From Collinsella tanakaei (lineage in GTDB: Bacteria > Actinomycetota > Coriobacteriia > Coriobacteriales > Coriobacteriaceae), in contig NZ_JACJMB010000003.1 of assembly GCF_016902615.1 (NCBI RefSeq), positions 62,001-126,000 on the forward strand: DNA of 64,000 nucleotides. Reading direction: 5' to 3'. Positions 1 through 64,000 of the stretch are shown piece by piece. Below the pieces are notes generated by a model. That model was not told the DNA's origin, ran no database searches, and was given only the letters and a program-made list of their open reading frames with translations. How positions within the stretch are numbered: the first letter of the stretch is position 1; each line of letters begins with the position of its first letter. Both the position numbers and the translations under genes were made by a program.

Positions 1-1
1 G

Positions 2-208
2 CCCTGCATGGGCATGCGCTCCACCACAAGCGAAAGCATCTACCGCCGCTGGACCCGTCGCTTCAGGAACCTGAAGCGCCTCTTCCGCGGCGGCAAGGGC
101 GCGCTGGAGCGTCCCGCCGGCATCGAGTACCACCCGAAGCGCAAGCCTGTAGCATCGTCTTCGTCCGACAAAGATTCTAAGAGCGCGGAGGACACGCGCT
201 CCTCTTAA
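2..208 (+). CDS. C-terminal end of an unidentified protein (partial)
   Basis: This reading frame is open from the window edge to a TAA at 206-208, so it is probably the tail of a gene that starts upstream. Internal ATGs at 8 and 14 exist, but no ribosome binding site can be judged. The visible part is strongly basic (RRWTRRFRNLKRLFRGGK, residues ~15-32 from the first Met) and ends in a Ser/Lys/Asp-rich tail. That would suit a cytoplasmic tail, but no family is recognisable. Its stop codon overlaps the stop of the convergent membrane-protein gene by about four bases. Low certainty on function; moderate that it is coding. Confidence 0.4.
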   Translation, partial: PCMGMRSTTSESIYRRWTRRFRNLKRLFRGGKGALERPAGIEYHPKRKPVASSSSDKDSKSAEDTRSS

Positions 209-618
209 GCGTCAGAGCCCTTGAGCGTAAAGCCCGTCAGTGCCCCCAGCAGCGTCGTTGCCCACGGAAGGATTGAGCTGCCGATTTGCCCTAACGCGAG
301 CACAAGAACACCACGAACCTCGCCGGCAGGCAGCACCAAACATGTAGCATACAGCGCGATAGGCGCCACAAGCACTACCGCATCCGCAATCCGAACCAGT
401 CGCCGGGCGCGCTCTCCCCTGCTCGATGCACCGAACAGCGAGGCGACAAACAGCGCCGATGAGAAGCAAAAGGCGGGACGGAACACGAGAAGTTGGAGCA
501 CCGAGGGAAACAGCCAGTAATGCACCGTCATCCAGTCGGTCAGCACAAGCTTGTACAACACCAGATAGACAAGCGAAATGACAGCGATGAGCGCCGAGAC
601 AAGACGAACGCGCCTCAT
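205..618 (-). CDS. Small multi-pass membrane protein
   Basis: 137 aa from the ATG at 618. I chose this start over an in-frame upstream codon because GGGAGGTG lies just before it with correct spacing. The protein begins MRRVRLVSALIAVISLVYL and has about four hydrophobic segments separated by short basic or polar loops (around residues 5-25, 40-60, 75-100 and 110-130). No catalytic motif or recognised family is visible. It is convergent with the fragment at the window edge and precedes a long inverted-repeat element. Role unknown. Confidence 0.6.
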   Translation of the reverse strand: MRRVRLVSALIAVISLVYLVLYKLVLTDWMTVHYWLFPSVLQLLVFRPAFCFSSALFVASLFGASSRGERARRLVRIADAVVLVAPIALYATCLVLPAGEVRGVLVLALGQIGSSILPWATTLLGALTGFTLKGSDA

Positions 619-869
619 GATGCACCTCCCGGTTCCTGTTGTCGGGATTATACCCGGGATTCCGCGTGCGCCCCATCCTCGTGCGTCCCCATCCACTCCA
701 AGCCAAGCGACTGACACCAGGACTTTGAACCCGGACGATAACCCCTGATGCGCTACACACGGACGAACTGTAGAGCGTCAGTCTCACGACACCGCCCCAA
801 ACGCCACCAACCGTCAGCGCAGGCGTTCTGACAGAAGGTATTCGCAAGAACAACCGCATCCGAGAACGT

Positions 870-1028
870 GAAGGTGCCACTTTCGGTACTTTTTCAGAAC
901 CCTCCTGAGTAGACTTAGAAAACGGCCAAAACGATATAACCTTCTACCTGCAGGTTTGTTCTTTCAGCCTCAGCCAGATACGCCGTCTTCACCGAACGGC
1001 TCGAAAAAGTACTGAACGTGGCACCTTC
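870..1028. repeat. Long inverted-repeat element, copy A (159 bp)
   Basis: The arms are 870-895 and 1003-1028, complementary at 24 of 26 positions. The second copy lies at 36681-36848. The copies share the arm core CACTTTC-GTACTTTTT, the internal block AAACGGCCAAAACGATA (at ~930 here), a TACCTGC block, and TACGC..TCTTCACC before the right arm. The outermost stem bases differ between copies, yet pairing is kept within each. It lies in the gap between the small membrane protein and the GGGtGRT operon terminator. It could be a MITE-like mobile element or a structured RNA gene. No convincing ORF lies inside. Confidence 0.75.
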
Positions 1029-1107
1029 TCGTTTTGGCGAGGTTGATCTCGCTGCGTCGGCATGGAAATTCGTCGTCCGAGGCCCTTCCTTGGGTCCGCC
1101 GGCCATG

Positions 1108-1145
1108 AAAAAAACCGCCCGGGCAGCGAGAGCTACCCGGGCGGC
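1108..1145 (-). terminator. Intrinsic terminator of the GGGtGRT operon
   Basis: On the minus strand a GC-rich hairpin (CCGCCCGGGTA paired with TGCCCGGGCGG) is followed by six or more T residues. It lies about 40 bases after the stop codon of the GGGtGRT gene. Confidence 0.85.
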
Positions 1146-1183
1146 ACGATGACAGCAGATGCCGTCAGCCAGTTGTCAATCGC

Positions 1184-2188
1184 TTACGCGTTCAGCGCGG
1201 CGTTGATCGCGACGGCGCAGGCGACGGTGGCACCGACCATGGGGTTGTTGCCCATGCCGATGAGGCCCATCATGTCGACGTGCGCAGGCACCGAGGAGGA
1301 GCCGGCGAACTGGGCGTCGGAGTGCATACGACCCATGGTGTCGGTCATGCCGTAGGAGGCGGGGCCGGCAGCCATGTTGTCCGGGTGCAGGGTACGGCCG
1401 GTACCGCCACCGGAGGCCACGGAGAAGTACTTCTTGCCGGCGGCCAGGCGCTCCTTCTTGTAGGTGCCCGCAACGGGGTGCTGGAAGCGCGTGGGGTTGG
1501 TGGAGTTACCGGTGATCGAGATGTCGACGTTCTCGTGCCACATGATGGCAACGCCCTCGCGGACGTCGTCGGCGCCGTAGCAGTTGACCTCGGCGCGCGG
1601 GCCGTCGGAGTACGGGATGGTCTCGACGATCTTGAGCTCGCCCGTGAAGTAATCGAACTGAGTCTTCACGTAGGTGAAGCCGTTGATGCGGGCGATGATC
1701 TGAGCGGCGTCCTTGCCGAGGCCGTTCAGGATGACACGCAGCGGCTTCTTGCGGGCCTTGTTGGCGTTCATAGCGATGCCGATAGCGCCCTCAGCGGCCG
1801 CGAAGGACTCGTGACCGGCCAAAAACGCGAAGCACTCGGTGTCGTCGCCGAGCAGCATGGCGCCCAGGTTGCCGTGGCCCAGACCGACCTTGCGGTCCTC
1901 GGCGACGGAGCCGGGCACGCAGAAGGCCTGCAGGCCCTCGCCGATGATAGCGGCGGCCTCAGAAGCGGTCTTGGCACCCTTCTTGATGGCGAGAGCGCAA
2001 CCGAGGGTGTAGGCCCACTTGGCGTTCTCGAACGCGATGGACTGGACGCCTGCGACGATCTCGCGCGGGTCGATGCCCTTGTCCTGGCAGATCTGCAGAG
2101 CCTCCTCGAGGGAGGAGATGCCGTTCTCGGCGAGGCAGGCATTGATCTTGTCGATGCGGCGCTCGTAACCTTCGAAGCTAACAGCCAT
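1184..2188 (-). CDS. GGGtGRT protein
   Basis: 334 aa. It carries the family's name motif GGGTGRTLHPDNMAAGP near residues 268-284, followed by a Gly/Met-rich C-terminal region (MDTMGRMHSDAQ, MMGLIGMGNNPMVGATV). The biochemical role of the family is not established. Established association: it occurs next to a NifU/IscU-like Fe-S scaffold gene, as here. ATG at 2188 is preceded by GGGAGGG at good spacing. It is the second gene of a two-gene operon, 18 bp downstream of the scaffold gene, and ends before a strong terminator. Length looks complete. I infer a role connected with Fe-S cluster assembly or a cluster-dependent process. Confidence 0.9.
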   Translation of the reverse strand: MAVSFEGYERRIDKINACLAENGISSLEEALQICQDKGIDPREIVAGVQSIAFENAKWAYTLGCALAIKKGAKTASEAAAIIGEGLQAFCVPGSVAEDRKVGLGHGNLGAMLLGDDTECFAFLAGHESFAAAEGAIGIAMNANKARKKPLRVILNGLGKDAAQIIARINGFTYVKTQFDYFTGELKIVETIPYSDGPRAEVNCYGADDVREGVAIMWHENVDISITGNSTNPTRFQHPVAGTYKKERLAAGKKYFSVASGGGTGRTLHPDNMAAGPASYGMTDTMGRMHSDAQFAGSSSVPAHVDMMGLIGMGNNPMVGATVACAVAINAALNA

Positions 2189-2206
2189 TGTTCTTTCCCT
2201 CCCTTT

Positions 2207-2941
2207 CTACTCGTGAACCGGGAACACGGACTCGACGGTGTGGGTCTCCTCGTCGGTACGAGGATCGATGTACTTGGCAGCGGCCTCCCACTGACCATAG
2301 TGACCCATAGCGCCAGCGATGGCGTCCTCAGGCGTGGCGCCCTTCTTGAGGGCGTCGGTGAACTTGCCGAGGTTCAGGAACTCGAACGCGATGATCTCGT
2401 TCTTGTCGTTGAGTGCCATGCGGGTGACATAGCCCTGGGCGAGCTCGAGGTAACGAGCGCCCTTGGCCTTGGTGCCGAACATGGTGCCGATCTGGGAGCG
2501 CAGGCCCTTGCCGAGGTCGTCGAGGGAGGAGCCCACGGGCAGGCCGCCCTCGGAGAACGCGGTCTGGCTGCGGCCGTACACGATCTGCAGGAAGATCTCG
2601 CGCATGGCGACGTTGATGGCGTCGCAGACGAGGTCCGTGTTCAGGGCCTCGAGGATGGTCTTACCGGGAAGGATCTCGGAGGCCATGGCCGCGGAATGGG
2701 TCATGCCCGAGCAACCGAGGGTCTCGACGAGGCACTCCTCGATGATGCCCTCCTTGACGTTCAGCGTGAGCTTGCAGGCGCCCTGCTGGGGAGCGCACCA
2801 ACCAACACCGTGCGTGAGGCCGGAGATGTCGGAAATCTCCTTGGCCTGCACCCACTTGCCCTCCTCGGGGATGGGCGCGGGGCCGTGGTATGCGCCCTTG
2901 GCGACAGGGCACATGTTCTCCACTTCTGCTGTGTACTGCAT
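2207..2941 (-). CDS. NifU/IscU-like iron-sulfur cluster scaffold protein
   Basis: 244 aa from ATG 2941, chosen because AGAGGAGAGG precedes it and the further upstream codon has no ribosome site. Conserved cysteines are visible in CAPQQGACKL (~residues 50-59) and TLGCSGMTHS (~75-84), the places where NifU/IscU-type scaffolds hold a nascent cluster. The remaining ~150 residues form an extension seen in anaerobe versions. The gene is first in an operon with the GGGtGRT gene. No cysteine desulfurase is in the neighbourhood, so the sulfur donor must be elsewhere. The scaffold assignment is from the cysteine pattern and context; binding of a cluster is inferred. Confidence 0.85.
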   Translation of the reverse strand: MQYTAEVENMCPVAKGAYHGPAPIPEEGKWVQAKEISDISGLTHGVGWCAPQQGACKLTLNVKEGIIEECLVETLGCSGMTHSAAMASEILPGKTILEALNTDLVCDAINVAMREIFLQIVYGRSQTAFSEGGLPVGSSLDDLGKGLRSQIGTMFGTKAKGARYLELAQGYVTRMALNDKNEIIAFEFLNLGKFTDALKKGATPEDAIAGAMGHYGQWEAAAKYIDPRTDEETHTVESVFPVHE

Positions 2942-3233
2942 GCCTCTCCTCTCTTTCGTGTTCAATCCCCATCGGCTCAAGGCGACCTGAAACCGACGGG
3001 GCACTGACATGCATATTCATTTTACCGCGAATACGGGCCGGCGAATTCGTGGAGAGGCGTCGAATTTGAGGCGGAAGGTCGGATTCCGGTCGGGGGCGCA
3101 CGGCACCTGCGGCGACGCGGCCCGCCGCTCACGGGGCGGTGGGCGCCGCCGCGAGGTTCCCTGGCACCTTTCGCCCCCATTCGGGCACAATGGGAACCGG
3201 CAAGGACCGCCCCGACCGCAAAGGACCCACGCG

Positions 3234-4790
3234 ATGCCCCATGACCACGACCGCATACGGACCGGCACCACCGACGTGCTCGTCATCGGATCCGGCATAG
3301 CGGGATGCTGCGCCGCCGTCGAGGCCGCGCGCGCCGGCGCGCGCGTGACCATCGCGTGCGCCGGCGCCCTCTTCTCGGGGTCGAGCTTCTTTCCGGGAAC
3401 CTGGGGGCTGGGCCTGATCGGCCCTGTGGACGATGGGGACGCGGGGGACCTCGTCGACACCATCTGCCGGGTGGGCTGCGGCGCGGCGGACCGCGACCTC
3501 GCGGAAACGCTCGTCGACGGCATCCGGCCGTCCATGGCGTGGCTCGAGGGGCTCGGCGTGGAGCTCAAGCGGCCCCAAAGCGAGCGGTCGGCGCGCGAGG
3601 CCGCCTTCATCCCCTGCTTCGACCATAAAAGGCGCCTGTGGCGCGGGCTTACCCGCGACAGCATGCAGCGCGCCTTCGCCCGGGCCTTCGAGGGACTGGG
3701 CGTGCGCATCCTTGCGCGCTGCGAGCTCATGGACCTCATCGAGTCCGACGGGGACGCGGGGGCGCGCATCGTCGGCGCCGTGCTGCTCGACCGCGACGGA
3801 ATGCGCTTTCTCGAGCTGGGCGCACGCGCCGTGGTGCTCGCGGCGGGCGGTACCGGCGGCCTGTTCGAGCGCAGCCTCACCTCGCGCGACGCTCTGAGCT
3901 CATCCCACGGCATCGCGCTCGCCCACGGATGCGGGCTCGTGAACATCGAGTTCATGCAGATGATGCCAGGGCTCATCGCGCCTAGGCGCGGCATCGTGTT
4001 CAACGAGAAGAGCTTCCGCTTCGCCCGTATGGACCCGCAGCCCGACGCGGACCTGCTCGAGATGCGCGCGACCTACGGCCCCTTCACCTGCCGCCTGCCG
4101 TCTTGCGCGATCGACCTCGCCATCGACCGCGCGGGGGCCGAGGGCCTGGCGGTGCGCTACCGCTTCCCCAAAGACGATGTTCCCGAGTTCGTGAGGACGT
4201 TTTGCGACTGGCTCGAGCGTGAGCAGGGCATAGCTCCTGACGAGGAGCTCCGCATCGCCATGTACGCGCACGCGGCCAACGGCGGCATACGCATCGACGC
4301 GGACGGCTTCACCGGGGTCGCCGGCCTGTACGCCGCCGGAGAGGTCTGCGGCGGCATGCACGGGGCGGACCGCATCGGCGGCCTGTCGAGCGCCAACGGC
4401 CTCGTGTACGGCAGGCGCGCGGGGCGCGCGGCGGCCGCGTGGGCGACGAGCGCGCCGGCGCCCGCCCGGGGAGCTTCCCGCGGCGTGCCAGCAGAGGGGC
4501 TGGACGACGAGGCGGCGCGCGCCCTCACCGCCCGCATGCGGCGAACCATGAGCGCGCACGCCATGATCTTCCGTACGGACACGGGCCTCGCGCAGGCGCT
4601 CGCCGACATCGATGCGATCGGCGGGGAGCTCGAGCGCAGAGGGGTACCCGCGTCGGGCGATGCGGCATCTGTCGGCCGTGCCATCCGCCTGCGCTCGCAG
4701 CTCACCCTCGCCCGGGCGATGCTTACCGCCATGCGCGAGCGCACCGCGAGCGCAGGATCGCACTACCGCGCAGACGAGCCGCGCCGATGA
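3234..4790 (+). CDS. FAD-binding protein, fumarate reductase / L-aspartate oxidase family
   Basis: 518 aa from ATG 3234, preceded by AAAGGA. A Rossmann dinucleotide-binding motif GSGIAGCCAA lies at ~residues 19-28. The family's substrate-domain signature (HGIALAHGCGLVNIEFMQMM) lies near 225-244. The late FAD motif, GLYAAGEVCGGMHGADRIGG, lies near 365-384. These order as in NadB, FrdA and SdhA. No covalent-flavin histidine context is obvious and the C-terminal helical domain is short, so it may be a soluble oxidoreductase. No nadA or nadC and no Fe-S subunit adjoin it, leaving L-aspartate oxidase and a stand-alone fumarate-reductase-like enzyme both possible. A 21-bp-arm inverted repeat follows the stop. 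Confidence 0.75.
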   Translation: MPHDHDRIRTGTTDVLVIGSGIAGCCAAVEAARAGARVTIACAGALFSGSSFFPGTWGLGLIGPVDDGDAGDLVDTICRVGCGAADRDLAETLVDGIRPSMAWLEGLGVELKRPQSERSAREAAFIPCFDHKRRLWRGLTRDSMQRAFARAFEGLGVRILARCELMDLIESDGDAGARIVGAVLLDRDGMRFLELGARAVVLAAGGTGGLFERSLTSRDALSSSHGIALAHGCGLVNIEFMQMMPGLIAPRRGIVFNEKSFRFARMDPQPDADLLEMRATYGPFTCRLPSCAIDLAIDRAGAEGLAVRYRFPKDDVPEFVRTFCDWLEREQGIAPDEELRIAMYAHAANGGIRIDADGFTGVAGLYAAGEVCGGMHGADRIGGLSSANGLVYGRRAGRAAAAWATSAPAPARGASRGVPAEGLDDEAARALTARMRRTMSAHAMIFRTDTGLAQALADIDAIGGELERRGVPASGDAASVGRAIRLRSQLTLARAMLTAMRERTASAGSHYRADEPRR

Positions 4791-4796
4791 CCGCCG

Positions 4797-4848
4797 GCAC
4801 GAGGCCCCCGCCCGGCACACCCGTGCATGCCGGGCCGGGGCCTCGTGC
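4797..4848. repeat. 52-bp inverted repeat after the FAD-protein gene
   Basis: Arms 4797-4817 and 4828-4848 pair over 21 bp with a single mismatch around a 10-base loop. There is no T-tract on the plus strand, so it may be a transcript-end stabiliser or a factor-dependent stop rather than a classical terminator. Confidence 0.6.
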
Positions 4849-4866
4849 ATACGCTCGAGCGGCATG

Positions 4867-4888
4867 AAAAAAGCCCCGTTGCCGGGGC
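4867..4888 (-). terminator. Intrinsic terminator of the tRNA operon
   Basis: On the minus strand GCCCCG-GCAA-CGGGGC is followed by six T residues, 14 bases after the last tRNA-Lys. Confidence 0.9.
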
Positions 4889-4901
4889 GTTAAATCGAAG
4901 A

Positions 4902-4978
4902 TGGTGGACCGTCAGGGATTCGAACCCTGGACCTTGGGATTAAGAGTCCCCTGCTCTAGCCAGCTGAGCTAACGGTCC
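4902..4978 (-). tRNA. tRNA-Lys (CTT), copy 1
   Basis: 77 nt including an encoded CCA. The acceptor stem GGACCGT pairs with ACGGTCC, the anticodon loop CTCTTAA gives anticodon CTT (codon AAG), and the T-loop is TTCGAAT. It is identical to the copy at 5010-5086. It is the last gene of a His-Lys-Lys operon. Confidence 0.95.
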
Positions 4979-5009
4979 ATATATGACCTCGTCGAGAGGA
5001 AAGCATGGA

Positions 5010-5086
5010 TGGTGGACCGTCAGGGATTCGAACCCTGGACCTTGGGATTAAGAGTCCCCTGCTCTAGCCAGCTGAGCTAACGGTCC
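5010..5086 (-). tRNA. tRNA-Lys (CTT), copy 2
   Basis: Identical in sequence to the 4902-4978 copy, including the encoded CCA. It lies 31 bases upstream of that copy in the same transcript. The tandem duplication fits a GC-rich genome that uses AAG heavily. Confidence 0.95.
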
Positions 5087-5113
5087 ATGACATGCTGTGC
5101 GCAAGAGAGAGGA

Positions 5114-5191
5114 TGGGGTGGGTAAAGGGACTCGAACCCTCGACCTACGGGACCACAACCCGTCGCTCTAGCCAACTGAGCTACACCCACC
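5114..5191 (-). tRNA. tRNA-His (GTG)
   Basis: 78 nt counting the extra 5' G (position -1, at 5191) that pairs with C73, a hallmark of tRNA-His, and an encoded CCA. Anticodon loop TTGTGGT gives GTG. It is first in the His-Lys-Lys operon. Confidence 0.95.
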
Positions 5192-5219
5192 ATGTGCCCC
5201 TCTTGCAAAGCGCTTGATT

Positions 5220-5248
5220 ATTATGCACGCAGAACCGTGGCGATGCAA
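5220..5248 (-). promoter_or_regulatory. Probable promoter of the tRNA-His-Lys-Lys operon
   Basis: Minus strand: TTGCAT (5248-5243), 17-base spacer, CATAAT (5225-5220). It sits about 30 bases upstream of the tRNA-His 5' end, a normal distance for a processed leader. Confidence 0.55.
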
Positions 5249-5358
5249 GCATCTTTTTCAAAAAAGTTCACGTGCTGCATACAGCACCCACCGATCCGCC
5301 CAAACACCCTGTTTTACCTGCTAGAACCTTTCCTTCTGCCGACATCTCGCCCAGCGCG

Positions 5359-5474
5359 GCGCGACGGACGTCCGCCCGACCTCGCCCGCAGCCGCAAGCC
5401 CGGCGCCGCCCGCACGTGCCGGGGGCGTACATTCATGGCCCGTGCCCAGACGAAGCGCGACGGAGGTCCGCCCG
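5359..5474. repeat. Imperfect direct repeat in a gene-free GC-rich stretch
   Basis: The segments 5359-5378 and 5455-5474 match at 19 of 20 positions and both follow a GCCCAG. The repeated core contains GGACGTCC in the first copy. They lie in the ~460-base gap between the tRNA operon promoter and the SGNH esterase gene. Otherwise I see no gene, terminator or recognisable RNA in the gap. It may hold the regulatory region of the esterase gene. Confidence 0.4.
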
Positions 5475-5710
5475 CACGCGCAGGGGTGCGGCCCGGGCGC
5501 CCCCTGCGCGCGCCTGCGCCCCGCGGGGCCCCGGCGACCGCCTCCCCACCCAAATTGGCGCCCATTCGGCGGTGCTGGACCCAACACTCCTTCGATATCG
5601 TGGGACATGGCAGGACAATACCCGACGATGCGCCGCCCCTGCCATGCGGGTCCGTCCATCGGCACGCCTGACCTCGCATGTCGCGCGCATCCACGACGAG
5701 AGGAGACGAT

Positions 5711-7204
5711 ATGGGAAAACGATTCCTTGCCGCCCTGGCGTGTATCGCCGCGATACTCGCCATGATCCCGTCGTTCGCCGTGGCGAACGATACCGCGGAG
5801 AAGACGTATCTCGCGCTGGGTGACAGCATCTCGACCGGATACGGGCTCGACGGCGAGGGCGCCGTCTCGTTCGTCAACATCTTCTCCGGCGAGAACGGTC
5901 TCACCGCAGACCCCACGTACGCGCGCGACGGCATGACCTCCTCCGAGCTCTGCGCCCTCATCGCCGATGAGGACGCGGCCGCGCGCGTGGCGGCGGCCGA
6001 CGTCATCACCGTCACCGTCGGGAGCAACGACATGCTCGGCGCGCTGTACGGCTATGTCGCGAGCGCCTGGAGCGCCGCCAACCCCGACGCGCCCCTGACC
6101 GGCGACGAGATCCAGCAGATCCTCGCCGGCGACCGCGACCTGCAGACCAAGCTCGCCCTCATCGAGTTCGCGAGCGGGCAGCTTGCGACCTTCGCCGCCT
6201 CGGACGAGGCGAGCTCGGCGCTCGCGGAGCTCACCGCCAACCTGACGGCCGTCGTCACGGGCATCCGCACCCTCAACCCCGACGTGCGGCTGCTCGTCGC
6301 CAACCTGTACAACCCCTACGGCCATCTCGCGCAGAGCATGGCGGGAAGCGCCTGGGCGGAGACGGGCCTTGCCATCTCGGCCGGCTTCGACGCCGCCACG
6401 TCGGCCGTGAACGCCGTCATCGAGGCGGGCGCCGCCACGGGCACCTATGCGGTGGCCGACCTCCACACCGCGATCGCCGACGCCTCCGAGAACCCCTGCA
6501 ACGCGGGCATCGAGATCGTCTCGTACGACCCGTCCGCCATCGACATCGACCTCGACTTCCACCCCAACGCCTACGGCCACGGCCTCATCGCCGATGAGTT
6601 CACCCGCGCGCTGCACCCCTCCTACGCCTATGCCGACGTCGAGCCCGGCGCCTGGTACGTCGACGCCATCGACTGGGCGATCGCGGCAGGCGTGCTCGGC
6701 GGGTACGGCGACGCCGGCGTGATGGGCCCCACAGACCCGCTCACCCGCGCCCAATTCGCCGAGATGCTCTGGCGCATCGCGCAGAAGCCCGAGGCGGACA
6801 GCTCCGTGCTCGAGGGCTTCGCCGACGTCGACCTCGACGCCTGGTATGTCGACTCCCTCTCCTGGGCGATCTCGATGGGCCTTCTCGGCGGCTACACCGA
6901 CGGCTCCGGCCTCATGGCGCCCGACGCCGCGCTGACCCGCGAGCAGCTCGCGGTCGTGCTCGAGCGCCTCGCCGCCTCGAGCGGCCAGGACACCTCCGCG
7001 CGCGCCGACCTGAGCGCGTTCCCCGATGCCGACACCGTCTCCACGTGGGCCGTCGACGCCGTGTCCTGGGCGGTCGCGACCGGCGTCGTCCAGGGCGTCG
7101 AGACGCCCGACGGCACCCGCGTGCTCGCGCCGCTCAACACGACCCGTCGTGCGGAAGCGGCCGCGGTGCTCATGCGCATCATGACCGTCACCGACGTCGA
7201 GTAG
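5711..7204 (+). CDS. Secreted SGNH/GDSL-family esterase with three SLH domains
   Basis: 497 aa from ATG 5711 (GAGAGGAGA before it). A signal peptide is clear: MGKRF, a hydrophobic stretch to ~residue 22, and an AVA-type cleavage site. The SGNH hydrolase blocks are present: GDSIS with nucleophile Ser39, VGSND with the block III Asn, and DFHP with Asp282 and His284 completing the triad. From ~residue 305 to the end are three S-layer homology repeats (each with WY/AVDAIDWA and GG motifs, ~60 residues apart), which bind secondary cell-wall polymers and would anchor the enzyme to the cell surface. Substrate is unknown; an acyl or acetyl ester is likely. No operon partner. Confidence 0.88.
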   Translation: MGKRFLAALACIAAILAMIPSFAVANDTAEKTYLALGDSISTGYGLDGEGAVSFVNIFSGENGLTADPTYARDGMTSSELCALIADEDAAARVAAADVITVTVGSNDMLGALYGYVASAWSAANPDAPLTGDEIQQILAGDRDLQTKLALIEFASGQLATFAASDEASSALAELTANLTAVVTGIRTLNPDVRLLVANLYNPYGHLAQSMAGSAWAETGLAISAGFDAATSAVNAVIEAGAATGTYAVADLHTAIADASENPCNAGIEIVSYDPSAIDIDLDFHPNAYGHGLIADEFTRALHPSYAYADVEPGAWYVDAIDWAIAAGVLGGYGDAGVMGPTDPLTRAQFAEMLWRIAQKPEADSSVLEGFADVDLDAWYVDSLSWAISMGLLGGYTDGSGLMAPDAALTREQLAVVLERLAASSGQDTSARADLSAFPDADTVSTWAVDAVSWAVATGVVQGVETPDGTRVLAPLNTTRRAEAAAVLMRIMTVTDVE

Positions 7205-7349
7205 CGTCTGTGAGATAGCGCCCGCGCGCATCTGAGCGAATCGACGGGCTGCAGCGGCGGCGCCCCCGGAAGGCGCCCGGCTGCAGCCCGTCTTCCGTGC
7301 GCATGGAAACCCGGCAGGGCGCGTCCCTTCGCGCCCTGCCGGCGCGCCC

Positions 7350-7823
7350 CTACGACGACTCCCGCCGACGCCGCAGGCGATAGAAGGCGCCCCGGATAAG
7401 GACGCCGGCAGCCGCGCCGCCACAGTCGAGCGCGACGTCGGTCACCTGGCCGGACCTACCCGGCACGAACAGCTGGATGCCCTCGTCGATCGAGGCGACC
7501 AGCACCAAGACGGCGGCGATCACCAGCGCGCGGCCGCCCGTGCGGCGCGCCCCCGGGTCGATCGCCTGCGACACCAGGACGCCGAGCGCGGCGTACTCCA
7601 TCGCGTGGGCGCATTTGCGCACCGCGAAGTTCGTCACCCAGCCGCTGGCCAGCCCCAACGCATCGAGCGCCGAGCGCAGGCCGTCGACCACCGACAGGCT
7701 CAGCGCGGAGCTGCCGGTGCCGGGCACGAGCGACGCGCCCCAGATGCAGGCGACCATCGCGCAGGATGCGATGCAGAACGGCAGCGAGATGCCACCGGGC
7801 ATATGGAAGGTTCGGCGGGCCAA
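7350..7823 (-). CDS. VanZ-like family membrane protein
   Basis: 157 aa. The VanZ-like pattern is visible: RKCAHAMEYAALGVL (~residues 69-83), DEGIQLFVPGRSGQVTD (~113-129), then a Gly-rich last helix and a basic C terminus. About four membrane helices. The reading frame opens with TTG at 7823; an ATG at 7802 (MPGGISLP) is an alternative, and neither has a convincing ribosome site. It starts six bases after the stop of the Pro/Ala-rich membrane-protein gene, so the two are probably co-transcribed. The family includes VanZ, linked to teicoplanin resistance in enterococci, but most members have no known role. Confidence 0.75.
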   Translation of the reverse strand: MARRTFHMPGGISLPFCIASCAMVACIWGASLVPGTGSSALSLSVVDGLRSALDALGLASGWVTNFAVRKCAHAMEYAALGVLVSQAIDPGARRTGGRALVIAAVLVLVASIDEGIQLFVPGRSGQVTDVALDCGGAAAGVLIRGAFYRLRRRRESS

Positions 7824-7829
7824 GAGTGC

Positions 7830-9221
7830 TTACGCCTCGGCCGTATAGCGCGGCATGGCCATCGTGCCGCCCTGGATGACGCGCAGGTACTCGCGCCCCG
7901 TGGTACGCACGCTCTGCGAGGGGACGCGCCCGAGCTCCTCGTTCAGGATCTCGTTCACATGACTGTGCACGCCCGTGGCGTTTGCACCCTCGGCCAGAGC
8001 GCCCATGCGGGAGCGGGCGATGCCGTCAGTATCCTCGAGCATCGCGTCATACTCGAAGGAAGCGGGAATCTTGTCCAGACCGTCGAAGATCTTCTCGATG
8101 GGCTCGTCCTCCTCCGCCTTCGCAGGTGCGCTCGCGACCGGAGCGGGTGCGGGCGCGACCTCCTCGGCGAGGATGGCCAGCGCCTCAGCCCACATGCCCT
8201 CGTGACCGCTATAGTCGACCATGGGTGCCTCGACCTCGGTGACAGGTGCAGGCTCGGGCTCGGGCACCGACCCCGCTGTCGTCGCAGCGGGAACGGAAAC
8301 GCTCGGCACGCGGGCACCGAGTGCGTTCGTATCGCCCGTACCGGCAGATTGGACGGCCTGCGGGACGGAGGCGGGTGCCTGCCCCATATCGAGAGAAATG
8401 GACGGCACGCTCGAGGCGGGCACCGCGGGCATGACACCGGAAGCCTGCGCCGTCGTCACGAAGACCGCCGGGACGACCGGTACCATGGGTACCGCCGTCG
8501 TGCTCGGCGACATGGCGGCACCAGGCGCCACGGCAGCGCGAGCGGCAGTGGCCTGCGCCTGCGCGCGGGCAGCAACCTGCTGGATGCGCATATAGGTCGC
8601 CGTCACTTCCGGCCCCGCCTGCGCCATCGGGCGCGCGGACGCGGTCTGCTGGGCGGGAGCGGTATACATCGACCCCATATCCATCGTGGCGGTCGTTTCC
8701 GCACCTTGGGCGGTCGCGCTTGTTCGGTATGCGGTCTGCGCGGTCGCGTCGGCACTCGCAGTGCCGCGCGCCATCTCCTCGAGGGCGATCTCGTAGATGT
8801 CCTTCGATTTCAGCGGGTCGCAGCTCACCGGAGAGTCGGACGTGAGCAGCGAGTCGATCTCGGCCCACGCCTCCGCCTCGGACAGCGCATCCTGGGCGCG
8901 CGCGATCACGGGCACGCCCTTCGGGGTGGCCTGACGGCTCGCGGCGAACGAGACGGGAGCCGTCGCGCGGGCGGACGAGCGCTCGGCTGCTGCAGCAGCG
9001 TATTCAGGCGAGGACACATGGTCGTCGATCGCCGTCGCGACCGCATGGATGCCCACGCCGATGATCGATCCGGCGGCAAGCGGCAGGATCACGGGCGCGA
9101 TCGCCTCATGGACACCCTCGAACGGGATGGTGGCGGCGAACGCGACGGCGGAGAGGGCGATGCCGCCTCCGATCGAAAGCCCGGCTGTCAGAGCGCGATG
9201 CGTGTGCGTCGAAGAGTCCAT
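7830..9221 (-). CDS. Pro/Ala-rich membrane-anchored protein of unknown function
   Basis: 463 aa from ATG 9221, preceded by GAAGGAAG; the open frame extends further upstream but without a better start. Two hydrophobic segments near the N terminus (~residues 9-28 and 34-58) are followed by ~400 residues rich in Ala, Pro, Val and Thr with almost no regular motif. The C-terminal ~80 residues are more ordered (SHVNEILNEELGRVPSQ..REYLRVIQGG) and look like the most conserved part. I do not recognise the family. The layout suggests a membrane anchor, a disordered linker and a small C-terminal domain. It is upstream of, and probably co-transcribed with, the VanZ-like gene. Confidence 0.65.
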   Translation of the reverse strand: MDSSTHTHRALTAGLSIGGGIALSAVAFAATIPFEGVHEAIAPVILPLAAGSIIGVGIHAVATAIDDHVSSPEYAAAAAERSSARATAPVSFAASRQATPKGVPVIARAQDALSEAEAWAEIDSLLTSDSPVSCDPLKSKDIYEIALEEMARGTASADATAQTAYRTSATAQGAETTATMDMGSMYTAPAQQTASARPMAQAGPEVTATYMRIQQVAARAQAQATAARAAVAPGAAMSPSTTAVPMVPVVPAVFVTTAQASGVMPAVPASSVPSISLDMGQAPASVPQAVQSAGTGDTNALGARVPSVSVPAATTAGSVPEPEPAPVTEVEAPMVDYSGHEGMWAEALAILAEEVAPAPAPVASAPAKAEEDEPIEKIFDGLDKIPASFEYDAMLEDTDGIARSRMGALAEGANATGVHSHVNEILNEELGRVPSQSVRTTGREYLRVIQGGTMAMPRYTAEA

Positions 9222-9546
9222 ATGCCGCTTCCTTCTGCTTCGGATACGTGTCCAACCGAGGCGCTGCCGACGCGAGAGCCGGCGCACCTGCACGCGTTCG
9301 CGGGAAACGAGGACTGTGAAGCGTGGGGGCCGAAACCCCCAGCAACGGATGTGGTTCGATTCATCTGCGTTTTCCGTCGCGACCGTTAGAGCTATTATGC
9401 GATAACGCCTGCATACATGCAATATCGACCCGCCGAGTGTCAACGACGCTTTGGGTCGATTCGCCGAGCGGCGCACCATCGGTTTTCTTACCCGTGTTTT
9501 GGGGAACAAGTCAAGCAGCATCACCGCGACACAAAGGAGATCAGCC
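9222..9546. other. 325-bp divergent intergenic region
   Basis: It lies between the divergent Pro/Ala-rich protein and short-chain dehydrogenase genes. It holds a small hairpin (GGGGG..CCCCC at about 9326-9340) and AT-richer sequence around 9380-9420, where both promoters probably lie. No gene or known RNA is visible. Confidence 0.4.
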
Positions 9547-10323
9547 ATGCCCACTATCGCCATCGTCACCGGTGCCTCGTCCGGACTCGGCAAGGAGATC
9601 GTCCGCCGCATCGACCATGGCGAGGCGGGCTCCGTCGACGAGATCTGGGTCGTCGCCCGCAGGCCCGAGCGCCTCGACGCCCTCGTGCGCACCTGCTCGT
9701 GCACCGTGCGGCCGTTCTGCCTCGATCTCACCGACCCCGATTCGTTCGACATCTTGGAATCGGCGCTGCTGGAGACCCCTGCCGCGCGCGTGCGGCTTCT
9801 CGTCAACAATGCGGGCGCCGCTTCGTTCGGCGATTTCGCCGGTATCCCGCGCGACGAGGTGAGCCGCATGATGGCCCTGCTCATGCTCGCCCCCGTCGAA
9901 CTCGCCTACCGCACGCTGCCGTTCATGCGCGCCGGCTCCCGCATCATCAACATCGCGAGCGTCGCGGCGTTCCTCCCCCAGCCGCGCCTCGCCGTGTACG
10001 CGGCCGCCAAGCGCTTCGTACTCGACTTCTCCCGCGCGCTCGACACCGAGCTGGGCGACATCGACATCCATGTCACCGCCGTGTGCCCCAAGTTCATGAA
10101 GACTGAGTTCCTCGACGCCCCGGGCGATGCCGGGTGCGCGCAGCGCATGACCCGCATCGGCTTCGACAACGTCGGGCACGTCGCTGAGGCCGCCCTCGCC
10201 GCCGCGCATGCCGGACGGAGCCTCTGCATCCCCTCGCTCGACATGAAGGCGCTCTATGCGGCAACCCGTGTCGTCCCCTACCGCGCCGCCATCGCCCTCG
10301 AGCGCGCACTGGGCATCCTCTAG
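9547..10323 (+). CDS. Short-chain dehydrogenase/reductase
   Basis: 258 aa from ATG 9547, with AAAGGAGAT before it. The classical SDR signatures are in order: TGASSGLG cofactor-binding loop (~residues 8-15), NNAG (~88-91), then a catalytic Ser in IINIASVAAF (~134) and YAAAK (~149-153). The C-terminal segment PKFMKTEF is the usual post-catalytic PxxxxT region. The length is typical. It uses NAD(P)H to reduce or oxidise a hydroxyl or keto group; the substrate cannot be told. It stands alone, followed by a 59-bp palindrome and the rho terminator. Confidence 0.88.
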   Translation: MPTIAIVTGASSGLGKEIVRRIDHGEAGSVDEIWVVARRPERLDALVRTCSCTVRPFCLDLTDPDSFDILESALLETPAARVRLLVNNAGAASFGDFAGIPRDEVSRMMALLMLAPVELAYRTLPFMRAGSRIINIASVAAFLPQPRLAVYAAAKRFVLDFSRALDTELGDIDIHVTAVCPKFMKTEFLDAPGDAGCAQRMTRIGFDNVGHVAEAALAAAHAGRSLCIPSLDMKALYAATRVVPYRAAIALERALGIL

Positions 10324-10362
10324 ATTGTCGAGGCGCCCCACCACGCCGCTTCCGTCCCTATC

Positions 10363-10421
10363 ACGAACTTGCCAACAGTCTCGCTAACGCAAGCTCTTAG
10401 CGAGACATTTGACAAGTTCGT
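10363..10421. repeat. 59-bp palindromic element, copy 1
   Basis: Outer arms ACGAACTTG (10363-10371) / CAAGTTCGT (10413-10421) and inner arms GTCTCGCTAA (10378-10387) / TTAGCGAGAC (10397-10406). The same layout and length recur at 31581-31639. It lies between the convergent dehydrogenase and rho genes. Confidence 0.75.
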
Positions 10422-10486
10422 TATCGCGGGAGAGCTTCCGCCGTCAGCATTTCCGCAGACCCGCGCACAACGGATGAAACCGAACG

Positions 10487-10519
10487 AAGGCCGGCGCCCT
10501 CGGGACACCGGCCTTCGTG
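10487..10519 (-). terminator. Probable terminator of transaldolase-rho
   Basis: The hairpin GAAGGCCGG / CCGGCCTTC has a short interior loop, about 30 bases past the rho stop, and is followed on the minus strand by a weak T-rich run. It could serve either strand. Confidence 0.6.
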
Positions 10520-10546
10520 CATACAAAGCGATCTGGAAAGCGAAGC

Positions 10547-12934
10547 CTACATGGCCTCGGGATAGTCCGCAGCCTTCTTGGCGGTGCGGATGAGGAACTC
10601 CTCGTTGGAGTTCGTGCCCTTCAGGCCCTTGATGAAGGACGCTGCGGCGCGCTCGGTGTTGTTCATGCCGGCGAGCACGCGGCGGATGCCCCACACGAAC
10701 GGGCGCATGTTCTCGGGGATGAGCAGGTCCTCGTTGCGCGTGCCGGAGGCGACCGGGTCGATGGCCGGGAAGATGCGGCGGTCGGCCAGGTCGCGGTCGA
10801 GCTTGAGCTCCATGTTGCCCGTTCCCTTGAACTCCTCGAAGATCACCTCGTCCATCTTGGAGCCGGTGTCCACGAGCGCGGAGGCCAGGATGGTGAGCGA
10901 GCCGCCGTTCTCGATGTTGCGCGCCGCGCCCAAAAAGCGCTTGGGCGGGTAGAGCGCCGCGGAGTCGACGCCGCCGGAAAGGATGCGACCCGAGGCGGGC
11001 GCAGCCAGGTTGTAGGCGCGAGCGAGACGCGTGATGGAATCGAGCACGACCACCACGTCACCGCCCATCTCGACGATGCGCTTGGCGCGCTCGATAACGA
11101 GCTCGGAGACGCGGGTGTGGTTGTCGGCGGGCATGTCGAACGTGGAGGCCACGACGTCGCCCTTGATGGAGCGCTCCATGTCCGTGACCTCCTCGGGGCG
11201 CTCGTCCACCAGTAGGCAGATGAGGTGCACCTCGGGATTGTTCACGGCGATGGATTGGCAGATGTGCTTGAGCACCGTCGTCTTGCCCGCCTTGGGCGGC
11301 GAGACGATCAGACCGCGCTGGCCCTTGCCGATGGGCGAGACGATATCGATGGCGCGGCCGGTGATGGAATCGCGACCGTGCTCCATCTTGAGCGGCTCGT
11401 TGGGGTAGATGGGCGTGAGCTCCGAGAACTTCGGGCGCGTGCGCATCTGCTCGGGATCGAGGCCGTTCACGGTGTGGATCTTGGCGAGGCCGGGGAACTT
11501 GTCGTTCGCACGGCTCGGCCTCAGCGTGCCGGAGATGAGGTCGCCCGGACGCAGGCGCGCCGCACGGATGAGGTTCGCGGGCACGAAGGCGTCGTCGCGG
11601 CTCGGCATGTAGCCGTGCGCGCGGATGTAGCCGAAGCCCTCGTTGGTGATATCGAGAATGCCCTCGATGTCGCGGAAGCCCTCGGCGCGCGCCGCGACCG
11701 TATAGACCTCCTCGACAAGCTCCGCCTTCTTCTTGCCGGTGGGGTCGATATCGAGCGAACGCGCCTTCTCGCGCAGCTCGGCAACCTTCATGCCGGAGAG
11801 CTCATCGCGCGACAGGCTCGGCTCGGTCGGCGCGTTGTAGCGGTTGTTGCGCTTGTTGTTGCGGCGATCGTTGCGGTCATTGCGATCGTTGCGGTTGTTG
11901 CGACGGTCCCGATCCTTGCGATCGCTACGGTCTCCGCGCTCGTCGCGGTTCTTGCGGCCGTCGCGCTCGCCGTGATCCTGCTCATGGCGCTGCGTCTGGC
12001 TGCGACGCTCGCGCTTCTCGCCCTCAGCCGCCTTGCCCTCAGCCTGCTTGATGCGCTCCTGGTCAGAGGCCTCGGCAGGCGCCTCGACAGCATCCTTCTC
12101 CGGTGCGCGTGCGGTCTCCTCGGAAGCCTCTGCCTGCTTGGCCTTGGCGCGACGACCGCGGCCGGGGCGAACATCCTGCGCCGCGGAAGCCTCGTCGGCA
12201 GCCTCGGCGGCTCCGCCCCCGGCGCGCTGCGCCGCTGCGGGTTCGGAGGTTGTGCCCTCTGCAGGCGCGGCAGCCGCCTGTTGCTGGGCGAGCAGAGCCG
12301 CAGCAGCTGCTGCAGCGGCGCGCTCGGCCTCGACGTAGGCCTTGGGCTTGCGTCCGCGGCGATGCGGGCGCAAGGCGGGATCGACCTTCGGAAGCGCAGC
12401 CAGCAGCTCAGGGGTCATACCCTCGGGCAGGGCAGCGGGAGCCGCAGCGGTCTCGGAGGCCTCGCGCTTCTTGCGCGTACGGGTGCGCTTCGGCGCCTCG
12501 GCAGCAGCGGGCTCAGACGTCGTCTCGGCAGCGGATGCGGCGGCCTCAAGCAGCTCGAGCGCATCTTCTGCAGCCCGACGCTGCTTGCGGGCGACCTGCG
12601 CCTGCGACACCTGGGCAAGCGCGCGAGCCTGGGCAACCTCGGGAGAGACCTCATGCTCGCCCGCATCCGCGCTCTTCGCCGCCGTGCGGCGGGCGCGGGT
12701 GCGGCGCGGGGCCTCTTCCCCATCCGCCGCCGGAGCGGAAGCGGCATCGGCCGCCTCCGCCTTCGGCTTGCGCGTCCGGCGCGTGCGCGGGGCCTTCGCC
12801 GCCGCCTCGTCGGACGCCTCGTTCAGCGGCGCGGCGGCAGGCGCCTGCGCACGCTTCTCTTCGGTGGCCTCCGGTGCCTGGGGCACCGGGGCCGCCGTCT
12901 CAATCGGGGTGATTTCGTTATGATCTTCAGCCAC
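10547..12934 (-). CDS. rho: Transcription termination factor Rho with long N-terminal extension
   Basis: 795 aa, against ~420 in E. coli. Residues 1 to ~365 are a low-complexity extension: Ala/Glu/Pro-rich with RTRR/TRKK patches, then an Arg/Asn/Asp-rich tract at ~310-365 containing repeated RNDRNDRND. Then come a Rho N-terminal SAP-like helix region (MKVAELREKARSLDI), an OB-fold RNA-binding domain, and the hexameric RecA-type ATPase with P-loop PPKAGKTT (~residue 546) and LLVDERPEEVTDM. Extended Rho proteins of this kind are typical of high-GC actinobacteria, where the insert adds RNA affinity. Start GTG 12934 shares one base with the stop of the transaldolase gene, implying translational coupling. 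Confidence 0.96.
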   Translation of the reverse strand: MAEDHNEITPIETAAPVPQAPEATEEKRAQAPAAAPLNEASDEAAAKAPRTRRTRKPKAEAADAASAPAADGEEAPRRTRARRTAAKSADAGEHEVSPEVAQARALAQVSQAQVARKQRRAAEDALELLEAAASAAETTSEPAAAEAPKRTRTRKKREASETAAAPAALPEGMTPELLAALPKVDPALRPHRRGRKPKAYVEAERAAAAAAAALLAQQQAAAAPAEGTTSEPAAAQRAGGGAAEAADEASAAQDVRPGRGRRAKAKQAEASEETARAPEKDAVEAPAEASDQERIKQAEGKAAEGEKRERRSQTQRHEQDHGERDGRKNRDERGDRSDRKDRDRRNNRNDRNDRNDRRNNKRNNRYNAPTEPSLSRDELSGMKVAELREKARSLDIDPTGKKKAELVEEVYTVAARAEGFRDIEGILDITNEGFGYIRAHGYMPSRDDAFVPANLIRAARLRPGDLISGTLRPSRANDKFPGLAKIHTVNGLDPEQMRTRPKFSELTPIYPNEPLKMEHGRDSITGRAIDIVSPIGKGQRGLIVSPPKAGKTTVLKHICQSIAVNNPEVHLICLLVDERPEEVTDMERSIKGDVVASTFDMPADNHTRVSELVIERAKRIVEMGGDVVVVLDSITRLARAYNLAAPASGRILSGGVDSAALYPPKRFLGAARNIENGGSLTILASALVDTGSKMDEVIFEEFKGTGNMELKLDRDLADRRIFPAIDPVASGTRNEDLLIPENMRPFVWGIRRVLAGMNNTERAAASFIKGLKGTNSNEEFLIRTAKKAADYPEAM

Positions 12935-13617
12935 TATGCCTGCTCAACTACTTTCTTCCAGTCGGCCTCGAAGCTTGCGAGACCCTGATCAGTAAGGGGA
13001 TGGCGCACGCACTTCTTGAGCGCCGCGAACGGCACGGTCGCGATGTCCGCGCCGAGCAGCGCCGCCTGCGTGACGTGGTTGGGGGTGCGCACCGAGGCGG
13101 TGATGATCTCGACCTCGCCGTCGACGTTCCTGCCGGCCCAGTCGTAGTTCTTCACGCAGGCCACGACGTCGGCGAGCTGGGAGATGCCGTCCTGCGCGAT
13201 GTCGTCGAAGCGGCCGACGAACGGCGAGATGTAGCGGGCGCCGGCATTGGCGGCCAGCAGCGCCTGCGGGGCGGAGAACACGAGCGTCATGTTGATGCGG
13301 ACGCCCTCGTCCGCGAGCGCGCGGCACGCGGCCAGACCGGCCTCGCAGACCGGCAGCTTGACGACGATGTTGGGGGCGAGGCCTGCCAGGCGGCGGCCCT
13401 CCTCGATCATGCCCTCGGCCGTGGTGGCGGTGGACTCGGCGGAGACGGGGAGCCCCTCGCAGAGCTCGGCGATCTTGAGCATGTGGGGCTCGAAATCGGC
13501 GAGTTTGCCGCCCGTGCGGGCGTACAGCGACGGGTTCGTGGTCACGCCTGCCAGGCAACCCCAGCTCTTCGCCTCGGCGATCTCGTCCAGATCAGCGGTG
13601 TCGATGAAGAATTTCAT
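12934..13617 (-). CDS. tal: Transaldolase (TalC/FSA-type)
   Basis: 227 aa. ATG 13617 is chosen over ATG 13623 because AAGGAGG is seven bases before the former and only one before the latter. Motifs: GVTTNPS (~residues 24-30), the Schiff-base lysine in NIVVKLPV (Lys87), and YISPFVGRFDD. The residue corresponding to Tyr131 of fructose-6-phosphate aldolase is Phe here, as in true transaldolases. The reaction moves a dihydroxyacetone unit between sugar phosphates in the non-oxidative pentose phosphate pathway. It is co-transcribed with rho through a one-base overlap. Confidence 0.9.
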   Translation of the reverse strand: MKFFIDTADLDEIAEAKSWGCLAGVTTNPSLYARTGGKLADFEPHMLKIAELCEGLPVSAESTATTAEGMIEEGRRLAGLAPNIVVKLPVCEAGLAACRALADEGVRINMTLVFSAPQALLAANAGARYISPFVGRFDDIAQDGISQLADVVACVKNYDWAGRNVDGEVEIITASVRTPNHVTQAALLGADIATVPFAALKKCVRHPLTDQGLASFEADWKKVVEQA

Positions 13618-13772
13618 TCCCATACCTCCTTATAGGTTGCCGCGGCGCGGCATGTACACAAGATTGGAGAAAAGGATATCGCCCGCGTGACGAACGGCAC
13701 ACCGCCATGTCGGCGGCAGCGGCACAATGGGGCGTGCAACATGTATCGGGATATGCAAACAGATGCAAGGCA

Positions 13773-13781
13773 ACTATACCA
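13773..13781 (-). promoter_or_regulatory. Candidate extended -10 promoter for transaldolase-rho
   Basis: Minus strand TGG-TATAGT, an extended -10 hexamer, ~155 bases upstream of the transaldolase start. No clear -35. The rest of the 13618-13892 gap shows nothing else I recognise. Confidence 0.4.
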
Positions 13782-13892
13782 CATTGGTAATCACGCGCCC
13801 CCATCTGCCAAAGCTGCCACGAAAACCCACGTGAACGGTAGCTCACCGGGACGCCAGCGGTTGCAGGCGAGCCGTCCGTCCGCCCGCGCATG

Positions 13893-13922
13893 AAAAAAGG
13901 ACCCCGCCGGGCGGGGTCCTTT
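13893..13922 (-). terminator. Intrinsic terminator of argS
   Basis: Minus strand: hairpin AGGACCCCGCC / GGCGGGGTCCT with a tight loop and a run of six T, ~25 bases after the argS stop. Confidence 0.92.
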
Positions 13923-13945
13923 CGCGCTCATTTTCGCGAGGCGCG

Positions 13946-15790
13946 CTACATCTGCATCGGCGCGGAGACGCCGATGAGCGACAGCACGAGCTGCAGCACG
14001 GAGCGCACCGCGTCGCAGGCGGCAAGGCGCGCGCGGGTGAGCTCGGGGGCGATCGGACGGCCCTCGCTCGGCAGCACCTGGCAGGCAGCGTAGAAGCTGT
14101 GGAAGAGGCCGGCGAGCTCCTCGAGGTAGTGGGTGAGGCGGAACGGCGCGCGGTCGCGGGCGCAGCCGGCGATGAGGTCCTCGAGCTCGGAGAGCTTGCG
14201 GGCGAGCGCCAGCTCGGTCGGGTCGGTCAGCAGGCCGTAATCAACGTCGCTGCCGATAGCCTTCACCGCGACGGCCTCCATGCCCATAAGCTCGGCCTGC
14301 TCAGGCGTGACGCCGGCGGCGCGGCGCAGGATGGAGCAGATGCGGGCGTGCGCGTACTGCACGTAGTACACGGGGTTGGACTGGCTCTTCTCCTTGACGG
14401 CGTCGATGTCGAAGTCGATGGTCTGGTTGGAGGAGCGGGAGACGAGCGTGTAGCGGGCGGCGTCGGCGCCGACCTCGTCGATGAGCTCGCGGAACGTGAT
14501 CATCGTGCCCTTGCGCTTGGACATGCGGACCGGCTTGCCGGAGCGCAGCAGGTTCACGAACTGGCCCAGCGGCACCTCGAACTGCCCGGGGTAGCCGAGC
14601 GCGTCGCAGACGGCCTTCACGCGGGCGATGTAGCCGTGGTGGTCGGCGCCCCAGATGTCGATGACGTGGTCGACGCGCTGGAACTTGTTCCAGTGGTAGG
14701 CGATGTCGGAGGAGAAGTAGGTGTAGTCGCCGTTGGACTTCTTGATGACGCGGTCCTTGTCGTCGCCGAAGGCGGTGGACTTGAACCACAGCGCGCCGTC
14801 ATCGGTGGTGTAGAGGTAGCCCATCTCGTCGAGCTTGGCGTAGGCGCGCTCGACCGGCGAGGTGCCCGTCCAGTCCTTCTGGTACATGGTGCGTTCGCTC
14901 ATCCAGACGTCGAAGTCGCAGCGGACGTCATGGCAGGTGTCACGCATGTCCTTGAGCATCTTCTGGTAGCCGCGCTCGCGGAACGACAGCATGCGCTCCT
15001 GGGGATCGGCGTCAACCCACTTGTCGCCATCGGACTTCCAGAAGGCAGCGGCCTCGTCAATGATGTAGGTGCCGCCGTAGGAGTCCTTGCCGAGATCGGC
15101 CGTGAACTCATCCATGTAGGGATGGCTGTCGGGACGCTCATCAAGCTCGTCCTGGACGTAGTTGTCGCGATCCTGGGCGAGGAAGTCGCGGGCGGCGTCG
15201 ATGTCGCAGCCCTGCTTGGCCATGATGTCGGCGAGCTGCATGTAGCGCTTGGAAATGGAGTTGCCGAACGTGTTCATCTGGTTGCCGTGGTCGTTGATCC
15301 AGAACTCGCGCTCGATGTCGTAGCCGGCATGCTCCATGACGCGGCACATGGAGTCGCCGAGCGCCGCCCAGCGGCCGTGGCCCACGTGCATGGGGCCCAC
15401 GGGGTTGGCGGAGACGAACTCGACCTGGGTCTTGAGGCCGCCGCCGACGTTGGACTTGGCGAAGTCCATACCCTGCTCGCGCGCCTCGGCGAACACGGAG
15501 TTCTTAGCGGCGACGGACAGGTAGAAGTTGATGAAGCCGGGGCCGGCGACCTCGACGCTGTCGATGACCTCGTCGGCGGGCATGTGGGCGCAGATGGCGT
15601 CGGCGATCTTGCGCGGGGCGCAGTGCGCGAGCTTCGCGGACTTCATCGCCATGGTGGACGTCCACTCGCCGTGAGAAGTGTCCGCCGGTCGCTCGATGCC
15701 GCAATCGTCCAGCTCGAACGCGGGAATCTCGCCCGCCTCGATCGCCGCAGCGAGGGCTGCGCGCACCAGCTCTTCGATCTTCTCAGGCAT
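13946..15790 (-). CDS. argS: Arginyl-tRNA synthetase
   Basis: 614 aa from ATG 15790, preceded by GGAGGAGG. An N-terminal tRNA-recognition domain (residues ~1-110) is followed by the class I core, with the HIGH motif as HVGHGRWAALGDS after ANPVGPM, FWINDHGNQMNTFG, and the KMSKS-equivalent MSKRKGT. The C-terminal DALR anticodon-binding helical domain ends LIGVSAPMQM. It charges tRNA-Arg with arginine using ATP. Full length. It stands alone; its leader contains a hairpin CTCGCCGC / GCGGCGAG at about 15812-15834. Confidence 0.97.
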   Translation of the reverse strand: MPEKIEELVRAALAAAIEAGEIPAFELDDCGIERPADTSHGEWTSTMAMKSAKLAHCAPRKIADAICAHMPADEVIDSVEVAGPGFINFYLSVAAKNSVFAEAREQGMDFAKSNVGGGLKTQVEFVSANPVGPMHVGHGRWAALGDSMCRVMEHAGYDIEREFWINDHGNQMNTFGNSISKRYMQLADIMAKQGCDIDAARDFLAQDRDNYVQDELDERPDSHPYMDEFTADLGKDSYGGTYIIDEAAAFWKSDGDKWVDADPQERMLSFRERGYQKMLKDMRDTCHDVRCDFDVWMSERTMYQKDWTGTSPVERAYAKLDEMGYLYTTDDGALWFKSTAFGDDKDRVIKKSNGDYTYFSSDIAYHWNKFQRVDHVIDIWGADHHGYIARVKAVCDALGYPGQFEVPLGQFVNLLRSGKPVRMSKRKGTMITFRELIDEVGADAARYTLVSRSSNQTIDFDIDAVKEKSQSNPVYYVQYAHARICSILRRAAGVTPEQAELMGMEAVAVKAIGSDVDYGLLTDPTELALARKLSELEDLIAGCARDRAPFRLTHYLEELAGLFHSFYAACQVLPSEGRPIAPELTRARLAACDAVRSVLQLVLSLIGVSAPMQM

Positions 15791-16209
15791 GGGTCCTCCT
15801 CCATGTAGGGTCTCGCCGCGCCCTTTGCGGCGAGCTGCAGGTATACACATGGCCCATACTCTAACACACCGCATCGGCAAACCCGACGGCCGTACACCCA
15901 ACTGCGGCGATCATGGGAAAAAACCGCCTAAGACGGGGCGCCCAGACAACAAAAACCAAGGTTATCGACGGGTTGCGGGCGGTGGTACACGGGGCCGGGC
16001 AGACGCTGCGGACCCGCTTCGAGCTGCCCGAACGACCGCGCGCTCCCCTTGGGTGCGCCGGAGCACTTTATGCATCGAGCGCACGTGCCCAAAACCGACA
16101 GGACGGCCACCTACCTGCGCAAATGTGCTCAAAATGTGATGCACGCCAACAAACGCGCACGTACGCGTGGTATTCTTATCTTCGGTACAGCTTATGAGTT
16201 GGAGGCAGC
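15791..16209. other. 419-bp divergent region between argS and the CarD-like gene
   Basis: Contains the argS leader hairpin near 15812-15834 and the CarD-side promoter near 16168-16176. A near-repeat of AAATGTG is seen at ~16120 and ~16133. No further gene or RNA was recognised. Confidence 0.4.
16168..16176 (+). promoter_or_regulatory. Candidate extended -10 promoter of the CarD-like gene
   Basis: TGG-TATTCT, an extended -10 hexamer, about 35 bases before the start codon. No strong -35 is seen. Confidence 0.4.
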
Positions 16210-16713
16210 ATGTTCAGCATCGGAGAGCACGTTATCCACCCCGGCCAGGGCGTCTGCACGGTCATGGACTATGAGGACACGCCTTCGCCGATGATCGTTC
16301 TGGAAGCCAAATCGGGCCACGCGAAGACCCGTCTTCTCTACCCCGTCGCCCAGGCGGACCGTCTGCACACCATCATCTCCCGCGAGGAGGCCGAAGCCCT
16401 GATCGCCGATTACGGCGACCTGGAGTGCGACCCCTTCACGGAGCGCAACAGCTCGCTTGAGGAGAGCTATTTCAAGGGGCAGATCAAGCTCGGCGCGCCC
16501 GAGACGCTGCGCGTCGCCAAGACCATGCGCCGGCGCATCAACGACGCCGAGGCCCATGCGAAAAAGCCCAGCAGCTATTACCTGCGCGTGCTCAAGGAGG
16601 CGCGCCGCCGCTCCGTCGAGGAGATCGCCGTCGCGCTCGACGTGAGCGAGGAGGACGCCGACGCGCGCCTCCACGCCGCCGCCGTCGCCGCCGGCGAGAT
16701 CTCCGACAACTGA
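16210..16713 (+). CDS. CarD-family transcriptional regulator
   Basis: 167 aa, ATG with GGAGG five bases upstream. The N terminus (MFSIGEHVIHPGQGVCTVMDYED) is the Tudor-like RNAP-interaction domain typical of CarD/CdnL/TRCF proteins. A helical C-terminal domain follows, with YYLRVLKEARRRSVEEIAVALDVSEEDAD. CarD proteins bind the RNA polymerase beta subunit and stabilise open complexes at rRNA and other promoters. Whether this copy is the general CdnL-type factor or a specialised paralogue cannot be told from the window. Confidence 0.88.
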   Translation: MFSIGEHVIHPGQGVCTVMDYEDTPSPMIVLEAKSGHAKTRLLYPVAQADRLHTIISREEAEALIADYGDLECDPFTERNSSLEESYFKGQIKLGAPETLRVAKTMRRRINDAEAHAKKPSSYYLRVLKEARRRSVEEIAVALDVSEEDADARLHAAAVAAGEISDN

Positions 16714-16722
16714 TATCCCAAT

Positions 16723-16757
16723 TGTCCTCATCGGGGACGGGGTAGTTTGAGGACATC
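16723..16757. repeat. Palindromic repeat with a copy near 58 kb (copy 1)
   Basis: TGTCCTCA (16723-16730) pairs with TGAGGACA (16748-16755). The 29 bases 16729-16757 are an exact reverse complement of 58024-58052. It lies just after the CarD-like stop. Confidence 0.75.
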
Positions 16758-16867
16758 CGCCGCGCCGATCGCCGCAAGGAGCACCATCCGCCGAATACCG
16801 GCGCGCAGGCGCTGCCGTGTGGTACAGTACAGCCATGAAGCCTCCCCCTTCACCGGATGGGGGATCG

Positions 16868-16935
16868 AAGGTGTCCGGTCCCTGCCGTAGGTACGGCGCT
16901 CACGCGCTATAAGGCAGGGTCCCGGGCACCTTTTT
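16868..16935 (+). terminator. Hairpin with T-tract upstream of the HD-hydrolase gene
   Basis: The arms 16868-16886 and 16913-16932 pair with two or three mismatches and enclose a 26-base loop. Five T residues follow on the plus strand. It most likely ends CarD transcription, or attenuates read-through into the HD gene 64 bases downstream. Confidence 0.5.
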
Positions 16936-16998
16936 GCATAATGTTCGCGGGCGCGGCGCGGGCGACGCCGCACCTGCAGCGACGGTTTGGAGGAAACC

Positions 16999-17601
16999 AT
17001 GGCGGAAGCGCTTTCTGCGGGACTCAGCCGCGAGCAGGCATACGAGCTGCTCTGCGAGCACAACAAGGACCCCTTCCACATCGAGCACGCCGAGACGGTC
17101 GAGCAGACCATGCGCTACTTCGCGCGCGAGTACGACCCTGAAAACGAGGAGTTCTGGGGCATCGTCGGGCTTCTGCACGACCTCGACTGGGAGGAGCACA
17201 GCGACGACCCGATGAACCACACCATCTACGCCGCCAAGGACATCGAGGCGGCAGGCGGCACGCCCGAGCTCATCCGCGCCATCCAGACCCATACGAGCGA
17301 CTTCAACACCACCCTTCCCCGCCCCGAGCTCATGATGGAGAAGATCCTGTTCGCCACCGAGGAGCTCACCGGGCTCATCGGCGCCGCCGTGGTGATGCGC
17401 CCCTCCAAGAGCGTCATGGACTTCAACGTGAAGTCGCTGAAGAAGAAGTTCAAGGACAAGCGCTTCGCCGCCGGCGTGAACCGCGACGTGATCCGCGAGG
17501 GCGCCGACATGCTCGGATGGGACCTCGACGAGCTGTTCGCCCGCACGATCGAGGCCATGCAGTCCTTCGCCCCCGACCGCGACACCTTCGCCCAGGAATA
17601 G
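16999..17601 (+). CDS. HD-domain phosphohydrolase
   Basis: 200 aa from ATG 16999, with GGAGG six bases before it; an in-frame TTG at 16987 overlaps that ribosome site and is unlikely. Metal-binding residues follow the HD pattern: an early His in HIEHAETVEQTM, the HD pair in GLLHDLDWEEH, and a downstream His in NHTIYAA and QTHTSD. Proteins of this compact type hydrolyse nucleotides or phosphate esters; the substrate is unknown. It is convergent with the sugar-kinase gene across a long bidirectional hairpin. Confidence 0.8.
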   Translation: MAEALSAGLSREQAYELLCEHNKDPFHIEHAETVEQTMRYFAREYDPENEEFWGIVGLLHDLDWEEHSDDPMNHTIYAAKDIEAAGGTPELIRAIQTHTSDFNTTLPRPELMMEKILFATEELTGLIGAAVVMRPSKSVMDFNVKSLKKKFKDKRFAAGVNRDVIREGADMLGWDLDELFARTIEAMQSFAPDRDTFAQE

Positions 17602-17633
17602 CCGGACCCCTCTGGGCACCATATCGAAAAGAA

Positions 17634-17671
17634 GGCCGCGCCGCGAACCCCATGGGATTCGCGGCGCGGCC
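17634..17671. terminator. Bidirectional terminator between HD hydrolase and sugar kinase
   Basis: The 14-bp perfect stem GGCCGCGCCGCGAA / TTCGCGGCGCGGCC has a 10-base loop. T-rich bases follow on the minus strand (TTCTTTT) and weakly on the plus strand. Confidence 0.8.
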
Positions 17672-17697
17672 GTTATTCATACGGGATATGATGCGCG

Positions 17698-18651
17698 CTA
17701 TGCGCCGAGCAGCTCGAGCACCGTCGCGCGCGCAGGCATCGAGGGGATGCCGCCGCGGCCGCGCACGCACAGCGACGCCACGGCGTTGCCCATACGGGCG
17801 AAATTGGCCGCATCGTCCAGGGTCACCTGGGCAGCCGTGAGCCCGCTCTCGAGGAACGCCGCCAGAAAACCGCCCCAGAACGAATCGCCGGCACCGGTCG
17901 TGTCCACGACCTCGGCCGGGAAGCCCGGCACCTCGCGCGTGCCCTCGCGGGTCGCCACCAGCGCGCCCGACCCGCCGAGCGTCACCGCGACGACCTTCGG
18001 GCCGCGCTCAAGGAGCACGCGAGCCGCCGCGACCGGGTCGCTCTCGCCTGTCATGAGCCCGCACTCCTCGTCGGAGATCTTCATGAGGTCTATGCTGGAG
18101 ACGATGCTGCGCATGTGCTCGCAGGCGACCTCCACGGACGGCCAGAGGTTCGCGCGGTAGTTGGGATCATAGGACAGCGTGCACCCCGCATCGCGGGCGC
18201 AGGCGATGGCCTCGAGCGTGGCGGAACGCGCCGGCTCATCGGTGAGCGACAGCGAGCCCACATGGAAGACCCTCGAGTCCGCGATGACATCGCGCGCGAG
18301 CTCACCGGGCTCGATCTGGGTGTCGGCGCCCGGCTTGCGGGCGAAGGAGAACGTCCGCTCGCCGGTGGGCGCGAGCGCCACGAACGCGAGGGTCGTGAAG
18401 TACTTCGGGTCGCTGATGAGACCCGTGCAGTCGATGCCCTCGCCCTCGAGCACCCCGCGCAAGAAGTCGCCGTGCATGTCGCAGCCGACCTTGCCGATGA
18501 AGGCGGTGCTGTGCCCCAGGTGCTGGAGCGCCACGAGCACGTTGGCCGGCGCGCCGCCCGGGTTGCGCTCGAACAGCGACATGCCGCCCTCCGAGGCCCC
18601 CGCCTCGGTGAAATCGATCAGAACCTCGCCCAACGCCGTCACGTCGTACAT
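17698..18651 (-). CDS. PfkB-family carbohydrate kinase (fructokinase-like)
   Basis: 317 aa from ATG 18651 with GGAAGG upstream; a TTG 18 bases earlier overlaps that site. The N-terminal signature GGAPANVLVALQHLG (~residues 31-45) and the catalytic C-terminal signature DTTGAGDSFWGGFL (~246-259, Asp general base) define the ribokinase/PfkB family. The KISDEE segment and the arrangement resemble bacterial fructokinases. It transfers phosphate from ATP to a sugar, probably fructose. No transporter or glycosidase is next to it, so its substrate is inferred only from family resemblance. Confidence 0.85.
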   Translation of the reverse strand: MYDVTALGEVLIDFTEAGASEGGMSLFERNPGGAPANVLVALQHLGHSTAFIGKVGCDMHGDFLRGVLEGEGIDCTGLISDPKYFTTLAFVALAPTGERTFSFARKPGADTQIEPGELARDVIADSRVFHVGSLSLTDEPARSATLEAIACARDAGCTLSYDPNYRANLWPSVEVACEHMRSIVSSIDLMKISDEECGLMTGESDPVAAARVLLERGPKVVAVTLGGSGALVATREGTREVPGFPAEVVDTTGAGDSFWGGFLAAFLESGLTAAQVTLDDAANFARMGNAVASLCVRGRGGIPSMPARATVLELLGA

Positions 18652-18792
18652 GGTGCCTGCCTTCCGCAAAGAGATGTGATATCGATACCACCATAATAAC
18701 CGTCAACGAGGGCAACTGATATGAGCATATGCGTCATGTATGCATCGGGGCCTGGATGCGCAGGAAGCTTCCGCAAGGGGCGTAACGCACGC

Positions 18793-18824
18793 GGCCCTCC
18801 GACCCCCGAAGAGGTCGAAGGGCC
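18793..18824 (-). terminator. Possible terminator of proA
   Basis: The hairpin GGCCCTTCGACC / GGGTCGGAGGGCC lies ~50 bases after the proA stop. It lacks a T-tract, so it may be a Rho-dependent end or a transcript stabiliser. Confidence 0.45.
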
Positions 18825-18877
18825 GGCAGATGACACAGCCAGACGCGCTCACGCGCGCAGCGCGTGCGTCGTAACCC

Positions 18878-20164
18878 CTAGGGGCGGACCTGGCCGCACC
18901 CGCGGATGACGTACTTGTAGGTCGTGAGCGCCTCGGCGGCAAAGGGCCCGCGCGCATGCAGCTTCTGCGTGGAGATGCCGATCTCGGCACCCAGGCCGAA
19001 CTCGCCGCCATCGGTGAAGCGGGTGCTCGCGTTCGCATACACCGAGCTCGCGTCCACCTCGCGCAAGAAGCGCTCGCATGCCTGCTCATCTTCGGCGACG
19101 ATGGCCTCGGAGTGCATGGTGCCGAAGCGGTTGATGTGGGCGATGGCCTCGTCGAGCCCGCTCACGCACTTCGCGGAGATCTCCATCGCCAAATACTCGC
19201 GACCCCAGTCCTCCTCGGTGGCGGGAACGAAGGCCGACCCCTCCTCGAGCCCGAGCTCGCGACAGATGGCGCACACCGTCTCGTCACCATGGACGAGCAC
19301 ACCGGCGTCCGTGAGCTCGCGAAACATACCGGGCAGAAACGCGGGAGCCACGGCCTGGTCCACCAGCAGCGACTCGCAGGCGTTGCACACACCCACGCGC
19401 TGCGTCTTCGCGTTCATGACAATAGCGCGCGCCTTATCGAAGTCGGCGCTTTCGTGCACGTAGATATGGCAGTTGCCCGTGCCCGTCTCGATCACCGGCA
19501 CGAGCGACTCGCGCACGCAGCGCTGGATGAGGCCCGCGCCGCCGCGGGGGATGAGCACGTCGACGACGCCACGCAGGCTCATGAGGACACCGGTCGCCGC
19601 GCGGTCGGTCGTCTCGATGATGCTCACGGCCGCGCGCGGGAAGCCGGAGGCCTCGACCGCGTCGGCGAGCGCGTGCGCGATCGCCACGCAGGAGCGCTGG
19701 GCGAGCGAGCCGCCGCGCAGGATGCAGGCGTTGCCGGTGCGGATGCAGATGCCCGCGGCGTCGGCGGTCACGTTCGGACGCGCCTCGTACACCATCGCCA
19801 CGAGCCCGAGCGGCACGCTCACGCGCGTGAGGTCGAGCCCCTGGTCGATCGTGCGGTGCTCGAGCACGCGTCCCACCGGATCGGGCAGGTCGGCGAGCTT
19901 ATCGAGGCCGGCCGCCATGCCCTCAATACGCGCGGGCGTGAGCAGCAAGCGGTCGAGCAGCCCCTCGCTCGTGCCCGCCTGACGGGCAGCCTCCATATCC
20001 TCGGCGTTCGCCGCCAGGATGTTGTCTTCGTGCTCCCGCAGCGCCTGCGCCATCGCGCGCACCGCCGCCTGCCGCGCCTCGTCGGACGCGAACCCCAGCG
20101 GGCGCGACGCCTCCTTGGCCGCACGCGCGAGCTCTTCCACATAGGTCTTGATATCCTGCGCCAT
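18878..20164 (-). CDS. proA: Glutamate-5-semialdehyde dehydrogenase
   Basis: 428 aa from ATG 20164, preceded by AAGGAGG; the open frame continues upstream without a ribosome site. The aldehyde-dehydrogenase fold is clear, with cofactor-domain segments MVYEARPNVTADAAG and GNACILRGG and the catalytic cysteine in QRVGVCNACES (~residue 252). It reduces gamma-glutamyl phosphate to glutamate semialdehyde with NADPH, the second step of proline synthesis. Unusually, proB is not adjacent: it is 3.3 kb away with two plus-strand genes between, and proC is 42 kb away. Confidence 0.95.
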   Translation of the reverse strand: MAQDIKTYVEELARAAKEASRPLGFASDEARQAAVRAMAQALREHEDNILAANAEDMEAARQAGTSEGLLDRLLLTPARIEGMAAGLDKLADLPDPVGRVLEHRTIDQGLDLTRVSVPLGLVAMVYEARPNVTADAAGICIRTGNACILRGGSLAQRSCVAIAHALADAVEASGFPRAAVSIIETTDRAATGVLMSLRGVVDVLIPRGGAGLIQRCVRESLVPVIETGTGNCHIYVHESADFDKARAIVMNAKTQRVGVCNACESLLVDQAVAPAFLPGMFRELTDAGVLVHGDETVCAICRELGLEEGSAFVPATEEDWGREYLAMEISAKCVSGLDEAIAHINRFGTMHSEAIVAEDEQACERFLREVDASSVYANASTRFTDGGEFGLGAEIGISTQKLHARGPFAAEALTTYKYVIRGCGQVRP

Positions 20165-20413
20165 GCCGGCACCTCCTTGGTAATTCTTTTGCCCCCATCC
20201 TACCCGAAAACGGCAGTAATGAGGACAGGTCCCGCTGTTCGACACGACGCTCATCCACGCCCGCGGGGCCGCACGGGCGGTGCCGAACGGTTTATGCGGC
20301 AAACGGAGCAGGCGGGCGGGAACGGGCCCGCTTTATCCCGTTTCCGCTTGCGCCGAGTATATGGGCGGCGGGCACGGCTTGCCATCTCATGTGGGCGAGA
20401 TACTGCCCCGGAG

Positions 20414-20482
20414 TTCCGTTATCGGCAGATTATACGGGTGTAACATGTAACTCATGAGTCTCTTTTTTTGCCGATAACGGAA
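20414..20482. promoter_or_regulatory. 14-bp inverted repeat framing the Fic leader
   Basis: TTCCGTTATCGGCA (20414-20427) and its perfect reverse complement (20469-20482) are separated by 41 bases. The right arm ends in the Fic ribosome binding site (GGAAGG), 11 bases before the ATG. This placement fits an operator for autoregulation by the Fic protein's own HTH domain, or a translational hairpin. Confidence 0.5.
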
Positions 20483-20493
20483 GGTGGTGCACG

Positions 20494-21387
20494 ATGGCCC
20501 TTACAGTTGCGGAAATGGCGCGACGCTGGGGTGTTTCCGAGCGCACGGTTCGCGCCTACTGCGCCGAGGGGCGCATCCCCGGCGCCGAACTGATCGGCAA
20601 AACCTGGGCGATTCCCGAGGATGCCGAGAAGCCCGCGCGCAGGCCGCGCTCCTCCTCGCGAAGGCGCACACTGCTGGAAGCGCTTCGCGAGGAAAAGGAC
20701 TCGGGCATGCCCGGTGGCATCTATCATCACATACAGATCGAGCTGACGTACAACTCGAACCACATCGAGGGGAGCCGGCTTTCGCACGAGCAGACCCGTT
20801 TCATCTTCGAGACCAACACGCTCGGTGTTACCGAATCGGTGCGGGTCGACGACATCGTAGAGACGGCGAACCATTTCCGCTGCATCGACATGGTCATCGA
20901 TGCCGCCAACCGGCGCTTGAGCGAGCGCATGATCAAGAGCCTCCACGCCCAGCTCAAGCAGGGGACAACGGACAGCCGCAAGAGTTGGTTTGCGGTAGGC
21001 GACTACAAACGGCTGCCCAACGAGGTGGGCGGGCGTGAGACGACGCCCCCCGAACACGTCGCGTGGGACATGTCGCGCCTCATCGCCGCATATGAGGCGA
21101 AGTCGGTCAAGACGTTCGAGGATATCGTCGCTTTCCACAAGGCGTTCGAGGCCATTCATCCCTTTCAAGACGGCAACGGTCGCGTCGGGCGCCTCGTGAT
21201 GTTCAAGGAATGCCTCCGCTGCGGTGTCACGCCGTTCATCATCACTGACGAGATGAAGCTTTTCTACTATCGCGGCCTGTCCCAGTGGAATCATGAGCCG
21301 GGCTACCTGCTCGACACGTGCCGCGCGGCACAGGACGCCTTCGGCGAGCTCCTTGCGCGCTTTCGCATCGAGCCGGCTGCGGGCTGA
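20494..21387 (+). CDS. Fic-family protein with N-terminal helix-turn-helix
   Basis: 297 aa, ATG with AAGGTG upstream. Residues ~1-45 form an excisionase/MerR-like winged HTH (MARRWGVSERTVRAYCAEGRIPGAELIGK). Next comes an autoinhibitory motif SNHIEG (~residue 88-93; consensus [ST]xxxE[GN]), here N-terminal to the Fic core as in class II Fic proteins. The catalytic Fic motif HPFQDGNGRVGR follows at ~residue 224-235. Such enzymes usually transfer AMP from ATP to a hydroxyl of a target protein. The DNA-binding domain suggests autoregulation through the flanking 14-bp inverted repeat. Target unknown; no antitoxin gene adjoins it. Confidence 0.9.
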   Translation: MALTVAEMARRWGVSERTVRAYCAEGRIPGAELIGKTWAIPEDAEKPARRPRSSSRRRTLLEALREEKDSGMPGGIYHHIQIELTYNSNHIEGSRLSHEQTRFIFETNTLGVTESVRVDDIVETANHFRCIDMVIDAANRRLSERMIKSLHAQLKQGTTDSRKSWFAVGDYKRLPNEVGGRETTPPEHVAWDMSRLIAAYEAKSVKTFEDIVAFHKAFEAIHPFQDGNGRVGRLVMFKECLRCGVTPFIITDEMKLFYYRGLSQWNHEPGYLLDTCRAAQDAFGELLARFRIEPAAG

Positions 21388-21460
21388 GGAGTCCTGCGGA
21401 AGCCGTTTCACCCCGTTATGACCGTAAACCTCCCCTTCCTCGCTTAGGCGCTTGCCCTCT

Positions 21461-21673
21461 ATGCCGGCACGCCGTGGACGTGCCCTGCGCGCCATCGTTG
21501 ACGAGGGGTCCATGTGCTGCCCAGACTTCTCGGTCGGCCGCCTTGAGACGCGCTACGATGTTGAGCAGGTCTTGCGCACCGCGTTCTTCCCCAACCGTTC
21601 GGGGGCGCCTGACGATGCCTTTGCCTACGCGCCCTGCCCCGGCGCGTCAGAGGCGCACGCGCGTGCTGCTTGA
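21461..21673 (+). CDS. Possible small protein or gene remnant
   Basis: 70 aa if ATG 21461 is used; no ribosome binding site is evident. It contains CCPDFSVGRLETRYDVEQVLRTAFFP, which looks protein-like, but I recognise no family. It may be a decayed gene in the ~400-base space between Fic and the hydrolase. A clear intrinsic terminator follows 33 bases after its stop. Low confidence that it is translated. Confidence 0.25.
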   Translation: MPARRGRALRAIVDEGSMCCPDFSVGRLETRYDVEQVLRTAFFPNRSGAPDDAFAYAPCPGASEAHARAA

Positions 21674-21705
21674 CGTGATGACCCCGGCGCTCGTGGGGTG
21701 AACGG

Positions 21706-21730
21706 GAACGGGTTCGCCTCAACCCGTTTT
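21706..21730 (+). terminator. Intrinsic terminator after the Fic region
   Basis: AACGGGTT / AACCCGTT with a six-base loop, followed by TTTTT. It ends plus-strand transcription before the hydrolase gene. Confidence 0.85.
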
Positions 21731-21792
21731 TGCGAGCACCAAGCGTCATCATGGTGAGAGACCGCATCCCACACGCTTCCCGAGGAGGGTTC

Positions 21793-23211
21793 ATGACCAA
21801 ACTTGCCAGCTATTTCGTTCCCGGCCTGTACGTGGAGGACCACAGCATCGACGTGCCGCTCGATTGGCGCGGGCTCGAGCCGGCGCTGCTCGCCATGGGC
21901 CTCACTATGCGCGCCGGCGCCTTTCCCGACCCCATCTGCGGCGTACCGGAGAGCATGAAGCTGTTCTATCGCGTGGTCTGCGCACCGGAGCACGTCAACG
22001 ACGACCTGCCGCTGCTCGTCTTCTTCCAAGGCGGACCGGGTGGCGCCTGTCCGCGGCCCCTGTCGCCTGCAAGCGACGGCTGGATCGCCGAGGCCATCAA
22101 GCACTATCGCGTCGTCCTGCCCGACCAGCGCGGTGTGGGCCGCAGCTCGCGGGTGAGCGCACGCAGCATCGCCGCGCTCGGGCAGCGCGCCCGCACGGCG
22201 GGCGCCGATCCCGCACGCGCCCAGGCCGATTTCCTGAAGCGCCTGCTCGCCGGCTCGATCGTGCGCGACTTCGAGTACCTGCGCCTGACTGAGTTCGAGG
22301 GCAGGCCCTGGACCACGCTCGGCCAGAGCTACGGCGGCTTCATCACGCTCGCCTACCTGTCGCTGTTCCCCGAGGCCATCACCGCGAGCTTCACCTGCGG
22401 CGGCATCCCGCACGTCCCCGCCAGCGCCGCCGAGGTCTATGCGCACACGTTCCCGCGCATGGCCGAGAAGACCCGCCGTTACTACGAGCGCTACCCCGAC
22501 GACGTCGAGCGCGTGGCCGCCGTGGCCGACCTCGTGGAGGCAGGCGGCATCGACCTTCCCGACGGCAGCCCGCTGACCGTCGAGCACCTCCAGCTGCTGG
22601 GTTCGGACTTCGGTATGAAGCCGAGCTTCGAGCGCATGCACTGGCTCTTCGACACCGCCTTCGAAGACGGCGACGGGAACGTGGACACCGAGCCGCACCT
22701 CTCAGACGCTTTCCTTATGGGCGTGCTTGACCGCACGACCACGCGCGCGAACCCGCTCTACTGGGTGCTCCAGGAGTTCATCTACGCCGACGGCTCCGTT
22801 GCGCCCATCGGCTGGGCGGCTGCGACCGAGAAGGCCCATCGCCCCGAATTCGACGGCCTCGCCCGCCCGCTGCTGTTCACCGGCGAGGCGTGCTTCCCGT
22901 GGATGTTCACGCAGATGCCCGAGCTCGCCCCCTTCGCCGAGGCCATGGACCTCCTCATGGCGGACACCGACTTCGATCGCATCTACGACCCGGTGCGCCT
23001 GGCGGCAAACGAGGTCCCGCTGCACGCGGCGGTCTATTTCGACGACATGTACGTCGACGCGGGCCTGCAGCTCGACACGCTCTCGCGTGTGGGAAACGCG
23101 CATCCTTGGGTCACCAACGAGTTCGAGCACGACGGCCTGCACGGCGACACCGTGTTCCGCACGCTCTACGAGCAGGCGCGCGACGCCGGCCATCTCATGG
23201 CACGCGCATAG
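21793..23211 (+). CDS. Alpha/beta hydrolase, proline iminopeptidase-like (S33)
   Basis: 472 aa from ATG 21793, with GAGGAGGG just before. The oxyanion-hole motif FFQGGPGG (~residues 79-86), the DQRGVGRSS strand-turn, the nucleophile elbow GQSYGG (~177-182), and a late EHDGLHG holding the probable catalytic His give the S33 peptidase arrangement. Such enzymes release N-terminal proline from peptides in the cytoplasm; no signal peptide is present. Length fits the ~430-480 residue class rather than the short 310-residue one. It sits between proA and proB, but on the opposite strand. A link with proline salvage is inference. Confidence 0.82.
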   Translation: MTKLASYFVPGLYVEDHSIDVPLDWRGLEPALLAMGLTMRAGAFPDPICGVPESMKLFYRVVCAPEHVNDDLPLLVFFQGGPGGACPRPLSPASDGWIAEAIKHYRVVLPDQRGVGRSSRVSARSIAALGQRARTAGADPARAQADFLKRLLAGSIVRDFEYLRLTEFEGRPWTTLGQSYGGFITLAYLSLFPEAITASFTCGGIPHVPASAAEVYAHTFPRMAEKTRRYYERYPDDVERVAAVADLVEAGGIDLPDGSPLTVEHLQLLGSDFGMKPSFERMHWLFDTAFEDGDGNVDTEPHLSDAFLMGVLDRTTTRANPLYWVLQEFIYADGSVAPIGWAAATEKAHRPEFDGLARPLLFTGEACFPWMFTQMPELAPFAEAMDLLMADTDFDRIYDPVRLAANEVPLHAAVYFDDMYVDAGLQLDTLSRVGNAHPWVTNEFEHDGLHGDTVFRTLYEQARDAGHLMARA

Positions 23212-23472
23212 GCAGCCGGCGGCCGCATGGCGAAGCAGCCCGGTCGCCCGTCCGCCTGCCCGCAGCCCCTCAACCGCATGCGAGCGGGGCGATGGACACC
23301 CCGCTCGCCCCATCCGCACCTAAGCGCGACAGACGGCCGGCACAGCAGCGCCTCGGCGCATCCGGATCGCACCGGTTGCGCCAAGGGCGCGTCTTTCGCG
23401 AATCTATGCCCGGCTCCCGGCGGCGCGGCAGCGGGCCGCGGAGCAACCAGGCCGCGTCGCCTCGCGCCCGCC

Positions 23473-24597
23473 CTACGCGAAGACGATCAGCTCGTCGCGA
23501 TGGATGGCGGGCTTGCCCGCAAGCGCCGCGAGCAGGCGGTTCGCCGCGATCTCGTCCTGATGGCGACCGGCGGCGAGCTTGAGCTCGTCCGAGCCCGCCT
23601 GCGCGAGGCCGCGCGCGATGGTAAGGCCGTCCGGGTCGCGCACGTCGAGCGTCGCACCGGCGGTGAACTCGCCCTCCACCTTCGTGATGCCCACGGGCAA
23701 AAGCGACGACCCGCGGCGCACCAGCGCCTCGGCGGCACCGGCATCCACCGTCACCGTGCCGTGCGCAGCGTCGCCCAAAGCGATCCAGAGCTTCCTCGGC
23801 GCGATCTCGCAGCGTCCCGCCGGCGGCACGAACAGCGTTCCCACCGACTCCCCCGCCGCCAGGCGCGACAGCGCGCGCTCCTCGGCGCCGCTGCAGATCA
23901 CGCTCGCGATGCCCGCCGTCATGAGGATGCGGCTCGCGCGGATCTTCGTGATCATGCCGCCCGTGCCCACCGCCGACGACGAGTCGCCCGCCGACGCGAT
24001 GATGGCGGCATCGATCCTCTCCACGCGCGGGATGAAGCGCGCGTCAGGGTCCTCCATGGGATTCGCCGTGTACAGCCCGTCGATATCCGACAGCGTCACG
24101 CACAGGTCCGCCGACACGAGGCAGCTCACGAGCGCGGCGAGCGTGTCGTTGTCGCCGAAGCGGATCTCGTCGACCGTGACGGTGTCGTTCTCGTTGACGA
24201 CCGGCACCACGCCGAGTTCCACCAGGCGCATGAGCGTGTCGCGCGCGTGCAGGTACGACGAGCGATGCGCCGTATCGTAGCGCGTGAGCAGCACGAGCGA
24301 GGTCAGCAGGTCGCGAGCGCGGAACTCCTCGTCGTAGACGGCCGAGAGCACGCACTGCCCCACCGAGGCGCACGCCTGCAGGCTCGGCATGTCGGTCGGG
24401 CGCGCGGCGAAGCCGAGCACCGGCGCGCCGCACGCGATGGCGCCCGAGCTCACGACCACCAGGCGCCAACCCATCGCGCGCAGGCGCCGCGCCTCATCCG
24501 CAAGGCCCGCGATGAACGAGCGCCGAAGCGCCCGATCGGGTCCCACGAGCGTCGAGGAGCCGATCTTCACGACCATGGTCTTATAGTCGGTGGCCAT
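23473..24597 (-). CDS. proB: Glutamate 5-kinase with PUA domain
   Basis: 374 aa from ATG 24597 (AAAGG upstream). The amino-acid-kinase domain shows MVVKIGSSTLVG at the N terminus, VVSSGAIACG (~residue 49), VNENDTV and FGDNDTLAALV (~140-165), and VGTGGMITK (~215). Residues ~285-370 form a C-terminal PUA domain (LPVGITKVEGEF) as in full-length ProB. It phosphorylates glutamate in the first, feedback-controlled step of proline synthesis. It is separated from proA by two divergent genes, so the usual proBA operon is broken up here. Confidence 0.95.
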   Translation of the reverse strand: MATDYKTMVVKIGSSTLVGPDRALRRSFIAGLADEARRLRAMGWRLVVVSSGAIACGAPVLGFAARPTDMPSLQACASVGQCVLSAVYDEEFRARDLLTSLVLLTRYDTAHRSSYLHARDTLMRLVELGVVPVVNENDTVTVDEIRFGDNDTLAALVSCLVSADLCVTLSDIDGLYTANPMEDPDARFIPRVERIDAAIIASAGDSSSAVGTGGMITKIRASRILMTAGIASVICSGAEERALSRLAAGESVGTLFVPPAGRCEIAPRKLWIALGDAAHGTVTVDAGAAEALVRRGSSLLPVGITKVEGEFTAGATLDVRDPDGLTIARGLAQAGSDELKLAAGRHQDEIAANRLLAALAGKPAIHRDELIVFA

Positions 24598-24807
24598 AAG
24601 CTTGATGCCTTTCGCACGAGATGTTCCGTTCAAGCCGCGCCGCGCACGAACGCGCGGCGAAAAAAGGGCCGCGACGCCTCGCGCCACGGCCCGCCTATCG
24701 TATCAAAGCGCATGCGGCACGTGCCGCCGATGCGCCGCGCGGCACCATCTCTGCATGCCGCGTCAGCGCTTCCCGTCCGCGCAGCCGCTCAACCGCGCGC
24801 GGTCCCC

Positions 24808-26319
24808 CTAGACGCGCTTCCAGGGGATCGCGGAGCTCGTCTGCGCCATGCGCTCGCGTACGAGCTCGTCGCGCACGCGGGCAAGCCCGAGCTCCATGCC
24901 AACCATATAGGTCTGCGGGTACAGGAAGCGCTTGTAGGCGGCGTCGAGTGCGCCCAGCTCGGTTTTGCAGCGCTCGCGAGCGACCTCGATGGACTCGCGC
25001 GGACCGACCGCCTGGCCGTCGCGCACGACGGGCTCGAGCAGCTCATGGTAACTCAAGCCGGCAACGCTCGTGACGAGCGCCGCGTCGTTCACGGCCACGA
25101 GCGTCGTGCCGCGCGTCGCACCCTCGCCCTCGAGATAGGCCTCGTCGAAAATCATGTCGCATACCGGGCTGCCCGCGCCGTCCACGTAGCGGCGCACCTG
25201 CTGGATACCGGGAATCGTGCGCTTGTCGGGCTGCTCGGAGAGCTTCAGGACGGGCGTCCAGGGGTCGTCCGCCGACGCGCGATGCGCCGCGAGCTTGTAG
25301 ACGCAGCCGAGTGCCGGCTGGTCGTAGCAGGTGGCGAGCTTCGTGCCCACGCCGAAGCTGTCCACCGGCGCGCCCTGGTTCAAAAGCGACTGGATCGTGT
25401 ACTCGTCGAGGTCGTTGGACAGGACGATCTTCACGTAGTCGAGCCCCTCCTCGTCGAGACGGCCGCGCACGTAGGCGGAGAGCTTCGCCAGGTCGCCGGA
25501 GTCGATGCGGATACCCGCCAGACGCTCGCCGGCGGCCTCCATCTCGCGCGCGACGATGATGGCGTTCTCCACGCCCTCGCGCACGTCGTAGGTATCGATC
25601 AGCAGCGTGCAGTTCTTGGGGCTGCTCTGCGCGAACGCGCGGAACGCCTCGAGCTCGGAATCGAACGCCATGACCCAGCTGTGCGCATGCGTGCCCGACA
25701 CCGGGATGCCGTACTTGCGGCCGGCGAGCACGTTGGAGGTCGACGCGCAGCCCGCGATATAGCTCGCGCGCGCCACGGCCATGCCGCCGTCGGGACCCTG
25801 GGCGCGGCGCAGGCCGAACTCGGCCACGGGACGGCCCTTCGCCGCCGCCACGACTCGCGCCGTCTTGGTGGCCACGAGCGTCTGGAAGCCGATGGCGTTC
25901 AGCAGCGCGGTCTCGAGCAGCTGACACTCGAGCATGGAGCCCGTCACGCGGACCATGGGCTCGCGCGGGAACACGAGCGCGCCCTCGGGCACGGCGTCGA
26001 TGTCCACATGGGGACGGAATGCGCACAGGTACTCGAGGAACGCCGGGTTGAACATCCTGCCGCCCGCGGGCGCCGAGAGGCCAGCCAGGTAGTCGATGTC
26101 CTCATCGGTGAAACGCAGGTTCTCCACGAGGTCCGCCAGCTCGGCGCTGCCGCACATGACGGCGTAGGCGCTCTCGAAGGGATGGTCGCGGTAGAACGCC
26201 GTGAAGCACCCCTGCTCGTCCTGCTTGCCGTTCTCCCACAGGCCCTGAGCCATCGTCAGCTCGTAGAGGTCGGTGAGCATCGCGACGTCAGTCGGTCGCG
26301 AAACGTCTGTCAAAGCCAT
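24808..26319 (-). CDS. pncB: Nicotinate phosphoribosyltransferase
   Basis: 503 aa from ATG 26319, with AAGGAGCG upstream. The opening MLTDLYELTMAQGLWENG, the middle GIPVSGTHAHSWVMAFDSE containing the His loop, and GIRIDSGDLAKLS with SFGVGTKLATC are characteristic of the long bacterial PncB type. It makes nicotinate mononucleotide from nicotinate and PRPP in NAD salvage. About 80 bases after a small tail-anchored-protein gene on the same strand, so probably in one transcript. ~210 bases upstream of proB. Confidence 0.95.
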   Translation of the reverse strand: MALTDVSRPTDVAMLTDLYELTMAQGLWENGKQDEQGCFTAFYRDHPFESAYAVMCGSAELADLVENLRFTDEDIDYLAGLSAPAGGRMFNPAFLEYLCAFRPHVDIDAVPEGALVFPREPMVRVTGSMLECQLLETALLNAIGFQTLVATKTARVVAAAKGRPVAEFGLRRAQGPDGGMAVARASYIAGCASTSNVLAGRKYGIPVSGTHAHSWVMAFDSELEAFRAFAQSSPKNCTLLIDTYDVREGVENAIIVAREMEAAGERLAGIRIDSGDLAKLSAYVRGRLDEEGLDYVKIVLSNDLDEYTIQSLLNQGAPVDSFGVGTKLATCYDQPALGCVYKLAAHRASADDPWTPVLKLSEQPDKRTIPGIQQVRRYVDGAGSPVCDMIFDEAYLEGEGATRGTTLVAVNDAALVTSVAGLSYHELLEPVVRDGQAVGPRESIEVARERCKTELGALDAAYKRFLYPQTYMVGMELGLARVRDELVRERMAQTSSAIPWKRV

Positions 26320-26396
26320 GGTCGCTCCTTACCATATGCAACAAGGCGCCGGGCAAGGCACCGGCGCCACAGGTTCCGAAAAGCTATAGGGCGAAA

Positions 26397-26813
26397 CTAC
26401 ACCATTCCGCTGTTGGAGAGAAAGATCCAGACCGCGCCGATGATCACGAAGGCGAACACCGCGGCGATGATGATCTTCTGCGCCGGCGGCATGCCGGGGA
26501 TCTCATCGGGATCGTCTGACTGCGGGGTCATGACCATGCGCTGGCCGAACGAGAGGTGGTCGGGGTCGACCACGGGCGGACGGTCGTCCGCACGGCGTGC
26601 AGCCTGGGCGGCAGCCTTCGGGGCGACCGCGCTGACAGGGGCATCGGTGGCCTCGTCGACACGGGAGGCACGGGCCTCTGCACGCAGGGCCTCGAGCTCG
26701 GCGCGCTCCCTCCGGGCGCGCTCGGCCTCCTCGCGGGCCGCCTTCTCGGCACGCAGGGCCTCGAGTTCGGCGCGCTCGTCATCAGAAAGCGGCGCGGTTT
26801 CCTGCTCGGCCAT
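26397..26813 (-). CDS. Small coiled-coil protein with C-terminal membrane anchor
   Basis: 138 aa, ATG 26813 with GGAGG upstream. Residues ~8-55 are a highly charged Glu/Arg/Ala coiled coil with an internal near-repeat (AELEALRAE occurs twice). A Pro/Ala linker and a single hydrophobic segment (KIIIAAVFAFVIIGAVWIFL, ~113-132) end the protein, so it is predicted to be tail-anchored. No family or catalytic motif recognised. It precedes pncB on the same strand. Confidence 0.65.
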   Translation of the reverse strand: MAEQETAPLSDDERAELEALRAEKAAREEAERARRERAELEALRAEARASRVDEATDAPVSAVAPKAAAQAARRADDRPPVVDPDHLSFGQRMVMTPQSDDPDEIPGMPPAQKIIIAAVFAFVIIGAVWIFLSNSGMV

Positions 26814-27224
26814 CGCGGACCTCCGATCTGTCGCGCCAGGCGATCCCGGCGCTCGTAGCTTTTCTATCGACCGTCAGTATAACCGTTTGACCCTCCCGCG
26901 ACGAAGCGGCATGGGCGATGGAACCCGATTGTTCACAGGTGCGGCGCGCGTCAGCGCACGCGGCGACGCAGAGGGCGGCAAGATGGCAGCAGAGGCGGGC
27001 GGACCGCTGGAAACCGGCGCAGATGGCAGGTCGAACACCGCTGACAGACAAAGACGGCAGCGCGCCTGCGCGGACGGTGGACGACCCGAAACGGCTCTCC
27101 GGCGACCGCTGGGCGGCGGGGCGGTCGCCCTCCCCCGCACAGCCGATCCGGACAGGAGGCCGCAAAGCGCGAGTGCCCGCCGATGTGCGCCACCGCGCAT
27201 CGGTTGCAAACGGAGCCATCTGCA

Positions 27225-27260
27225 AACGAAAACGGGCACCTACCGAAGTAAGTGCCCGTT
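27225..27260 (-). terminator. Intrinsic terminator of tRNA-Ala
   Basis: Minus strand: AACGGGCAC / GTGCCCGTT stem with a short loop, followed by TTCGTTT, 11 bases past the tRNA 3' end. Confidence 0.85.
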
Positions 27261-27270
27261 GCGAATCCTG

Positions 27271-27346
27271 TGGTGGAGACGAAGGGAATCGAACCCTCGG
27301 CCTCTGCCATGCGACGGCAGCGCTCTCCCAGCTGAGCTACGTCCCC
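27271..27346 (-). tRNA. tRNA-Ala (CGC)
   Basis: 76 nt with encoded CCA. Anticodon stem CTGCC/GGCAG with loop GTCGCAT gives anticodon CGC (codon GCG). The acceptor GGGGACG / CGTCTCC contains the G3-U70 pair that identifies alanine tRNAs. Confidence 0.95.
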
Positions 27347-27359
27347 AAGACGAGTTTCT

Positions 27360-27387
27360 ATAATAGCGACTAAATGGACGCTGTCAA
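27360..27387 (-). promoter_or_regulatory. Promoter of tRNA-Ala
   Basis: Minus strand: consensus TTGACA (27387-27382), 16-base spacer, TATTAT (27365-27360), placing the start a few bases before the tRNA. Confidence 0.85.
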
Positions 27388-27434
27388 CAAGAAACTTGCC
27401 AAAAATGGGCCGCCCCACGCTTCACGATAATGAA

Positions 27435-27692
27435 CCCACCTCTACAAGGTGGGTGCCCTCATCGGCCCCTCCAGCGTCCTTAACAACGAAGGATACCTGT
27501 ACTAGGCACGACTGTGTGGGCTCCCTAAATAAACTCGACGGTTCACCCAGTTGCTCCGCGTGGGGCGGAACATCTTCATCATAGGGCACGCCGTTCGCAT
27601 TACCAGTCTTGACTTCAACCGAACTGTGGTGGAAGATGGAGGCACACGCCTGTCTCAGGACCCCACTTTAAGCGCCCTACCGGCGCTTTTTT
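27435..27692 (+). ncRNA. Candidate structured RNA ending in an intrinsic terminator
   Basis: No credible ORF occupies this stretch. It opens with a perfect 7-bp hairpin (CCCACCT / AGGTGGG, 27435-27453). Just after comes GTGCC-CTCATC (27453-27463), which pairs with GATGG-AGGCAC (27635-27645) to close a ~190-nt domain. That domain contains further hairpins such as GTCCTT / AAGGAT and GGTTC..GAAC. It ends in a strong terminator, AGCGCC / GGCGCT followed by six T (27670-27692). A -10-like GATAAT lies at 27426-27431. A closing stem, open centre and apical hairpins resemble 6S RNA, but the class is not proven; a leader controlling the downstream GNAT-PflX gene is the alternative. Confidence 0.5.
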
Positions 27693-27714
27693 AATACCGA
27701 AAGGGCTTTTCGCC

Positions 27715-29241
27715 ATGCATGTCTCACCCGCTACCGCAGACGATCTCCCCGCGCTTACACATATGTACGCAGCCGTGGCGGACGCCATGCGCGACACGCC
27801 CTACGACGCCCACTGGGACATGGCCTACCATCCCACCGAAGAGCACCTGCGCGCCACCATCGCGGCGGGCGATCTGTTCATCTGCCGCGAGGAGGCCTCC
27901 GCGCGCGGCCCCATCCTCGGCGCGTTCGTGCTCGATGCCGATGAGGACGAGGCCTACGCGCAGGCCTCCTGGGCGGTCCTTGGGGCAGACGGCATCGCCG
28001 TCATCCACCTGCTTGCCGTCTCCACGGGCGCCCGCGGCCGCGGGGTCGGGCACGTCCTCGTGGCGGCCGCGAAAGAGGCTGCCCGGAAGCGAGGCGCCCG
28101 CTCGCTTCGACTCGACGTCCTGGCAAGCAACGCCCCGGCGGTCGCGCTCTACCGCAGCGAGGGCTTCGTCGACCTCGGCGTGTTCACCCTCGCCTACGAC
28201 GGCGGCTTCATCGTATCCGCCCATCTCATGGAGTTCGATCTCGCGAACACGGAGACATCTGGGCGCGCGGCCGCAGGCGCCGAGCGCACGCTTCTGCGCC
28301 CCGCATCCCTTGCCGCCTGCGAGCTGTGCCCTCGGCGCTGCCGGGCAGAGCGCCTGGACGGGCGTGCGGGCATCTGCGGCGCGACCGATACGCTCAAGCT
28401 CGCCCGTGCCGCTCTCCACATGTGGGAGGAACCGCCCATCTCGGGCGAAGCCGGTTCGGGAACCATCTTCTTCAGCGGCTGCCCGCTCAAGTGCGTCTAC
28501 TGCCAGAACCACGAGATCTCGACCGGCAACTTCGGCATCGAGGTCCCGCCTGAGCGCCTGGTCGAGATCATGCTCGAGCTTGAGGGCCAGGGCGCGCTGA
28601 ACATCAACCTCGTCACGGCGACGCACTACGCGCACCTGCTGCCCGAAGCCGTTGCGCGCGCTCGCGCGCGGGGGCTCTCCATCCCCATCGTCTACAACAC
28701 GAGCGGCTACGAGCGCGTGCGGGCGGTGCGCGAGCTCGACGGCATCGTCGACATCTGGCTCACCGATTTCAAGTACGCCGATGCGCGCCTGGCGTCGCAG
28801 CTCTCGCACGTGCCCGACTACCCCGCGGTCGCCCGCGCCGCACTTGCCCAGATGGTGCGCCAGATCGACGCGCGCGGCGGCGAGCGCGTGGACGAGGACG
28901 GCATCATGCGACGGGGCATCATCGTGCGCCACCTCGTGCTGCCCGGGCATGCGGACGACTCGTGCGCCGTTCTCGACGCCATCTGGGAGACAGCCGGCGA
29001 CGTGCCCATCTCCGTCATGAGCCAGTACACGCCGAATGAGCAGATGCGCAAAGCGGGCGGCGAGCTGGCGCGCGCCGTGACGACCGAGGAGTACGAGCTC
29101 GTGCTCGACCACGCCGACGACCTCGGCTTCACGCAGATGTTCTGGCAGGAGGGCGGCGCGGTCGACGAGAGCTTCACGCCGGCTTTCGACACCTCCGGCG
29201 TGCTCACGTGCGCAGACGGCCCCATCCGGCCGCGCGCGTAG
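27715..29241 (+). CDS. GNAT acetyltransferase fused to PflX-type radical SAM protein
   Basis: 508 aa, ATG 27715. Residues 1 to ~180 form a GNAT N-acetyltransferase (VIHLLAVSTGARGRGVGHVLV acetyl-CoA loop, then ASNAPAVALYRSEGFVDLG). From ~190 on is a radical SAM protein of the PflX type (pyruvate formate-lyase activase-like). It has an accessory Cys cluster CELCPRRC..GRAGICG before the canonical CxxxCxxC at Cys256, Cys260 and Cys263 (GCPLKCVYCQN), and NLVTATHYAHL, MSQYTPN and MFWQEG further on. The two domains are normally separate proteins. The join is in frame with no sign of a sequencing error. Joint function unknown. Confidence 0.85.
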   Translation: MHVSPATADDLPALTHMYAAVADAMRDTPYDAHWDMAYHPTEEHLRATIAAGDLFICREEASARGPILGAFVLDADEDEAYAQASWAVLGADGIAVIHLLAVSTGARGRGVGHVLVAAAKEAARKRGARSLRLDVLASNAPAVALYRSEGFVDLGVFTLAYDGGFIVSAHLMEFDLANTETSGRAAAGAERTLLRPASLAACELCPRRCRAERLDGRAGICGATDTLKLARAALHMWEEPPISGEAGSGTIFFSGCPLKCVYCQNHEISTGNFGIEVPPERLVEIMLELEGQGALNINLVTATHYAHLLPEAVARARARGLSIPIVYNTSGYERVRAVRELDGIVDIWLTDFKYADARLASQLSHVPDYPAVARAALAQMVRQIDARGGERVDEDGIMRRGIIVRHLVLPGHADDSCAVLDAIWETAGDVPISVMSQYTPNEQMRKAGGELARAVTTEEYELVLDHADDLGFTQMFWQEGGAVDESFTPAFDTSGVLTCADGPIRPRA

Positions 29242-29278
29242 GGCCGCAATGCGCGCATGCGGCATCCTCATACGCGAA

Positions 29279-29318
29279 GGGGCCCGCCCAGACGCCGGAC
29301 GGCATCTGGGCGGGCCCC
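29279..29318 (+). terminator. Terminator of the GNAT-PflX gene
   Basis: GGGGCCCGCCCAGA / TCTGGGCGGGCCCC, a 14-bp perfect stem with a 12-base loop, followed by CTCTTCAT. The T-tract is weak. Confidence 0.75.
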
Positions 29319-29373
29319 TCTTCATATGGGTGCCGGTTTCAAAAGGCGCGATACCGCGTTGCGTGCCGGACGC

Positions 29374-30183
29374 TCAGGACAGGTAGCCCAACGCGCGAAG
29401 CGTGAGCACGATGCCGTCGCGGTCATTCGAAGGCGCGATGAGCGGGTAGCTCGCGGCGAGCTCCGCGGGCGCGTTCGCCATCAGGTAGCCGTGCCCCACC
29501 GCATCGAGCATGGGCACGTCGTTGTAGTTGTCGCCGAACGCGAGCGCATCCGCGGGGTCGATGCCGTACAGGTCGCAAAACGTGCGGACCGCGCTCGCCT
29601 TGCTCGTGTCGGCGCGCATGACCTCGATGAGCGTCGGCGATGACTGGGCGATGGCGAGCTCCGGGAAGCGCTCGCGCAGGCGCCGCTCGACCTCGTAGGT
29701 CGCGCCGGCGCTGCACAGGCACATGATCTTCTGCACCTCGTCGCGCTCGATGGACGACACGGCGCCCTCGCGCGCCCGTGCGCACACGATGCGCTCCTCC
29801 GCCTTGATGCGGGGGTCGTCCACCCGAGGCGCCACCCAGTCCTCGAAGGAGTAGGCGCTCCACGTCGCGTCGAGGTGCTCGCCCTCCACGAACGCGACGA
29901 CCTCGGCGGCCTGGGCGCGCGTGAGGCCATGGTGGTGGATGATGGAGCGGTCCGCGTCCATGATGACGCCGCCGCTGTAGGTGACGACCGGGCAGACGAG
30001 CCCGGTGCGGTCGAGCAGCGGGAAGGTCCCCTGCATGCCGCGGGCGGTCACGATGACAAACGGGATGCCCGCCGCCTGCACCGCATCGATCGCCTGCCGG
30101 GTCGCGGGCGTGAGCTCGCTTGCCGAGTTGAGCAGTGTGCCGTCGATATCGCTGAAAATCGCCGTGCTGGGCGCACCTGCCAA
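29374..30183 (-). CDS. Cof-type HAD-superfamily phosphatase
   Basis: 269 aa. TTG 30183 has GAGGAGG upstream and starts the protein directly before the HAD motif I, FSDIDGTLLNS (nucleophile Asp at ~12). Motif II is a Thr in FVIVTARG, and motif IV is ALAFGDNYNDVPML (~215-228). A C2B cap domain lies between, as in Cof/YbhA-type sugar-phosphate or cofactor phosphatases. Substrate unknown. It lies 78 bases downstream of the YczE-family gene's end on the same strand and may be read from that operon. Confidence 0.88.
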   Translation of the reverse strand: MAGAPSTAIFSDIDGTLLNSASELTPATRQAIDAVQAAGIPFVIVTARGMQGTFPLLDRTGLVCPVVTYSGGVIMDADRSIIHHHGLTRAQAAEVVAFVEGEHLDATWSAYSFEDWVAPRVDDPRIKAEERIVCARAREGAVSSIERDEVQKIMCLCSAGATYEVERRLRERFPELAIAQSSPTLIEVMRADTSKASAVRTFCDLYGIDPADALAFGDNYNDVPMLDAVGHGYLMANAPAELAASYPLIAPSNDRDGIVLTLRALGYLS

Positions 30184-30261
30184 GGGAACCTCCTCGTGTG
30201 GACGCTACCAGCGATGGTAGCGCAACTCCGGGCAAGAGCGGCTGAAGAGCCGGCTGCCCCC

Positions 30262-30957
30262 CTACATCGCGGCCTCGGGGGCTCCCATCTCGCTGCGCGA
30301 CAGGCCGGCGATGGCGGCGAGCAGCGGCACATGGCGGTTCACGAGGTTCACGATCCTGCCCACGAGCAGCGCCGAGATGACCGTGCCGATGCCCAGGCCC
30401 TGGATGCCGTGGAAGAACACGAGCGACAGCGTGAGCGCAATGAGGACGAGCGTCACGTCGAAGGCGACCTTGCAGCTGCCGAACGGCTTGCCGGACACCG
30501 ACGAGATCGCGCGCACCGCGCCCTCGCCCGGAACCACGATCACGTTCGGCGCAACCTCGATGGCGATGCCGAGGGCGAGCACCGTGCAGCCCGCGAGCAG
30601 CAGCACGATCTGCGAGACGGGGCCTGTGGGCGCCAGGCCGTCGAGCAGCATCATGCTCACGTCGATCAAGGCGCTGAACACGACGTTCACCACGAGCTGC
30701 AGCAGCTGGATCGGCTGGAAGTCACGGCGCAGCAGCACGATCTGGAGCGCGATGAACAGCAGGTTGACGGCGAAGGTGAACTCGCCGAGCGTCGGGGCGA
30801 ACGCGAGGTCGAGCACGTAGGCCACGCTCGAGATCGGAGAGGTGCCGAGCGCCGCTTTGGTGATGACGGCGATGCCGAATGAGTTGATGGCGACGCCGAT
30901 GACGAAGAACAGATAACGAAGCGCGAGGCGGCGCTTGTGGCCAACCGAGTATTCCAT
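30262..30957 (-). CDS. YczE/YyaS/YitT-family membrane protein (copy 1)
   Basis: 231 aa, about five membrane helices. The N-terminal region INSFGIAVITKAALGTSPIS (~residues 24-43) has the GTSP turn characteristic of the family, and the fourth helix carries VAPNVIVVPGEG. The ATG at 30957 directly abuts the TAA of the upstream MarR gene, so the two are co-transcribed and translationally coupled. A paralogue lies at 60894-61622 with a related control site. Function of the family is not established; transport is likely. Confidence 0.85.
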   Translation of the reverse strand: MEYSVGHKRRLALRYLFFVIGVAINSFGIAVITKAALGTSPISSVAYVLDLAFAPTLGEFTFAVNLLFIALQIVLLRRDFQPIQLLQLVVNVVFSALIDVSMMLLDGLAPTGPVSQIVLLLAGCTVLALGIAIEVAPNVIVVPGEGAVRAISSVSGKPFGSCKVAFDVTLVLIALTLSLVFFHGIQGLGIGTVISALLVGRIVNLVNRHVPLLAAIAGLSRSEMGAPEAAM

Positions 30958-31404
30958 TTACTCCCCCATCTCCTCAGAGGCGGCCAGGTTCGAGATCACG
31001 CGGCCGAGCAGCCCCTTGAGCTGCTCGGCCTCCGACGCGGAAAAACCGGTCAGGCAGGTGTCATCGACCTGGTCGCCGAACACCTGGACGCAGCGCCCCG
31101 CCTCGCGGCCCAGCCGCGTCAGCTGCACATGCACGCGGCGGCGGTCGGCCTCATCGGGCACGCGCTCGATGAGGCCGCCCTCCTCCATGCGCGCGAGCAC
31201 GCTCGCCACGGTGGACTTGTCCATCACACACGCCTGCGCGATGTCGCGCTGGCTGCAGCCATCGTTGACCATAAGGTGCTCGAGCACCTTCGGCTGCCCC
31301 GGCATGAGCCCGACCGCGCGCGTGCGGCCGAGCATCGCCCGGTTGGAATGGCTGAACGCCATGAGCAGCAGATGGTGAATGGAATCGTTCGTACGGCACT
31401 CCAT
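30958..31404 (-). CDS. MarR-family transcriptional regulator
   Basis: 148 aa from ATG 31404 (GGAG ten bases before); upstream in-frame starts would run into the promoter. Winged HTH with GCSQRDIAQACVMDKSTVASVLARMEEGGLIER (recognition helix and wing, ~residues 50-85) and the DRRRVHVQLT wing strand. It is first in an operon with the YczE-family membrane protein, whose start codon follows its stop without a gap. A dyad over the transcription start (31427-31447) is the likely autoregulatory operator. Members of the family usually release DNA on binding a small phenolic or amphipathic ligand. Confidence 0.88.
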   Translation of the reverse strand: MECRTNDSIHHLLLMAFSHSNRAMLGRTRAVGLMPGQPKVLEHLMVNDGCSQRDIAQACVMDKSTVASVLARMEEGGLIERVPDEADRRRVHVQLTRLGREAGRCVQVFGDQVDDTCLTGFSASEAEQLKGLLGRVISNLAASEEMGE

Positions 31405-31426
31405 GGCACGGCGCTCCAGATTGTTC

Positions 31427-31478
31427 GTATACCAACAGTTTGCATACATACTATCTGCTGTGCACGCGCTCCTGTCAA
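31427..31478 (-). promoter_or_regulatory. Promoter and operator of the MarR-YczE operon
   Basis: Minus strand: TTGACA (31478-31473), 17-base spacer, GATAGT (31455-31450). A 21-bp imperfect dyad (31427-31447, half-site GTATGCAAAC on the minus strand) covers the expected transcription start. A related dyad lies at 61646-61666 before the second YczE-family gene. Confidence 0.6.
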
Positions 31479-31580
31479 GATTCGAAACCCGCTCTTCACA
31501 TCGGCGCGCATCGCGCGCAGGCACGCGGTGCGCACCTCAACACGAGCTCTTGCACCCGAGTGCGCTCTGAATGCAAAACG

Positions 31581-31639
31581 ACGAACTTGCCGATAATCTC
31601 TCTAAGAAGAGCCCTTAGAGAGATTATCGGCACGTTCGT
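31581..31639. repeat. 59-bp palindromic element, copy 2
   Basis: Arms 31581-31606 and 31614-31639 pair at 25 of 26 positions around a 7-base loop. Same length and same landmarks (ACGAACTTGCC, TCTC-CTAA, CTTAG-GAGA, GTTCGT) as 10363-10421. It lies between the LOG-family gene's end and the MarR promoter. Confidence 0.8.
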
Positions 31640-31693
31640 CGATGTCGGGCAGCTGACTGAAGGCCCCGAGGGACCGAAGCGCGCCACGCGCCG

Positions 31694-32476
31694 TTAGCGC
31701 TCAGGCATGCCGGAGAGCGCGACCGCCACGGCCTCTTCCACGTCATCGGTGATCTGCACGAGCGCGGGGTCGAGCGGCGAGATGTAGCCGCTGTCGAGCA
31801 TCGTGCCCGAGATCCAGTCGAACAGCCCGTGCCAATAGTCGGCGCCCACGAGTGCGGCGGGCATGCGCTTCACCTTATGGGTCTGCACGAGCGTGAGCAG
31901 CTCGAACAGCTCGTCGAGCGTCCCGAAACCGCCCGGGAATACGATGGCGCCCGAGGAGTACTTCACGAACATCGTCTTGCGCACGAAGAAATACCGAAAC
32001 GTCATGCCGAGGTTCACCCAGGCGTTCAGCTCCTGCTCGTGCGGAAGCTCGATGCCGAGCCCCACCGACGTGCCGCCCGCCACGGCGGCCCCGCGGTTGG
32101 CGGCCTCCATGATGCCCGGGCCGCCGCCGGTGATCACGGCCACGCCGTGTGCCGCGAGCAGCTTGCCCGCGCGCCGCGCCGCCCGGTACATGGAGTCGTT
32201 GCGCGGCGTGCGCGCCGACCCGAAGATCGCCACCGCGGGCCCGAGCTCGGCGAGCGCGCCGAAGCCGTCCACGAATTCCGCCTGGATGCGCATGACGCGC
32301 CAGGGGTCCATATGGAGCCAGTCGGTGGAGTCCTCGGTGGCGAGCAGGTTGCCCGTCGTCGTCTGCTCCGGAATCATCGGGCCGCGCAGGATCACCGGAC
32401 CCTTGTGGTAGGTCTGCGCGAACAGCACCGACTCGACCTCCTGCGCGCCCGGCGCGTCTTTGCTCTCGTCCGCCAC
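31694..32476 (-). CDS. LOG-family (TIGR00730-type) Rossmann-fold protein
   Basis: 260 aa from GTG 32476, chosen because GGAGGG lies seven bases before it; ATG 32491 overlaps that ribosome site. Motifs: AIFGSARTPRND, ITGGGPGIMEAANRGA and the family signature PGGFGTLDELFE (~residues 181-192). Proteins of this family cleave nucleoside 5'-monophosphates to base and ribose 5-phosphate (cytokinin-activating LOG enzymes). Many are annotated as lysine decarboxylase-like without evidence. Substrate here is unknown. 65 bases downstream of the rubredoxin-fusion gene on the same strand. Confidence 0.87.
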   Translation of the reverse strand: MADESKDAPGAQEVESVLFAQTYHKGPVILRGPMIPEQTTTGNLLATEDSTDWLHMDPWRVMRIQAEFVDGFGALAELGPAVAIFGSARTPRNDSMYRAARRAGKLLAAHGVAVITGGGPGIMEAANRGAAVAGGTSVGLGIELPHEQELNAWVNLGMTFRYFFVRKTMFVKYSSGAIVFPGGFGTLDELFELLTLVQTHKVKRMPAALVGADYWHGLFDWISGTMLDSGYISPLDPALVQITDDVEEAVAVALSGMPER

Positions 32477-32541
32477 GGGACATCCCTCCATCCGCTCGCG
32501 CGCCGCAGCCCGACAGGAGGGCGCGGCGCGCACACGTTCGT

Positions 32542-33969
32542 TTATGCGCGCGGGATCCCGCAGCGCTCGGCGATCGCGGCGTCACACGTCACCAGGTCGT
32601 CGGCACTCAGATCCCCGACGCTGTTATGCCCCATCACGCGGCAGAACATGCGCAGGTCGTCGAAGGTCGCGCGGTAGAAGTTCTCCACGCGGCGCGCGGC
32701 GCGGTCCACGTCGAGGCGCGCTCTGAGCTCGGGGGCCTGCGTGGCGATCCCCATGGGGCACAGACCGCTTCCGCAGATGCGGTACTGCTGGCAGCCGAGC
32801 GCCATGAGCGACGCGGTCGCCAGCGCGACGGCGTCCGCGCCCATTGCGAGCGCCTTCACGATATCGGAAGCGACGCGCAGCCCGCCGGTGATGATGAGGC
32901 TCGCCGGCGAGCCCAGCTCGTCGAGGACACGGCGCGCCCGGGCGAGCGCAAAGATCGTGGGTACGGAGCTCGCATCGCGCAGCATCACGGGCGAGGCGCC
33001 CGTCGCCCCGCCGCGACCGTCGATGGTGATGAAATCCGCGCCCGCGGCAACCGCGACGGCGATGTCGCGCTCGATGTGGCCTGCGGCGAGCTTGATGCCG
33101 ACGGGCGCACCGAGGCTCCGCTCGCGCAGCTCATCCACGAGCGCGGTGAGGTCATCGGTGCTCGCCACGCCCGGGATGGTAGAGGGCGAGATGATGTCCT
33201 CCCCCGGCTGGCGCCCGCGGATGTGTGCGATCTCCTCGGTCACCTTCTCGCCGGGCAGGTGCCCGCCCATACCGGGCTTCGTGCCCTGGCCGATCTTGAT
33301 CTCGATGGCAGCAGCTGCCCGCAGGTTCCCGTCGGTCACCGAGTAGCGCAGCGGCGCGAACTCGAAGATGTAGCGGCTGCCCGCCGCCTCGAGCTCCTCG
33401 GGCAGGATGCCGCCCTCGCCCGAGCACATCGCCGTACCGGCCGCCGCCGCCCCGCGCGCAAGCGCGATCTTCGCCTCGCGCGACAGCGCGCCGAAGGACA
33501 TATGAGACACGAACGCCGGCCCCGCAAGCACGAGCGGACGCGCCGCCTGCGCGCCGATGGTCACGGAGATGTCCGGCGTGTCCCCCTCCTGCAGAGGCAT
33601 GGGGTCGAGCTGCGCGCCGAGCACGAGGATGTCCTCCCATGCGGGCAGCGGCAGCGTCGTGGCCATCGCGCCGTCGGCGAGCCTGCCGTGCTCGGCGAGC
33701 GCGTGGATGGTGTCCATATGGCGAATCGTCGGGTCGACCCGGCGCAGCTCCGCGGGAACGGCAAGCGACGCGTCCGCCTCCTCGGTCGCGGGAGCGGGCG
33801 CGACATCCGCCTCCCCGTCCGGCAGCGGCGTCACCCCGTCATCGGCCACCCGGTAGAACCCCGACGCGTCGGCGCCGCACATGGGACAGCGCTCGAGTGT
33901 CGAAAACGGCGCCCCCTCAACATCCTCGTCATAGACCCAACCGCACATCGGACACCGATACTTCGCCAT
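32542..33969 (-). CDS. Rubredoxin domain fused to FMN-binding glutamate-synthase-like protein
   Basis: 475 aa, ATG 33969 with GGGGGAGG upstream. Residues 1-45 are a rubredoxin-type iron site (CPMCGWVYD ... CPMCGADAS). After a Pro/Ala linker comes an FMN-binding TIM-barrel domain of the glutamate-synthase central type: SHMSFGALSREAK, SGEGGI, GQGTKPGMGGHLPG, DFITIDGRGGATGASP, GADAVALATA. The 3Fe-4S cysteine set of these domains is also seen (CQQYRICGSGLCPMG). No glutaminase or GltD-like subunit is adjacent. It may take electrons through its own rubredoxin; whether it makes glutamate is uncertain. Confidence 0.85.
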   Translation of the reverse strand: MAKYRCPMCGWVYDEDVEGAPFSTLERCPMCGADASGFYRVADDGVTPLPDGEADVAPAPATEEADASLAVPAELRRVDPTIRHMDTIHALAEHGRLADGAMATTLPLPAWEDILVLGAQLDPMPLQEGDTPDISVTIGAQAARPLVLAGPAFVSHMSFGALSREAKIALARGAAAAGTAMCSGEGGILPEELEAAGSRYIFEFAPLRYSVTDGNLRAAAAIEIKIGQGTKPGMGGHLPGEKVTEEIAHIRGRQPGEDIISPSTIPGVASTDDLTALVDELRERSLGAPVGIKLAAGHIERDIAVAVAAGADFITIDGRGGATGASPVMLRDASSVPTIFALARARRVLDELGSPASLIITGGLRVASDIVKALAMGADAVALATASLMALGCQQYRICGSGLCPMGIATQAPELRARLDVDRAARRVENFYRATFDDLRMFCRVMGHNSVGDLSADDLVTCDAAIAERCGIPRA

Positions 33970-34112
33970 GAGACCTCCCCCGCTGCGACATCTTTCGAGG
34001 TCATCGTATCAACCGGACAGACGGGACCCGGACCTCATCGGCCCGGGCGCCCGCAGACGGTCGGCTTCGCGTCGCAGACGAGAAGCCAGCGGCAGGGCAA
34101 TCACGGCGTGAC

Positions 34113-34160
34113 CAAAAGCAACTGAGGACCCGGATTCCGCAGGAACCCGGGTCCTCAGTT
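34113..34160 (-). terminator. Intrinsic terminator of tgt
   Basis: Minus strand: AACTGAGGACCCGG / CCGGGTCCTCAGTT, 14-bp stem with a 13-base loop, then GCTTTT. Confidence 0.85.
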
Positions 34161-34184
34161 CGAAACCCTGTGGCAGACGGCACC

Positions 34185-35324
34185 TTAGTAATCCTGCGCC
34201 GCGGGGCTCTCCATCCAGGCGCGCTCGAACTCGGCGTAGCGCCCCTCGATGATGGCCTGACGCGCCTGGCGCATCAGGTCGAGCAGGAAGTAGATGTTGT
34301 GCATGGACAGCAGGATGCCGCCGAGCATCTCCTTCTGCGTGACCATGTGGCGGATGAGCGCGCGGCTGTAGCCGCCGGTGCACACCGGGCAGGTGCACTG
34401 AGGGTCGATGGGGCCCGCGTCGCGCGCGAAGCGGGCGTTGCGGAAGTTCAGGCGCCCCTCATGGGAGAACGCCGTGCCCATGCGGCCGGTACGGGTGGGC
34501 AGCACGCAGTCGAACATGTCGATGCCGATGCCGACGCCGCGCACGAGCGTGGTGGGGTTGCCCACGCCCATAAGATAGCGCGGCTTGGTCCGCGGCATGT
34601 GCTCGGAGACGAGCGGTGTCAGCGACTCGAACATGGTCTCGTGGTCCTCGCCCACCGAGTAGCCGCCGATGCCGTAGCCCGGGAAGTCGCCGCACTCCTC
34701 GAGGTGGCGCAGGCTCCTCAGGCGCAAATCGAGATGCATGCCGCCCTGCACGATGCCGAACAGCGCCTGGTCGGGACGGGTGTGCGCCTTGTAGCAGCGC
34801 TCGGCCCACATGCTGGAGAGCTCCACGGCGCGCTCCACGTAGGCGCGCGTGGCCGGGTAGCCCGGGCACTGGTCGAGCTGCATGCAGATGTCGCTGCCGA
34901 GCTTCTGGGCGATGGCCATGTTGTCCTCGGGCGTCCAGAAGATGTGGCTGCCGTCGTAATCGGTGGCGATGAAGCGCACGCCGTCGTCGGTGAGCTTGAC
35001 GGCGTCGCCGTGGGAGAACACCTGGAAGCCGCCCGAGTCGGTGAGGATCGGCCCGTGCCAGTTCATGAAGGCGTGAAGGCCGCCGAGCTCGTCGATGAGG
35101 TCGGCACCGGGGCGCATGGCCAGGTGGTAGGTGTTCGCGAGCACGATCTGGGCCCCCAACTCGCGCACGGTCTCGGTGGGGATGCCCTTGACGTTCGCCT
35201 TCGTGCCCACCGGCATGAAGATGGGCGTCTCGATGTCGCCATGCGGCGTGTGCAGGATGCCTGCGCGCGCGTGGGTCTTCGGGTCCTCGGCGACGATATC
35301 GTAGGTGAAGAGCTTCTGGTCCAT
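34185..35324 (-). CDS. tgt: Queuine tRNA-ribosyltransferase
   Basis: 379 aa from ATG 35324 with AAGGAG upstream; the frame is open far upstream but unlikely to be coding. Catalytic and binding motifs: LTDSGGFQVFS (Asp ~95), FGIVQGGMHLDLR, GIGGYSVGE, the nucleophile Asp in GIDMFDCVLPTRTGR, and the zinc site CTCPVC..CTGGYSRALIRH-type C-terminal cluster (CTCPVCTGGYSRALIRH, ~307-323). It exchanges G34 of Asp/Asn/His/Tyr tRNAs for preQ1 or queuine. No queA or other queuosine genes lie in the window. Confidence 0.96.
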   Translation of the reverse strand: MDQKLFTYDIVAEDPKTHARAGILHTPHGDIETPIFMPVGTKANVKGIPTETVRELGAQIVLANTYHLAMRPGADLIDELGGLHAFMNWHGPILTDSGGFQVFSHGDAVKLTDDGVRFIATDYDGSHIFWTPEDNMAIAQKLGSDICMQLDQCPGYPATRAYVERAVELSSMWAERCYKAHTRPDQALFGIVQGGMHLDLRLRSLRHLEECGDFPGYGIGGYSVGEDHETMFESLTPLVSEHMPRTKPRYLMGVGNPTTLVRGVGIGIDMFDCVLPTRTGRMGTAFSHEGRLNFRNARFARDAGPIDPQCTCPVCTGGYSRALIRHMVTQKEMLGGILLSMHNIYFLLDLMRQARQAIIEGRYAEFERAWMESPAAQDY

Positions 35325-35700
35325 GGGGCTCCTTGGGGTTACGTGCCTGGCGCCGTCAGCATCTCGTGACGGCCGATGTATCCGGACCAGTATAGCGTGG
35401 CCCACCAGCCCCGCCGTCCCCTCAACGGCTTCGCCACAAGCGGCGGCGCGTGACGGCGACAGAGCTCGCGTTCCGCAGGCGGGGCGCATGCCGTCACCAC
35501 GATCGCGGCCGGATGCCGCGCGGGACGGCCAGCACCCCTCGGTCCGCCCCGCCTGTTCGCATTCGGCAGGCATACAGAAACGCCCAGGTAGAGCGGCTGC
35601 AAAAAACATTTGGCACGGCTTTTTGGCCGATTTCGCATCCCGCCGACGCGCCTGGATGCTACCGTGGGGGCGCCAGGACCCCCGACGCGAAAGGAACCGC
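35325..35700. other. 376-bp divergent region between tgt and the XRE gene
   Basis: A minus-strand TATACT (35389-35394) may be the -10 of tgt. The remainder is GC-rich and holds no gene or RNA I can recognise. Confidence 0.35.
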
Positions 35701-36297
35701 GTGGAACTCGGACAACGCATCAAAGAGCACCGCGCCCGCCTGGGGATGTCCCAAACCGATCTGGCCCGCGAGGTGTTCGTGACGAGGCAGACCGTATCCA
35801 ACTGGGAGACGCAGCGCACCTACCCGGACGCCCAGAGCCTCCTGCTCATGAGCCGCCTGTTCGGCGTGAGCGTCGATGCGCTCCTCGAAGACGACACGAG
35901 CGAGATGCACGAGGCGCTCGCCGCGGGCTCGAAGCGGATGGGGAGGCTCGGCATCGCCATGGGGGCCTTCGGCCTCGCATGCGGGCTGTGGGTCTTCGCC
36001 GGCATCGTGCTCGACCTCGACCTCATCGCCATCGCGGTGCCCGCCGCGCTGCTGTTCATACCCGCGTCGTCGGCCGCCTTCATGATCGACAAGATGCGCC
36101 ACGACCATCAGCTGTACGCCTACCAATCGGTCCTGGCGTTTCTCGCAGGCGAGGACCCCGATGTGAACAACCGCCACAACCGACGCGTACGCGACCACTG
36201 GGTCGCGCGGCGCGTCGTGCAGACCGTGCTCGCCATCATCGTCGGCATCTGCTGCGGCTGGGGCGCCGCGAGCATCATCTCCGCCCTGGTGGGTTAG
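35701..36297 (+). CDS. XRE-type HTH regulator with membrane domain
   Basis: 198 aa from GTG 35701, with AAAGGAA before it. Residues ~3-57 are a classical Cro/CI helix-turn-helix (RIKEHRARLGMSQTDLAREVFVTRQTVSNWE, LMSRLFGVSVDALL). Three hydrophobic segments follow (~80-100, ~102-125, ~170-195), so this is a membrane-tethered DNA-binding protein. The type is common in Gram-positive bacteria, usually without a known signal. The DUF6440 gene follows 103 bases downstream in the same direction and may be its target. Confidence 0.85.
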   Translation: MELGQRIKEHRARLGMSQTDLAREVFVTRQTVSNWETQRTYPDAQSLLLMSRLFGVSVDALLEDDTSEMHEALAAGSKRMGRLGIAMGAFGLACGLWVFAGIVLDLDLIAIAVPAALLFIPASSAAFMIDKMRHDHQLYAYQSVLAFLAGEDPDVNNRHNRRVRDHWVARRVVQTVLAIIVGICCGWGAASIISALVG

Positions 36298-36350
36298 CGG
36301 CACCCCCGCCCCACACGGCAGCGCGACCGGCGGCGAGCCCTCGATATCAG

Positions 36351-36364
36351 TCAAACATGTTTGA
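36351..36364. promoter_or_regulatory. Perfect 14-bp palindrome, possible operator
   Basis: TCAAACATGTTTGA lies between the XRE regulator and the DUF6440 gene, 37 bases before the start codon. Its position and symmetry suit a regulator binding site. Confidence 0.4.
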
Positions 36365-36400
36365 ACGATAGAACGCATCCGCTTTGAGGAAAGGAACCCC

Positions 36401-36622
36401 ATGGCACACGAACGCTTCGTCGAGACGTACTCCCAGGGCGTGACCAACGTCCGCAAGATCATCATCGACACGCTCACCGGCGTGAACTACCTGTTGCTGT
36501 CGTCAAACATGACGGGCGGCTGCGGCGTCTCCATTCTGGTCGATGCCGACGGCAAGCCAATCGTCACCCCACTTGACGAAAACGACCCGGTCGCACTCGG
36601 TCAGCTGCTCGACCGCGACTAG
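36401..36622 (+). CDS. DUF6440-family small protein
   Basis: 73 aa, ATG with AAAGGAA upstream. The sequence RKIIIDTLTGVNYLLLSSN, then GGCGVSILVDADGKPIV, matches the pattern of a small family in which a disease-of-unknown-role beta-sheet protein carries D-TGVNYL and LVD-DGKP motifs. Cytoplasmic, no signal. It follows an XRE membrane regulator, with a 14-bp palindrome between. Function unknown. Confidence 0.65.
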   Translation: MAHERFVETYSQGVTNVRKIIIDTLTGVNYLLLSSNMTGGCGVSILVDADGKPIVTPLDENDPVALGQLLDRD

Positions 36623-36680
36623 ATCGCGACGGAGCAACGGCCCTCGATGTTGATCGGGGGCGCATAATGCGCCCTCGAAA

Positions 36681-36848
36681 ACGAGGAGGGCCCACTTTCA
36701 GTACTTTTTTGGAGCCGTCGTGGGAAGAGACTGCAAACGGCCAAAACGATACAGCAATTTACCTGCGGTTTTCTTGGTGGCGTTCCAGCCCGGTACGCGC
36801 TCTTCACCAGACCCCTCGAAAAAAGTACTGAAAGTGGGCCCTCCTCGT
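36681..36848. repeat. Long inverted-repeat element, copy B (168 bp)
   Basis: Arms 36681-36710 and 36819-36848 are perfect 30-bp inverted repeats. Inside are the blocks shared with copy A (870-1028): AAACGGCCAAAACGATA at ~36735-36751, TTTACCTGC, and TACGC..TCTTCACC. It occupies most of the 367-bp gap between the DUF6440 gene and the convergent aldo/keto reductase. No convincing ORF. Confidence 0.85.
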
Positions 36849-36989
36849 TGCGAGAAGCCCCAGCTGAACGCATCTGCGTACGCAACGCCGCCCGCCACCG
36901 AGCGCCTCGGGCGCAAACATGCTCGATAACGTCCCGATCGATGCATTCCGCGCCCGGGCCCGCCGTGACGGGCCCGGGCGCAGCGGCGT

Positions 36990-38126
36990 CTATTTCGCCA
37001 GGCGCGCCGCGAAGTCGGCAAGCGCACCCGGGATGTCGATCTGCTGCGGGCAGACCGCGGCGCAGCTGCCGCACCCGATGCAGGCGCTCGGCTGCTTGTC
37101 CTCGGGCAGCGAGGCAAGTGCCATCGGGGCGATGAAATCACCCGCGCCGGTCACGACGAGCTGGTTATACATAGAGAGCAAAAACGGGATGTCGAGGCCC
37201 TGCGGGCAGTGGCTCGTGCAGTAATGGCAGGCCGTGCACGGCACGGTCTTATGACCGAGCATGCCGTCAGCGACGCCCTGAAGGACCTGGCGCTCCTCGT
37301 CAGTGAGCGGCTTTTCCTCCTGAAAGGTGGCGATGTTCTCGCGCAGCTGCTCGAAGTTGGACATGCCGGACAGCGTCACGCACACCTCAGGGATGCCCTG
37401 AATGAAGCGGAACGCCCAGGCGACCGGCGCCTCGTCGGGACGCGCGGCGGCGAGCTTGGCGGCATCGACCTCGGAGAGGTTCGCGAGCTTGCCGCCGCGC
37501 ACCGGCTCCATGACCCACACCGGGAGGTTCCACTTCTTCAGCAGCTCCACCTTGCCGCGCGCATCCTGGAACTCCCAATCGAGGTAGTTGAGCTGGATCT
37601 GGCAGAACTCCATGTGCTCGCCGTACGCCTCGAGGAAGCGCTCCATGACGGGAATGGCACCGTGCGCCGAGAAGCCAAGATGCCCGATACGGCCGGCAGC
37701 TTGCTGCTTGAGTAAGTAGTCGACGATGCTGTGCTCGGGGTTCAGGTACTCGTCGATGTTCATCTCGCACACGTTGTGGATGAGGTAAAAGTCGAAGCGC
37801 TCCATGCCCGTCTTCTCGAGCTGGCGCTCGAAGATCTCCTCGACCTTGTCCATGTTCGCAAGGTCATAGCCCGGAAACTTCGTGGCGAGGTAGAACGAGT
37901 CGCGCGGGTGGCGGGCAAGCGCCGCACCCAGGGCGATCTCGGAGTTGCCGCCGTGATAGCCCCACGCGGTGTCGAAGTAATTCACGCCCTGCTCCAGCGC
38001 GTAGTCAACCATCGTGTTGACCGCATCCTGGTCGATCTTGGTGTCGTCCCCGTCGATGACCGGCAGGCGCATGGCACCGAAGCCGAGTGCAGAGAGCTTC
38101 AGATCCTGGAAATCCCGATACAGCAT
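36990..38126 (-). CDS. Aldo/keto reductase with two C-terminal 4Fe-4S clusters (copy 1)
   Basis: 378 aa from ATG 38126, chosen because GGAG is seven bases before it and only one before ATG 38132. The AKR barrel shows the catalytic set: GVNYFDTAWGYHGG (Asp, Tyr), ATKFPG (Lys) and FYLIHN (His). A ferredoxin-like tail adds CTACHYCTSHCPQG and CIGCGSCAAVCPQ, each a CxxCxxCxxxCP cluster site. Such Fe-S AKRs are common in anaerobes and probably draw electrons from ferredoxin; the substrate is unknown. Its promoter has a MerR-type 19-bp spacer (38200-38230). Confidence 0.9.
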   Translation of the reverse strand: MLYRDFQDLKLSALGFGAMRLPVIDGDDTKIDQDAVNTMVDYALEQGVNYFDTAWGYHGGNSEIALGAALARHPRDSFYLATKFPGYDLANMDKVEEIFERQLEKTGMERFDFYLIHNVCEMNIDEYLNPEHSIVDYLLKQQAAGRIGHLGFSAHGAIPVMERFLEAYGEHMEFCQIQLNYLDWEFQDARGKVELLKKWNLPVWVMEPVRGGKLANLSEVDAAKLAAARPDEAPVAWAFRFIQGIPEVCVTLSGMSNFEQLRENIATFQEEKPLTDEERQVLQGVADGMLGHKTVPCTACHYCTSHCPQGLDIPFLLSMYNQLVVTGAGDFIAPMALASLPEDKQPSACIGCGSCAAVCPQQIDIPGALADFAARLAK

Positions 38127-38199
38127 GAGCATGCTCCATTCCCGTCGCGCACCGTGGAGGCGAAGCGCGCGATGCGCATCCAATCGCTTCACGGTGACC

Positions 38200-38230
38200 A
38201 TGGTAGGTCTTGGAGCACACTCCAGGTCAA
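38200..38230 (-). promoter_or_regulatory. MerR-type promoter of the Fe-S aldo/keto reductase
   Basis: Minus strand: TTGACC (38230-38225), a 19-base spacer, TACCAT (38205-38200). The spacer contains the dyad CCTGGAG-TGTG-CTCCAAG. A 19-bp spacer with a GGAG/CTCC dyad is the hallmark of promoters activated by MerR-family proteins that untwist the DNA. No MerR gene is in the window. Confidence 0.7.
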
Positions 38231-38404
38231 GCACCGGCAAGCGGAAGTCATGGTTACAGGACCACGTGAGACGGACCCGTCGAACACGTTTTAAACGTCA
38301 CGTGACCGCACGCGCGAGCACCTCTCGCGTCCATGCGAGGGTATATCATGGGAGCGGAAAACGAAGCGCGGGCGCAAGTGCCCGCGCATATGAATGGAGC
38401 CAGC

Positions 38405-40162
38405 ATGAGCGACGAGCGCATTGAGACAGAGCCCGGCGTGAACAGCGACAACACCGCCATGGAGGATACCGAGGGGACGAAAGCGCAGAGCCCCTCGGAT
38501 ATCCAGGCAGACGAGTCCCGCAAGCCCGCGGACGACCAGAACGACGATGCGCCCGAGGAGGAGCCCACCGAAACCGATGCGGCCGGGGATGGCGAGGAGC
38601 CCGGAGACGGCGCCGACGGCGAGAACGGCGCCGACGCGCCTGCCGCCATCGAAGAGCCCGATAAGGACGACGGGGATGCTCAGACGCCTGCGGAGGCAGC
38701 CGAGGACAAACCCGATGCCGAGAAGGTCGACGAAGTCGAAGAGGGCAGCGAAGAGGACCTGCCCTCCGCAGAGGATGCAGACGAGGATACCGCCAGCTCG
38801 CTTCCCGACTTCCTCGTTCGCGACGAGGACGGGAACTTCGGCGACGACCCAGAACCGCTGCCCGAGGGCTTCGAGGTTATCGAGGGCGGTGCCGCCACGT
38901 CGACGGCCGCTCCCGCCGCAGCCGCGCAGCCCGAACCCGAGACCGCTCCGCACGAACCCGAAGAGCCGAAGGGCCCCTCTGCCGCCGAGGCCCTCACGCA
39001 CGCTGCCGCCGAGGCGGCGAGCACCGTGGGCACCTATATCTCCCAGGGCGTGGGCGCGGTGCGCGAGATGAGCGCCGCCAAGCGCGCACACGCCGAGGCG
39101 CGCGACATGCTCGAGGAGCTCGAGCAACGCATCGCCGACCAGACCGACGAGCTGGCGCACCGCCGCGACGTGACGGAGCGCTACCCGCAGATCGTCAGCG
39201 ACCTCACCACGCGCAAGAAGGGCGCGCAGGCGTCCATCAACGCCGCCGTCGCCCTGCAGAAGACCATCCAGGCCCAGATCGAGACGCTCAAAAAGCAGCT
39301 TGACGACATGAAGGCGGCCGACGCCGCCACAGAGAAGCGCCTGAAATCCGCCCTCGAGGCGGCCGAGCGCAAAGAGGAGGAGGCGCGCGACTCCGCGAAC
39401 CGTATGAAGCGGCGCCTCGCCGATGCCCAGCGTGGCGTCGAGAAGGCCCGCGAGGCGGCCACCTCGAGCATCGAGACCGCCCAGCACGCCGTCGAGGCCG
39501 CGTCCGCCCACCTGAACACCCTGCGCGAGGAGTACTCCGAGATCCAGCGCAACCCCTCGGCGAACTCGGCCGCATACAGCATCCGCGACACCGAGCTCTC
39601 CGGCGAGATCGCCGACGCCACCGAGGCGCTGCGCCGTGCGAACGAAGAGCTCCCGCGCGTGCAGAAGGCCGCCAAGGCGTCGCTCGAGGCCGCGCAGGCC
39701 GCTGTCGCCGAGGCCGAGCGCCCCATCAACGAGGCGAAGGAGGCCTTCCGCCTGATCTGCGACCAGACCGCCGCCGCGCGCGACGAGCTGGAGGCCGCGC
39801 GCAAGGACGCCGCCGACCGGCAGAAAGCCGCAAAGGCGAAGGTCGCCGAGCAGGAGCGCAGCCTGAAGGAGCAACAGGAGCAGCAGACCGCCGGCGAGCG
39901 CGAGATCGAAGAGACGGACCGCGCCATCGCCGACGCCGCGAGCATCCACGATCACCCCGAGGTCACCGAGCGCATCGCCGCCGCACTTTCCGCCGACATC
40001 GCCGAGCGCGACGAGCTGCTGCCGCAGGTGGAAACGCTTGCCGCCACCGAGGCGACGGTCCGCGAGCGCACGCGCGCCTCGCGCCTGCGCTTCATCGGCA
40101 TCATCGCCGTCGCCGTCGCCATCGTGCTCGTCATCGTCGCCATCGTCCTGCTCGTTTTCTAG
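38405..40162 (+). CDS. Long coiled-coil, tail-anchored membrane protein
   Basis: 585 aa from ATG 38405 with GGAG upstream. Residues ~1-190 are very acidic and disordered (Glu/Asp/Pro/Ala-rich). From ~215 to ~550 is an almost unbroken Ala/Glu/Lys/Arg-rich alpha-helical coiled coil with heptad character, one break near NPSANSAAYS. The end is a single membrane helix (FIGIIAVAVAIVLVIVAIVLLVF) with no tail. So it is a cytoplasmic rod fixed to the membrane by its C terminus. No homologue comes to mind; an envelope-organising or spacer role is a guess from shape. Confidence 0.7.
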   Translation: MSDERIETEPGVNSDNTAMEDTEGTKAQSPSDIQADESRKPADDQNDDAPEEEPTETDAAGDGEEPGDGADGENGADAPAAIEEPDKDDGDAQTPAEAAEDKPDAEKVDEVEEGSEEDLPSAEDADEDTASSLPDFLVRDEDGNFGDDPEPLPEGFEVIEGGAATSTAAPAAAAQPEPETAPHEPEEPKGPSAAEALTHAAAEAASTVGTYISQGVGAVREMSAAKRAHAEARDMLEELEQRIADQTDELAHRRDVTERYPQIVSDLTTRKKGAQASINAAVALQKTIQAQIETLKKQLDDMKAADAATEKRLKSALEAAERKEEEARDSANRMKRRLADAQRGVEKAREAATSSIETAQHAVEAASAHLNTLREEYSEIQRNPSANSAAYSIRDTELSGEIADATEALRRANEELPRVQKAAKASLEAAQAAVAEAERPINEAKEAFRLICDQTAAARDELEAARKDAADRQKAAKAKVAEQERSLKEQQEQQTAGEREIEETDRAIADAASIHDHPEVTERIAAALSADIAERDELLPQVETLAATEATVRERTRASRLRFIGIIAVAVAIVLVIVAIVLLVF

Positions 40163-40244
40163 ACCTTATCGCCGCGGGTGCGCGCTGCCACCTCTGCGCG
40201 CGCCCGCGGCATCTGTGTATCCCCCACCCTGAAAGGATCAGGTT

Positions 40245-41570
40245 TTGCTTTCGGAACGCATGCTCACCGGTGTCATCAAGACCATGACCAAGCACGAGCT
40301 CCAGATGGAGCCCGTGACCGAGAAGATGATGCCGGGGCCCAAGCCCGGCATGCACTACATGCTCTACATGCATATCCCCTTCTGCGAGCGACTCTGCCCG
40401 TACTGCAGCTTCAACCGCTATCCGTTCCGCGAAGAGATCGCGCGCCCCTACTTCAAGAACCTGCGGCGCGAGATGCTCATGCTGAAGGACCTCGGATACG
40501 ATTTCGAGAGCGTCTACTGTGGCGGCGGCACGCCGACCATCATGATCGACGAGCTGTGCGAGACGCTCGACATGGCGCGCGACCTGTTCTCCATCCGCGA
40601 GGTCTCGAGCGAGACAAACCCCAACCACCTGACGAAGCCGTATCTGGAGAAGCTGACCGGCCGCGTGCAGCGCCTGTCGGTGGGCGTCCAGAGCTTCAAC
40701 GACGACCTGCTGCGCCAGATGGACCGCTATGAGAAATACGGCAGCGGCGCCGAGATCTTCGAGCGCATCGGCGAGGCGAAAGACTACTTCGACATCCTGA
40801 ACGTCGACATGATCTTCAACTTCCCCTCGCAGACCCCCGACGTCCTCATGCACGACGTCGAGATGATCCGCGCCTGCGGTTGCCAGCAGACCACGTTCTC
40901 GCCGCTGTATTTCTCGCGCGCCACGACCAAGAAGATGCTCGACACGCTCGGGCACCCCGCCTATGCGCGCGAGTACGAGTACTACCTCATGCTCGACGAG
41001 GCGCTCGCCGAGGGCGCAGACGCCGCGTTCGACCGTCGCACCGTCTGGACGTTCAACCGCCGCGGGCAGGACCTGCACGCCTGCGGCGAGGTGCCGGTCG
41101 ACGAATTCGGCGTGACCTATGAGGAGTACCCCGCCATCGGCAGCGGCGCCGTCACGCACCTGGACGGCACGATCTACGTGAACACGTTCTCGCTCGCGCA
41201 GTACAACGCCGACATCGAGGCCGGCCACATGTCGCTCATGGGCAAGACGAAGATGAGCAAGCGCGACCTCATGCGCTACCGCTTCATGCAAGACCTCTAC
41301 TCGCTGCGCCTGGACAAGCACCGCTTCGAGGCCGATTTCGGCGAGACGGTCGAGCACGGCCTGCCGGTAGAGATGGCGTTCATGCGCGCGAACGGCGCCT
41401 TCGCCACCGACACCGCAGACGAGCTCACGCTGACGCCGAAGGGCCGCTACTACGCCCTCGTCATGCAGCGCCAGTTCCTCTCCGGCTTAAACGAGCTGCG
41501 CGACCAGGCGCGCGCCGCGCTCACCGGCCCCGAGCACGAGCTGCTCTTCGGCGACGGCACGCCGGCGTAG
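40245..41570 (+). CDS. Coproporphyrinogen-III-oxidase-like (HemW-type) radical SAM protein
   Basis: 441 aa. TTG 40245 with AAAGGAT seven bases before is preferred; ATG 40260 is possible. The radical SAM cluster CERLCPYCSFN (CxxxCxxC, ~residues 47-55) is preceded by MHIPF, and is followed by YCGGGTPTIM, LSVGVQSFND and NVDMIFNFPSQT. This is the HemN/HemW arrangement. Family members include heme chaperones (HemW), methylases and true oxidases; the C-terminal HemN-type domain here is divergent. No heme genes are nearby, so true heme synthesis is doubtful. Confidence 0.85.
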   Translation: MLSERMLTGVIKTMTKHELQMEPVTEKMMPGPKPGMHYMLYMHIPFCERLCPYCSFNRYPFREEIARPYFKNLRREMLMLKDLGYDFESVYCGGGTPTIMIDELCETLDMARDLFSIREVSSETNPNHLTKPYLEKLTGRVQRLSVGVQSFNDDLLRQMDRYEKYGSGAEIFERIGEAKDYFDILNVDMIFNFPSQTPDVLMHDVEMIRACGCQQTTFSPLYFSRATTKKMLDTLGHPAYAREYEYYLMLDEALAEGADAAFDRRTVWTFNRRGQDLHACGEVPVDEFGVTYEEYPAIGSGAVTHLDGTIYVNTFSLAQYNADIEAGHMSLMGKTKMSKRDLMRYRFMQDLYSLRLDKHRFEADFGETVEHGLPVEMAFMRANGAFATDTADELTLTPKGRYYALVMQRQFLSGLNELRDQARAALTGPEHELLFGDGTPA

Positions 41571-41607
41571 CCGCGCGGCTGCCAGACGTTTACGGAAAGG
41601 AGATCCG

Positions 41608-42537
41608 ATGCGCTGGCTGGGCGTTGACGGGGGCGGCACCAAGACCGCCTTTGCCCTGTATGACGAGCGGCTGCAGCCACTCGACCGCCACGTGCTGCCC
41701 ACCTGCCATTACGCGCAGGCGGGCGTGGACGGCATGCGGCGCGTCCTCGAAGAGGGGCTCGCCTGGGCACGCGGCGCCGGCAAGCTCGGCGATGCGTTCG
41801 GCATCGGGTTTTCCATCTGCGGGTATGGCGAGAACACCGCCGCGGACGCCGCGATCGAGGCCACCGCGCGCGACATCGCGGGCAGCAGCCCCTATGCGCT
41901 CGTGAACGACGTCGAGGCAGCGTGGGCGGCGGGGCTCGACATGGCCGACGGCATCGCGCTCATCGCCGGCACGGGCTCGATCGCCCTCGGCGTGCGCGCG
42001 GGGCGCCAAGTGCGCTGCGGTGGCTGGGACTATGAGATCGGCGATGAGGGCAGCGGAGGTTGGATGGGCCGCGAGGTCCTGCGCGCCTTCACGCGCCAGG
42101 TCGACGGCCGCGATGCGCGCGGCGCGCTCTACGACCTGGTGCGCTCCGAGCTCGCGCTTTCGAATGATTTCGACATCATCGCCTTCGCGCAGAAGCACAT
42201 CGCCGACCGCACGCGCATCGCCGCCCTCTCCGTTCTGGCAACCCGGGCGGCACGTGCGGGCGATACCTGTGCGCGGGCGATCTTTACGCGGGCAGCCCGC
42301 GAGGAGGCCGACCTGGTCGCCGCCATCGTGCGCGCACTGTTCGCCGACCAGATGGACACTGCAGCCGCCGTCCCCGTGACCTATATCGGCGGCACCTTCC
42401 AGGCCGGACCGCTCATCTTGGAGCCGCTCGCCGCCGCCCTCCCCTCCTGCTGCCGGCTCGTCGCCCCCGCACACGAGCCCGACCTGGGCGCCGTCCTCAT
42501 CCTGCGCAGCCGCCCGCGCGCAGAAGGCCGCCTTTAG
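41608..42537 (+). CDS. BadF/BadG-type ATPase, N-acetylglucosamine kinase-like
   Basis: 309 aa, ATG with AAAGGAGAT upstream. The ASKHA phosphate motifs are clear: GVDGGGTKTAFAL (~residues 5-17), ALVNDVEAAWAAG (~98-110) and LIAGTGSIALG (~118-128), followed by WDYEIGDEGSGGW, which is common in GlcNAc kinases. It likely phosphorylates an amino sugar with ATP. 37 bases downstream of the HemW-like gene, so probably in the same transcript, without an obvious functional link. Confidence 0.83.
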   Translation: MRWLGVDGGGTKTAFALYDERLQPLDRHVLPTCHYAQAGVDGMRRVLEEGLAWARGAGKLGDAFGIGFSICGYGENTAADAAIEATARDIAGSSPYALVNDVEAAWAAGLDMADGIALIAGTGSIALGVRAGRQVRCGGWDYEIGDEGSGGWMGREVLRAFTRQVDGRDARGALYDLVRSELALSNDFDIIAFAQKHIADRTRIAALSVLATRAARAGDTCARAIFTRAAREEADLVAAIVRALFADQMDTAAAVPVTYIGGTFQAGPLILEPLAAALPSCCRLVAPAHEPDLGAVLILRSRPRAEGRL

Positions 42538-42638
42538 CGATTCTTTACGCTCTCTTTAGGCCCGCTCAAGCTGCGGTACGGCCCGTGCGTCTACCATAGG
42601 GGTGAGTCCGATCACCTTGGAGCGAGAAAGGTCCGTGC

Positions 42639-42965
42639 ATGATCATCACCACCACCCCCACCGTCGACGGCTACCGCATCACCGGCTACTACGGCATCGT
42701 ATTCGGCGAGGTCATCACCGGTATCGACTTCCTGAAGGATATCGGCGCGAGCCTGCGCAACTTCGTGGGCGGCCGAAGCAAGGGCTACGAGGACGAGCTC
42801 ATCCAGGCACGCCGCGAGGCACTCGACGAGCTGGAGCAGCGCGCAGCCGAACTCGGCGTGCACGCCGTCGTGGGCGTCGACATCGATTACGAGGTGCTCG
42901 GCCAGGGCGGCATGCTCATGGTCACCGCAAGCGGCACCGCCGTCACGCTCGAGGCTGTGCGCTAG
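42639..42965 (+). CDS. YbjQ/UPF0145-family protein
   Basis: 108 aa, ATG with GAAAGG upstream. The whole length matches the family pattern: N-terminal [21 protein letters not shown], middle [21 protein letters not shown], and C-terminal [14 protein letters not shown]. These form small pentameric heavy-metal-binding-like domains; the role is not established. Stands alone and is followed by a good terminator at 43057-43100. Confidence 0.88.
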
Positions 42966-43056
42966 GCACTCTTCGGGTCAATCGCCCGTCCACGCCAAGG
43001 CAGCCGATACCAAAATCGGCTCGATCATCTGCCGCATAATCGACCCGCGAGCACTG

Positions 43057-43100
43057 CACCCCAATGCCTGTATATACCTCCGGCATTGGGGTGTATTTTT
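43057..43100 (+). terminator. Intrinsic terminator after ybjQ
   Basis: CACCCCAATGCC / GGCATTGGGGTG, a perfect 12-bp stem with a 13-base loop, followed by TATTTTT. A smaller hairpin GCCGAT / ATCGGC lies just upstream at ~43004-43021. Confidence 0.88.
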
Positions 43101-43147
43101 GCATAAAACTCCCCGCGTGAGGGAACGCCATTTGAGACGAATAATAG

Positions 43148-43296
43148 AAGATATTAACCGGGGTACGATTATTCGGTGCCATTCGCCCACCGACCGGAGA
43201 CCCTCGACAACACCGCAGGTACCAACTGGGCTTTTGCTGACGGTCTCCCGGCGGTGACGGACTCGCACCGAAAAATCGTACCCCGGTTAATATCTT
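43148..43296. repeat. 149-bp element with 32-bp terminal inverted repeats
   Basis: Arms 43148-43179 and 43265-43296 are complementary at 31 of 32 positions. An inner pair (ACCG-CGGAGACC near 43189-43202 and GGTCTCC-GGCGGT near 43242-43255) extends the fold inward, leaving a ~40-base centre. The sequence differs from the 870/36681 element, although both arms contain a GTAC followed by a T-run. It lies in the gap between the ybjQ terminator and the terminator of a minus-strand membrane-protein gene. No ORF. Confidence 0.8.
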
Positions 43297-43380
43297 ATGT
43301 ATATTCATGGGTTTCTCGGCTTCACATTCCGGAACGGATTGCCGGCATCGGCATACACGCGGGTGGAACCTGGCGCCAAC

Positions 43381-43434
43381 AAAACGAAAGGGTCCCGGCG
43401 CCGCGAGCCCATCTCGGGTCGCAGCATCGGGACC
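43381..43434 (-). terminator. Terminator of the large membrane-protein gene
   Basis: Minus strand: GGTCCCG / CGGGACC enclosing an inner GC hairpin, followed by CTTTCGTTTT, 27 bases past the stop. Confidence 0.7.
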
Positions 43435-43460
43435 TATCCCATGCGTCTCACACGCGCCTG

Positions 43461-45374
43461 TTACTCGATCGAGGTGACCTGCCTCACGGCCTCACCTGCC
43501 GCGCCGCCGGCATCCCCTGCCGCAGCATCCCCCTCGGAATCGCCCGCATCGGCAGCGGGCTCCTCGGCCATATAGGTGAAGGAGATGGTGTCGCCCACGC
43601 GGTAGCGCACGATGCCGAGCAGGTCGGGCAGTGCGAAATCGTAGATCTCCGGCGACCCCTCGAGCGTCACGTAGAAGTGCGAGTTGCCGTCGATGACCGC
43701 CTGCGCAATCGTGGCGATGGCGCCGCTCACGTCCTGCTGCGCGCCGGATGCGGCGGCCTGCTCGTCGGACAGCGTGCCGTCAGCCGCGAGCATCGCCAGA
43801 TAGCTGTCCTGGCAGGCGGCGACGGTGTTGCCCGTCGCGACGTTCTGATAGTGCTCTACGTTGATCATCGCGTACATCTTCACGAGCCCGGCATCGTCCT
43901 TCATCGACATGAAGTACGTGGGCTCGCCCGCCACGTTCAAAAGCAGCGGGAACGTCGCCTGGTAGCGCAGGTTCTGCAGCTCGCCCTCCGCGCTCGCCAT
44001 GGCCGAGTCCTCCGTCGCGCCCGCGACCGGGTAGAAATGCGACTCGCCGGTGCGCTGGTTCACGAGGATGAAGCCGATGATCGAGCTGTCGGCCGTGACG
44101 CTCGACACGCCCGTGTACAGGTAGATGTCGTCGCCCTGCGCGAGGTAGTTGTAGCCGAGCTCCCCGTCGGTTCCGCTCGTGGTGCGCACGACGTCGCGCT
44201 GGCCCAGCCACGAGTTCAGCCAGCCGTGCACATAGGCACCGCTCCAGTTGTACTGCTCGATGAGCAAATCGCTCGGATAGGCGCGGTCGACCCAGGCGGG
44301 CACATCCTCGATGGCATAGTCCTGCGTCTCGCCCGTGCAGGCGTTCACGAGCACGACGCGCTGGATGGTTGTGCCCTCAAACAGGCCGATGGTGCGGCGC
44401 TGGACGGGATAGACCCACCAGGGCGTCCCCTCCTCATCGAGCTCAAACGACTTCTGGTCGAACATATAGGAGGGGTAGGCGAGCTGCACGTAGCGGTCGA
44501 TGTTGCGGGAGAGCGGCTCGGACTCGCTGTACATGATCGGCTCGTCCAGGCGCACGACCTCCGCCTGCTGCGTCACCATGTCCACGAGCACATAGGCGGG
44601 TATGCCCGTCTCGCGGTTGGAGAGCCACTTGAACAGGTCGGCGTAGACAAGCGGGCTCACGCGCACCGGGCGGCCGTGGTAGTTGATCTGGCTGTAGGCG
44701 TCCGAGATCTCGAACTGGCTCACGTACTCGGGAATGGAGCCCATGGCGCGCGCACCGAGCAGGATGGCCGACGCGCGGTCGATCACCGGCACCTCGGAGT
44801 AGTCGACCTCCTCGATATCGGCGGCGAAATCGCCGTTGGTCGTCTGGAGCACTGTGGCGTAGCGTTCGGCGTTGCCCGGGATGATGGGCGTGCCGGCGAT
44901 CACGCCGACCACGAACGCGGCGACGACGGCAACCGGCACGATGATGAGGCGACCGAACAGCTTCGCGTGCGCGTCCGAGCGCAGCGAGGCCACCTTGAGC
45001 GCGACCGCGGCCACGACCGCGATGATGAGGATCCAGCTCCACACCTGCGGGCTCTGCAGATTGAGCGCCGGATGGAACCACCAGTAGCTCACCGCGAGCA
45101 GAATGACGAGCACCACGACCGCGATGATGAGAGCGCGCCTGCTCCAGCGGGCGATGGTGTCGAAGAGCTCCCCGCCGGGGCGCCCCGGGCCCGGAGCGCC
45201 CGCATGCTTCGCCCGGCTGTGCCGCCCTCCCGTACCTGGGCCCGCGGTATCGCCGTCCGTCGCGTCACCGATGACGGCGTCGACGGGAATCGCGTCGTCC
45301 GTCTCGTCGCTCCCGGGCACGGGAATGCCCATCATCCGCAGCATGCGGAGCAGATCGTCGTGGTCACGTGCCAT
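43461..45374 (-). CDS. Large membrane protein of unknown function
   Basis: 637 aa from ATG 45374 with AAGGAGG upstream. An acidic/Gly-rich cytoplasmic start (residues ~1-75) is followed by three hydrophobic helices (~78-100, ~112-130 and ~140-160). A ~450-residue domain follows, probably outside the membrane, with repeated short motifs such as VLVNACTGETQDYAIEDVP and ILVNQRTGESHFYPVAGATE. These resemble each other (V-N-TGE-x-Y), suggesting duplicated PepSY-like modules. The last ~40 residues are a Gly/Ala/Asp tail. No family name can be given with confidence. Confidence 0.7.
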   Translation of the reverse strand: MARDHDDLLRMLRMMGIPVPGSDETDDAIPVDAVIGDATDGDTAGPGTGGRHSRAKHAGAPGPGRPGGELFDTIARWSRRALIIAVVVLVILLAVSYWWFHPALNLQSPQVWSWILIIAVVAAVALKVASLRSDAHAKLFGRLIIVPVAVVAAFVVGVIAGTPIIPGNAERYATVLQTTNGDFAADIEEVDYSEVPVIDRASAILLGARAMGSIPEYVSQFEISDAYSQINYHGRPVRVSPLVYADLFKWLSNRETGIPAYVLVDMVTQQAEVVRLDEPIMYSESEPLSRNIDRYVQLAYPSYMFDQKSFELDEEGTPWWVYPVQRRTIGLFEGTTIQRVVLVNACTGETQDYAIEDVPAWVDRAYPSDLLIEQYNWSGAYVHGWLNSWLGQRDVVRTTSGTDGELGYNYLAQGDDIYLYTGVSSVTADSSIIGFILVNQRTGESHFYPVAGATEDSAMASAEGELQNLRYQATFPLLLNVAGEPTYFMSMKDDAGLVKMYAMINVEHYQNVATGNTVAACQDSYLAMLAADGTLSDEQAAASGAQQDVSGAIATIAQAVIDGNSHFYVTLEGSPEIYDFALPDLLGIVRYRVGDTISFTYMAEEPAADAGDSEGDAAAGDAGGAAGEAVRQVTSIE

Positions 45375-45441
45375 GGAAGGCCTCCTTTTTCTATCGTGCG
45401 CGGTGATGCTTCTCCTCCGGGGCAAAGCACCACCATGCGAG

Positions 45442-46626
45442 TCATTTCCTTGTCATGAGCCTGAGCGCGAGGTCAACCGGGCCGGGCTGCAGACGGCGGC
45501 GCACGTCACCCAGGCGCTCGGGGATGTCGATATGCTGCGGGCAGTGCCGCGTGCACGCCCCGCAGCCCACGCACATGCTCGCCAGGCGCGGTTTGCCCGT
45601 GCGGATGGCGCTCGCGGTGAAATACTGCTGCATGCCGGTGAACCAGCTGTGGGCGAAGCTCGCGTTGTAGGCCGCGAAGCACCCCGGGATGTTCACCCCG
45701 TGCGGGCACGGCATGCAGTAGCTGCAGCCCGTGCACGGCACGCGGTTCGCCCGCTCGAATAGCTCCACCACGCGCGCGACCGCATCGAGCTGCGCCGCGC
45801 TCAGCGAGTCGGGCAGCGCGCCCTCGGCGATGGCGGCGTTTTGCGCCACCTGCTCGGCACTCGTCATGCCCGAGAGCACCATCGTCACCTCGGGATGGTT
45901 CCACACCCACGCGAGGCCCCAGGCGGCGGGCGTGCTCAGCTTCGGGTCGGCCGCCTCACGAAAGACGCGCTTGGCGGCATCGGGCAGCTTGTCGGCGAGC
46001 CTGCCGCCGAGCAGGGGCTCCATGATGAAGACCGCAAGGCCGCGCTCGGCCGCCCGTATGAGTCCCGCGGTTCCCGCCTGGTAGTGCTCGTTGGCGTAGT
46101 TGTACTGAATCTGGCAGAAATCCCATGCGTATGCGTCGAGCAGCACGGGGAAGTCCCCCTCGCTGCCGTGGAACGAAAAGCCGATCTGGCGGATGCGCCC
46201 GTCCGCTTTCCGCCGCGCGATCCAGTCCTCGATGCCCAAGCCGCACAGACGCTCCCACTGCGCCGGGCTCGTAATGTTGTGCATGAGGTAGTAGTCGATA
46301 TGGTCGGTGCGCAGGCGCCGCAGCTGCTCGTCGAAGAAGCGGTCGAAATCGGACGCGCGCTTGCAGGAGGCATGCGGCAGCTTCGTGGCCAGAAGCACGC
46401 GGTCGCGGGCGCCGAGGCGCGCAAGCGACGCCCCGACCGCTTCCTCGTTGCCCGGGTAGAGATACGCGGTGTCCAGATAGTTGATGCCCTGCTCCAGCGC
46501 CGCAGAGATCACGGCGTCGGTCGCACGGGCGTCGGGTCTGCCGAGGGCGAAGCCGGGCAGGCGCATACAGCCCAAGCCGAGGGCGGAGATGCGGTTGCCG
46601 CTTGCGGGATCTGTCCGGTACTGCAT
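45442..46626 (-). CDS. Aldo/keto reductase with C-terminal 4Fe-4S clusters (copy 2)
   Basis: 394 aa, ATG 46626. The AKR barrel has INYLDTAYLYPGNEE (Asp, Tyr), ATKLPH (Lys) and YYLMHN (His). The tail carries CTGCSYCMPCPHG, where the cluster spacing is reduced, and CVGCGACTRHCPQ. It is a paralogue of the 36990-38126 protein, with the same domain order. It lies 67 bases upstream of the large membrane-protein gene on the same strand. Ferredoxin-coupled reduction of an unknown carbonyl is inferred. Confidence 0.9.
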   Translation of the reverse strand: MQYRTDPASGNRISALGLGCMRLPGFALGRPDARATDAVISAALEQGINYLDTAYLYPGNEEAVGASLARLGARDRVLLATKLPHASCKRASDFDRFFDEQLRRLRTDHIDYYLMHNITSPAQWERLCGLGIEDWIARRKADGRIRQIGFSFHGSEGDFPVLLDAYAWDFCQIQYNYANEHYQAGTAGLIRAAERGLAVFIMEPLLGGRLADKLPDAAKRVFREAADPKLSTPAAWGLAWVWNHPEVTMVLSGMTSAEQVAQNAAIAEGALPDSLSAAQLDAVARVVELFERANRVPCTGCSYCMPCPHGVNIPGCFAAYNASFAHSWFTGMQQYFTASAIRTGKPRLASMCVGCGACTRHCPQHIDIPERLGDVRRRLQPGPVDLALRLMTRK

Positions 46627-46803
46627 GGGAAGCCTCTCGACGATGGCGCGCGCTGCGCGCGGATCGGGTCTGCGTTCCGCTATTGTACCCTGCGGACACG
46701 GTGAACCCCGCGCCCGTCCGCCGAAGGATCACCGCACGGGATGCAGCGCCACCGCGACCGCACCCCGAGCGTCTGGGCCCCGCGGCCCGCCGGCCGGACG
46801 CGT

Positions 46804-47022
46804 CTAGGCGACGGCCGCCTTCTTCAGCTTCTTGATGAGCTCCTTTTTCGAGTCGCACATGACGAGCTCGCCGTCGATGCGCGCGAAGGGACAGGTGGCG
46901 CGCTTCTTCACGCAGTGGTGTATGCAGCCCTCTTTCCACGCATCCTTATCCAGCTCGCCCTTCAGATCTTTCGGCTTGATGCCCGAGCATTTCTTGCAGA
47001 ACTTAACGTGCGGCTTTCCCAT
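46804..47022 (-). CDS. Small Cys-rich metal-binding protein
   Basis: 72 aa from ATG 47022 with GGAGG upstream. Cysteines occur as KFCKKCSG near the start, then GCIHHCVKKRATCPF and VMCDSKK. The number and spacing suggest a zinc or Fe-S site, with a lysine-rich background. No known family can be named. It is followed by a short gap and convergent on nothing; the aldo/keto reductase gene lies 177 bases downstream on the same strand. Confidence 0.6.
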   Translation of the reverse strand: MGKPHVKFCKKCSGIKPKDLKGELDKDAWKEGCIHHCVKKRATCPFARIDGELVMCDSKKELIKKLKKAAVA

Positions 47023-47139
47023 GGCGGGTTTCCTCCGAAATCCGTCGAATCTATATGCTGCAAGCATTGTTACATATCTAGTTACCTAAGGCAAACAGAA
47101 TCGAAAACCCCGGCGAGCGCCCCGTCGCCTGCACGCCCT

Positions 47140-47307
47140 TCAGCGCCGGTCGCGATACCACCGCACGAACACGGCGATGGCGAGCGCGGCGAGCACCAGC
47201 GGCAGCAAGCGCAGCGCGCCCACGAGCACCGTGCCGACAAACGACAGCACGAGCGAGATGATCGCGGCGATCACCAGCAGGATAGCGAGGTATACGAGCA
47301 GTTCCAT
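47140..47307 (-). CDS. Small hydrophobic membrane protein (55 aa)
   Basis: The frame from ATG 47307 to TGA 47140 starts MELLVYLAILLVIAAIISL and ends VRWYRDRR. It is preceded by GAAGGAT with good spacing. Two membrane helices (residues ~3-27 and ~31-50) are joined by a short turn, with a basic tail likely inside. Nothing else fills this stretch. Function unknown. Confidence 0.55.
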   Translation of the reverse strand: MELLVYLAILLVIAAIISLVLSFVGTVLVGALRLLPLVLAALAIAVFVRWYRDRR

Positions 47308-47496
47308 TCGATATATCCTTCACAATCGATTCCCCGCAGCCATTATCCCCCATCGGCGCGCACAAGACGCGCCCCGCCTGAACTTTCCCGTGCTTTTCGA
47401 GGACCCGAACCCCCGCGACACCCTGAGCGGTGCTTCGCCACGCGTGCCGTCCGCAGCGGGTACACTGGAGGTGAGGACACGGCGGGAGGAGCACAC

Positions 47497-47934
47497 ATGG
47501 GACTTATGGACCGCATCAGGCAATGGGGATCGAAAAACGGCGCGCACGACGCCGCGCCGAGCGTGCGCAGCCCGCTGGAGCTCGAGCTGATCGAGCGCAT
47601 GCAGGACGCTATCGGCGACCCGTTGCGCCAGGAGGCGCCCATCCGCCTGCGCATGCGCTTCACCGGCGAGGTGCAAGGGGTCGGTTTCCGCTGGAACAGC
47701 ACGGCCATCGCGCGCGAGCTCGACATCACGGGCTGGGTCTGCAACCTCGACGACGGCTCGGTCCTGATGGAGGCTCAGGGCACCCCGCGCCAACTCATCC
47801 AGCTCTTCGACCGCGTACACGCCTACTACCAGCGCTTTCGCAACCGCATCTGGCTTGAGAGCGCCGATGGGCTCTCGACCGTGAGCGACGAGGGGAAATT
47901 CGAGGCGCGCTACGAGCCGGGCATCGACCTATAA
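47497..47934 (+). CDS. Acylphosphatase with N-terminal extension
   Basis: 145 aa from ATG 47497 (GGGAGGAG upstream). Residues ~52-140 are the acylphosphatase fold, with the catalytic Arg in [12 protein letters not shown] and the catalytic Asn in [17 protein letters not shown]. The first ~50 residues, absent from ordinary ~90-aa acylphosphatases, are polar and of unknown role. The enzyme hydrolyses acyl phosphates. RNase HI follows 37 bases downstream, likely in one transcript. Confidence 0.87.
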
Positions 47935-47971
47935 TGGTGCGCCCGAACGCATCGACGAAAGGACCGACCGC

Positions 47972-48460
47972 TTGAACGTCACGATTTTCACCGACGGCGC
48001 CGCGCGCGGCAACCCCGGTCGCGGCGGCTATGGAGCCGTCCTGCGCTACACCGCGCCCTCGGGCAAGGTTCATGTGCTCGAGCTCAGCCGCGGCTACGAG
48101 CGCACGACGAACAACCGCATGGAGCTCATGGCCGTCATCGCCGCGCTCGAGGTGCTGAACCGCCCCTGTGACGTCGAGGTCCATTCCGATTCCCAATACG
48201 TGGTGAACGCGTTCAACAAGCACTGGATCGACGGCTGGAAGAAGCGCGGCTGGAAGACCGCGGCCAAGAAGCCGGTGAAGAACCCCGACCTGTGGAAGCG
48301 CCTGCTCGCCGCCATGGAACCGCATCGGGTCTCCTTCATCTGGGTGAAGGGACACGCCGGTCATACGTTCAACGAGCGGTGCGACCAGCTCGCCACGACC
48401 GCCGCCGACAACGGTCCGCTCCACACCGACGAGGGGTTTTCCGACAGCGATATCGATTAG
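47972..48460 (+). CDS. rnhA: Ribonuclease HI
   Basis: 162 aa, TTG start with GAAAGGA upstream. Active-site carboxylates: Asp in [12 protein letters not shown], Glu in [13 protein letters not shown], Asp in [11 protein letters not shown], and Asp in CDQLATTAA. It degrades RNA in RNA-DNA hybrids during replication and repair. The [14 protein letters not shown] handle region is present. Full length. Confidence 0.95.
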
Positions 48461-48558
48461 CGCCACGGGCCGCATCGGCTCGCCGCCCCCGCAGCGCGCG
48501 ATTCGCCCATCAGAAGGCTACCGGACAGCTAGCATTTTATGGAAACCGCGTCGCTCGC

Positions 48559-48593
48559 TTGATTCACGACCTCCGTTTTGCTGAAATGCAAAA
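48559..48593 (+). promoter_or_regulatory. Fur-type promoter with dyad over the -10
   Basis: TTGATT (48559-48564), a 17-base spacer, TGAAAT (48582-48587). The dyad TTTTGC-TGAAAT-GCAAAA (48576-48593) is centred exactly on the -10, so a bound dimer would block polymerase. It is 33 bases before the start of the Fur-family gene. Confidence 0.65.
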
Positions 48594-48625
48594 TAGGAAC
48601 CGATATCGATGAGGAGGTCAGGGCA

Positions 48626-49021
48626 GTGCAACGCCGAAACACAAGACAGCGCACCCTGGTGCTCGACGCCGTGCGCAACCGCCGCGACCACCCCACCGCA
48701 GAGGACATCTACCTCGACGTCCGCGCCCACGACGAGCACATCAGCCGGGCCACCGTCTACCGCAACCTGCGGTTCCTGGAGGGTGAGCGCGCCATCACCT
48801 GCGTGAAGGCGCCGGGCGGCGACCGCTTCGATCTTCGTCTCGACTCCCATGCGCACGTGGTCTGCACAAGCTGCGGTGCCGTGATCGACGCGCCCGCCCC
48901 CTACGACGCGGCAGCCGATGCAAACGTCGCGGCGGGTACGGGCTACACCATCACCTCGCACAGCACGATCTTCGAGGGCCTCTGCCCTGCCTGCCAGCGA
49001 TCGCAGCAGAAAACCCGATAG
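48626..49021 (+). CDS. Fur-family metal-dependent regulator
   Basis: 131 aa from GTG 48626, with GAGGAGG upstream; the frame extends further but into the promoter. N-terminal winged helix (TAEDIYLDVRAHDEHISRATVYRNLRFLEGERAI) and C-terminal dimerisation domain. The metal site includes RLDSHAHVVCTSCG and a second pair GLCPACQ, together a four-Cys structural zinc site as in PerR/Fur/Zur. Whether the sensed signal is iron, peroxide, zinc or manganese cannot be told. Its own promoter carries a matching dyad (48576-48593), so autoregulation is likely. Confidence 0.88.
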   Translation: MQRRNTRQRTLVLDAVRNRRDHPTAEDIYLDVRAHDEHISRATVYRNLRFLEGERAITCVKAPGGDRFDLRLDSHAHVVCTSCGAVIDAPAPYDAAADANVAAGTGYTITSHSTIFEGLCPACQRSQQKTR

Positions 49022-49038
49022 CACGCAACCCATCGATA

Positions 49039-49071
49039 GCGAACGGCTCGGGTCATGCCCGGGCCGTTCGC
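49039..49071. terminator. Bidirectional terminator between Fur and MarR genes
   Basis: GCGAACGGC / GCCGTTCGC stem with inner GGGTC/GCCC pairing, between convergent genes. T-tracts are weak. Confidence 0.6.
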
Positions 49072-49521
49072 CTATTCACGTGAGATGCCGCGCAGGCGCT
49101 CCAAGATGAGGTTCAGCGAGCGATACATCTGGACGCGCTGGATATCGCCCAGCTCCTCGCCCACCTCGGTGACCACCCGGCGGATGATCTCGTTGGCCTC
49201 GGCATTCACCTGCCGGCCCTTTTCGGTCAGGCGCACCGGCGCACGATAGCGCGAACCGGTTGCCTGCTCGCCGCACACCTCGACGAACCCGTCTTCCTCC
49301 AGATGCGCCAGCGTGCGCGACACGGCGGCGCGCGTCACGTCCGACTCGCGCGCGAGCTCCGCGCCGGTGAGCCCCTCCTCGTTTTGCCCAAGGTAGTACA
49401 GGCACATGATGTCGGAGCCCCGAAGGCCCAGCTTTGCCGCCTCGACCGTCTTGATACGCGAGATCTCTTTGGAGATGAGCGTGACGAGACCGACGAAATC
49501 CTCGAACCGCGACTGCTCCAT
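49072..49521 (-). CDS. MarR-family transcriptional regulator
   Basis: 149 aa, ATG 49521 with AAGGAGG upstream. The winged HTH is GLTGAELARESDVTRAAVSRTLAHLEEDGFVE (~residues 50-81), with a C-terminal dimerisation helix region ending LILERLRGISRE. Transcribed alone from a strong promoter (TTGACA-N16-TAAAAT), with a 22-bp dyad across the start site, indicating autoregulation. No target transporter is adjacent; the B3/B4 gene upstream reads in the same direction and ends 84 bases before it. Confidence 0.88.
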   Translation of the reverse strand: MEQSRFEDFVGLVTLISKEISRIKTVEAAKLGLRGSDIMCLYYLGQNEEGLTGAELARESDVTRAAVSRTLAHLEEDGFVEVCGEQATGSRYRAPVRLTEKGRQVNAEANEIIRRVVTEVGEELGDIQRVQMYRSLNLILERLRGISRE

Positions 49522-49535
49522 AGCGGCCTCCTTGC

Positions 49536-49581
49536 AAATGTTAACCAGTCAACATTTTATCGGCCGCCATGGCGCTGTCAA
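49536..49581 (-). promoter_or_regulatory. Promoter and MarR operator
   Basis: Minus strand: TTGACA (49581-49576), 16-base spacer, TAAAAT (49559-49554). The dyad AAATGTTGAC-TG-GTTAACATTT (49557-49536) overlaps the end of the -10 and the start site, with one mismatch in ten per arm. Confidence 0.75.
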
Positions 49582-49605
49582 CGAGGACCCCGACATCTCC
49601 AAACG

Positions 49606-50334
49606 TCACTGCGCGATGACGACCTCGCGGTTGTCGCTCGTGATGAGCTCCTTCACGACGATGTTCGCGCCCAGGTAGCGCTCGACAAGCTCGGCCAGCT
49701 CATCGATCGCCGCGCGGCAGTCGTCGACGCGCTCGGGCTCAACGCACTCGATGATCAGAAACGCGTTGCGCGACATGTCGGTGAGCGCCGTACGCTGGCC
49801 GTCGCGCCAGTTCCAGCAGCGGCAGACCGCGCCGGCATCATCCAGGTAGGCGAGCTCGCCGGCAAGCGTGGGGTCTTCGGTCTCGCCCTCGCCGAGCGGC
49901 AGGAACGCGTCGCCTCCCTCGGTGACAGCCAGGCGCAGGTCGCCCGCGAACGCGTCGATGTCCTCGCCGCCCACGGGCAGCGCGTACTTGAGCGAGATGG
50001 CGTTGTAGATGTCCACCGACGGCGTGATGGTGCCGACCGGCTTGCCCTTGAGCACGCGCTTGAGCAGATTCTCGATCGAGCAGCGCGCGCCCTTCTTCGT
50101 CTTGAACCGACGATACGCCTCGCGCCATGCCTTGACCGGCGCGTTCTCAGAGATGGTGTCGCTCGTCAGATGGCTCTCGGCCAGCACATTCGCGCGGTCG
50201 AGCAGGCCCTCGAGCGCCGTCTTGTCCTCGTCGCTCACCTCGTCGGCGCTTTTCATCCCCTCGGCCACGACGACACCGATCGCCGCCTCCGGGAACAGCT
50301 GCCAGAAGGAATCCTCCGCAACGAAGCGCTTCAT
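49606..50334 (-). CDS. B3/B4 domain protein (PheRS beta-like editing domain)
   Basis: 242 aa from ATG 50334 with AAAGGGGG upstream. It is the stand-alone version of the B3/B4 domain of phenylalanyl-tRNA synthetase beta, with RFKTKKGARCSIENLLKRVLKGK and NAISLKYALPVGGEDIDAFAGDL (~residues 92-150). Stand-alone versions are thought to act on mischarged tRNA or amino acids, but this is not settled. About 190 bases downstream of pckA, probably as a separate unit. Confidence 0.85.
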   Translation of the reverse strand: MKRFVAEDSFWQLFPEAAIGVVVAEGMKSADEVSDEDKTALEGLLDRANVLAESHLTSDTISENAPVKAWREAYRRFKTKKGARCSIENLLKRVLKGKPVGTITPSVDIYNAISLKYALPVGGEDIDAFAGDLRLAVTEGGDAFLPLGEGETEDPTLAGELAYLDDAGAVCRCWNWRDGQRTALTDMSRNAFLIIECVEPERVDDCRAAIDELAELVERYLGANIVVKELITSDNREVVIAQ

Positions 50335-50532
50335 GTCGCCCCCTTTCCGCGAGCCCCGCACCTGCCGGGGCGCTCGCACCGTTATGCAAAAGGCGCCCAG
50401 GCGCCGGCCACCTTCTCAGTCCTACGGTGCCGGCACGTGGACGCCACATGCGCCGCCCCCATCCGGAGATGGGGGCTCTCTGTCATACGTCGGGCTCACC
50501 GCCCTGAAGGCAGTGTACCCCAGCGCGGTATT

Positions 50533-52122
50533 CTAGCGCTTGATGTTCGCCAGGTCCTCCAGCGAAACACCCGGATACCGCTTGGTGAAGTTCTCGCGGA
50601 ACTTGTCGGCGAGCGACTGGGCCTCGCGGTCGTAGGCCTCGGGATCCGCCCAGGTGTTGCGCGGGGTGAGCAGGTCGGTCGGCACGCCCGGGCAGGCGAT
50701 CGGCACGTCGACGTCGAACACGTCGTCGTGACGGTAGCCGGCGACATCGAGCTCACCGGTCTGCGCGGCCTTGACGAGCGCGCGGGTGTGGAACAGCGCG
50801 ATGCGGTGGCCGACGCCGTAGGGGCCGCCGGTCCAACCGGTATTCACGAGGTACACGCGCGTGTTGTTCTGCGCGATCTTCTCGCCCAGCAGGTAGGCGT
50901 AGGTCATGTGGTCGAGCGGCATGAACGGCTCGCCGAACAGCGCGGAGAACGTGGGCTGCGGCTCCTTGACGCCCAGCTCGGTGCCGGCAACCTTCGCGGT
51001 GTAGCCGGTCAGGAAGTGGAACATGGCCTGCTCGCGGGAGAGCTTGGAGATCGGGGGCAGCACGCCGTAGGCGTCGGCGGTCAGGAACAGCACGACGCTC
51101 GGGATCTCGCCGGTGCCGGACTCGACGACGCGCTCGATGTGCTCGAGCGGGTAGGCGGCACGGCCGTTCTCGGTGATGGAGCTATCGGAGTAGATCGCCT
51201 CGCGGGTCTTGCGGTCGAGCTTGACGTTCTCTGACACGCTGCCGAAACGGATGGCGTCGAAGATGTCCGGCTCGCGCTCGCGCGTGAGGTCGATGGTCTT
51301 GGCGTAGCAGCCGCCCTCGATGTTGAAGACGCCGCGCGGGCTCCAGCCGTGCTCGTCGTCGCCGATGAGCAGACGCTCGGGGTCGGCCGACAGCGTCGTC
51401 TTGCCGGTGCCGGACAGGCCGAACAGGATGCAGGTCTTGCCGGTGTTCGGGTCGACGTTGGCCGAGCAGTGCATGGGCAGCACGCCGTCCTCGATGGGCA
51501 GAAGGTAGTTCATCATCGTGAAGACGGCCTTCTTGATCTCGCCGCAGTAGCCGGTGCCGGCGACGACGATCTTCTTCTTGTTCATATCGAGGATGACGGC
51601 CGCGGGCTCGACGCCGTCGCGGTCACGGGAGCACACGTAGGTGGGAGCGGCGAGCACGAGGATGTCGGGACGGCCGAAGACCTCGAGCTCATCGGCGGTC
51701 GGGCGCACGAGCATGTTCTGGATGAACAGCGCCTGGTGGGCGCGCTCGCACACGACCATGACCTTACGGGAATACTGGCGGTCGGCGCCGGCGTAGCCGC
51801 GGATGACGAACAGGTGACGGCGCTGGGACATGTAGCGCGCGACGTTCTTGCGGACGCGCTTGTAGGTCTTCTCGTCGATGGGCCTGTTCGTGGAGCTCGA
51901 CCAGTTGACGTTGCGCTCGGCGTCGCCGGCATCCACGATGTAGCGGTTCTCGGGCGAGCGGCCGGTGAAGGCGCCGGTGCTGACGGACAGCGAGCCGGTG
52001 GAGGTGAGGTACGCCTCGTGGTGCGAAATCGCGTGCTCGATGAGCTTTGCCGGGCTCCAGTCGACATGCACGCGATCGAAATCGCAGTCGATGCCAGCCT
52101 CCAACAGGATGGTCTCGATCAT
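50533..52122 (-). CDS. pckA: Phosphoenolpyruvate carboxykinase (ATP)
   Basis: 529 aa, ATG 52122 with AAAGGTAGG upstream. Motifs: RSPENRYIVD, the kinase-1a P-loop GLSGTGKTTLS (~residues 234-244), GDDEHGWSPRGVFNIEGGCYAKTIDL, and the adenine-binding YLVNTGWTGG. It converts oxaloacetate and ATP to PEP and CO2, or runs in reverse as a CO2-fixing, ATP-yielding step in anaerobes that ferment to succinate. Full length. Confidence 0.97.
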   Translation of the reverse strand: MIETILLEAGIDCDFDRVHVDWSPAKLIEHAISHHEAYLTSTGSLSVSTGAFTGRSPENRYIVDAGDAERNVNWSSSTNRPIDEKTYKRVRKNVARYMSQRRHLFVIRGYAGADRQYSRKVMVVCERAHQALFIQNMLVRPTADELEVFGRPDILVLAAPTYVCSRDRDGVEPAAVILDMNKKKIVVAGTGYCGEIKKAVFTMMNYLLPIEDGVLPMHCSANVDPNTGKTCILFGLSGTGKTTLSADPERLLIGDDEHGWSPRGVFNIEGGCYAKTIDLTREREPDIFDAIRFGSVSENVKLDRKTREAIYSDSSITENGRAAYPLEHIERVVESGTGEIPSVVLFLTADAYGVLPPISKLSREQAMFHFLTGYTAKVAGTELGVKEPQPTFSALFGEPFMPLDHMTYAYLLGEKIAQNNTRVYLVNTGWTGGPYGVGHRIALFHTRALVKAAQTGELDVAGYRHDDVFDVDVPIACPGVPTDLLTPRNTWADPEAYDREAQSLADKFRENFTKRYPGVSLEDLANIKR

Positions 52123-52291
52123 AGACCCTACCTTTCATACATCTGACGCGCAGCGCGAGGCGACGCGCCCATGTCTTATAACCCGTAGTTGGGCAGTGCA
52201 TCGAGCTTGGTCGCTGACACACTATTCACATAGTAATCACAACCCAATCAACAAGTACAGAGCCGAACCGGCGAAAGAACAGCAGAAAAGC

Positions 52292-52348
52292 GCCCAACGT
52301 GTGTGCTGGAGACCAATTAAAAATGCCCAACGTGTGTGCTGGAGACCA
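52292..52348. repeat. Tandem repeat of 24 bp at 33-bp period
   Basis: The 24-base unit at 52292-52315 (GCCCAACGTGTGTG..) is repeated exactly at 52325-52348, with nine AT-rich bases between. It lies in the 459-bp gap between pckA and the flippase gene. The rest of the gap shows only GC-rich palindromic fragments (around 52367-52430) and no gene. Confidence 0.75.
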
Positions 52349-52581
52349 TTTACGTGCTCCAGGTCGAACGCGCGCGGCGCGCGTTCCCAAAGGAAAACGC
52401 GCATTTCCTCCGGGAACGTGCACGCCGCGCATGCCGCGCCGGAACATGCAGATGTAACGAAACCGATGCGCGCCGCCGCTGCGGCGATGCCCGTCGTTCG
52501 CGCGACTATAATCGGGCACAACCGATACCGGAAGCGCCGCCGCGCGCCCGGCACCCATCCGCAGTCCATAAGTGAGGCAGC

Positions 52582-54090
52582 GTGTCCAAAACGCCCTTCG
52601 ACCATCTCCGCCACCTGCGCGCACGGCGCGACGACGTCCGCGGCGACGCGCCCCACTTCCGCGAGGCGCCCGACCGCGGCGAGGCCGTATCCGCACCCGC
52701 GCGCGCCCGGCGCGAGCCGGGTCCTGTCGCCCGGCTCGTCAACCGCTGGTGGACCCGCCTGCTCGAGGCGATCTACCAGGGGTCGCTCTCCGAACAGGAA
52801 GCGCAGTATCAAGGCGGCAGCACCGGGCGCGACTACCTGTGGAACACCCTCGGCACCACCATCTGGGGCGTGACGTTTCCCCTCCTCACCGTCATCGCCA
52901 CGCAGCTTGCCGGCGCCGAGGGCGCGGGCATGTTCTCGCTCGCCTTCGTGGCGGGTACGCTGCTCATGATCGTGTCGAACTACGGCATCCGAAACTTCCA
53001 GGTCTCCGATATCGACGAGCGCTGCTCGTTTTCGTCGTACCAGGTGTGCCGCTGGGTCACGGCCGCCATCGCGCTTGCCGCCGGCGCCGCCTACTGCGCG
53101 CTGCGCGGGTACGGCCCGCAGATGATCGCTATCTGCCAGGGCGTGTTCGTCTACAAGGTCGTCGACGGCATCGCCGACGTCTACGAGGGCCGGCTCCAGC
53201 AGGAGGACAAGCTCTACCTCGCTGGCATCAGCCAGGCGCTGCGCTCGGTGGTCGCCGTCGTCGCCTTCGCGGTGCTGCTGTTCATCTTCCGCTCGCTCGA
53301 GGTCGCCTCCATCGGCATGGCGCTCGCCGCCGTCGCCTCGCTCGTGCTCGTCACGGTGCCGCTCGCCCTGCTCGAGACCGACAAGTCGCGCCGCCCGCGC
53401 CCAGCCGAGGTCGGCCACCTGCTCGTACAAGGTTTCCCGCTGTTCGCCGCGCTGTTCATCTTCAACCTCATCGAGAGCATGCCGAAGTTCGTGATGGAGG
53501 GCGCCATCGCCTACGACAACCAGCTCTACTTCAACGCGCTGTACTTCCCCGCCCAGGGCATCCTGCTCTCGACCGGGTTCATCTACAAGCCCCAGCTGCT
53601 GCGCCTGGCGAGCATCTGGGCGAACCCGCGCAAGCGCCGCCGCTTCGACCTTATCGTCGTGGCGGTCATGGCGGTGATCGTGGCCCTCACGCTCGCGACC
53701 GCCGTCTTCATGGGATGGCTCGGCATCCCGCTCATGAGCTTCATGTACGGCATCGATTTCGAGCGGTTCCGACCCCTCGCCTACCTCATGGTGTGCGCGG
53801 GCGGCGTCACGGCGGCCATCGACTTCCTCTACGCCATCGTGACGGTGCTCCGGCGCGCCGGCGACGTCATGCGCCTCTACCTCATCGCACTCGCCGCCTC
53901 GGTGGCAGCCCCGCTCGTCCTCGTCAACCTGTTCGGCCTCACCGGCGCTGTGGTGAGCTACCTCGGTGTCATGGTGTTGCTGCTCGCCCTGCTCATCTGG
54001 CAATACGTGCGCATCCGCCACCATATCGCACAGGACCTCGACCCCTTCGCCGCCATCGAGGACATCCGGCGCGCGGGCGCCGAGAAGTAG
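52582..54090 (+). CDS. Polysaccharide flippase-like multi-pass membrane protein
   Basis: 502 aa from GTG 52582 (GAGG four bases upstream). A ~85-residue basic, polar cytoplasmic N terminus is followed by twelve or so hydrophobic segments in the pattern of the MATE/Wzx-type polysaccharide exporters. WNTLGTTIWGVTFPLLTVIATQLAG is the typical first helix pair, and FNLIESMPKFVMEGAI occurs midway, as in this family. It probably moves a lipid-linked sugar across the membrane. No glycosyltransferases are adjacent, so its substrate is unknown. Confidence 0.8.
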   Translation: MSKTPFDHLRHLRARRDDVRGDAPHFREAPDRGEAVSAPARARREPGPVARLVNRWWTRLLEAIYQGSLSEQEAQYQGGSTGRDYLWNTLGTTIWGVTFPLLTVIATQLAGAEGAGMFSLAFVAGTLLMIVSNYGIRNFQVSDIDERCSFSSYQVCRWVTAAIALAAGAAYCALRGYGPQMIAICQGVFVYKVVDGIADVYEGRLQQEDKLYLAGISQALRSVVAVVAFAVLLFIFRSLEVASIGMALAAVASLVLVTVPLALLETDKSRRPRPAEVGHLLVQGFPLFAALFIFNLIESMPKFVMEGAIAYDNQLYFNALYFPAQGILLSTGFIYKPQLLRLASIWANPRKRRRFDLIVVAVMAVIVALTLATAVFMGWLGIPLMSFMYGIDFERFRPLAYLMVCAGGVTAAIDFLYAIVTVLRRAGDVMRLYLIALAASVAAPLVLVNLFGLTGAVVSYLGVMVLLLALLIWQYVRIRHHIAQDLDPFAAIEDIRRAGAEK

Positions 54091-54521
54091 CCGCGCGGCG
54101 AGGGGCGGCAGATGCCGGCGCGAACGGCGCTTGCGGGGCCTTTCGCATATTCTGAACCGCGATCGAGCCGGCTTTCGCCCCGACGGTCCCGGGCGTCCGA
54201 CACAGCGCCTGCGGGCGCGGGATAATTTGAACGGCATTTCCCCGAGATGCCGCCTATCGCCCACGGGCGTCCCCCACCCCGGCGGTTGCCCGACGGCACC
54301 GAACTGCTCCGCATTTTCGATATTAGGCGCGCCGCCGGGCGCACCGCGTGGGCAGGCACCTTGCAAGCGTTCAAAATCCCAGTTGGCGGCCTTCGCCCTG
54401 ACCCCCTCCTCACACGTTCGCCCGGAGGAGCGCCTAAAACCGTCGACAGCGAGCAGCTGGCGGGCGCAAACCCTCCGCACCCCGAGGCGCCCCAAAAGGC
54501 AGGCCCGCAATCGGCGCAATT
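54091..54521. other. 431-bp intergenic region with a possible long inverted repeat
   Basis: GGGATAATTTGAACG (54219-54233) and CGTTCAAAATCCC (54368-54380) are imperfect reverse complements 134 bases apart. No ORF on either strand looks like a gene. A structured RNA or another palindromic element is possible; the remainder shows nothing I recognise. Confidence 0.35.
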
Positions 54522-55355
54522 CTAGTCGTTATCTTCGATCTCGCCGTAGAAGATGCGGCGGTCGTCGAGGCGCAGGATGCCCACGCGCCCGGCGGGCGCG
54601 CCGGCTGCAGCGGAGCAGTCGATGTCGATGCGGTCCGCCACCCCGAAGGTGTCCCAGCTCGCGCCGACCTCGACCATGCAGGCGCGGCCGTCCTCGTCGA
54701 GCACGCGGCGGCTCATACCGTTCGCATAGCGCGCGAGCAGCACCGTGGGCGTGTGGCCCGCGATGACGACAGGGCCCTTGCCGCACGCGTTCACCAACCC
54801 GGTCGGCTCGCCCCAGAAATCGCCGCGGATCCACAGCAGGTCCTCGACCGCCTGCTCGGACAGACCGGCGCGCATCACGTCGGCGGGCACGTGGCTGTAG
54901 CCGAGCTCGGGGTCATAGCCCGCCGTGGCCAGGTAGCCGCGCAGCTCGAGCGCGTCGATGCCCGCGTGCACGAGCACGTATATCCTGCCCGCGACCTCCA
55001 CCATGTCGAAGAGCGGCAGCGACCCCACCCACTCCACGAGCTCGAGGTACTCCTCGCGCGCAAGCGCGTCGAGGCCACTCGCGGTCGTATAGCCGCCGTT
55101 CATCTCCCAGGTGAGGATGTCGGCCTGCCCCCCGCCCGCGAGCGCGTCAAGCATCATGCTCTCGTGGTTGCCCATGAGGACATGGACGTTCGGCATAGCG
55201 CGGACGATCCTCATCACGCCGACTGGGTCCGGCCCGCGGTCGATCATGTCACCGAGTACGTACAGCGTGTCGTCGCGGGTAAGCGACGCCCGCTCCAGCG
55301 CACGGTCGAGCGCGCGGGCGTGCCCGTGCGCATCAGATGTGACGTACGTCGCCAT
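54522..55355 (-). CDS. Metallophosphoesterase of the calcineurin type
   Basis: 277 aa, ATG 55355. The metal-binding blocks are in order: SDAHGH (~7-12), YVLGDMIDRGPD (~32-43), LMGNHESMM (~60-68), VLVHAG (~125-130) and VIAGHTPT (~197-204). These match protein-phosphatase-type/diadenosine-tetraphosphatase-like enzymes of ~250-280 residues. Substrate unknown. Transcribed alone; its start is 236 bases from the divergent serC. Confidence 0.88.
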   Translation of the reverse strand: MATYVTSDAHGHARALDRALERASLTRDDTLYVLGDMIDRGPDPVGVMRIVRAMPNVHVLMGNHESMMLDALAGGGQADILTWEMNGGYTTASGLDALAREEYLELVEWVGSLPLFDMVEVAGRIYVLVHAGIDALELRGYLATAGYDPELGYSHVPADVMRAGLSEQAVEDLLWIRGDFWGEPTGLVNACGKGPVVIAGHTPTVLLARYANGMSRRVLDEDGRACMVEVGASWDTFGVADRIDIDCSAAAGAPAGRVGILRLDDRRIFYGEIEDND

Positions 55356-55590
55356 GCCGTGGCCCCCTCATCCTTAAAGCTCAAGTTGAACGTTATTGTA
55401 GCGCCCACGCGCATGATATGCGACCCTGCGCGCCGCCGTCGTGCATATGCCATCGAAAACGCGCACATTTTTCGGAAGCGCATGCATACCGCGGTGAGAT
55501 TTCGGGCAGGTTAAGGATTGCGGCTTGTATGGACCCCTATGCTAGAGTGGGGAGGCACAAGCCCTAAAGACTGGTACGGAGGCCCTCGAT

Positions 55591-56703
55591 ATGGCGCGTG
55601 TGCACAACTTCTCAGCAGGCCCGGCGGCACTGCCCGAAAGCGTTCTCGCTGACGTGGCAGCCGAGCTCATGGACTATCGCGGCTGCGGTATGTCCGTGCT
55701 GGAGATGAGCCATCGCTCCGCCACCTACCAGCAGATATATGACGAGACGGAAGCCTGCCTGCGCCGCATCCTGAGCATCCCCGACACCTATCGCGTGCTC
55801 TTCTTGCAGGGCGGCGCCACACTCGAGTTCGCCGCCATCCCGATGAACCTCATGCGCTACGGGCGCGCCGGCTACGTGGTGTCGGGCAACTTCGCGAAAA
55901 AGGCCTGGCAGGAGGCTGCGCGCTACGGCGAGGCCGAGCTGCTCGCCACGAGCGAGGACACGCATTTCGACCGCATTCCGGACCTGGCGCCGGTCGCTGA
56001 GCGCTGCGCCGCCGGTGACCTCGACTACGTCCACATCTGCCAGAACAACACGATCTTCGGCACGATGTACCGCGAGCTGCCCGATACGGGCGACGTCCCG
56101 CTCGTAGCCGACGTCTCGAGCTGCTTTCTGTCCCTCCCGCTCGACGTCGAGCGCTACGGGCTCATCTACGCCGGCGCGCAGAAGAACGCCGGCCCCGCGG
56201 GCGTGACCGTCATCATCGTTCGTGAGGACCTCATCGCCGACGGCCCCGCGCTCCCCATCTGCCCGAGCTACCTTAACTTCCGCACCCAGGCGGACAAGGG
56301 GTCCATGCTGAACACCCCCAACACCTTCGGCATCTACCTGTGCGGCAAGGTCTTCGCCTGGATCGAGCAGACCGGCGGCCTGCGCGCCATGGAGGAGCGC
56401 AACCGCGCGAAGGCAGAGCTCCTCTACCGCGTGCTCGACGACAGCGCGCTGTTCCGCGGCACCGCCGAGCCCTCGTCGCGCTCCATCGCCAACGTCACGT
56501 TCACCTGCGGCGACGCTGATCTCGACGCCGCCTTCGTAGCGGGTGCCGCCGAGCGCGGCATCGTCGGCGTCGGCGGCCACCGCCTCGTGGGCGGCATGCG
56601 CGCGAGCATCTACAACGCGGTCAGCATGGGCGCCGTCGAGTCGCTCGTCTCCTATATGCGCTCCTTCGAGGCCGAGCACGCCCCGTCCGCGCGATCTCTC
56701 TAG
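55591..56703 (+). CDS. serC: Phosphoserine aminotransferase
   Basis: 370 aa, ATG with GGAGG eight bases upstream. The opening HNFSAGPAALPESVL and SHRS segment, LQGGATLEFAAIP, and the PLP lysine in AGAQKNAGPAGVTV (~residue 197-210) are diagnostic, as is SSRSIANVTF near the end. It makes 3-phosphoserine from 3-phosphohydroxypyruvate and glutamate, the second step of serine synthesis. serA follows 141 bases downstream, a peptidase and the DUF1015 gene beyond it. Confidence 0.96.
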   Translation: MARVHNFSAGPAALPESVLADVAAELMDYRGCGMSVLEMSHRSATYQQIYDETEACLRRILSIPDTYRVLFLQGGATLEFAAIPMNLMRYGRAGYVVSGNFAKKAWQEAARYGEAELLATSEDTHFDRIPDLAPVAERCAAGDLDYVHICQNNTIFGTMYRELPDTGDVPLVADVSSCFLSLPLDVERYGLIYAGAQKNAGPAGVTVIIVREDLIADGPALPICPSYLNFRTQADKGSMLNTPNTFGIYLCGKVFAWIEQTGGLRAMEERNRAKAELLYRVLDDSALFRGTAEPSSRSIANVTFTCGDADLDAAFVAGAAERGIVGVGGHRLVGGMRASIYNAVSMGAVESLVSYMRSFEAEHAPSARSL

Positions 56704-56844
56704 CCCGCGCGCCGCGGGCCATCCCTCCTGCGTGCGGCGAGCCGCCCCAGACCGTCCGTTACGCACCCACCCGAACAACCTTACGAGAACCGCCGTGCGC
56801 AGGCGCGCGCGGCGCGCATCCGCATCCATCGATAGGAGCTTCCC

Positions 56845-58008
56845 ATGCGCTACATCAAGACCATCGACGACATCACGCGCGACGGCGACGTCGAGTTCGG
56901 AGAGGGCTACGAGTTCGTCGACGAGACCGCCGACGCCGACGCCATCCTCATGCGCTCGACCGACCTGCACGGCTACGAGCTGCCCGAGTCCATTCGCGCC
57001 ATCGCCCGCTGCGGCGCCGGCGTGAACAACATCCCCATCGAGGAGTACGCCAAGCAGGGCGTCGTCGTGTTCAACTCCCCCGGCGCGAACGCCAACGCCG
57101 TGAAGGAGATCGTCATCGCCATGATGATCCTCTCCAGCCGCGGCATCGTCCAGTCCATGGCGTGGGTGCGCGACCATGCCGACGACCCGAACATCCTCGT
57201 GAACGCCGAGAAGGCGAAGAAGGCCTTCGTCGGCCACGAGCTCAAGGGCAAGCGCGTCGGCGTGATCGGTCTGGGCAACGTGGGCTCCAAGGTCGCCAAC
57301 GCCTGCGTCGATTTGGGCATGGACGTCTATGGCTACGACCCGTTCATCTCCGTCGAGCACGCCTGGGCGCTCTCGCAGAACGTCCAGCGCGTGGGCACGC
57401 TCGAGGACCTCTGCCGCGGCTGCGACTACCTGACGCTCCACGTGCCGAGCAAGGCCGATACCGTGGGCATGATCTCCACCGAGCAGCTCGCCCTGCTGAA
57501 GCCCGGCGCCGTGCTCGTCAACTTCGCGCGCGAGACCATCGTCGACGAGGACGCCGTGGACACCGCCCTGCACACCGGCCAGCTCTCCTGGTTCGCCTGC
57601 GATTTCGCCACGCCCAAGACCGTGCTCATGCCCAACACGTTCATCACCACGCACTCGGGCGCGGGCACGGGCGAGGCCGAGGCGAACTGCGCCGACATGG
57701 CCATCTCCGAGCTCAAGGACTACCTGGAGAACGGCAACATCGCGCACTCCGTCAACTACCCCGCCTGCTCCATGGGCAAGGCGCGCGCCGCGTCGCGCAT
57801 CGCCTGCCTGCACGCTAACGTGCCGAACATGATCGGCCAGATCACCCGGATCCTCGCCGACGACAACGCCAACGTGCAGCGCATGGTGAACGAGAGCGCC
57901 GGCGAGAACGCCTACACGATGTTCGACACCGACGAGCACCTCGAGACCTCCACCATCGAGGCGCTGAAGCGCATTCCCGCGATCTACCGCGTCCGCGTCA
58001 TCAAATAG
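56845..58008 (+). CDS. serA: D-3-phosphoglycerate dehydrogenase
   Basis: 387 aa, ATG with TAGGAG upstream. NAD-binding Rossmann motif GVIGLGNVGSKVAN (~residues 141-154) and catalytic residues in NFARETIVDEDAV and FITTHSGAGTGEAE. A short C-terminal ACT domain (~residues 318-387, NMIGQITRILADDNANVQRM) lacks the extra ASB domain of longer enzymes. It oxidises 3-phosphoglycerate with NAD; the ACT domain suggests serine feedback. Co-directional with serC. Confidence 0.95.
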   Translation: MRYIKTIDDITRDGDVEFGEGYEFVDETADADAILMRSTDLHGYELPESIRAIARCGAGVNNIPIEEYAKQGVVVFNSPGANANAVKEIVIAMMILSSRGIVQSMAWVRDHADDPNILVNAEKAKKAFVGHELKGKRVGVIGLGNVGSKVANACVDLGMDVYGYDPFISVEHAWALSQNVQRVGTLEDLCRGCDYLTLHVPSKADTVGMISTEQLALLKPGAVLVNFARETIVDEDAVDTALHTGQLSWFACDFATPKTVLMPNTFITTHSGAGTGEAEANCADMAISELKDYLENGNIAHSVNYPACSMGKARAASRIACLHANVPNMIGQITRILADDNANVQRMVNESAGENAYTMFDTDEHLETSTIEALKRIPAIYRVRVIK

Positions 58009-58023
58009 CCGCGCCCGTATTAC

Positions 58024-58078
58024 GATGTCCTCAAACTACCCCGTCCCCGATGGAGACATGTCTCCATCGGGGACGGGG
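58024..58078. repeat. Palindromic repeat near 58 kb (copy 2) with a perfect 40-bp palindrome
   Basis: 58024-58052 is the exact reverse complement of 16729-16757. It runs into 58039-58078, a perfect 40-bp palindrome with no loop (arms CCCCGTCCCCGATGGAGACA and its complement). It sits just after serA and would form a very stable hairpin in the transcript. It lies upstream of the peptidase gene, 64 bases before its start. Confidence 0.85.
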
Positions 58079-58142
58079 TTTCCAGGTGCCACATCGTCAC
58101 TGCCAAAGGACAGGGACAAAGACGCGAAGGGAAGCGCAGCCC

Positions 58143-59327
58143 ATGAAATCGGCTTGGGAGCTCGCAGCCGAGCTCGTACGCATCGACAGCTCGGATCCGG
58201 GAGCCTATGAGGATGAGATCGAGCGGCACATCTTGGCGATGGTCGAGCAGGCCCGGGAGCTTCTGCCTGCCGATCTGGCGGCCCGCATCGCCACAGAGGA
58301 GCTCGAGGTTGCGCCCGGCAGGCGCAACCTCATGGTCACCGTGCCCGGCCGCACCGACGAGAGCCGCCTCGTCTACATCTGCCATATGGACACCGTGACG
58401 CTCGGCGATGGCTGGGACGAGGGCATCGGGGCCCTTTCCGCCCTCGAGCGCGACGGGCGCCTCTACGGACGCGGCGCCTGCGATATGAAAGGCGGTCTTG
58501 CCTGCGCGCTGTCCGCCCTCTTCTCGCTACTGTGCGACATCGCCGCGCGCGGCGAGCTGCCCCGTCGCGGCTTTTCGCTCATCTGCACGGTGGACGAGGA
58601 GGACCAGATGCGGGGCGCCGAGGCCGCCATCGAGGCGGGCTGGGTCGGCGCGGACGAATGGGTGCTCGACACCGAGCCCACCGACGGGCAGATCCAGGTG
58701 GCGCACAAGGGACGCACCTGGTTCGAGCTCACCATGCACGGCGTGACGGCGCACGCGAGCCAACCCTGGCAGGGCGCGGACGCCATCGCCGCCATGGCCG
58801 AGGCGATCGCGCGCATCCGCCACGCGTTCGCGAAGCTGCCCGCACATCCCGAGCTCGGCCCCGCGACGGTCACGTTCGGCCAGATCACCGGAGGCTACCA
58901 GCCCTACGTCGTGCCGGACGCCTGCACGGTCTGGATCGACATGCGCCTCGTCCCGCCGACCGACACCGCGGCGGCGCGCGCCATCGTCGAGAACGGCATC
59001 GCCAAGGCGGAGGCGGCGGTTCCCGGCGTGCGGGGCACCTATGTCGTCACCGGCGACCGCCCCGCCATCGAGCGCGACCCGGCCTCCGCGCTCGTAGCCG
59101 TCCTCTCGCGCGTCGCCGAGGACTGCGGGACCCCCGCCCCCATCGGCTTCTTCACCGGCTACACCGACACCGCCGTGATCGCCGGGCGCTGCGCGAACCG
59201 CACCTGCGCCTCCTACGGCCCCGGCTCGCTCGCGCTTGCCCACAAGCCGAACGAATTCGTGCCGAAAGCCGATATCGAGCGCGTCGAGCGGGTCCTCACG
59301 AGCCTGCTCGAGCGCACGCTGTGGTAG
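58143..59327 (+). CDS. M20-family metallopeptidase (ArgE/DapE-type)
   Basis: 394 aa from ATG 58143 (AAGGGAAG upstream); the frame is open earlier but would start inside the palindrome. Two-zinc site residues: YICHMDTVTL (His, Asp), GRGACDMKGG (Asp), VDEEDQMRGA (Glu pair), DTEPTDGQI (Glu) and, near the end, AHKPNEF (His). This matches M20 peptidases and deacylases such as ArgE, DapE and YgeY-type enzymes. The substrate is unknown. It lies between serA and the DUF1015 gene on the same strand. Confidence 0.88.
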   Translation: MKSAWELAAELVRIDSSDPGAYEDEIERHILAMVEQARELLPADLAARIATEELEVAPGRRNLMVTVPGRTDESRLVYICHMDTVTLGDGWDEGIGALSALERDGRLYGRGACDMKGGLACALSALFSLLCDIAARGELPRRGFSLICTVDEEDQMRGAEAAIEAGWVGADEWVLDTEPTDGQIQVAHKGRTWFELTMHGVTAHASQPWQGADAIAAMAEAIARIRHAFAKLPAHPELGPATVTFGQITGGYQPYVVPDACTVWIDMRLVPPTDTAAARAIVENGIAKAEAAVPGVRGTYVVTGDRPAIERDPASALVAVLSRVAEDCGTPAPIGFFTGYTDTAVIAGRCANRTCASYGPGSLALAHKPNEFVPKADIERVERVLTSLLERTLW

Positions 59328-59501
59328 GTACCCGGCGCATCCGCAAGCCGCACGCCCCGGGCACGCTCTCGTCCCCGCCTGTCGGCCCGCCCTCTCATGC
59401 GGGCCGACAGGCGGACGCCCCGATCGCGCCTCGCGCCGGGCGGAGCGACCCCATACGCTATCATGGCACTCATATGGCAACCCACGTGTGAAAGGCACGC
59501 C

Positions 59502-60758
59502 ATGCGCGTTCTCCCCTTCCCCTGCATCCGTCCCGTCCCCGAGCATGCCGCCGAGGTCGCGGCGCTGCCCTACGACGTCTTCGACCGCGCCGAGGCGGCC
59601 GCCTACGTGGCCGACCGCCCGCTGTCGTTTCTGAACATCGACCGCCCCGAGACGCAGTTCCCGCCCGAGCAGGATATGTACGCCCCCGAGGTCTACGCAC
59701 GCGGCGCCGATCTTCTGCGCGAGCGTATCGACGACGGCACCTACATCGCCGACGGCAACCGCTCCTACTACATCTACGAGCTGACGATGGACGGGCGCTC
59801 CCAGACCGGCGTCGTGGGCGTGTGCGCGGTGGATGGGTACGAGGACGGCACGATCAAGCGCCACGAGCTCACCCGCGCGGAGAAGGAGCGCGACCGCATC
59901 GAGCACATCCGCGCCCTGGGCTGCCAGACCGGCCCGATCTTCCTCACCTATCGCGACCAGCCCGTGCTGGACATCATCATCGGCGCGGCGAAAACCGCCA
60001 CGCCGCTCTACGATTTCACAGATGACGAAGGCGTGCGCCAGACCGTGTGGGAGATCGCCCGCCCGGAGGCCGTCGAGGCCCTGCACGCCATGTTCGAGAA
60101 GGTGCCGTGCGCCTACATCGCCGACGGGCACCACCGCACCGCCTCGGCGGTGAAGGTCGCCCAGGCCATGCGCGACGAGGCGCGCGAAGCCGGCACGCTC
60201 ACCGGCAAGGAGCCATTCAACTTCTTCCTCGCCGTGCTGTTCCCGGCAAGCCAGCTCACCATCCTGCCGTACAACCGCGTCGTCGCCGACCGGGCGGGCC
60301 TCGACGCCGACGGCCTCATCGAGCGCGTGCGCACAGCCGGCTTCGAGGTGACACCCGCGGAAAGCGCCGTCACGCCCGAGCGCGCCGGGGTAATCGGGAT
60401 GTACACCGACGGCCGCTGGTGGCGCCTGGAGCCCACCGAAGAGCTTACCGCGACGGCTGCGGCGGCGGGCCCCGTGGCCGCGCTCGACGTCTCGATGCTG
60501 CAGGACCACCTCATCGCACCGATTCTCGGTATCGAAGACGTGCGCGGCGATCCGCGCATCAGTTTCGTGGGCGGCATCCGCGGTATCGAGGAGCTCGAGC
60601 GCCGTGCAGGTACGGAGGGCGTCGCCTTCTCGATGTGCGCGACCTCCATCGACCAGCTGCTCGCCGTGGCGGATGCGGGCCTGCTCATGCCGCCGAAGTC
60701 GACCTGGTTCGAGCCGAAGCTGCGCAGTGGCCTGTTCATCCACCGCATCGCCAAGTAA
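59502..60758 (+). CDS. DUF1015-family protein
   Basis: 418 aa from ATG 59502 with GAAAGG upstream. Family motifs: FPCIRPVPEHAAEVAALPYDVF at the start (~residues 5-26), RPETQFPPEQDMY, IKRHELTRAEKERDRIEH (~106-124), and the conserved YIADGHHRTASA (~203-214). The protein is cytoplasmic. In several anaerobes the family sits in a serC-serA-DUF1015 cluster, as here (with an M20 gene between), and serB is not seen. A role in serine biosynthesis is inferred from that context; no activity is proved from the sequence. Confidence 0.88.
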   Translation: MRVLPFPCIRPVPEHAAEVAALPYDVFDRAEAAAYVADRPLSFLNIDRPETQFPPEQDMYAPEVYARGADLLRERIDDGTYIADGNRSYYIYELTMDGRSQTGVVGVCAVDGYEDGTIKRHELTRAEKERDRIEHIRALGCQTGPIFLTYRDQPVLDIIIGAAKTATPLYDFTDDEGVRQTVWEIARPEAVEALHAMFEKVPCAYIADGHHRTASAVKVAQAMRDEAREAGTLTGKEPFNFFLAVLFPASQLTILPYNRVVADRAGLDADGLIERVRTAGFEVTPAESAVTPERAGVIGMYTDGRWWRLEPTEELTATAAAAGPVAALDVSMLQDHLIAPILGIEDVRGDPRISFVGGIRGIEELERRAGTEGVAFSMCATSIDQLLAVADAGLLMPPKSTWFEPKLRSGLFIHRIAK

Positions 60759-60812
60759 CGGAGGCGACGCGCGCTTCCTCCGGGGAGCGCGTCTTCAGCT
60801 CGTTAGAACAGA

Positions 60813-60871
60813 ACAGGGGCGATGTCGCGCGCAGGGGTACCACCAAACCCTGCGCGCGACATCGCCCCTGT
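60813..60871. terminator. Perfect 24-bp inverted repeat between convergent genes
   Basis: 60813-60836 and 60848-60871 are perfect reverse complements around an 11-base loop (GTACCACCAAA). It separates the DUF1015 gene from the convergent YczE-family gene. Neither strand has a T-tract, so it may be a Rho-dependent end or a transcript stabiliser. Confidence 0.6.
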
Positions 60872-60893
60872 CGCATACGGCACCCGCCCTCGC

Positions 60894-61622
60894 CTACTCC
60901 TCGAACGCCTCCTCGAGCATGGCGTGGGCCTCGGCCTCCTGAGCCGTCTTCGGTCCCGTCTCGCGGCCGAACAGGCGCCGCCAAAGACCGATGAAGATGC
61001 CGACGAGCATGGCGTTCACGACCGTCCCCTCGCGCACGCCGAACAGGCCCTCGAGCAGCATGAGGGACAGCGAGGCGGAAAACGCCATGAGCGAGCAGTC
61101 GAACGTGGTCTTGATGACCGAGAACGGCTCGCCGGTCACCTGCGCGAGCACCTTGACGAACTCGTCGCCCGGCACCGCGAGCACGTCAGCATCGACCTCG
61201 AGGAATACGCCGACGGACATGAAGACGACCGACACGAGCAGCGCCACCAGGCTGATAAGGTAGCCGTCGAGCGGCAGCATCCCGAACGGGATCGCCCAGA
61301 TATCGATGGACACCGTCATGACCGCCAGCGGGACGAGCTGCAGGAAGATCTTCGGGCTGACCTTGCCGCGCAGCAGGGCGATCTCACCTGCGAGCAGCAG
61401 CGCGTTGAACAAAAACGAGAACATGCCGAGCGAGATGCGCGGCAGGTCGTAACGCGCGCAGATCTCGGTCATGACGGCGGGGATGCACGAGATGGGCGAG
61501 GTGCCGGTCGCCGTGCACTTGGCGAGCGCGATGCCGGCGCCGATGAATAGCAGGCCGACGACCATCTGCCCGCACCGAAACCCGAAAGACCTTTGCTGCG
61601 CGCCCACCATATGCGCCCCCAT
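60894..61622 (-). CDS. YczE/YyaS/YitT-family membrane protein (copy 2)
   Basis: 242 aa from ATG 61622 (238 aa if the better-placed ATG 61610, with GGGGG upstream, is used). About five membrane helices; the GTSPIS turn (~residue 40) and the later VLAVPGDEFVK segment align with the copy at 30262-30957. It ends in an acidic tail (EAEAHAMLEEAFEE). Its control region carries a dyad similar to that of the MarR-YczE operon, so the MarR protein may control both. Function not established. Confidence 0.85.
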   Translation of the reverse strand: MGAHMVGAQQRSFGFRCGQMVVGLLFIGAGIALAKCTATGTSPISCIPAVMTEICARYDLPRISLGMFSFLFNALLLAGEIALLRGKVSPKIFLQLVPLAVMTVSIDIWAIPFGMLPLDGYLISLVALLVSVVFMSVGVFLEVDADVLAVPGDEFVKVLAQVTGEPFSVIKTTFDCSLMAFSASLSLMLLEGLFGVREGTVVNAMLVGIFIGLWRRLFGRETGPKTAQEAEAHAMLEEAFEE

Positions 61623-61645
61623 CTCATATGCTCATCGTTTCCGCA

Positions 61646-61679
61646 GTATGCAAACGTTTGCACTACGCATCCGAGTATA
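61646..61679 (-). promoter_or_regulatory. Promoter and possible MarR-type operator of the second YczE-family gene
   Basis: The dyad 61646-61666 contains the perfect TGCAAACGTTTGCA (61649-61662) and shares GTATGCAAAC with the 31427-31447 site. A minus-strand TATACT (61679-61674) with a weak TTTGCG 17 bases further up places the dyad at or just after the start site, as at the MarR locus. Confidence 0.5.
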
Positions 61680-61778
61680 TATCCGCGCACGCCTGGCGCA
61701 AAAGGGGGCTTGTCGATTTTTCTAAAAATGGGCGCCGCTCACCACAAGATGACCACGCACGGGTGGGCGCATGTGCGC

Positions 61779-62369
61779 TCAGCTCTCGAGCGCGCGCTGC
61801 TGTTGGTCTGCGTCGATCAGGTCCTCGAACGTAAAGGCAGCTCCGTCGAAGGTGAAGCGCATGATGGAACAGTTGCCGGCGACACCCGCCCGGTAGACGT
61901 CCGCATCGGACACCCAGCGCGCGAAGAACTCGCGGCACGAGGACCCCGACGACACCGCGAGCACGCACTCGTGCCCCGGTCGGCTCATGATGTCGGTGAG
62001 CGTGGCACTCATGCGCTCGCGGACCGCATCTTGGCTCTCGCCACCGAACTGGCAGAAGAAGTCGCCCCAGGGGCGCGGCGGCATGAGCTCGATGCGCTCG
62101 GCCTCGTACGCCCCGAAGAACCACTCGCGCAGACCGTCCACGCAGACACAAGGCAGATCCGAGGCGAGCTCCGCCGTCTGGCGAGCGCGCCCGAGCGTCG
62201 AGGCGTACACATGGTCGAACGCGATGCCCTCGTGGCGGAAATACGCCTTAAGGCGGCGCGCCTGCTCGACGCCCTCGACGGTGAGGGGCGAGTCGCACCA
62301 TCCCTGGATGATCCGTTTGTCGTTGAACATGGTCCGCCCGTGACGGACCAGATAGAGCGTGCGAGCCAT
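61779..62369 (-). CDS. Histidine phosphatase (phosphoglycerate-mutase-like)
   Basis: 196 aa from ATG 62369 (GGGGAGGG upstream). The catalytic loop LYLVRHGRTMFND (His, Arg, ~residues 6-18) is clear, with LREWFFGAYEAE. Near residue 140, where the family has a second His, this protein reads ECVLAVSSGSSCREF, so that His appears to be replaced by Ser. If so, activity may be reduced or the family is atypical. Substrate unknown. Confidence 0.82.
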   Translation of the reverse strand: MARTLYLVRHGRTMFNDKRIIQGWCDSPLTVEGVEQARRLKAYFRHEGIAFDHVYASTLGRARQTAELASDLPCVCVDGLREWFFGAYEAERIELMPPRPWGDFFCQFGGESQDAVRERMSATLTDIMSRPGHECVLAVSSGSSCREFFARWVSDADVYRAGVAGNCSIMRFTFDGAAFTFEDLIDADQQQRALES

Positions 62370-62384
62370 CGACCCTCCCCTTCC

Positions 62385-62426
62385 AAAAAGGCGACGCACG
62401 CTCCCCTGTAGGAAACGTGCGTCGCC
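62385..62426 (-). terminator. Intrinsic terminator of proC
   Basis: Minus strand: GGCGACGCACG / CGTGCGTCGCC stem with a 14-base loop, followed by TTTTT, right before the histidine phosphatase gene. Confidence 0.88.
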
Positions 62427-62441
62427 CGCGGTGTCAGAAAC

Positions 62442-63242
62442 CTACATCGCGCGGTTCTTGGCGGCAGCGGCGCGCGCCGCGTCGATCACCGCCGCGCGGA
62501 AGCCGCCTGCCTCGAGCGCCGCGACGGCCTCGATGGTCGTGCCCGCGGGCGACGACACCATGTCCTTCAGCTGCGCGGGGTGCATGCCCGTCTCGAGCAG
62601 ATACTTGGCCGTACCCAGCACCGCCTGCTCGGCAAAGGTGTAGGCCTGGGCGCGCGCCATGCCCTCGGCCACGGCCGCGTCGGCGAGCGCCTCGATAAAG
62701 ACGCACACGTAGGCAGGCGAGCTGCCCGATGCCGCGATCACCGCGTCGATCAGGTGCTCCGGCACGATCTCGGCGCGCCCGAAGCTCTCGAAGAGCTCCT
62801 TCACGTGCGCGATCTCGTCAGCCGAGACGTTTGCGTTCGGCGTGAGCGAACTCATGCCGGCAAGCACCATCGCGGGCAGGTTCGGCATGACGCGCACGAT
62901 CTTGCGCTGCGACCCAAGCAGGCCCTCCAGGCGCTCCAGCGTCACGCCGGCGGCGATGGACACCACGAGCGCGCCGTCGGCCACGCTGCCCGCGAACCCG
63001 CGCACCACGTCGTCGAGATACTGCGGCTTCACCGCGATGAGCACGATCCTCGCCCCGCTCACCGCCGCGGCGTTGTCGCAGGTGCCCGCGCAGCCGAGCT
63101 CGGCGGCGAGCCGCTGCTGCGCGGCCTCCATCACGTCGGCCACCACGATATCCGAAGGCGCGATGAGTCCCGCGCCCACGATGCCCTTCGCGATCGCGCT
63201 GCCCATGTTGCCGCAGCCGATCAGTGCCAATTCCTTCGCCAT
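62442..63242 (-). CDS. proC: Pyrroline-5-carboxylate reductase
   Basis: 266 aa, ATG 63242 with GAGAGGAG upstream. NADP-binding GCGNMGSAIAKGI (~residues 9-21), IAVKPQYLDDVV, RVMPNLPAMVLAG, and the C-terminal dimer signature (SSPAGTTIEAVAALEAGGFRA). It reduces pyrroline-5-carboxylate to proline. It directly follows a glycyl-radical enzyme gene (33 bases), unlike proA and proB, which lie elsewhere. It may therefore serve a degradation pathway that yields P5C as well as biosynthesis. Confidence 0.96.
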   Translation of the reverse strand: MAKELALIGCGNMGSAIAKGIVGAGLIAPSDIVVADVMEAAQQRLAAELGCAGTCDNAAAVSGARIVLIAVKPQYLDDVVRGFAGSVADGALVVSIAAGVTLERLEGLLGSQRKIVRVMPNLPAMVLAGMSSLTPNANVSADEIAHVKELFESFGRAEIVPEHLIDAVIAASGSSPAYVCVFIEALADAAVAEGMARAQAYTFAEQAVLGTAKYLLETGMHPAQLKDMVSSPAGTTIEAVAALEAGGFRAAVIDAARAAAAKNRAM

Positions 63243-63275
63243 GTCGTCTCCTCTCGCGGCGCGCCGCAGGCGCGC

Positions 63276-64000
63276 CTAGAACGTCTGCTCCGTGCGGTTG
63301 ATGATCTCGTCTTGCAGGTCGCGCCCCAGATTGCACCATTTCTCCGAGAACCCGGCCACGCGCACGATGAGGTCGCGGTAGTTCTCGGGATGCTCGCGCG
63401 CGTCGATGAGCGTCGAGCGGTCGACGATGTTGAACTGGATATGGTGCCCGCCCATATCGAAGTACGTGCGCACGAGGTCCGCAAGGTTCGCGAGGCCGCG
63501 CTCGCCCTCGATGGCGCCGGGCGCGAACTTCTGGTTCAGCAGCGTGCCGCCGGTCGACGCGTGGTCCATCTTCGCGCACGACGCGATCACGGCGGTGGGG
63601 CCCGCCGTGTCGGCATGCGCCTCCGGCGAGATGCCGTCGCTCACCGGCTCGCCGGCGCGCCGCCCCGACGGCGAGGCTCCCGTCACCTCGCCGAAGTAGA
63701 TATGGCACGTGGTGGGCAGCATGTCGATGCGCCATTCGCCGCGGCGCATGTTGGGGCGGCCCGTCACATAGTCGCGGAACGCCTCGAACACCTCGCGCAT
63801 GATGGCGTCGGCGTACTCGTCGTCGTTGCCGTACTTCGGCGTCCTGCGCGCGCAGATGCCCCGGATGCGCGCGCCCGCGTCGCCCGCGAAATCCGTCGCG
63901 AGCGCATCGAGCATCTCGGCCATGGTGACGCGGCGCTCGTCGAACACGTTGTACTTGAGCGAGGCCAGCGCGTCGGTGATGGAGCCGATGCCCACCCCCT
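63276..64000 (-). CDS. Glycyl-radical enzyme, C-terminal part (HypD/CutC/PFL type; truncated by the window edge)
   Basis: 241 residues are visible; the N-terminal two thirds, with the active-site Cys, lie beyond 64000. The glycyl-radical loop is clear in LIVRVAGFSEKW (Gly six to seven residues before Trp), followed by the usual NLGRDLQDEIINRTEQTF end. FNIVDRSTLIDAREHPENYRD and SPSGRRAGEPVSDGISP are typical of the hydroxyproline-dehydratase, choline-lyase and glycerol-dehydratase groups rather than pyruvate formate-lyase. The adjacent proC points to trans-4-hydroxyproline dehydratase (HypD), which makes P5C. The activating enzyme is not in the window. Confidence 0.75.
   Translation of the reverse strand, partial: GVGIGSITDALASLKYNVFDERRVTMAEMLDALATDFAGDAGARIRGICARRTPKYGNDDEYADAIMREVFEAFRDYVTGRPNMRRGEWRIDMLPTTCHIYFGEVTGASPSGRRAGEPVSDGISPEAHADTAGPTAVIASCAKMDHASTGGTLLNQKFAPGAIEGERGLANLADLVRTYFDMGGHHIQFNIVDRSTLIDAREHPENYRDLIVRVAGFSEKWCNLGRDLQDEIINRTEQTF

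Follow-up and report, generated by a model that had tools for sequence, protein, structure and literature searches.

Short palindromic elements with a conserved centre in Collinsella: a genus-wide family seen from two copies in a C. tanakaei genome

The window (the whole 64,000-nucleotide stretch of Collinsella tanakaei DNA analysed here) contains two long palindromes, which we call A and B, and the question they raise is whether such paired arms mark a hairpin under selection, the matched ends of a mobile element or an incidental duplication, all of which had been put forward in an earlier note. We read the elements as DNA-level, non-autonomous mobile elements, and as neither structured RNAs nor a two-copy duplication.

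The two elements and their relatives

The features of A and B are collected in Table 1. The full extents are 865-1033 for A and 36680-36849 for B, the arms reaching slightly past the limits first drawn for them. A and B match at 73% (E 4.6e-22), and the window has two exact occurrences of the arm word AAAAGTACTGAAAGTRGG, where shuffles give an expectation of 0. The terminal inverted repeats and common internal blocks described in the earlier note are real, with the TACCTGC block being the important one. Its account of the pairing also holds: the arms of B are complementary at every position, the mismatches in A (three over ∼30 pairs) are consistent with the near-perfect match counted there (24 of 26), and the outermost stems of the two elements differ in sequence yet pair. 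Elsewhere in the window, at 4905-5190 on the minus strand, three tRNA genes stand in a row, the first two of which score identically.

Table 1. Features of elements A and B in the window, and loci of the central motif outside complete elements
Feature	Position or locus	Strand	Basis or remark
Element A, left arm AACGTGAAGGTGCCACTTTCGGTACTTTTT	865..894	+	sequence reading
Element A, right arm	1004..1033	-	inverted left arm with three mismatches
Element A, inner inverted repeat, left GAGTAGAC	907..914	+	sequence; half-element profile
Element A, inner inverted repeat, right GTCTTCAC	985..992	-	sequence; half-element profile
Element A, central motif TCTACCTGCAGGTTT	943..957	+	dyad ∼1 bp off midpoint between arms
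Element B, left arm AACGAGGAGGGCCCACTTTCAGTACTTTTTT	36680..36710	+	sequence reading
Element B, right arm	36819..36849	-	perfect inverted left arm, 31/31
Element B, inner inverted repeat, left GGAAGAGAC	36723..36731	+	sequence; half-element profile
Element B, inner inverted repeat, right CTCTTCACC	36800..36808	-	sequence; half-element profile
Element B, central motif TTTACCTGCGGTTTT	36758..36772	+	dyad at most 0.5 bp off midpoint between arms
Core + TATAAT before DUF772 gene	G000:C8:11006-11027; G018:C3:227669 and 230306; G023:C21:14801		L303-L306
Arm-less central motif	L113, L115, L117-L119, L122, L204, L213, L227; L207, L223, L233; L098, L120, L155		

The count of two copies is correct for the window and too low for the genome: the 2.45-Mb assembly (92 contigs, 99.96% complete) holds ∼21 copies, all of them intergenic, short and non-coding. 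Further copies thus exist both here and in related genomes, and the incidental two-copy duplication, which the earlier note had kept in reserve should none be found, can be set aside. No arms flanking anything longer, as an autonomous copy would have, were seen in this genome. The central motif TCTACCTGCGGTTTT, searched for with up to three mismatches, is present in 44 of 45 Collinsella genomes at 1 to 23 occurrences per genome where present; reversed-pattern controls gave zero or one. It is also matched in C. aerofaciens, C. massiliensis, C. tanakaei and other Coriobacteriia records, and scattered matches in unrelated bacteria are what chance predicts for a pattern of such length. No phage or plasmid DNA similar to the elements was found; the arm words are absent from the viral contigs searched, and the core occurs in only three viral contigs.

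Most of the central motifs sit within similar palindromes of 120-170 bp, the arms of which are specific to a family. Examples from other arm families are CCACGAAACCGGCCCATCTACTACGTTT, CAAAACTATGCCGGATTACGGGGCT, CAAAACTATGCCGGTTTACTACGATGAAT, CTAAGTGAGTAGACTTTTT, GGAAGTATGCGGCAAAATTC and GCAAATGCGCGGATAAA, and the arms of the window species are absent from 24 genomes of the same genus. Between the arms and the centre, most families have an inner inverted repeat pair that looks related from one family to another (GACCATAC, GACCACGC and GAGCACAC, compared with GAGTAGAC in the window's family). Five copies from the window species (L078, L080, L089, L093 and L096, in genome G000) have a different centre, TTTTCCCAGTTGA, and are one or two helical turns shorter. 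No description of a Collinsella repeat family or of the central site was found in the open-access literature searched. We read the repeats as a REPIN/BIME/MITE-like palindromic family, of a kind known from other bacteria, the family itself being apparently undescribed.

Fixed geometry around the centre

The length of the elements is conserved far more strictly than their interiors. Of the 107 distinct interiors compared across six arm families, 97 match the modal length to the base pair and the rest are 1 bp off, many of the compared copies being orthologous, so that these length counts are not independent events. By family, the arm-to-arm distance is 102 bp in 33 of 36 interiors, 96 bp in 25 of 27 and 104 bp in 23 of 26; in the smaller families it is 85 bp (7/8), again 85 bp (5/5) and 87 bp (4/5). 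The arm-pair search accepted gaps of 60 to 160 bp, and therefore did not impose a fixed spacing. Mean interior identity in the same six families is only 46-73%. In one family, the 11 arm pairs found in two complete genomes all have a start-to-start spacing of exactly 117 bp. Interiors of the window's family can hardly be aligned beyond the core (36% identity) and yet fall into length classes of 89-90, 99-101 and 109-111, that is, in steps of ∼10 bp; the best period is 10.3-10.4 bp (P = 0.035 over five independent length classes).

The position of the core is similarly exact. Its dyad is precisely central in 16 of 16 copies from three families and lies within 1 bp of the midpoint in 13 of 13 copies of the window's family. 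In families with a doubled core, a second copy of the motif, inverted and often degraded, mirrors the first, and the dyad is displaced from the midpoint by exactly 5.5 bp in all 81 copies. From these sequence comparisons we read the fixed length and centred dyad as probably reflecting a constraint on a protein-DNA complex.

Turnover, genomic position and pairing

Empty sites were examined at two loci, both in the C. aerofaciens group and neither in the window species. At the first, a 264-bp block that bears an element in genome G041 is missing in G009 and G012, which keep just a terminator-like hairpin there, and G004 and G019 have two elements at the same place. At the second, two elements of G041 are missing in G046, where a different and unrelated palindrome is found instead (L283 near 5800-5890; arms like AGTTGCGGTGAAATACGGACTG). 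No sharp target-site duplication was seen at the empty sites of these two loci. The 5-bp word CCTCG/CGAGG is found at the ends of copies in the window's own genome, direct in some and inverted in others. In the C. aerofaciens group, another repeated module, GATCCcc-GGGACGGAGGAAAACGGATCATTTTGG, is frequently found between or next to palindromes (L269:700-1030; L198, L216, L230). The ∼21 intergenic copies, the genus-wide family and the empty sites at two loci support in kind the suggestion of MITE-like mobile-element ends, for which a matching transposase was not found; this is the better half of the earlier guess.

Presence and absence of this kind, together with arm families that are specific to a species, points to turnover, and this is an argument against the elements primarily serving the host. 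An architectural or gene-end element similar to BIME/RIB, to which a nucleoid protein or gyrase would bind behind genes and whose mobility would be old or incidental, is in our view possible but unlikely. What speaks for it is genomic position. Genes were called with a codon model for which Pfam-confirmed genes served as the anchor, and on this basis 20 of the genome's own copies could be scored: ten lie between convergent genes, eight in tandem gaps and two between divergent genes, and all eight of the tandem-gap copies are nearer to the 3' end of the upstream gene. This bias towards 3' ends is tempered by the convergent/divergent contrast with window gaps of at least 100 bp, which reaches only P = 0.058. 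Several copies are also found at the same loci in related species, and the arm-less central motif lies upstream of several conserved genes and in their orientation, in positions that are orthologous among several species (Table 1).

The core is likewise found directly upstream of the TATAAT-like -10 box of a DUF772 transposase gene in three species (genomes G000, G018 and G023; Table 1); the DUF772 transposase near one copy we take to be IS1182-like. The pairing of core and TATAAT is not general, and we rejected the core as a general promoter. A common word resembling CTGTATCAAAAGGTCCCTAA lies ∼100-113 bp from the DUF772 cores and may be the end of the insertion sequence. Taken together, the motifs at DUF772 genes and the arm-less motifs upstream of conserved genes suggest, without showing, that the central motif is a candidate binding site of a conserved host protein.

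If the elements were structured RNAs, or hairpins at the 3' ends of mRNAs, folding of the transcript would keep the arms complementary. Folding of both strands is indeed much stronger than in shuffled sequence (z about -10.7), as is expected of any long inverted repeat, and joint changes of the two arms do occur in other arm families. At the first of the two loci above, the arms of G020 have inner halves unlike those in G041, G004 and G019, on the left and the right at once; replacement by another copy, template switching and selection for pairing could each produce such a paired change. The tests of the arms themselves point elsewhere. Mismatches between arms on the core strand comprise 119 G.T and 117 A.C, without a wobble bias, which argues for an element acting at the DNA level rather than as RNA. 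In a right-arm shuffle of the window's family (n = 20), outer-arm pairing was 201 against 186.8 expected, a value reached by 163 of 5000 shuffles, and inner-arm pairing was 282 against 281.1 expected; covariation of the arms is thus weak and near chance, and the outer stem is unpaired in about eight of the 20 copies. The difference between the outer stems of A and B, which the earlier note took to argue for selection on a hairpin or for matched mobile-element ends, samples a pool of end variants and does not on its own amount to compensatory evolution. An RNA hairpin also fits the fixed geometry poorly, because a loop that is largely unpaired needs no fixed length. No convincing match to the elements was found in Rfam, and B lies outside both of the separate terminator-like hairpins near it. 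With arm covariation near chance, no wobble bias and no Rfam match, selection on a hairpin or structured RNA, the other half of the earlier guess, is improbable.

An inverton, in which a recombinase would flip the segment between the arms and so switch a promoter, is very doubtful: the inverted repeats do have phased spacing and the core is oppositely oriented in G041 and G014 at one locus, but most orthologous copies keep one orientation, about half of the genome's own copies are flanked by converging genes, a setting in which switching a promoter would serve little purpose, and the flipped locus also has changed inner arm halves, so that replacement would explain it too.

Partner enzymes, known systems and a proposed complex

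Candidates for an enzyme that moves the elements were sought among transposases. A parent insertion sequence would show as arms paired over a long range; none was found in the window's own genome, nor in two complete genomes searched for one arm family. The IS1182-like (DUF772) transposase was rejected as a partner, as, under the E limit applied, only three of 45 genomes have a close match to the protein. Of the 45 Collinsella genomes, 39 carry Y1_Tnp (RAYT-type) genes, and the elements could conceivably be true REPINs for which a resident RAYT supplies the transposase. However, none of 20 sampled Y1_Tnp loci (a subset of all) has the arms or core of the element, and genome G052 has 18 copies of the motif and no Y1_Tnp match. 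Some Collinsella Y1_Tnp genes (L261, L263 and L265) adjoin different inverted repeats of their own, which are possibly true REPINs.

REPINs, described in Pseudomonas fluorescens and others, have inverted conserved ends at a spacing of 71 or 110 bp with variable spacers (PMC3116915). The Collinsella elements resemble them in having two inverted conserved ends at fixed spacing, a variable spacer that is constrained in length, many extragenic copies, apparent mobility and the ability to form one long hairpin. They differ in that the part conserved across species is the centre and not the ends, in that the window's family has no evident compensatory changes, and in that the arms are not REP stem-loops: taken singly, the arms of six of the seven families show no clear folding advantage over shuffles, and the fold of the seventh is reached by 21 of 300 shuffles, compared with two of 300 for a published REP used as a control. 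The GTAG tag is inconsistent as well (GTAG/CTAC is present in three of the seven arm families, and its place is not constant), and the sampled RAYT genes are not flanked by the arms. Membership among REPINs proper is not supported, and we give their mobilization by a resident RAYT very little credence.

Two other systems are close to the Collinsella family. BIME-1/RIB elements of Escherichia coli consist of inverted REPs around an IHF-binding sequence (PMC2817692, citing Boccard and Prentki 1993). The likeness lies in inverted ends around a central site, perhaps bound by an architectural protein, and, as a tendency in the Collinsella copies, in location at the 3' ends of transcription units; the Collinsella elements differ in that their arms are unrelated to REP and vary by family, in having a conserved dyad with a putative binder where BIME-1 has an IHF site, and in centring and length that are exact to ∼1 bp. 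Correia-type MITEs can also carry an IHF site (review PMC10969869). Like these, the Collinsella elements are short (∼100-200 bp), non-coding and multicopy, with terminal inverted repeats, and presence or absence between relatives was found at the two C. aerofaciens-group loci; the searches above returned neither a parent insertion sequence that shares their ends nor a clear target-site duplication, and, unlike in MITEs, their conserved part is the centre. The family works most like REPINs, BIME-1 and Correia-type MITEs, and departs from REPINs in the REP stem-loops and the RAYT neighbour.

We put the probability at roughly 0.6 that A and B are two of ∼21 short, non-coding palindromic copies belonging to a branch of a Collinsella-wide family, acting as double-stranded DNA and moved in trans. 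In the mechanism that we propose, the arms would be end sites which, with the inner inverted sites and the central dyad TCTACCTGCGGTTTT, are kept at fixed and helically stepped distances. Proteins bound at the centre and arms would come together as one symmetric complex; this complex would be a synapse, through which a trans-acting transposase or recombinase would move the element, and a conserved host protein would bend the DNA at the central site in an IHF-like role. Such a complex would explain the conserved centre, the arms that differ by family and the rarity of copies that break the phasing. Set against this explanation are the searches above, which returned no mobilizing enzyme, autonomous copy or clean target-site duplication; the empty sites, which come from only two loci, both outside the window species; the orthology of many copies, which makes the length counts non-independent, and a phasing P of 0.035 over five classes; and the joint change of both arms at some loci, which could stem from selection on pairing.

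More tentatively, and with the odds against it, the elements may represent a class of miniature mobile elements whose defining part is the centre and not the ends: a conserved central site would organize a symmetric nucleoprotein complex of fixed geometry, the arms would be modules swapped jointly on both sides, and the mover would be an enzyme that is neither a RAYT nor a matching insertion sequence. Collinsella is a common genus of the human gut. The fixed length, nearly free interior and centred dyad predict one protein that binds the centre and arm-binding proteins on the same face of the DNA, a prediction that makes the spread of non-autonomous palindromes directly testable.
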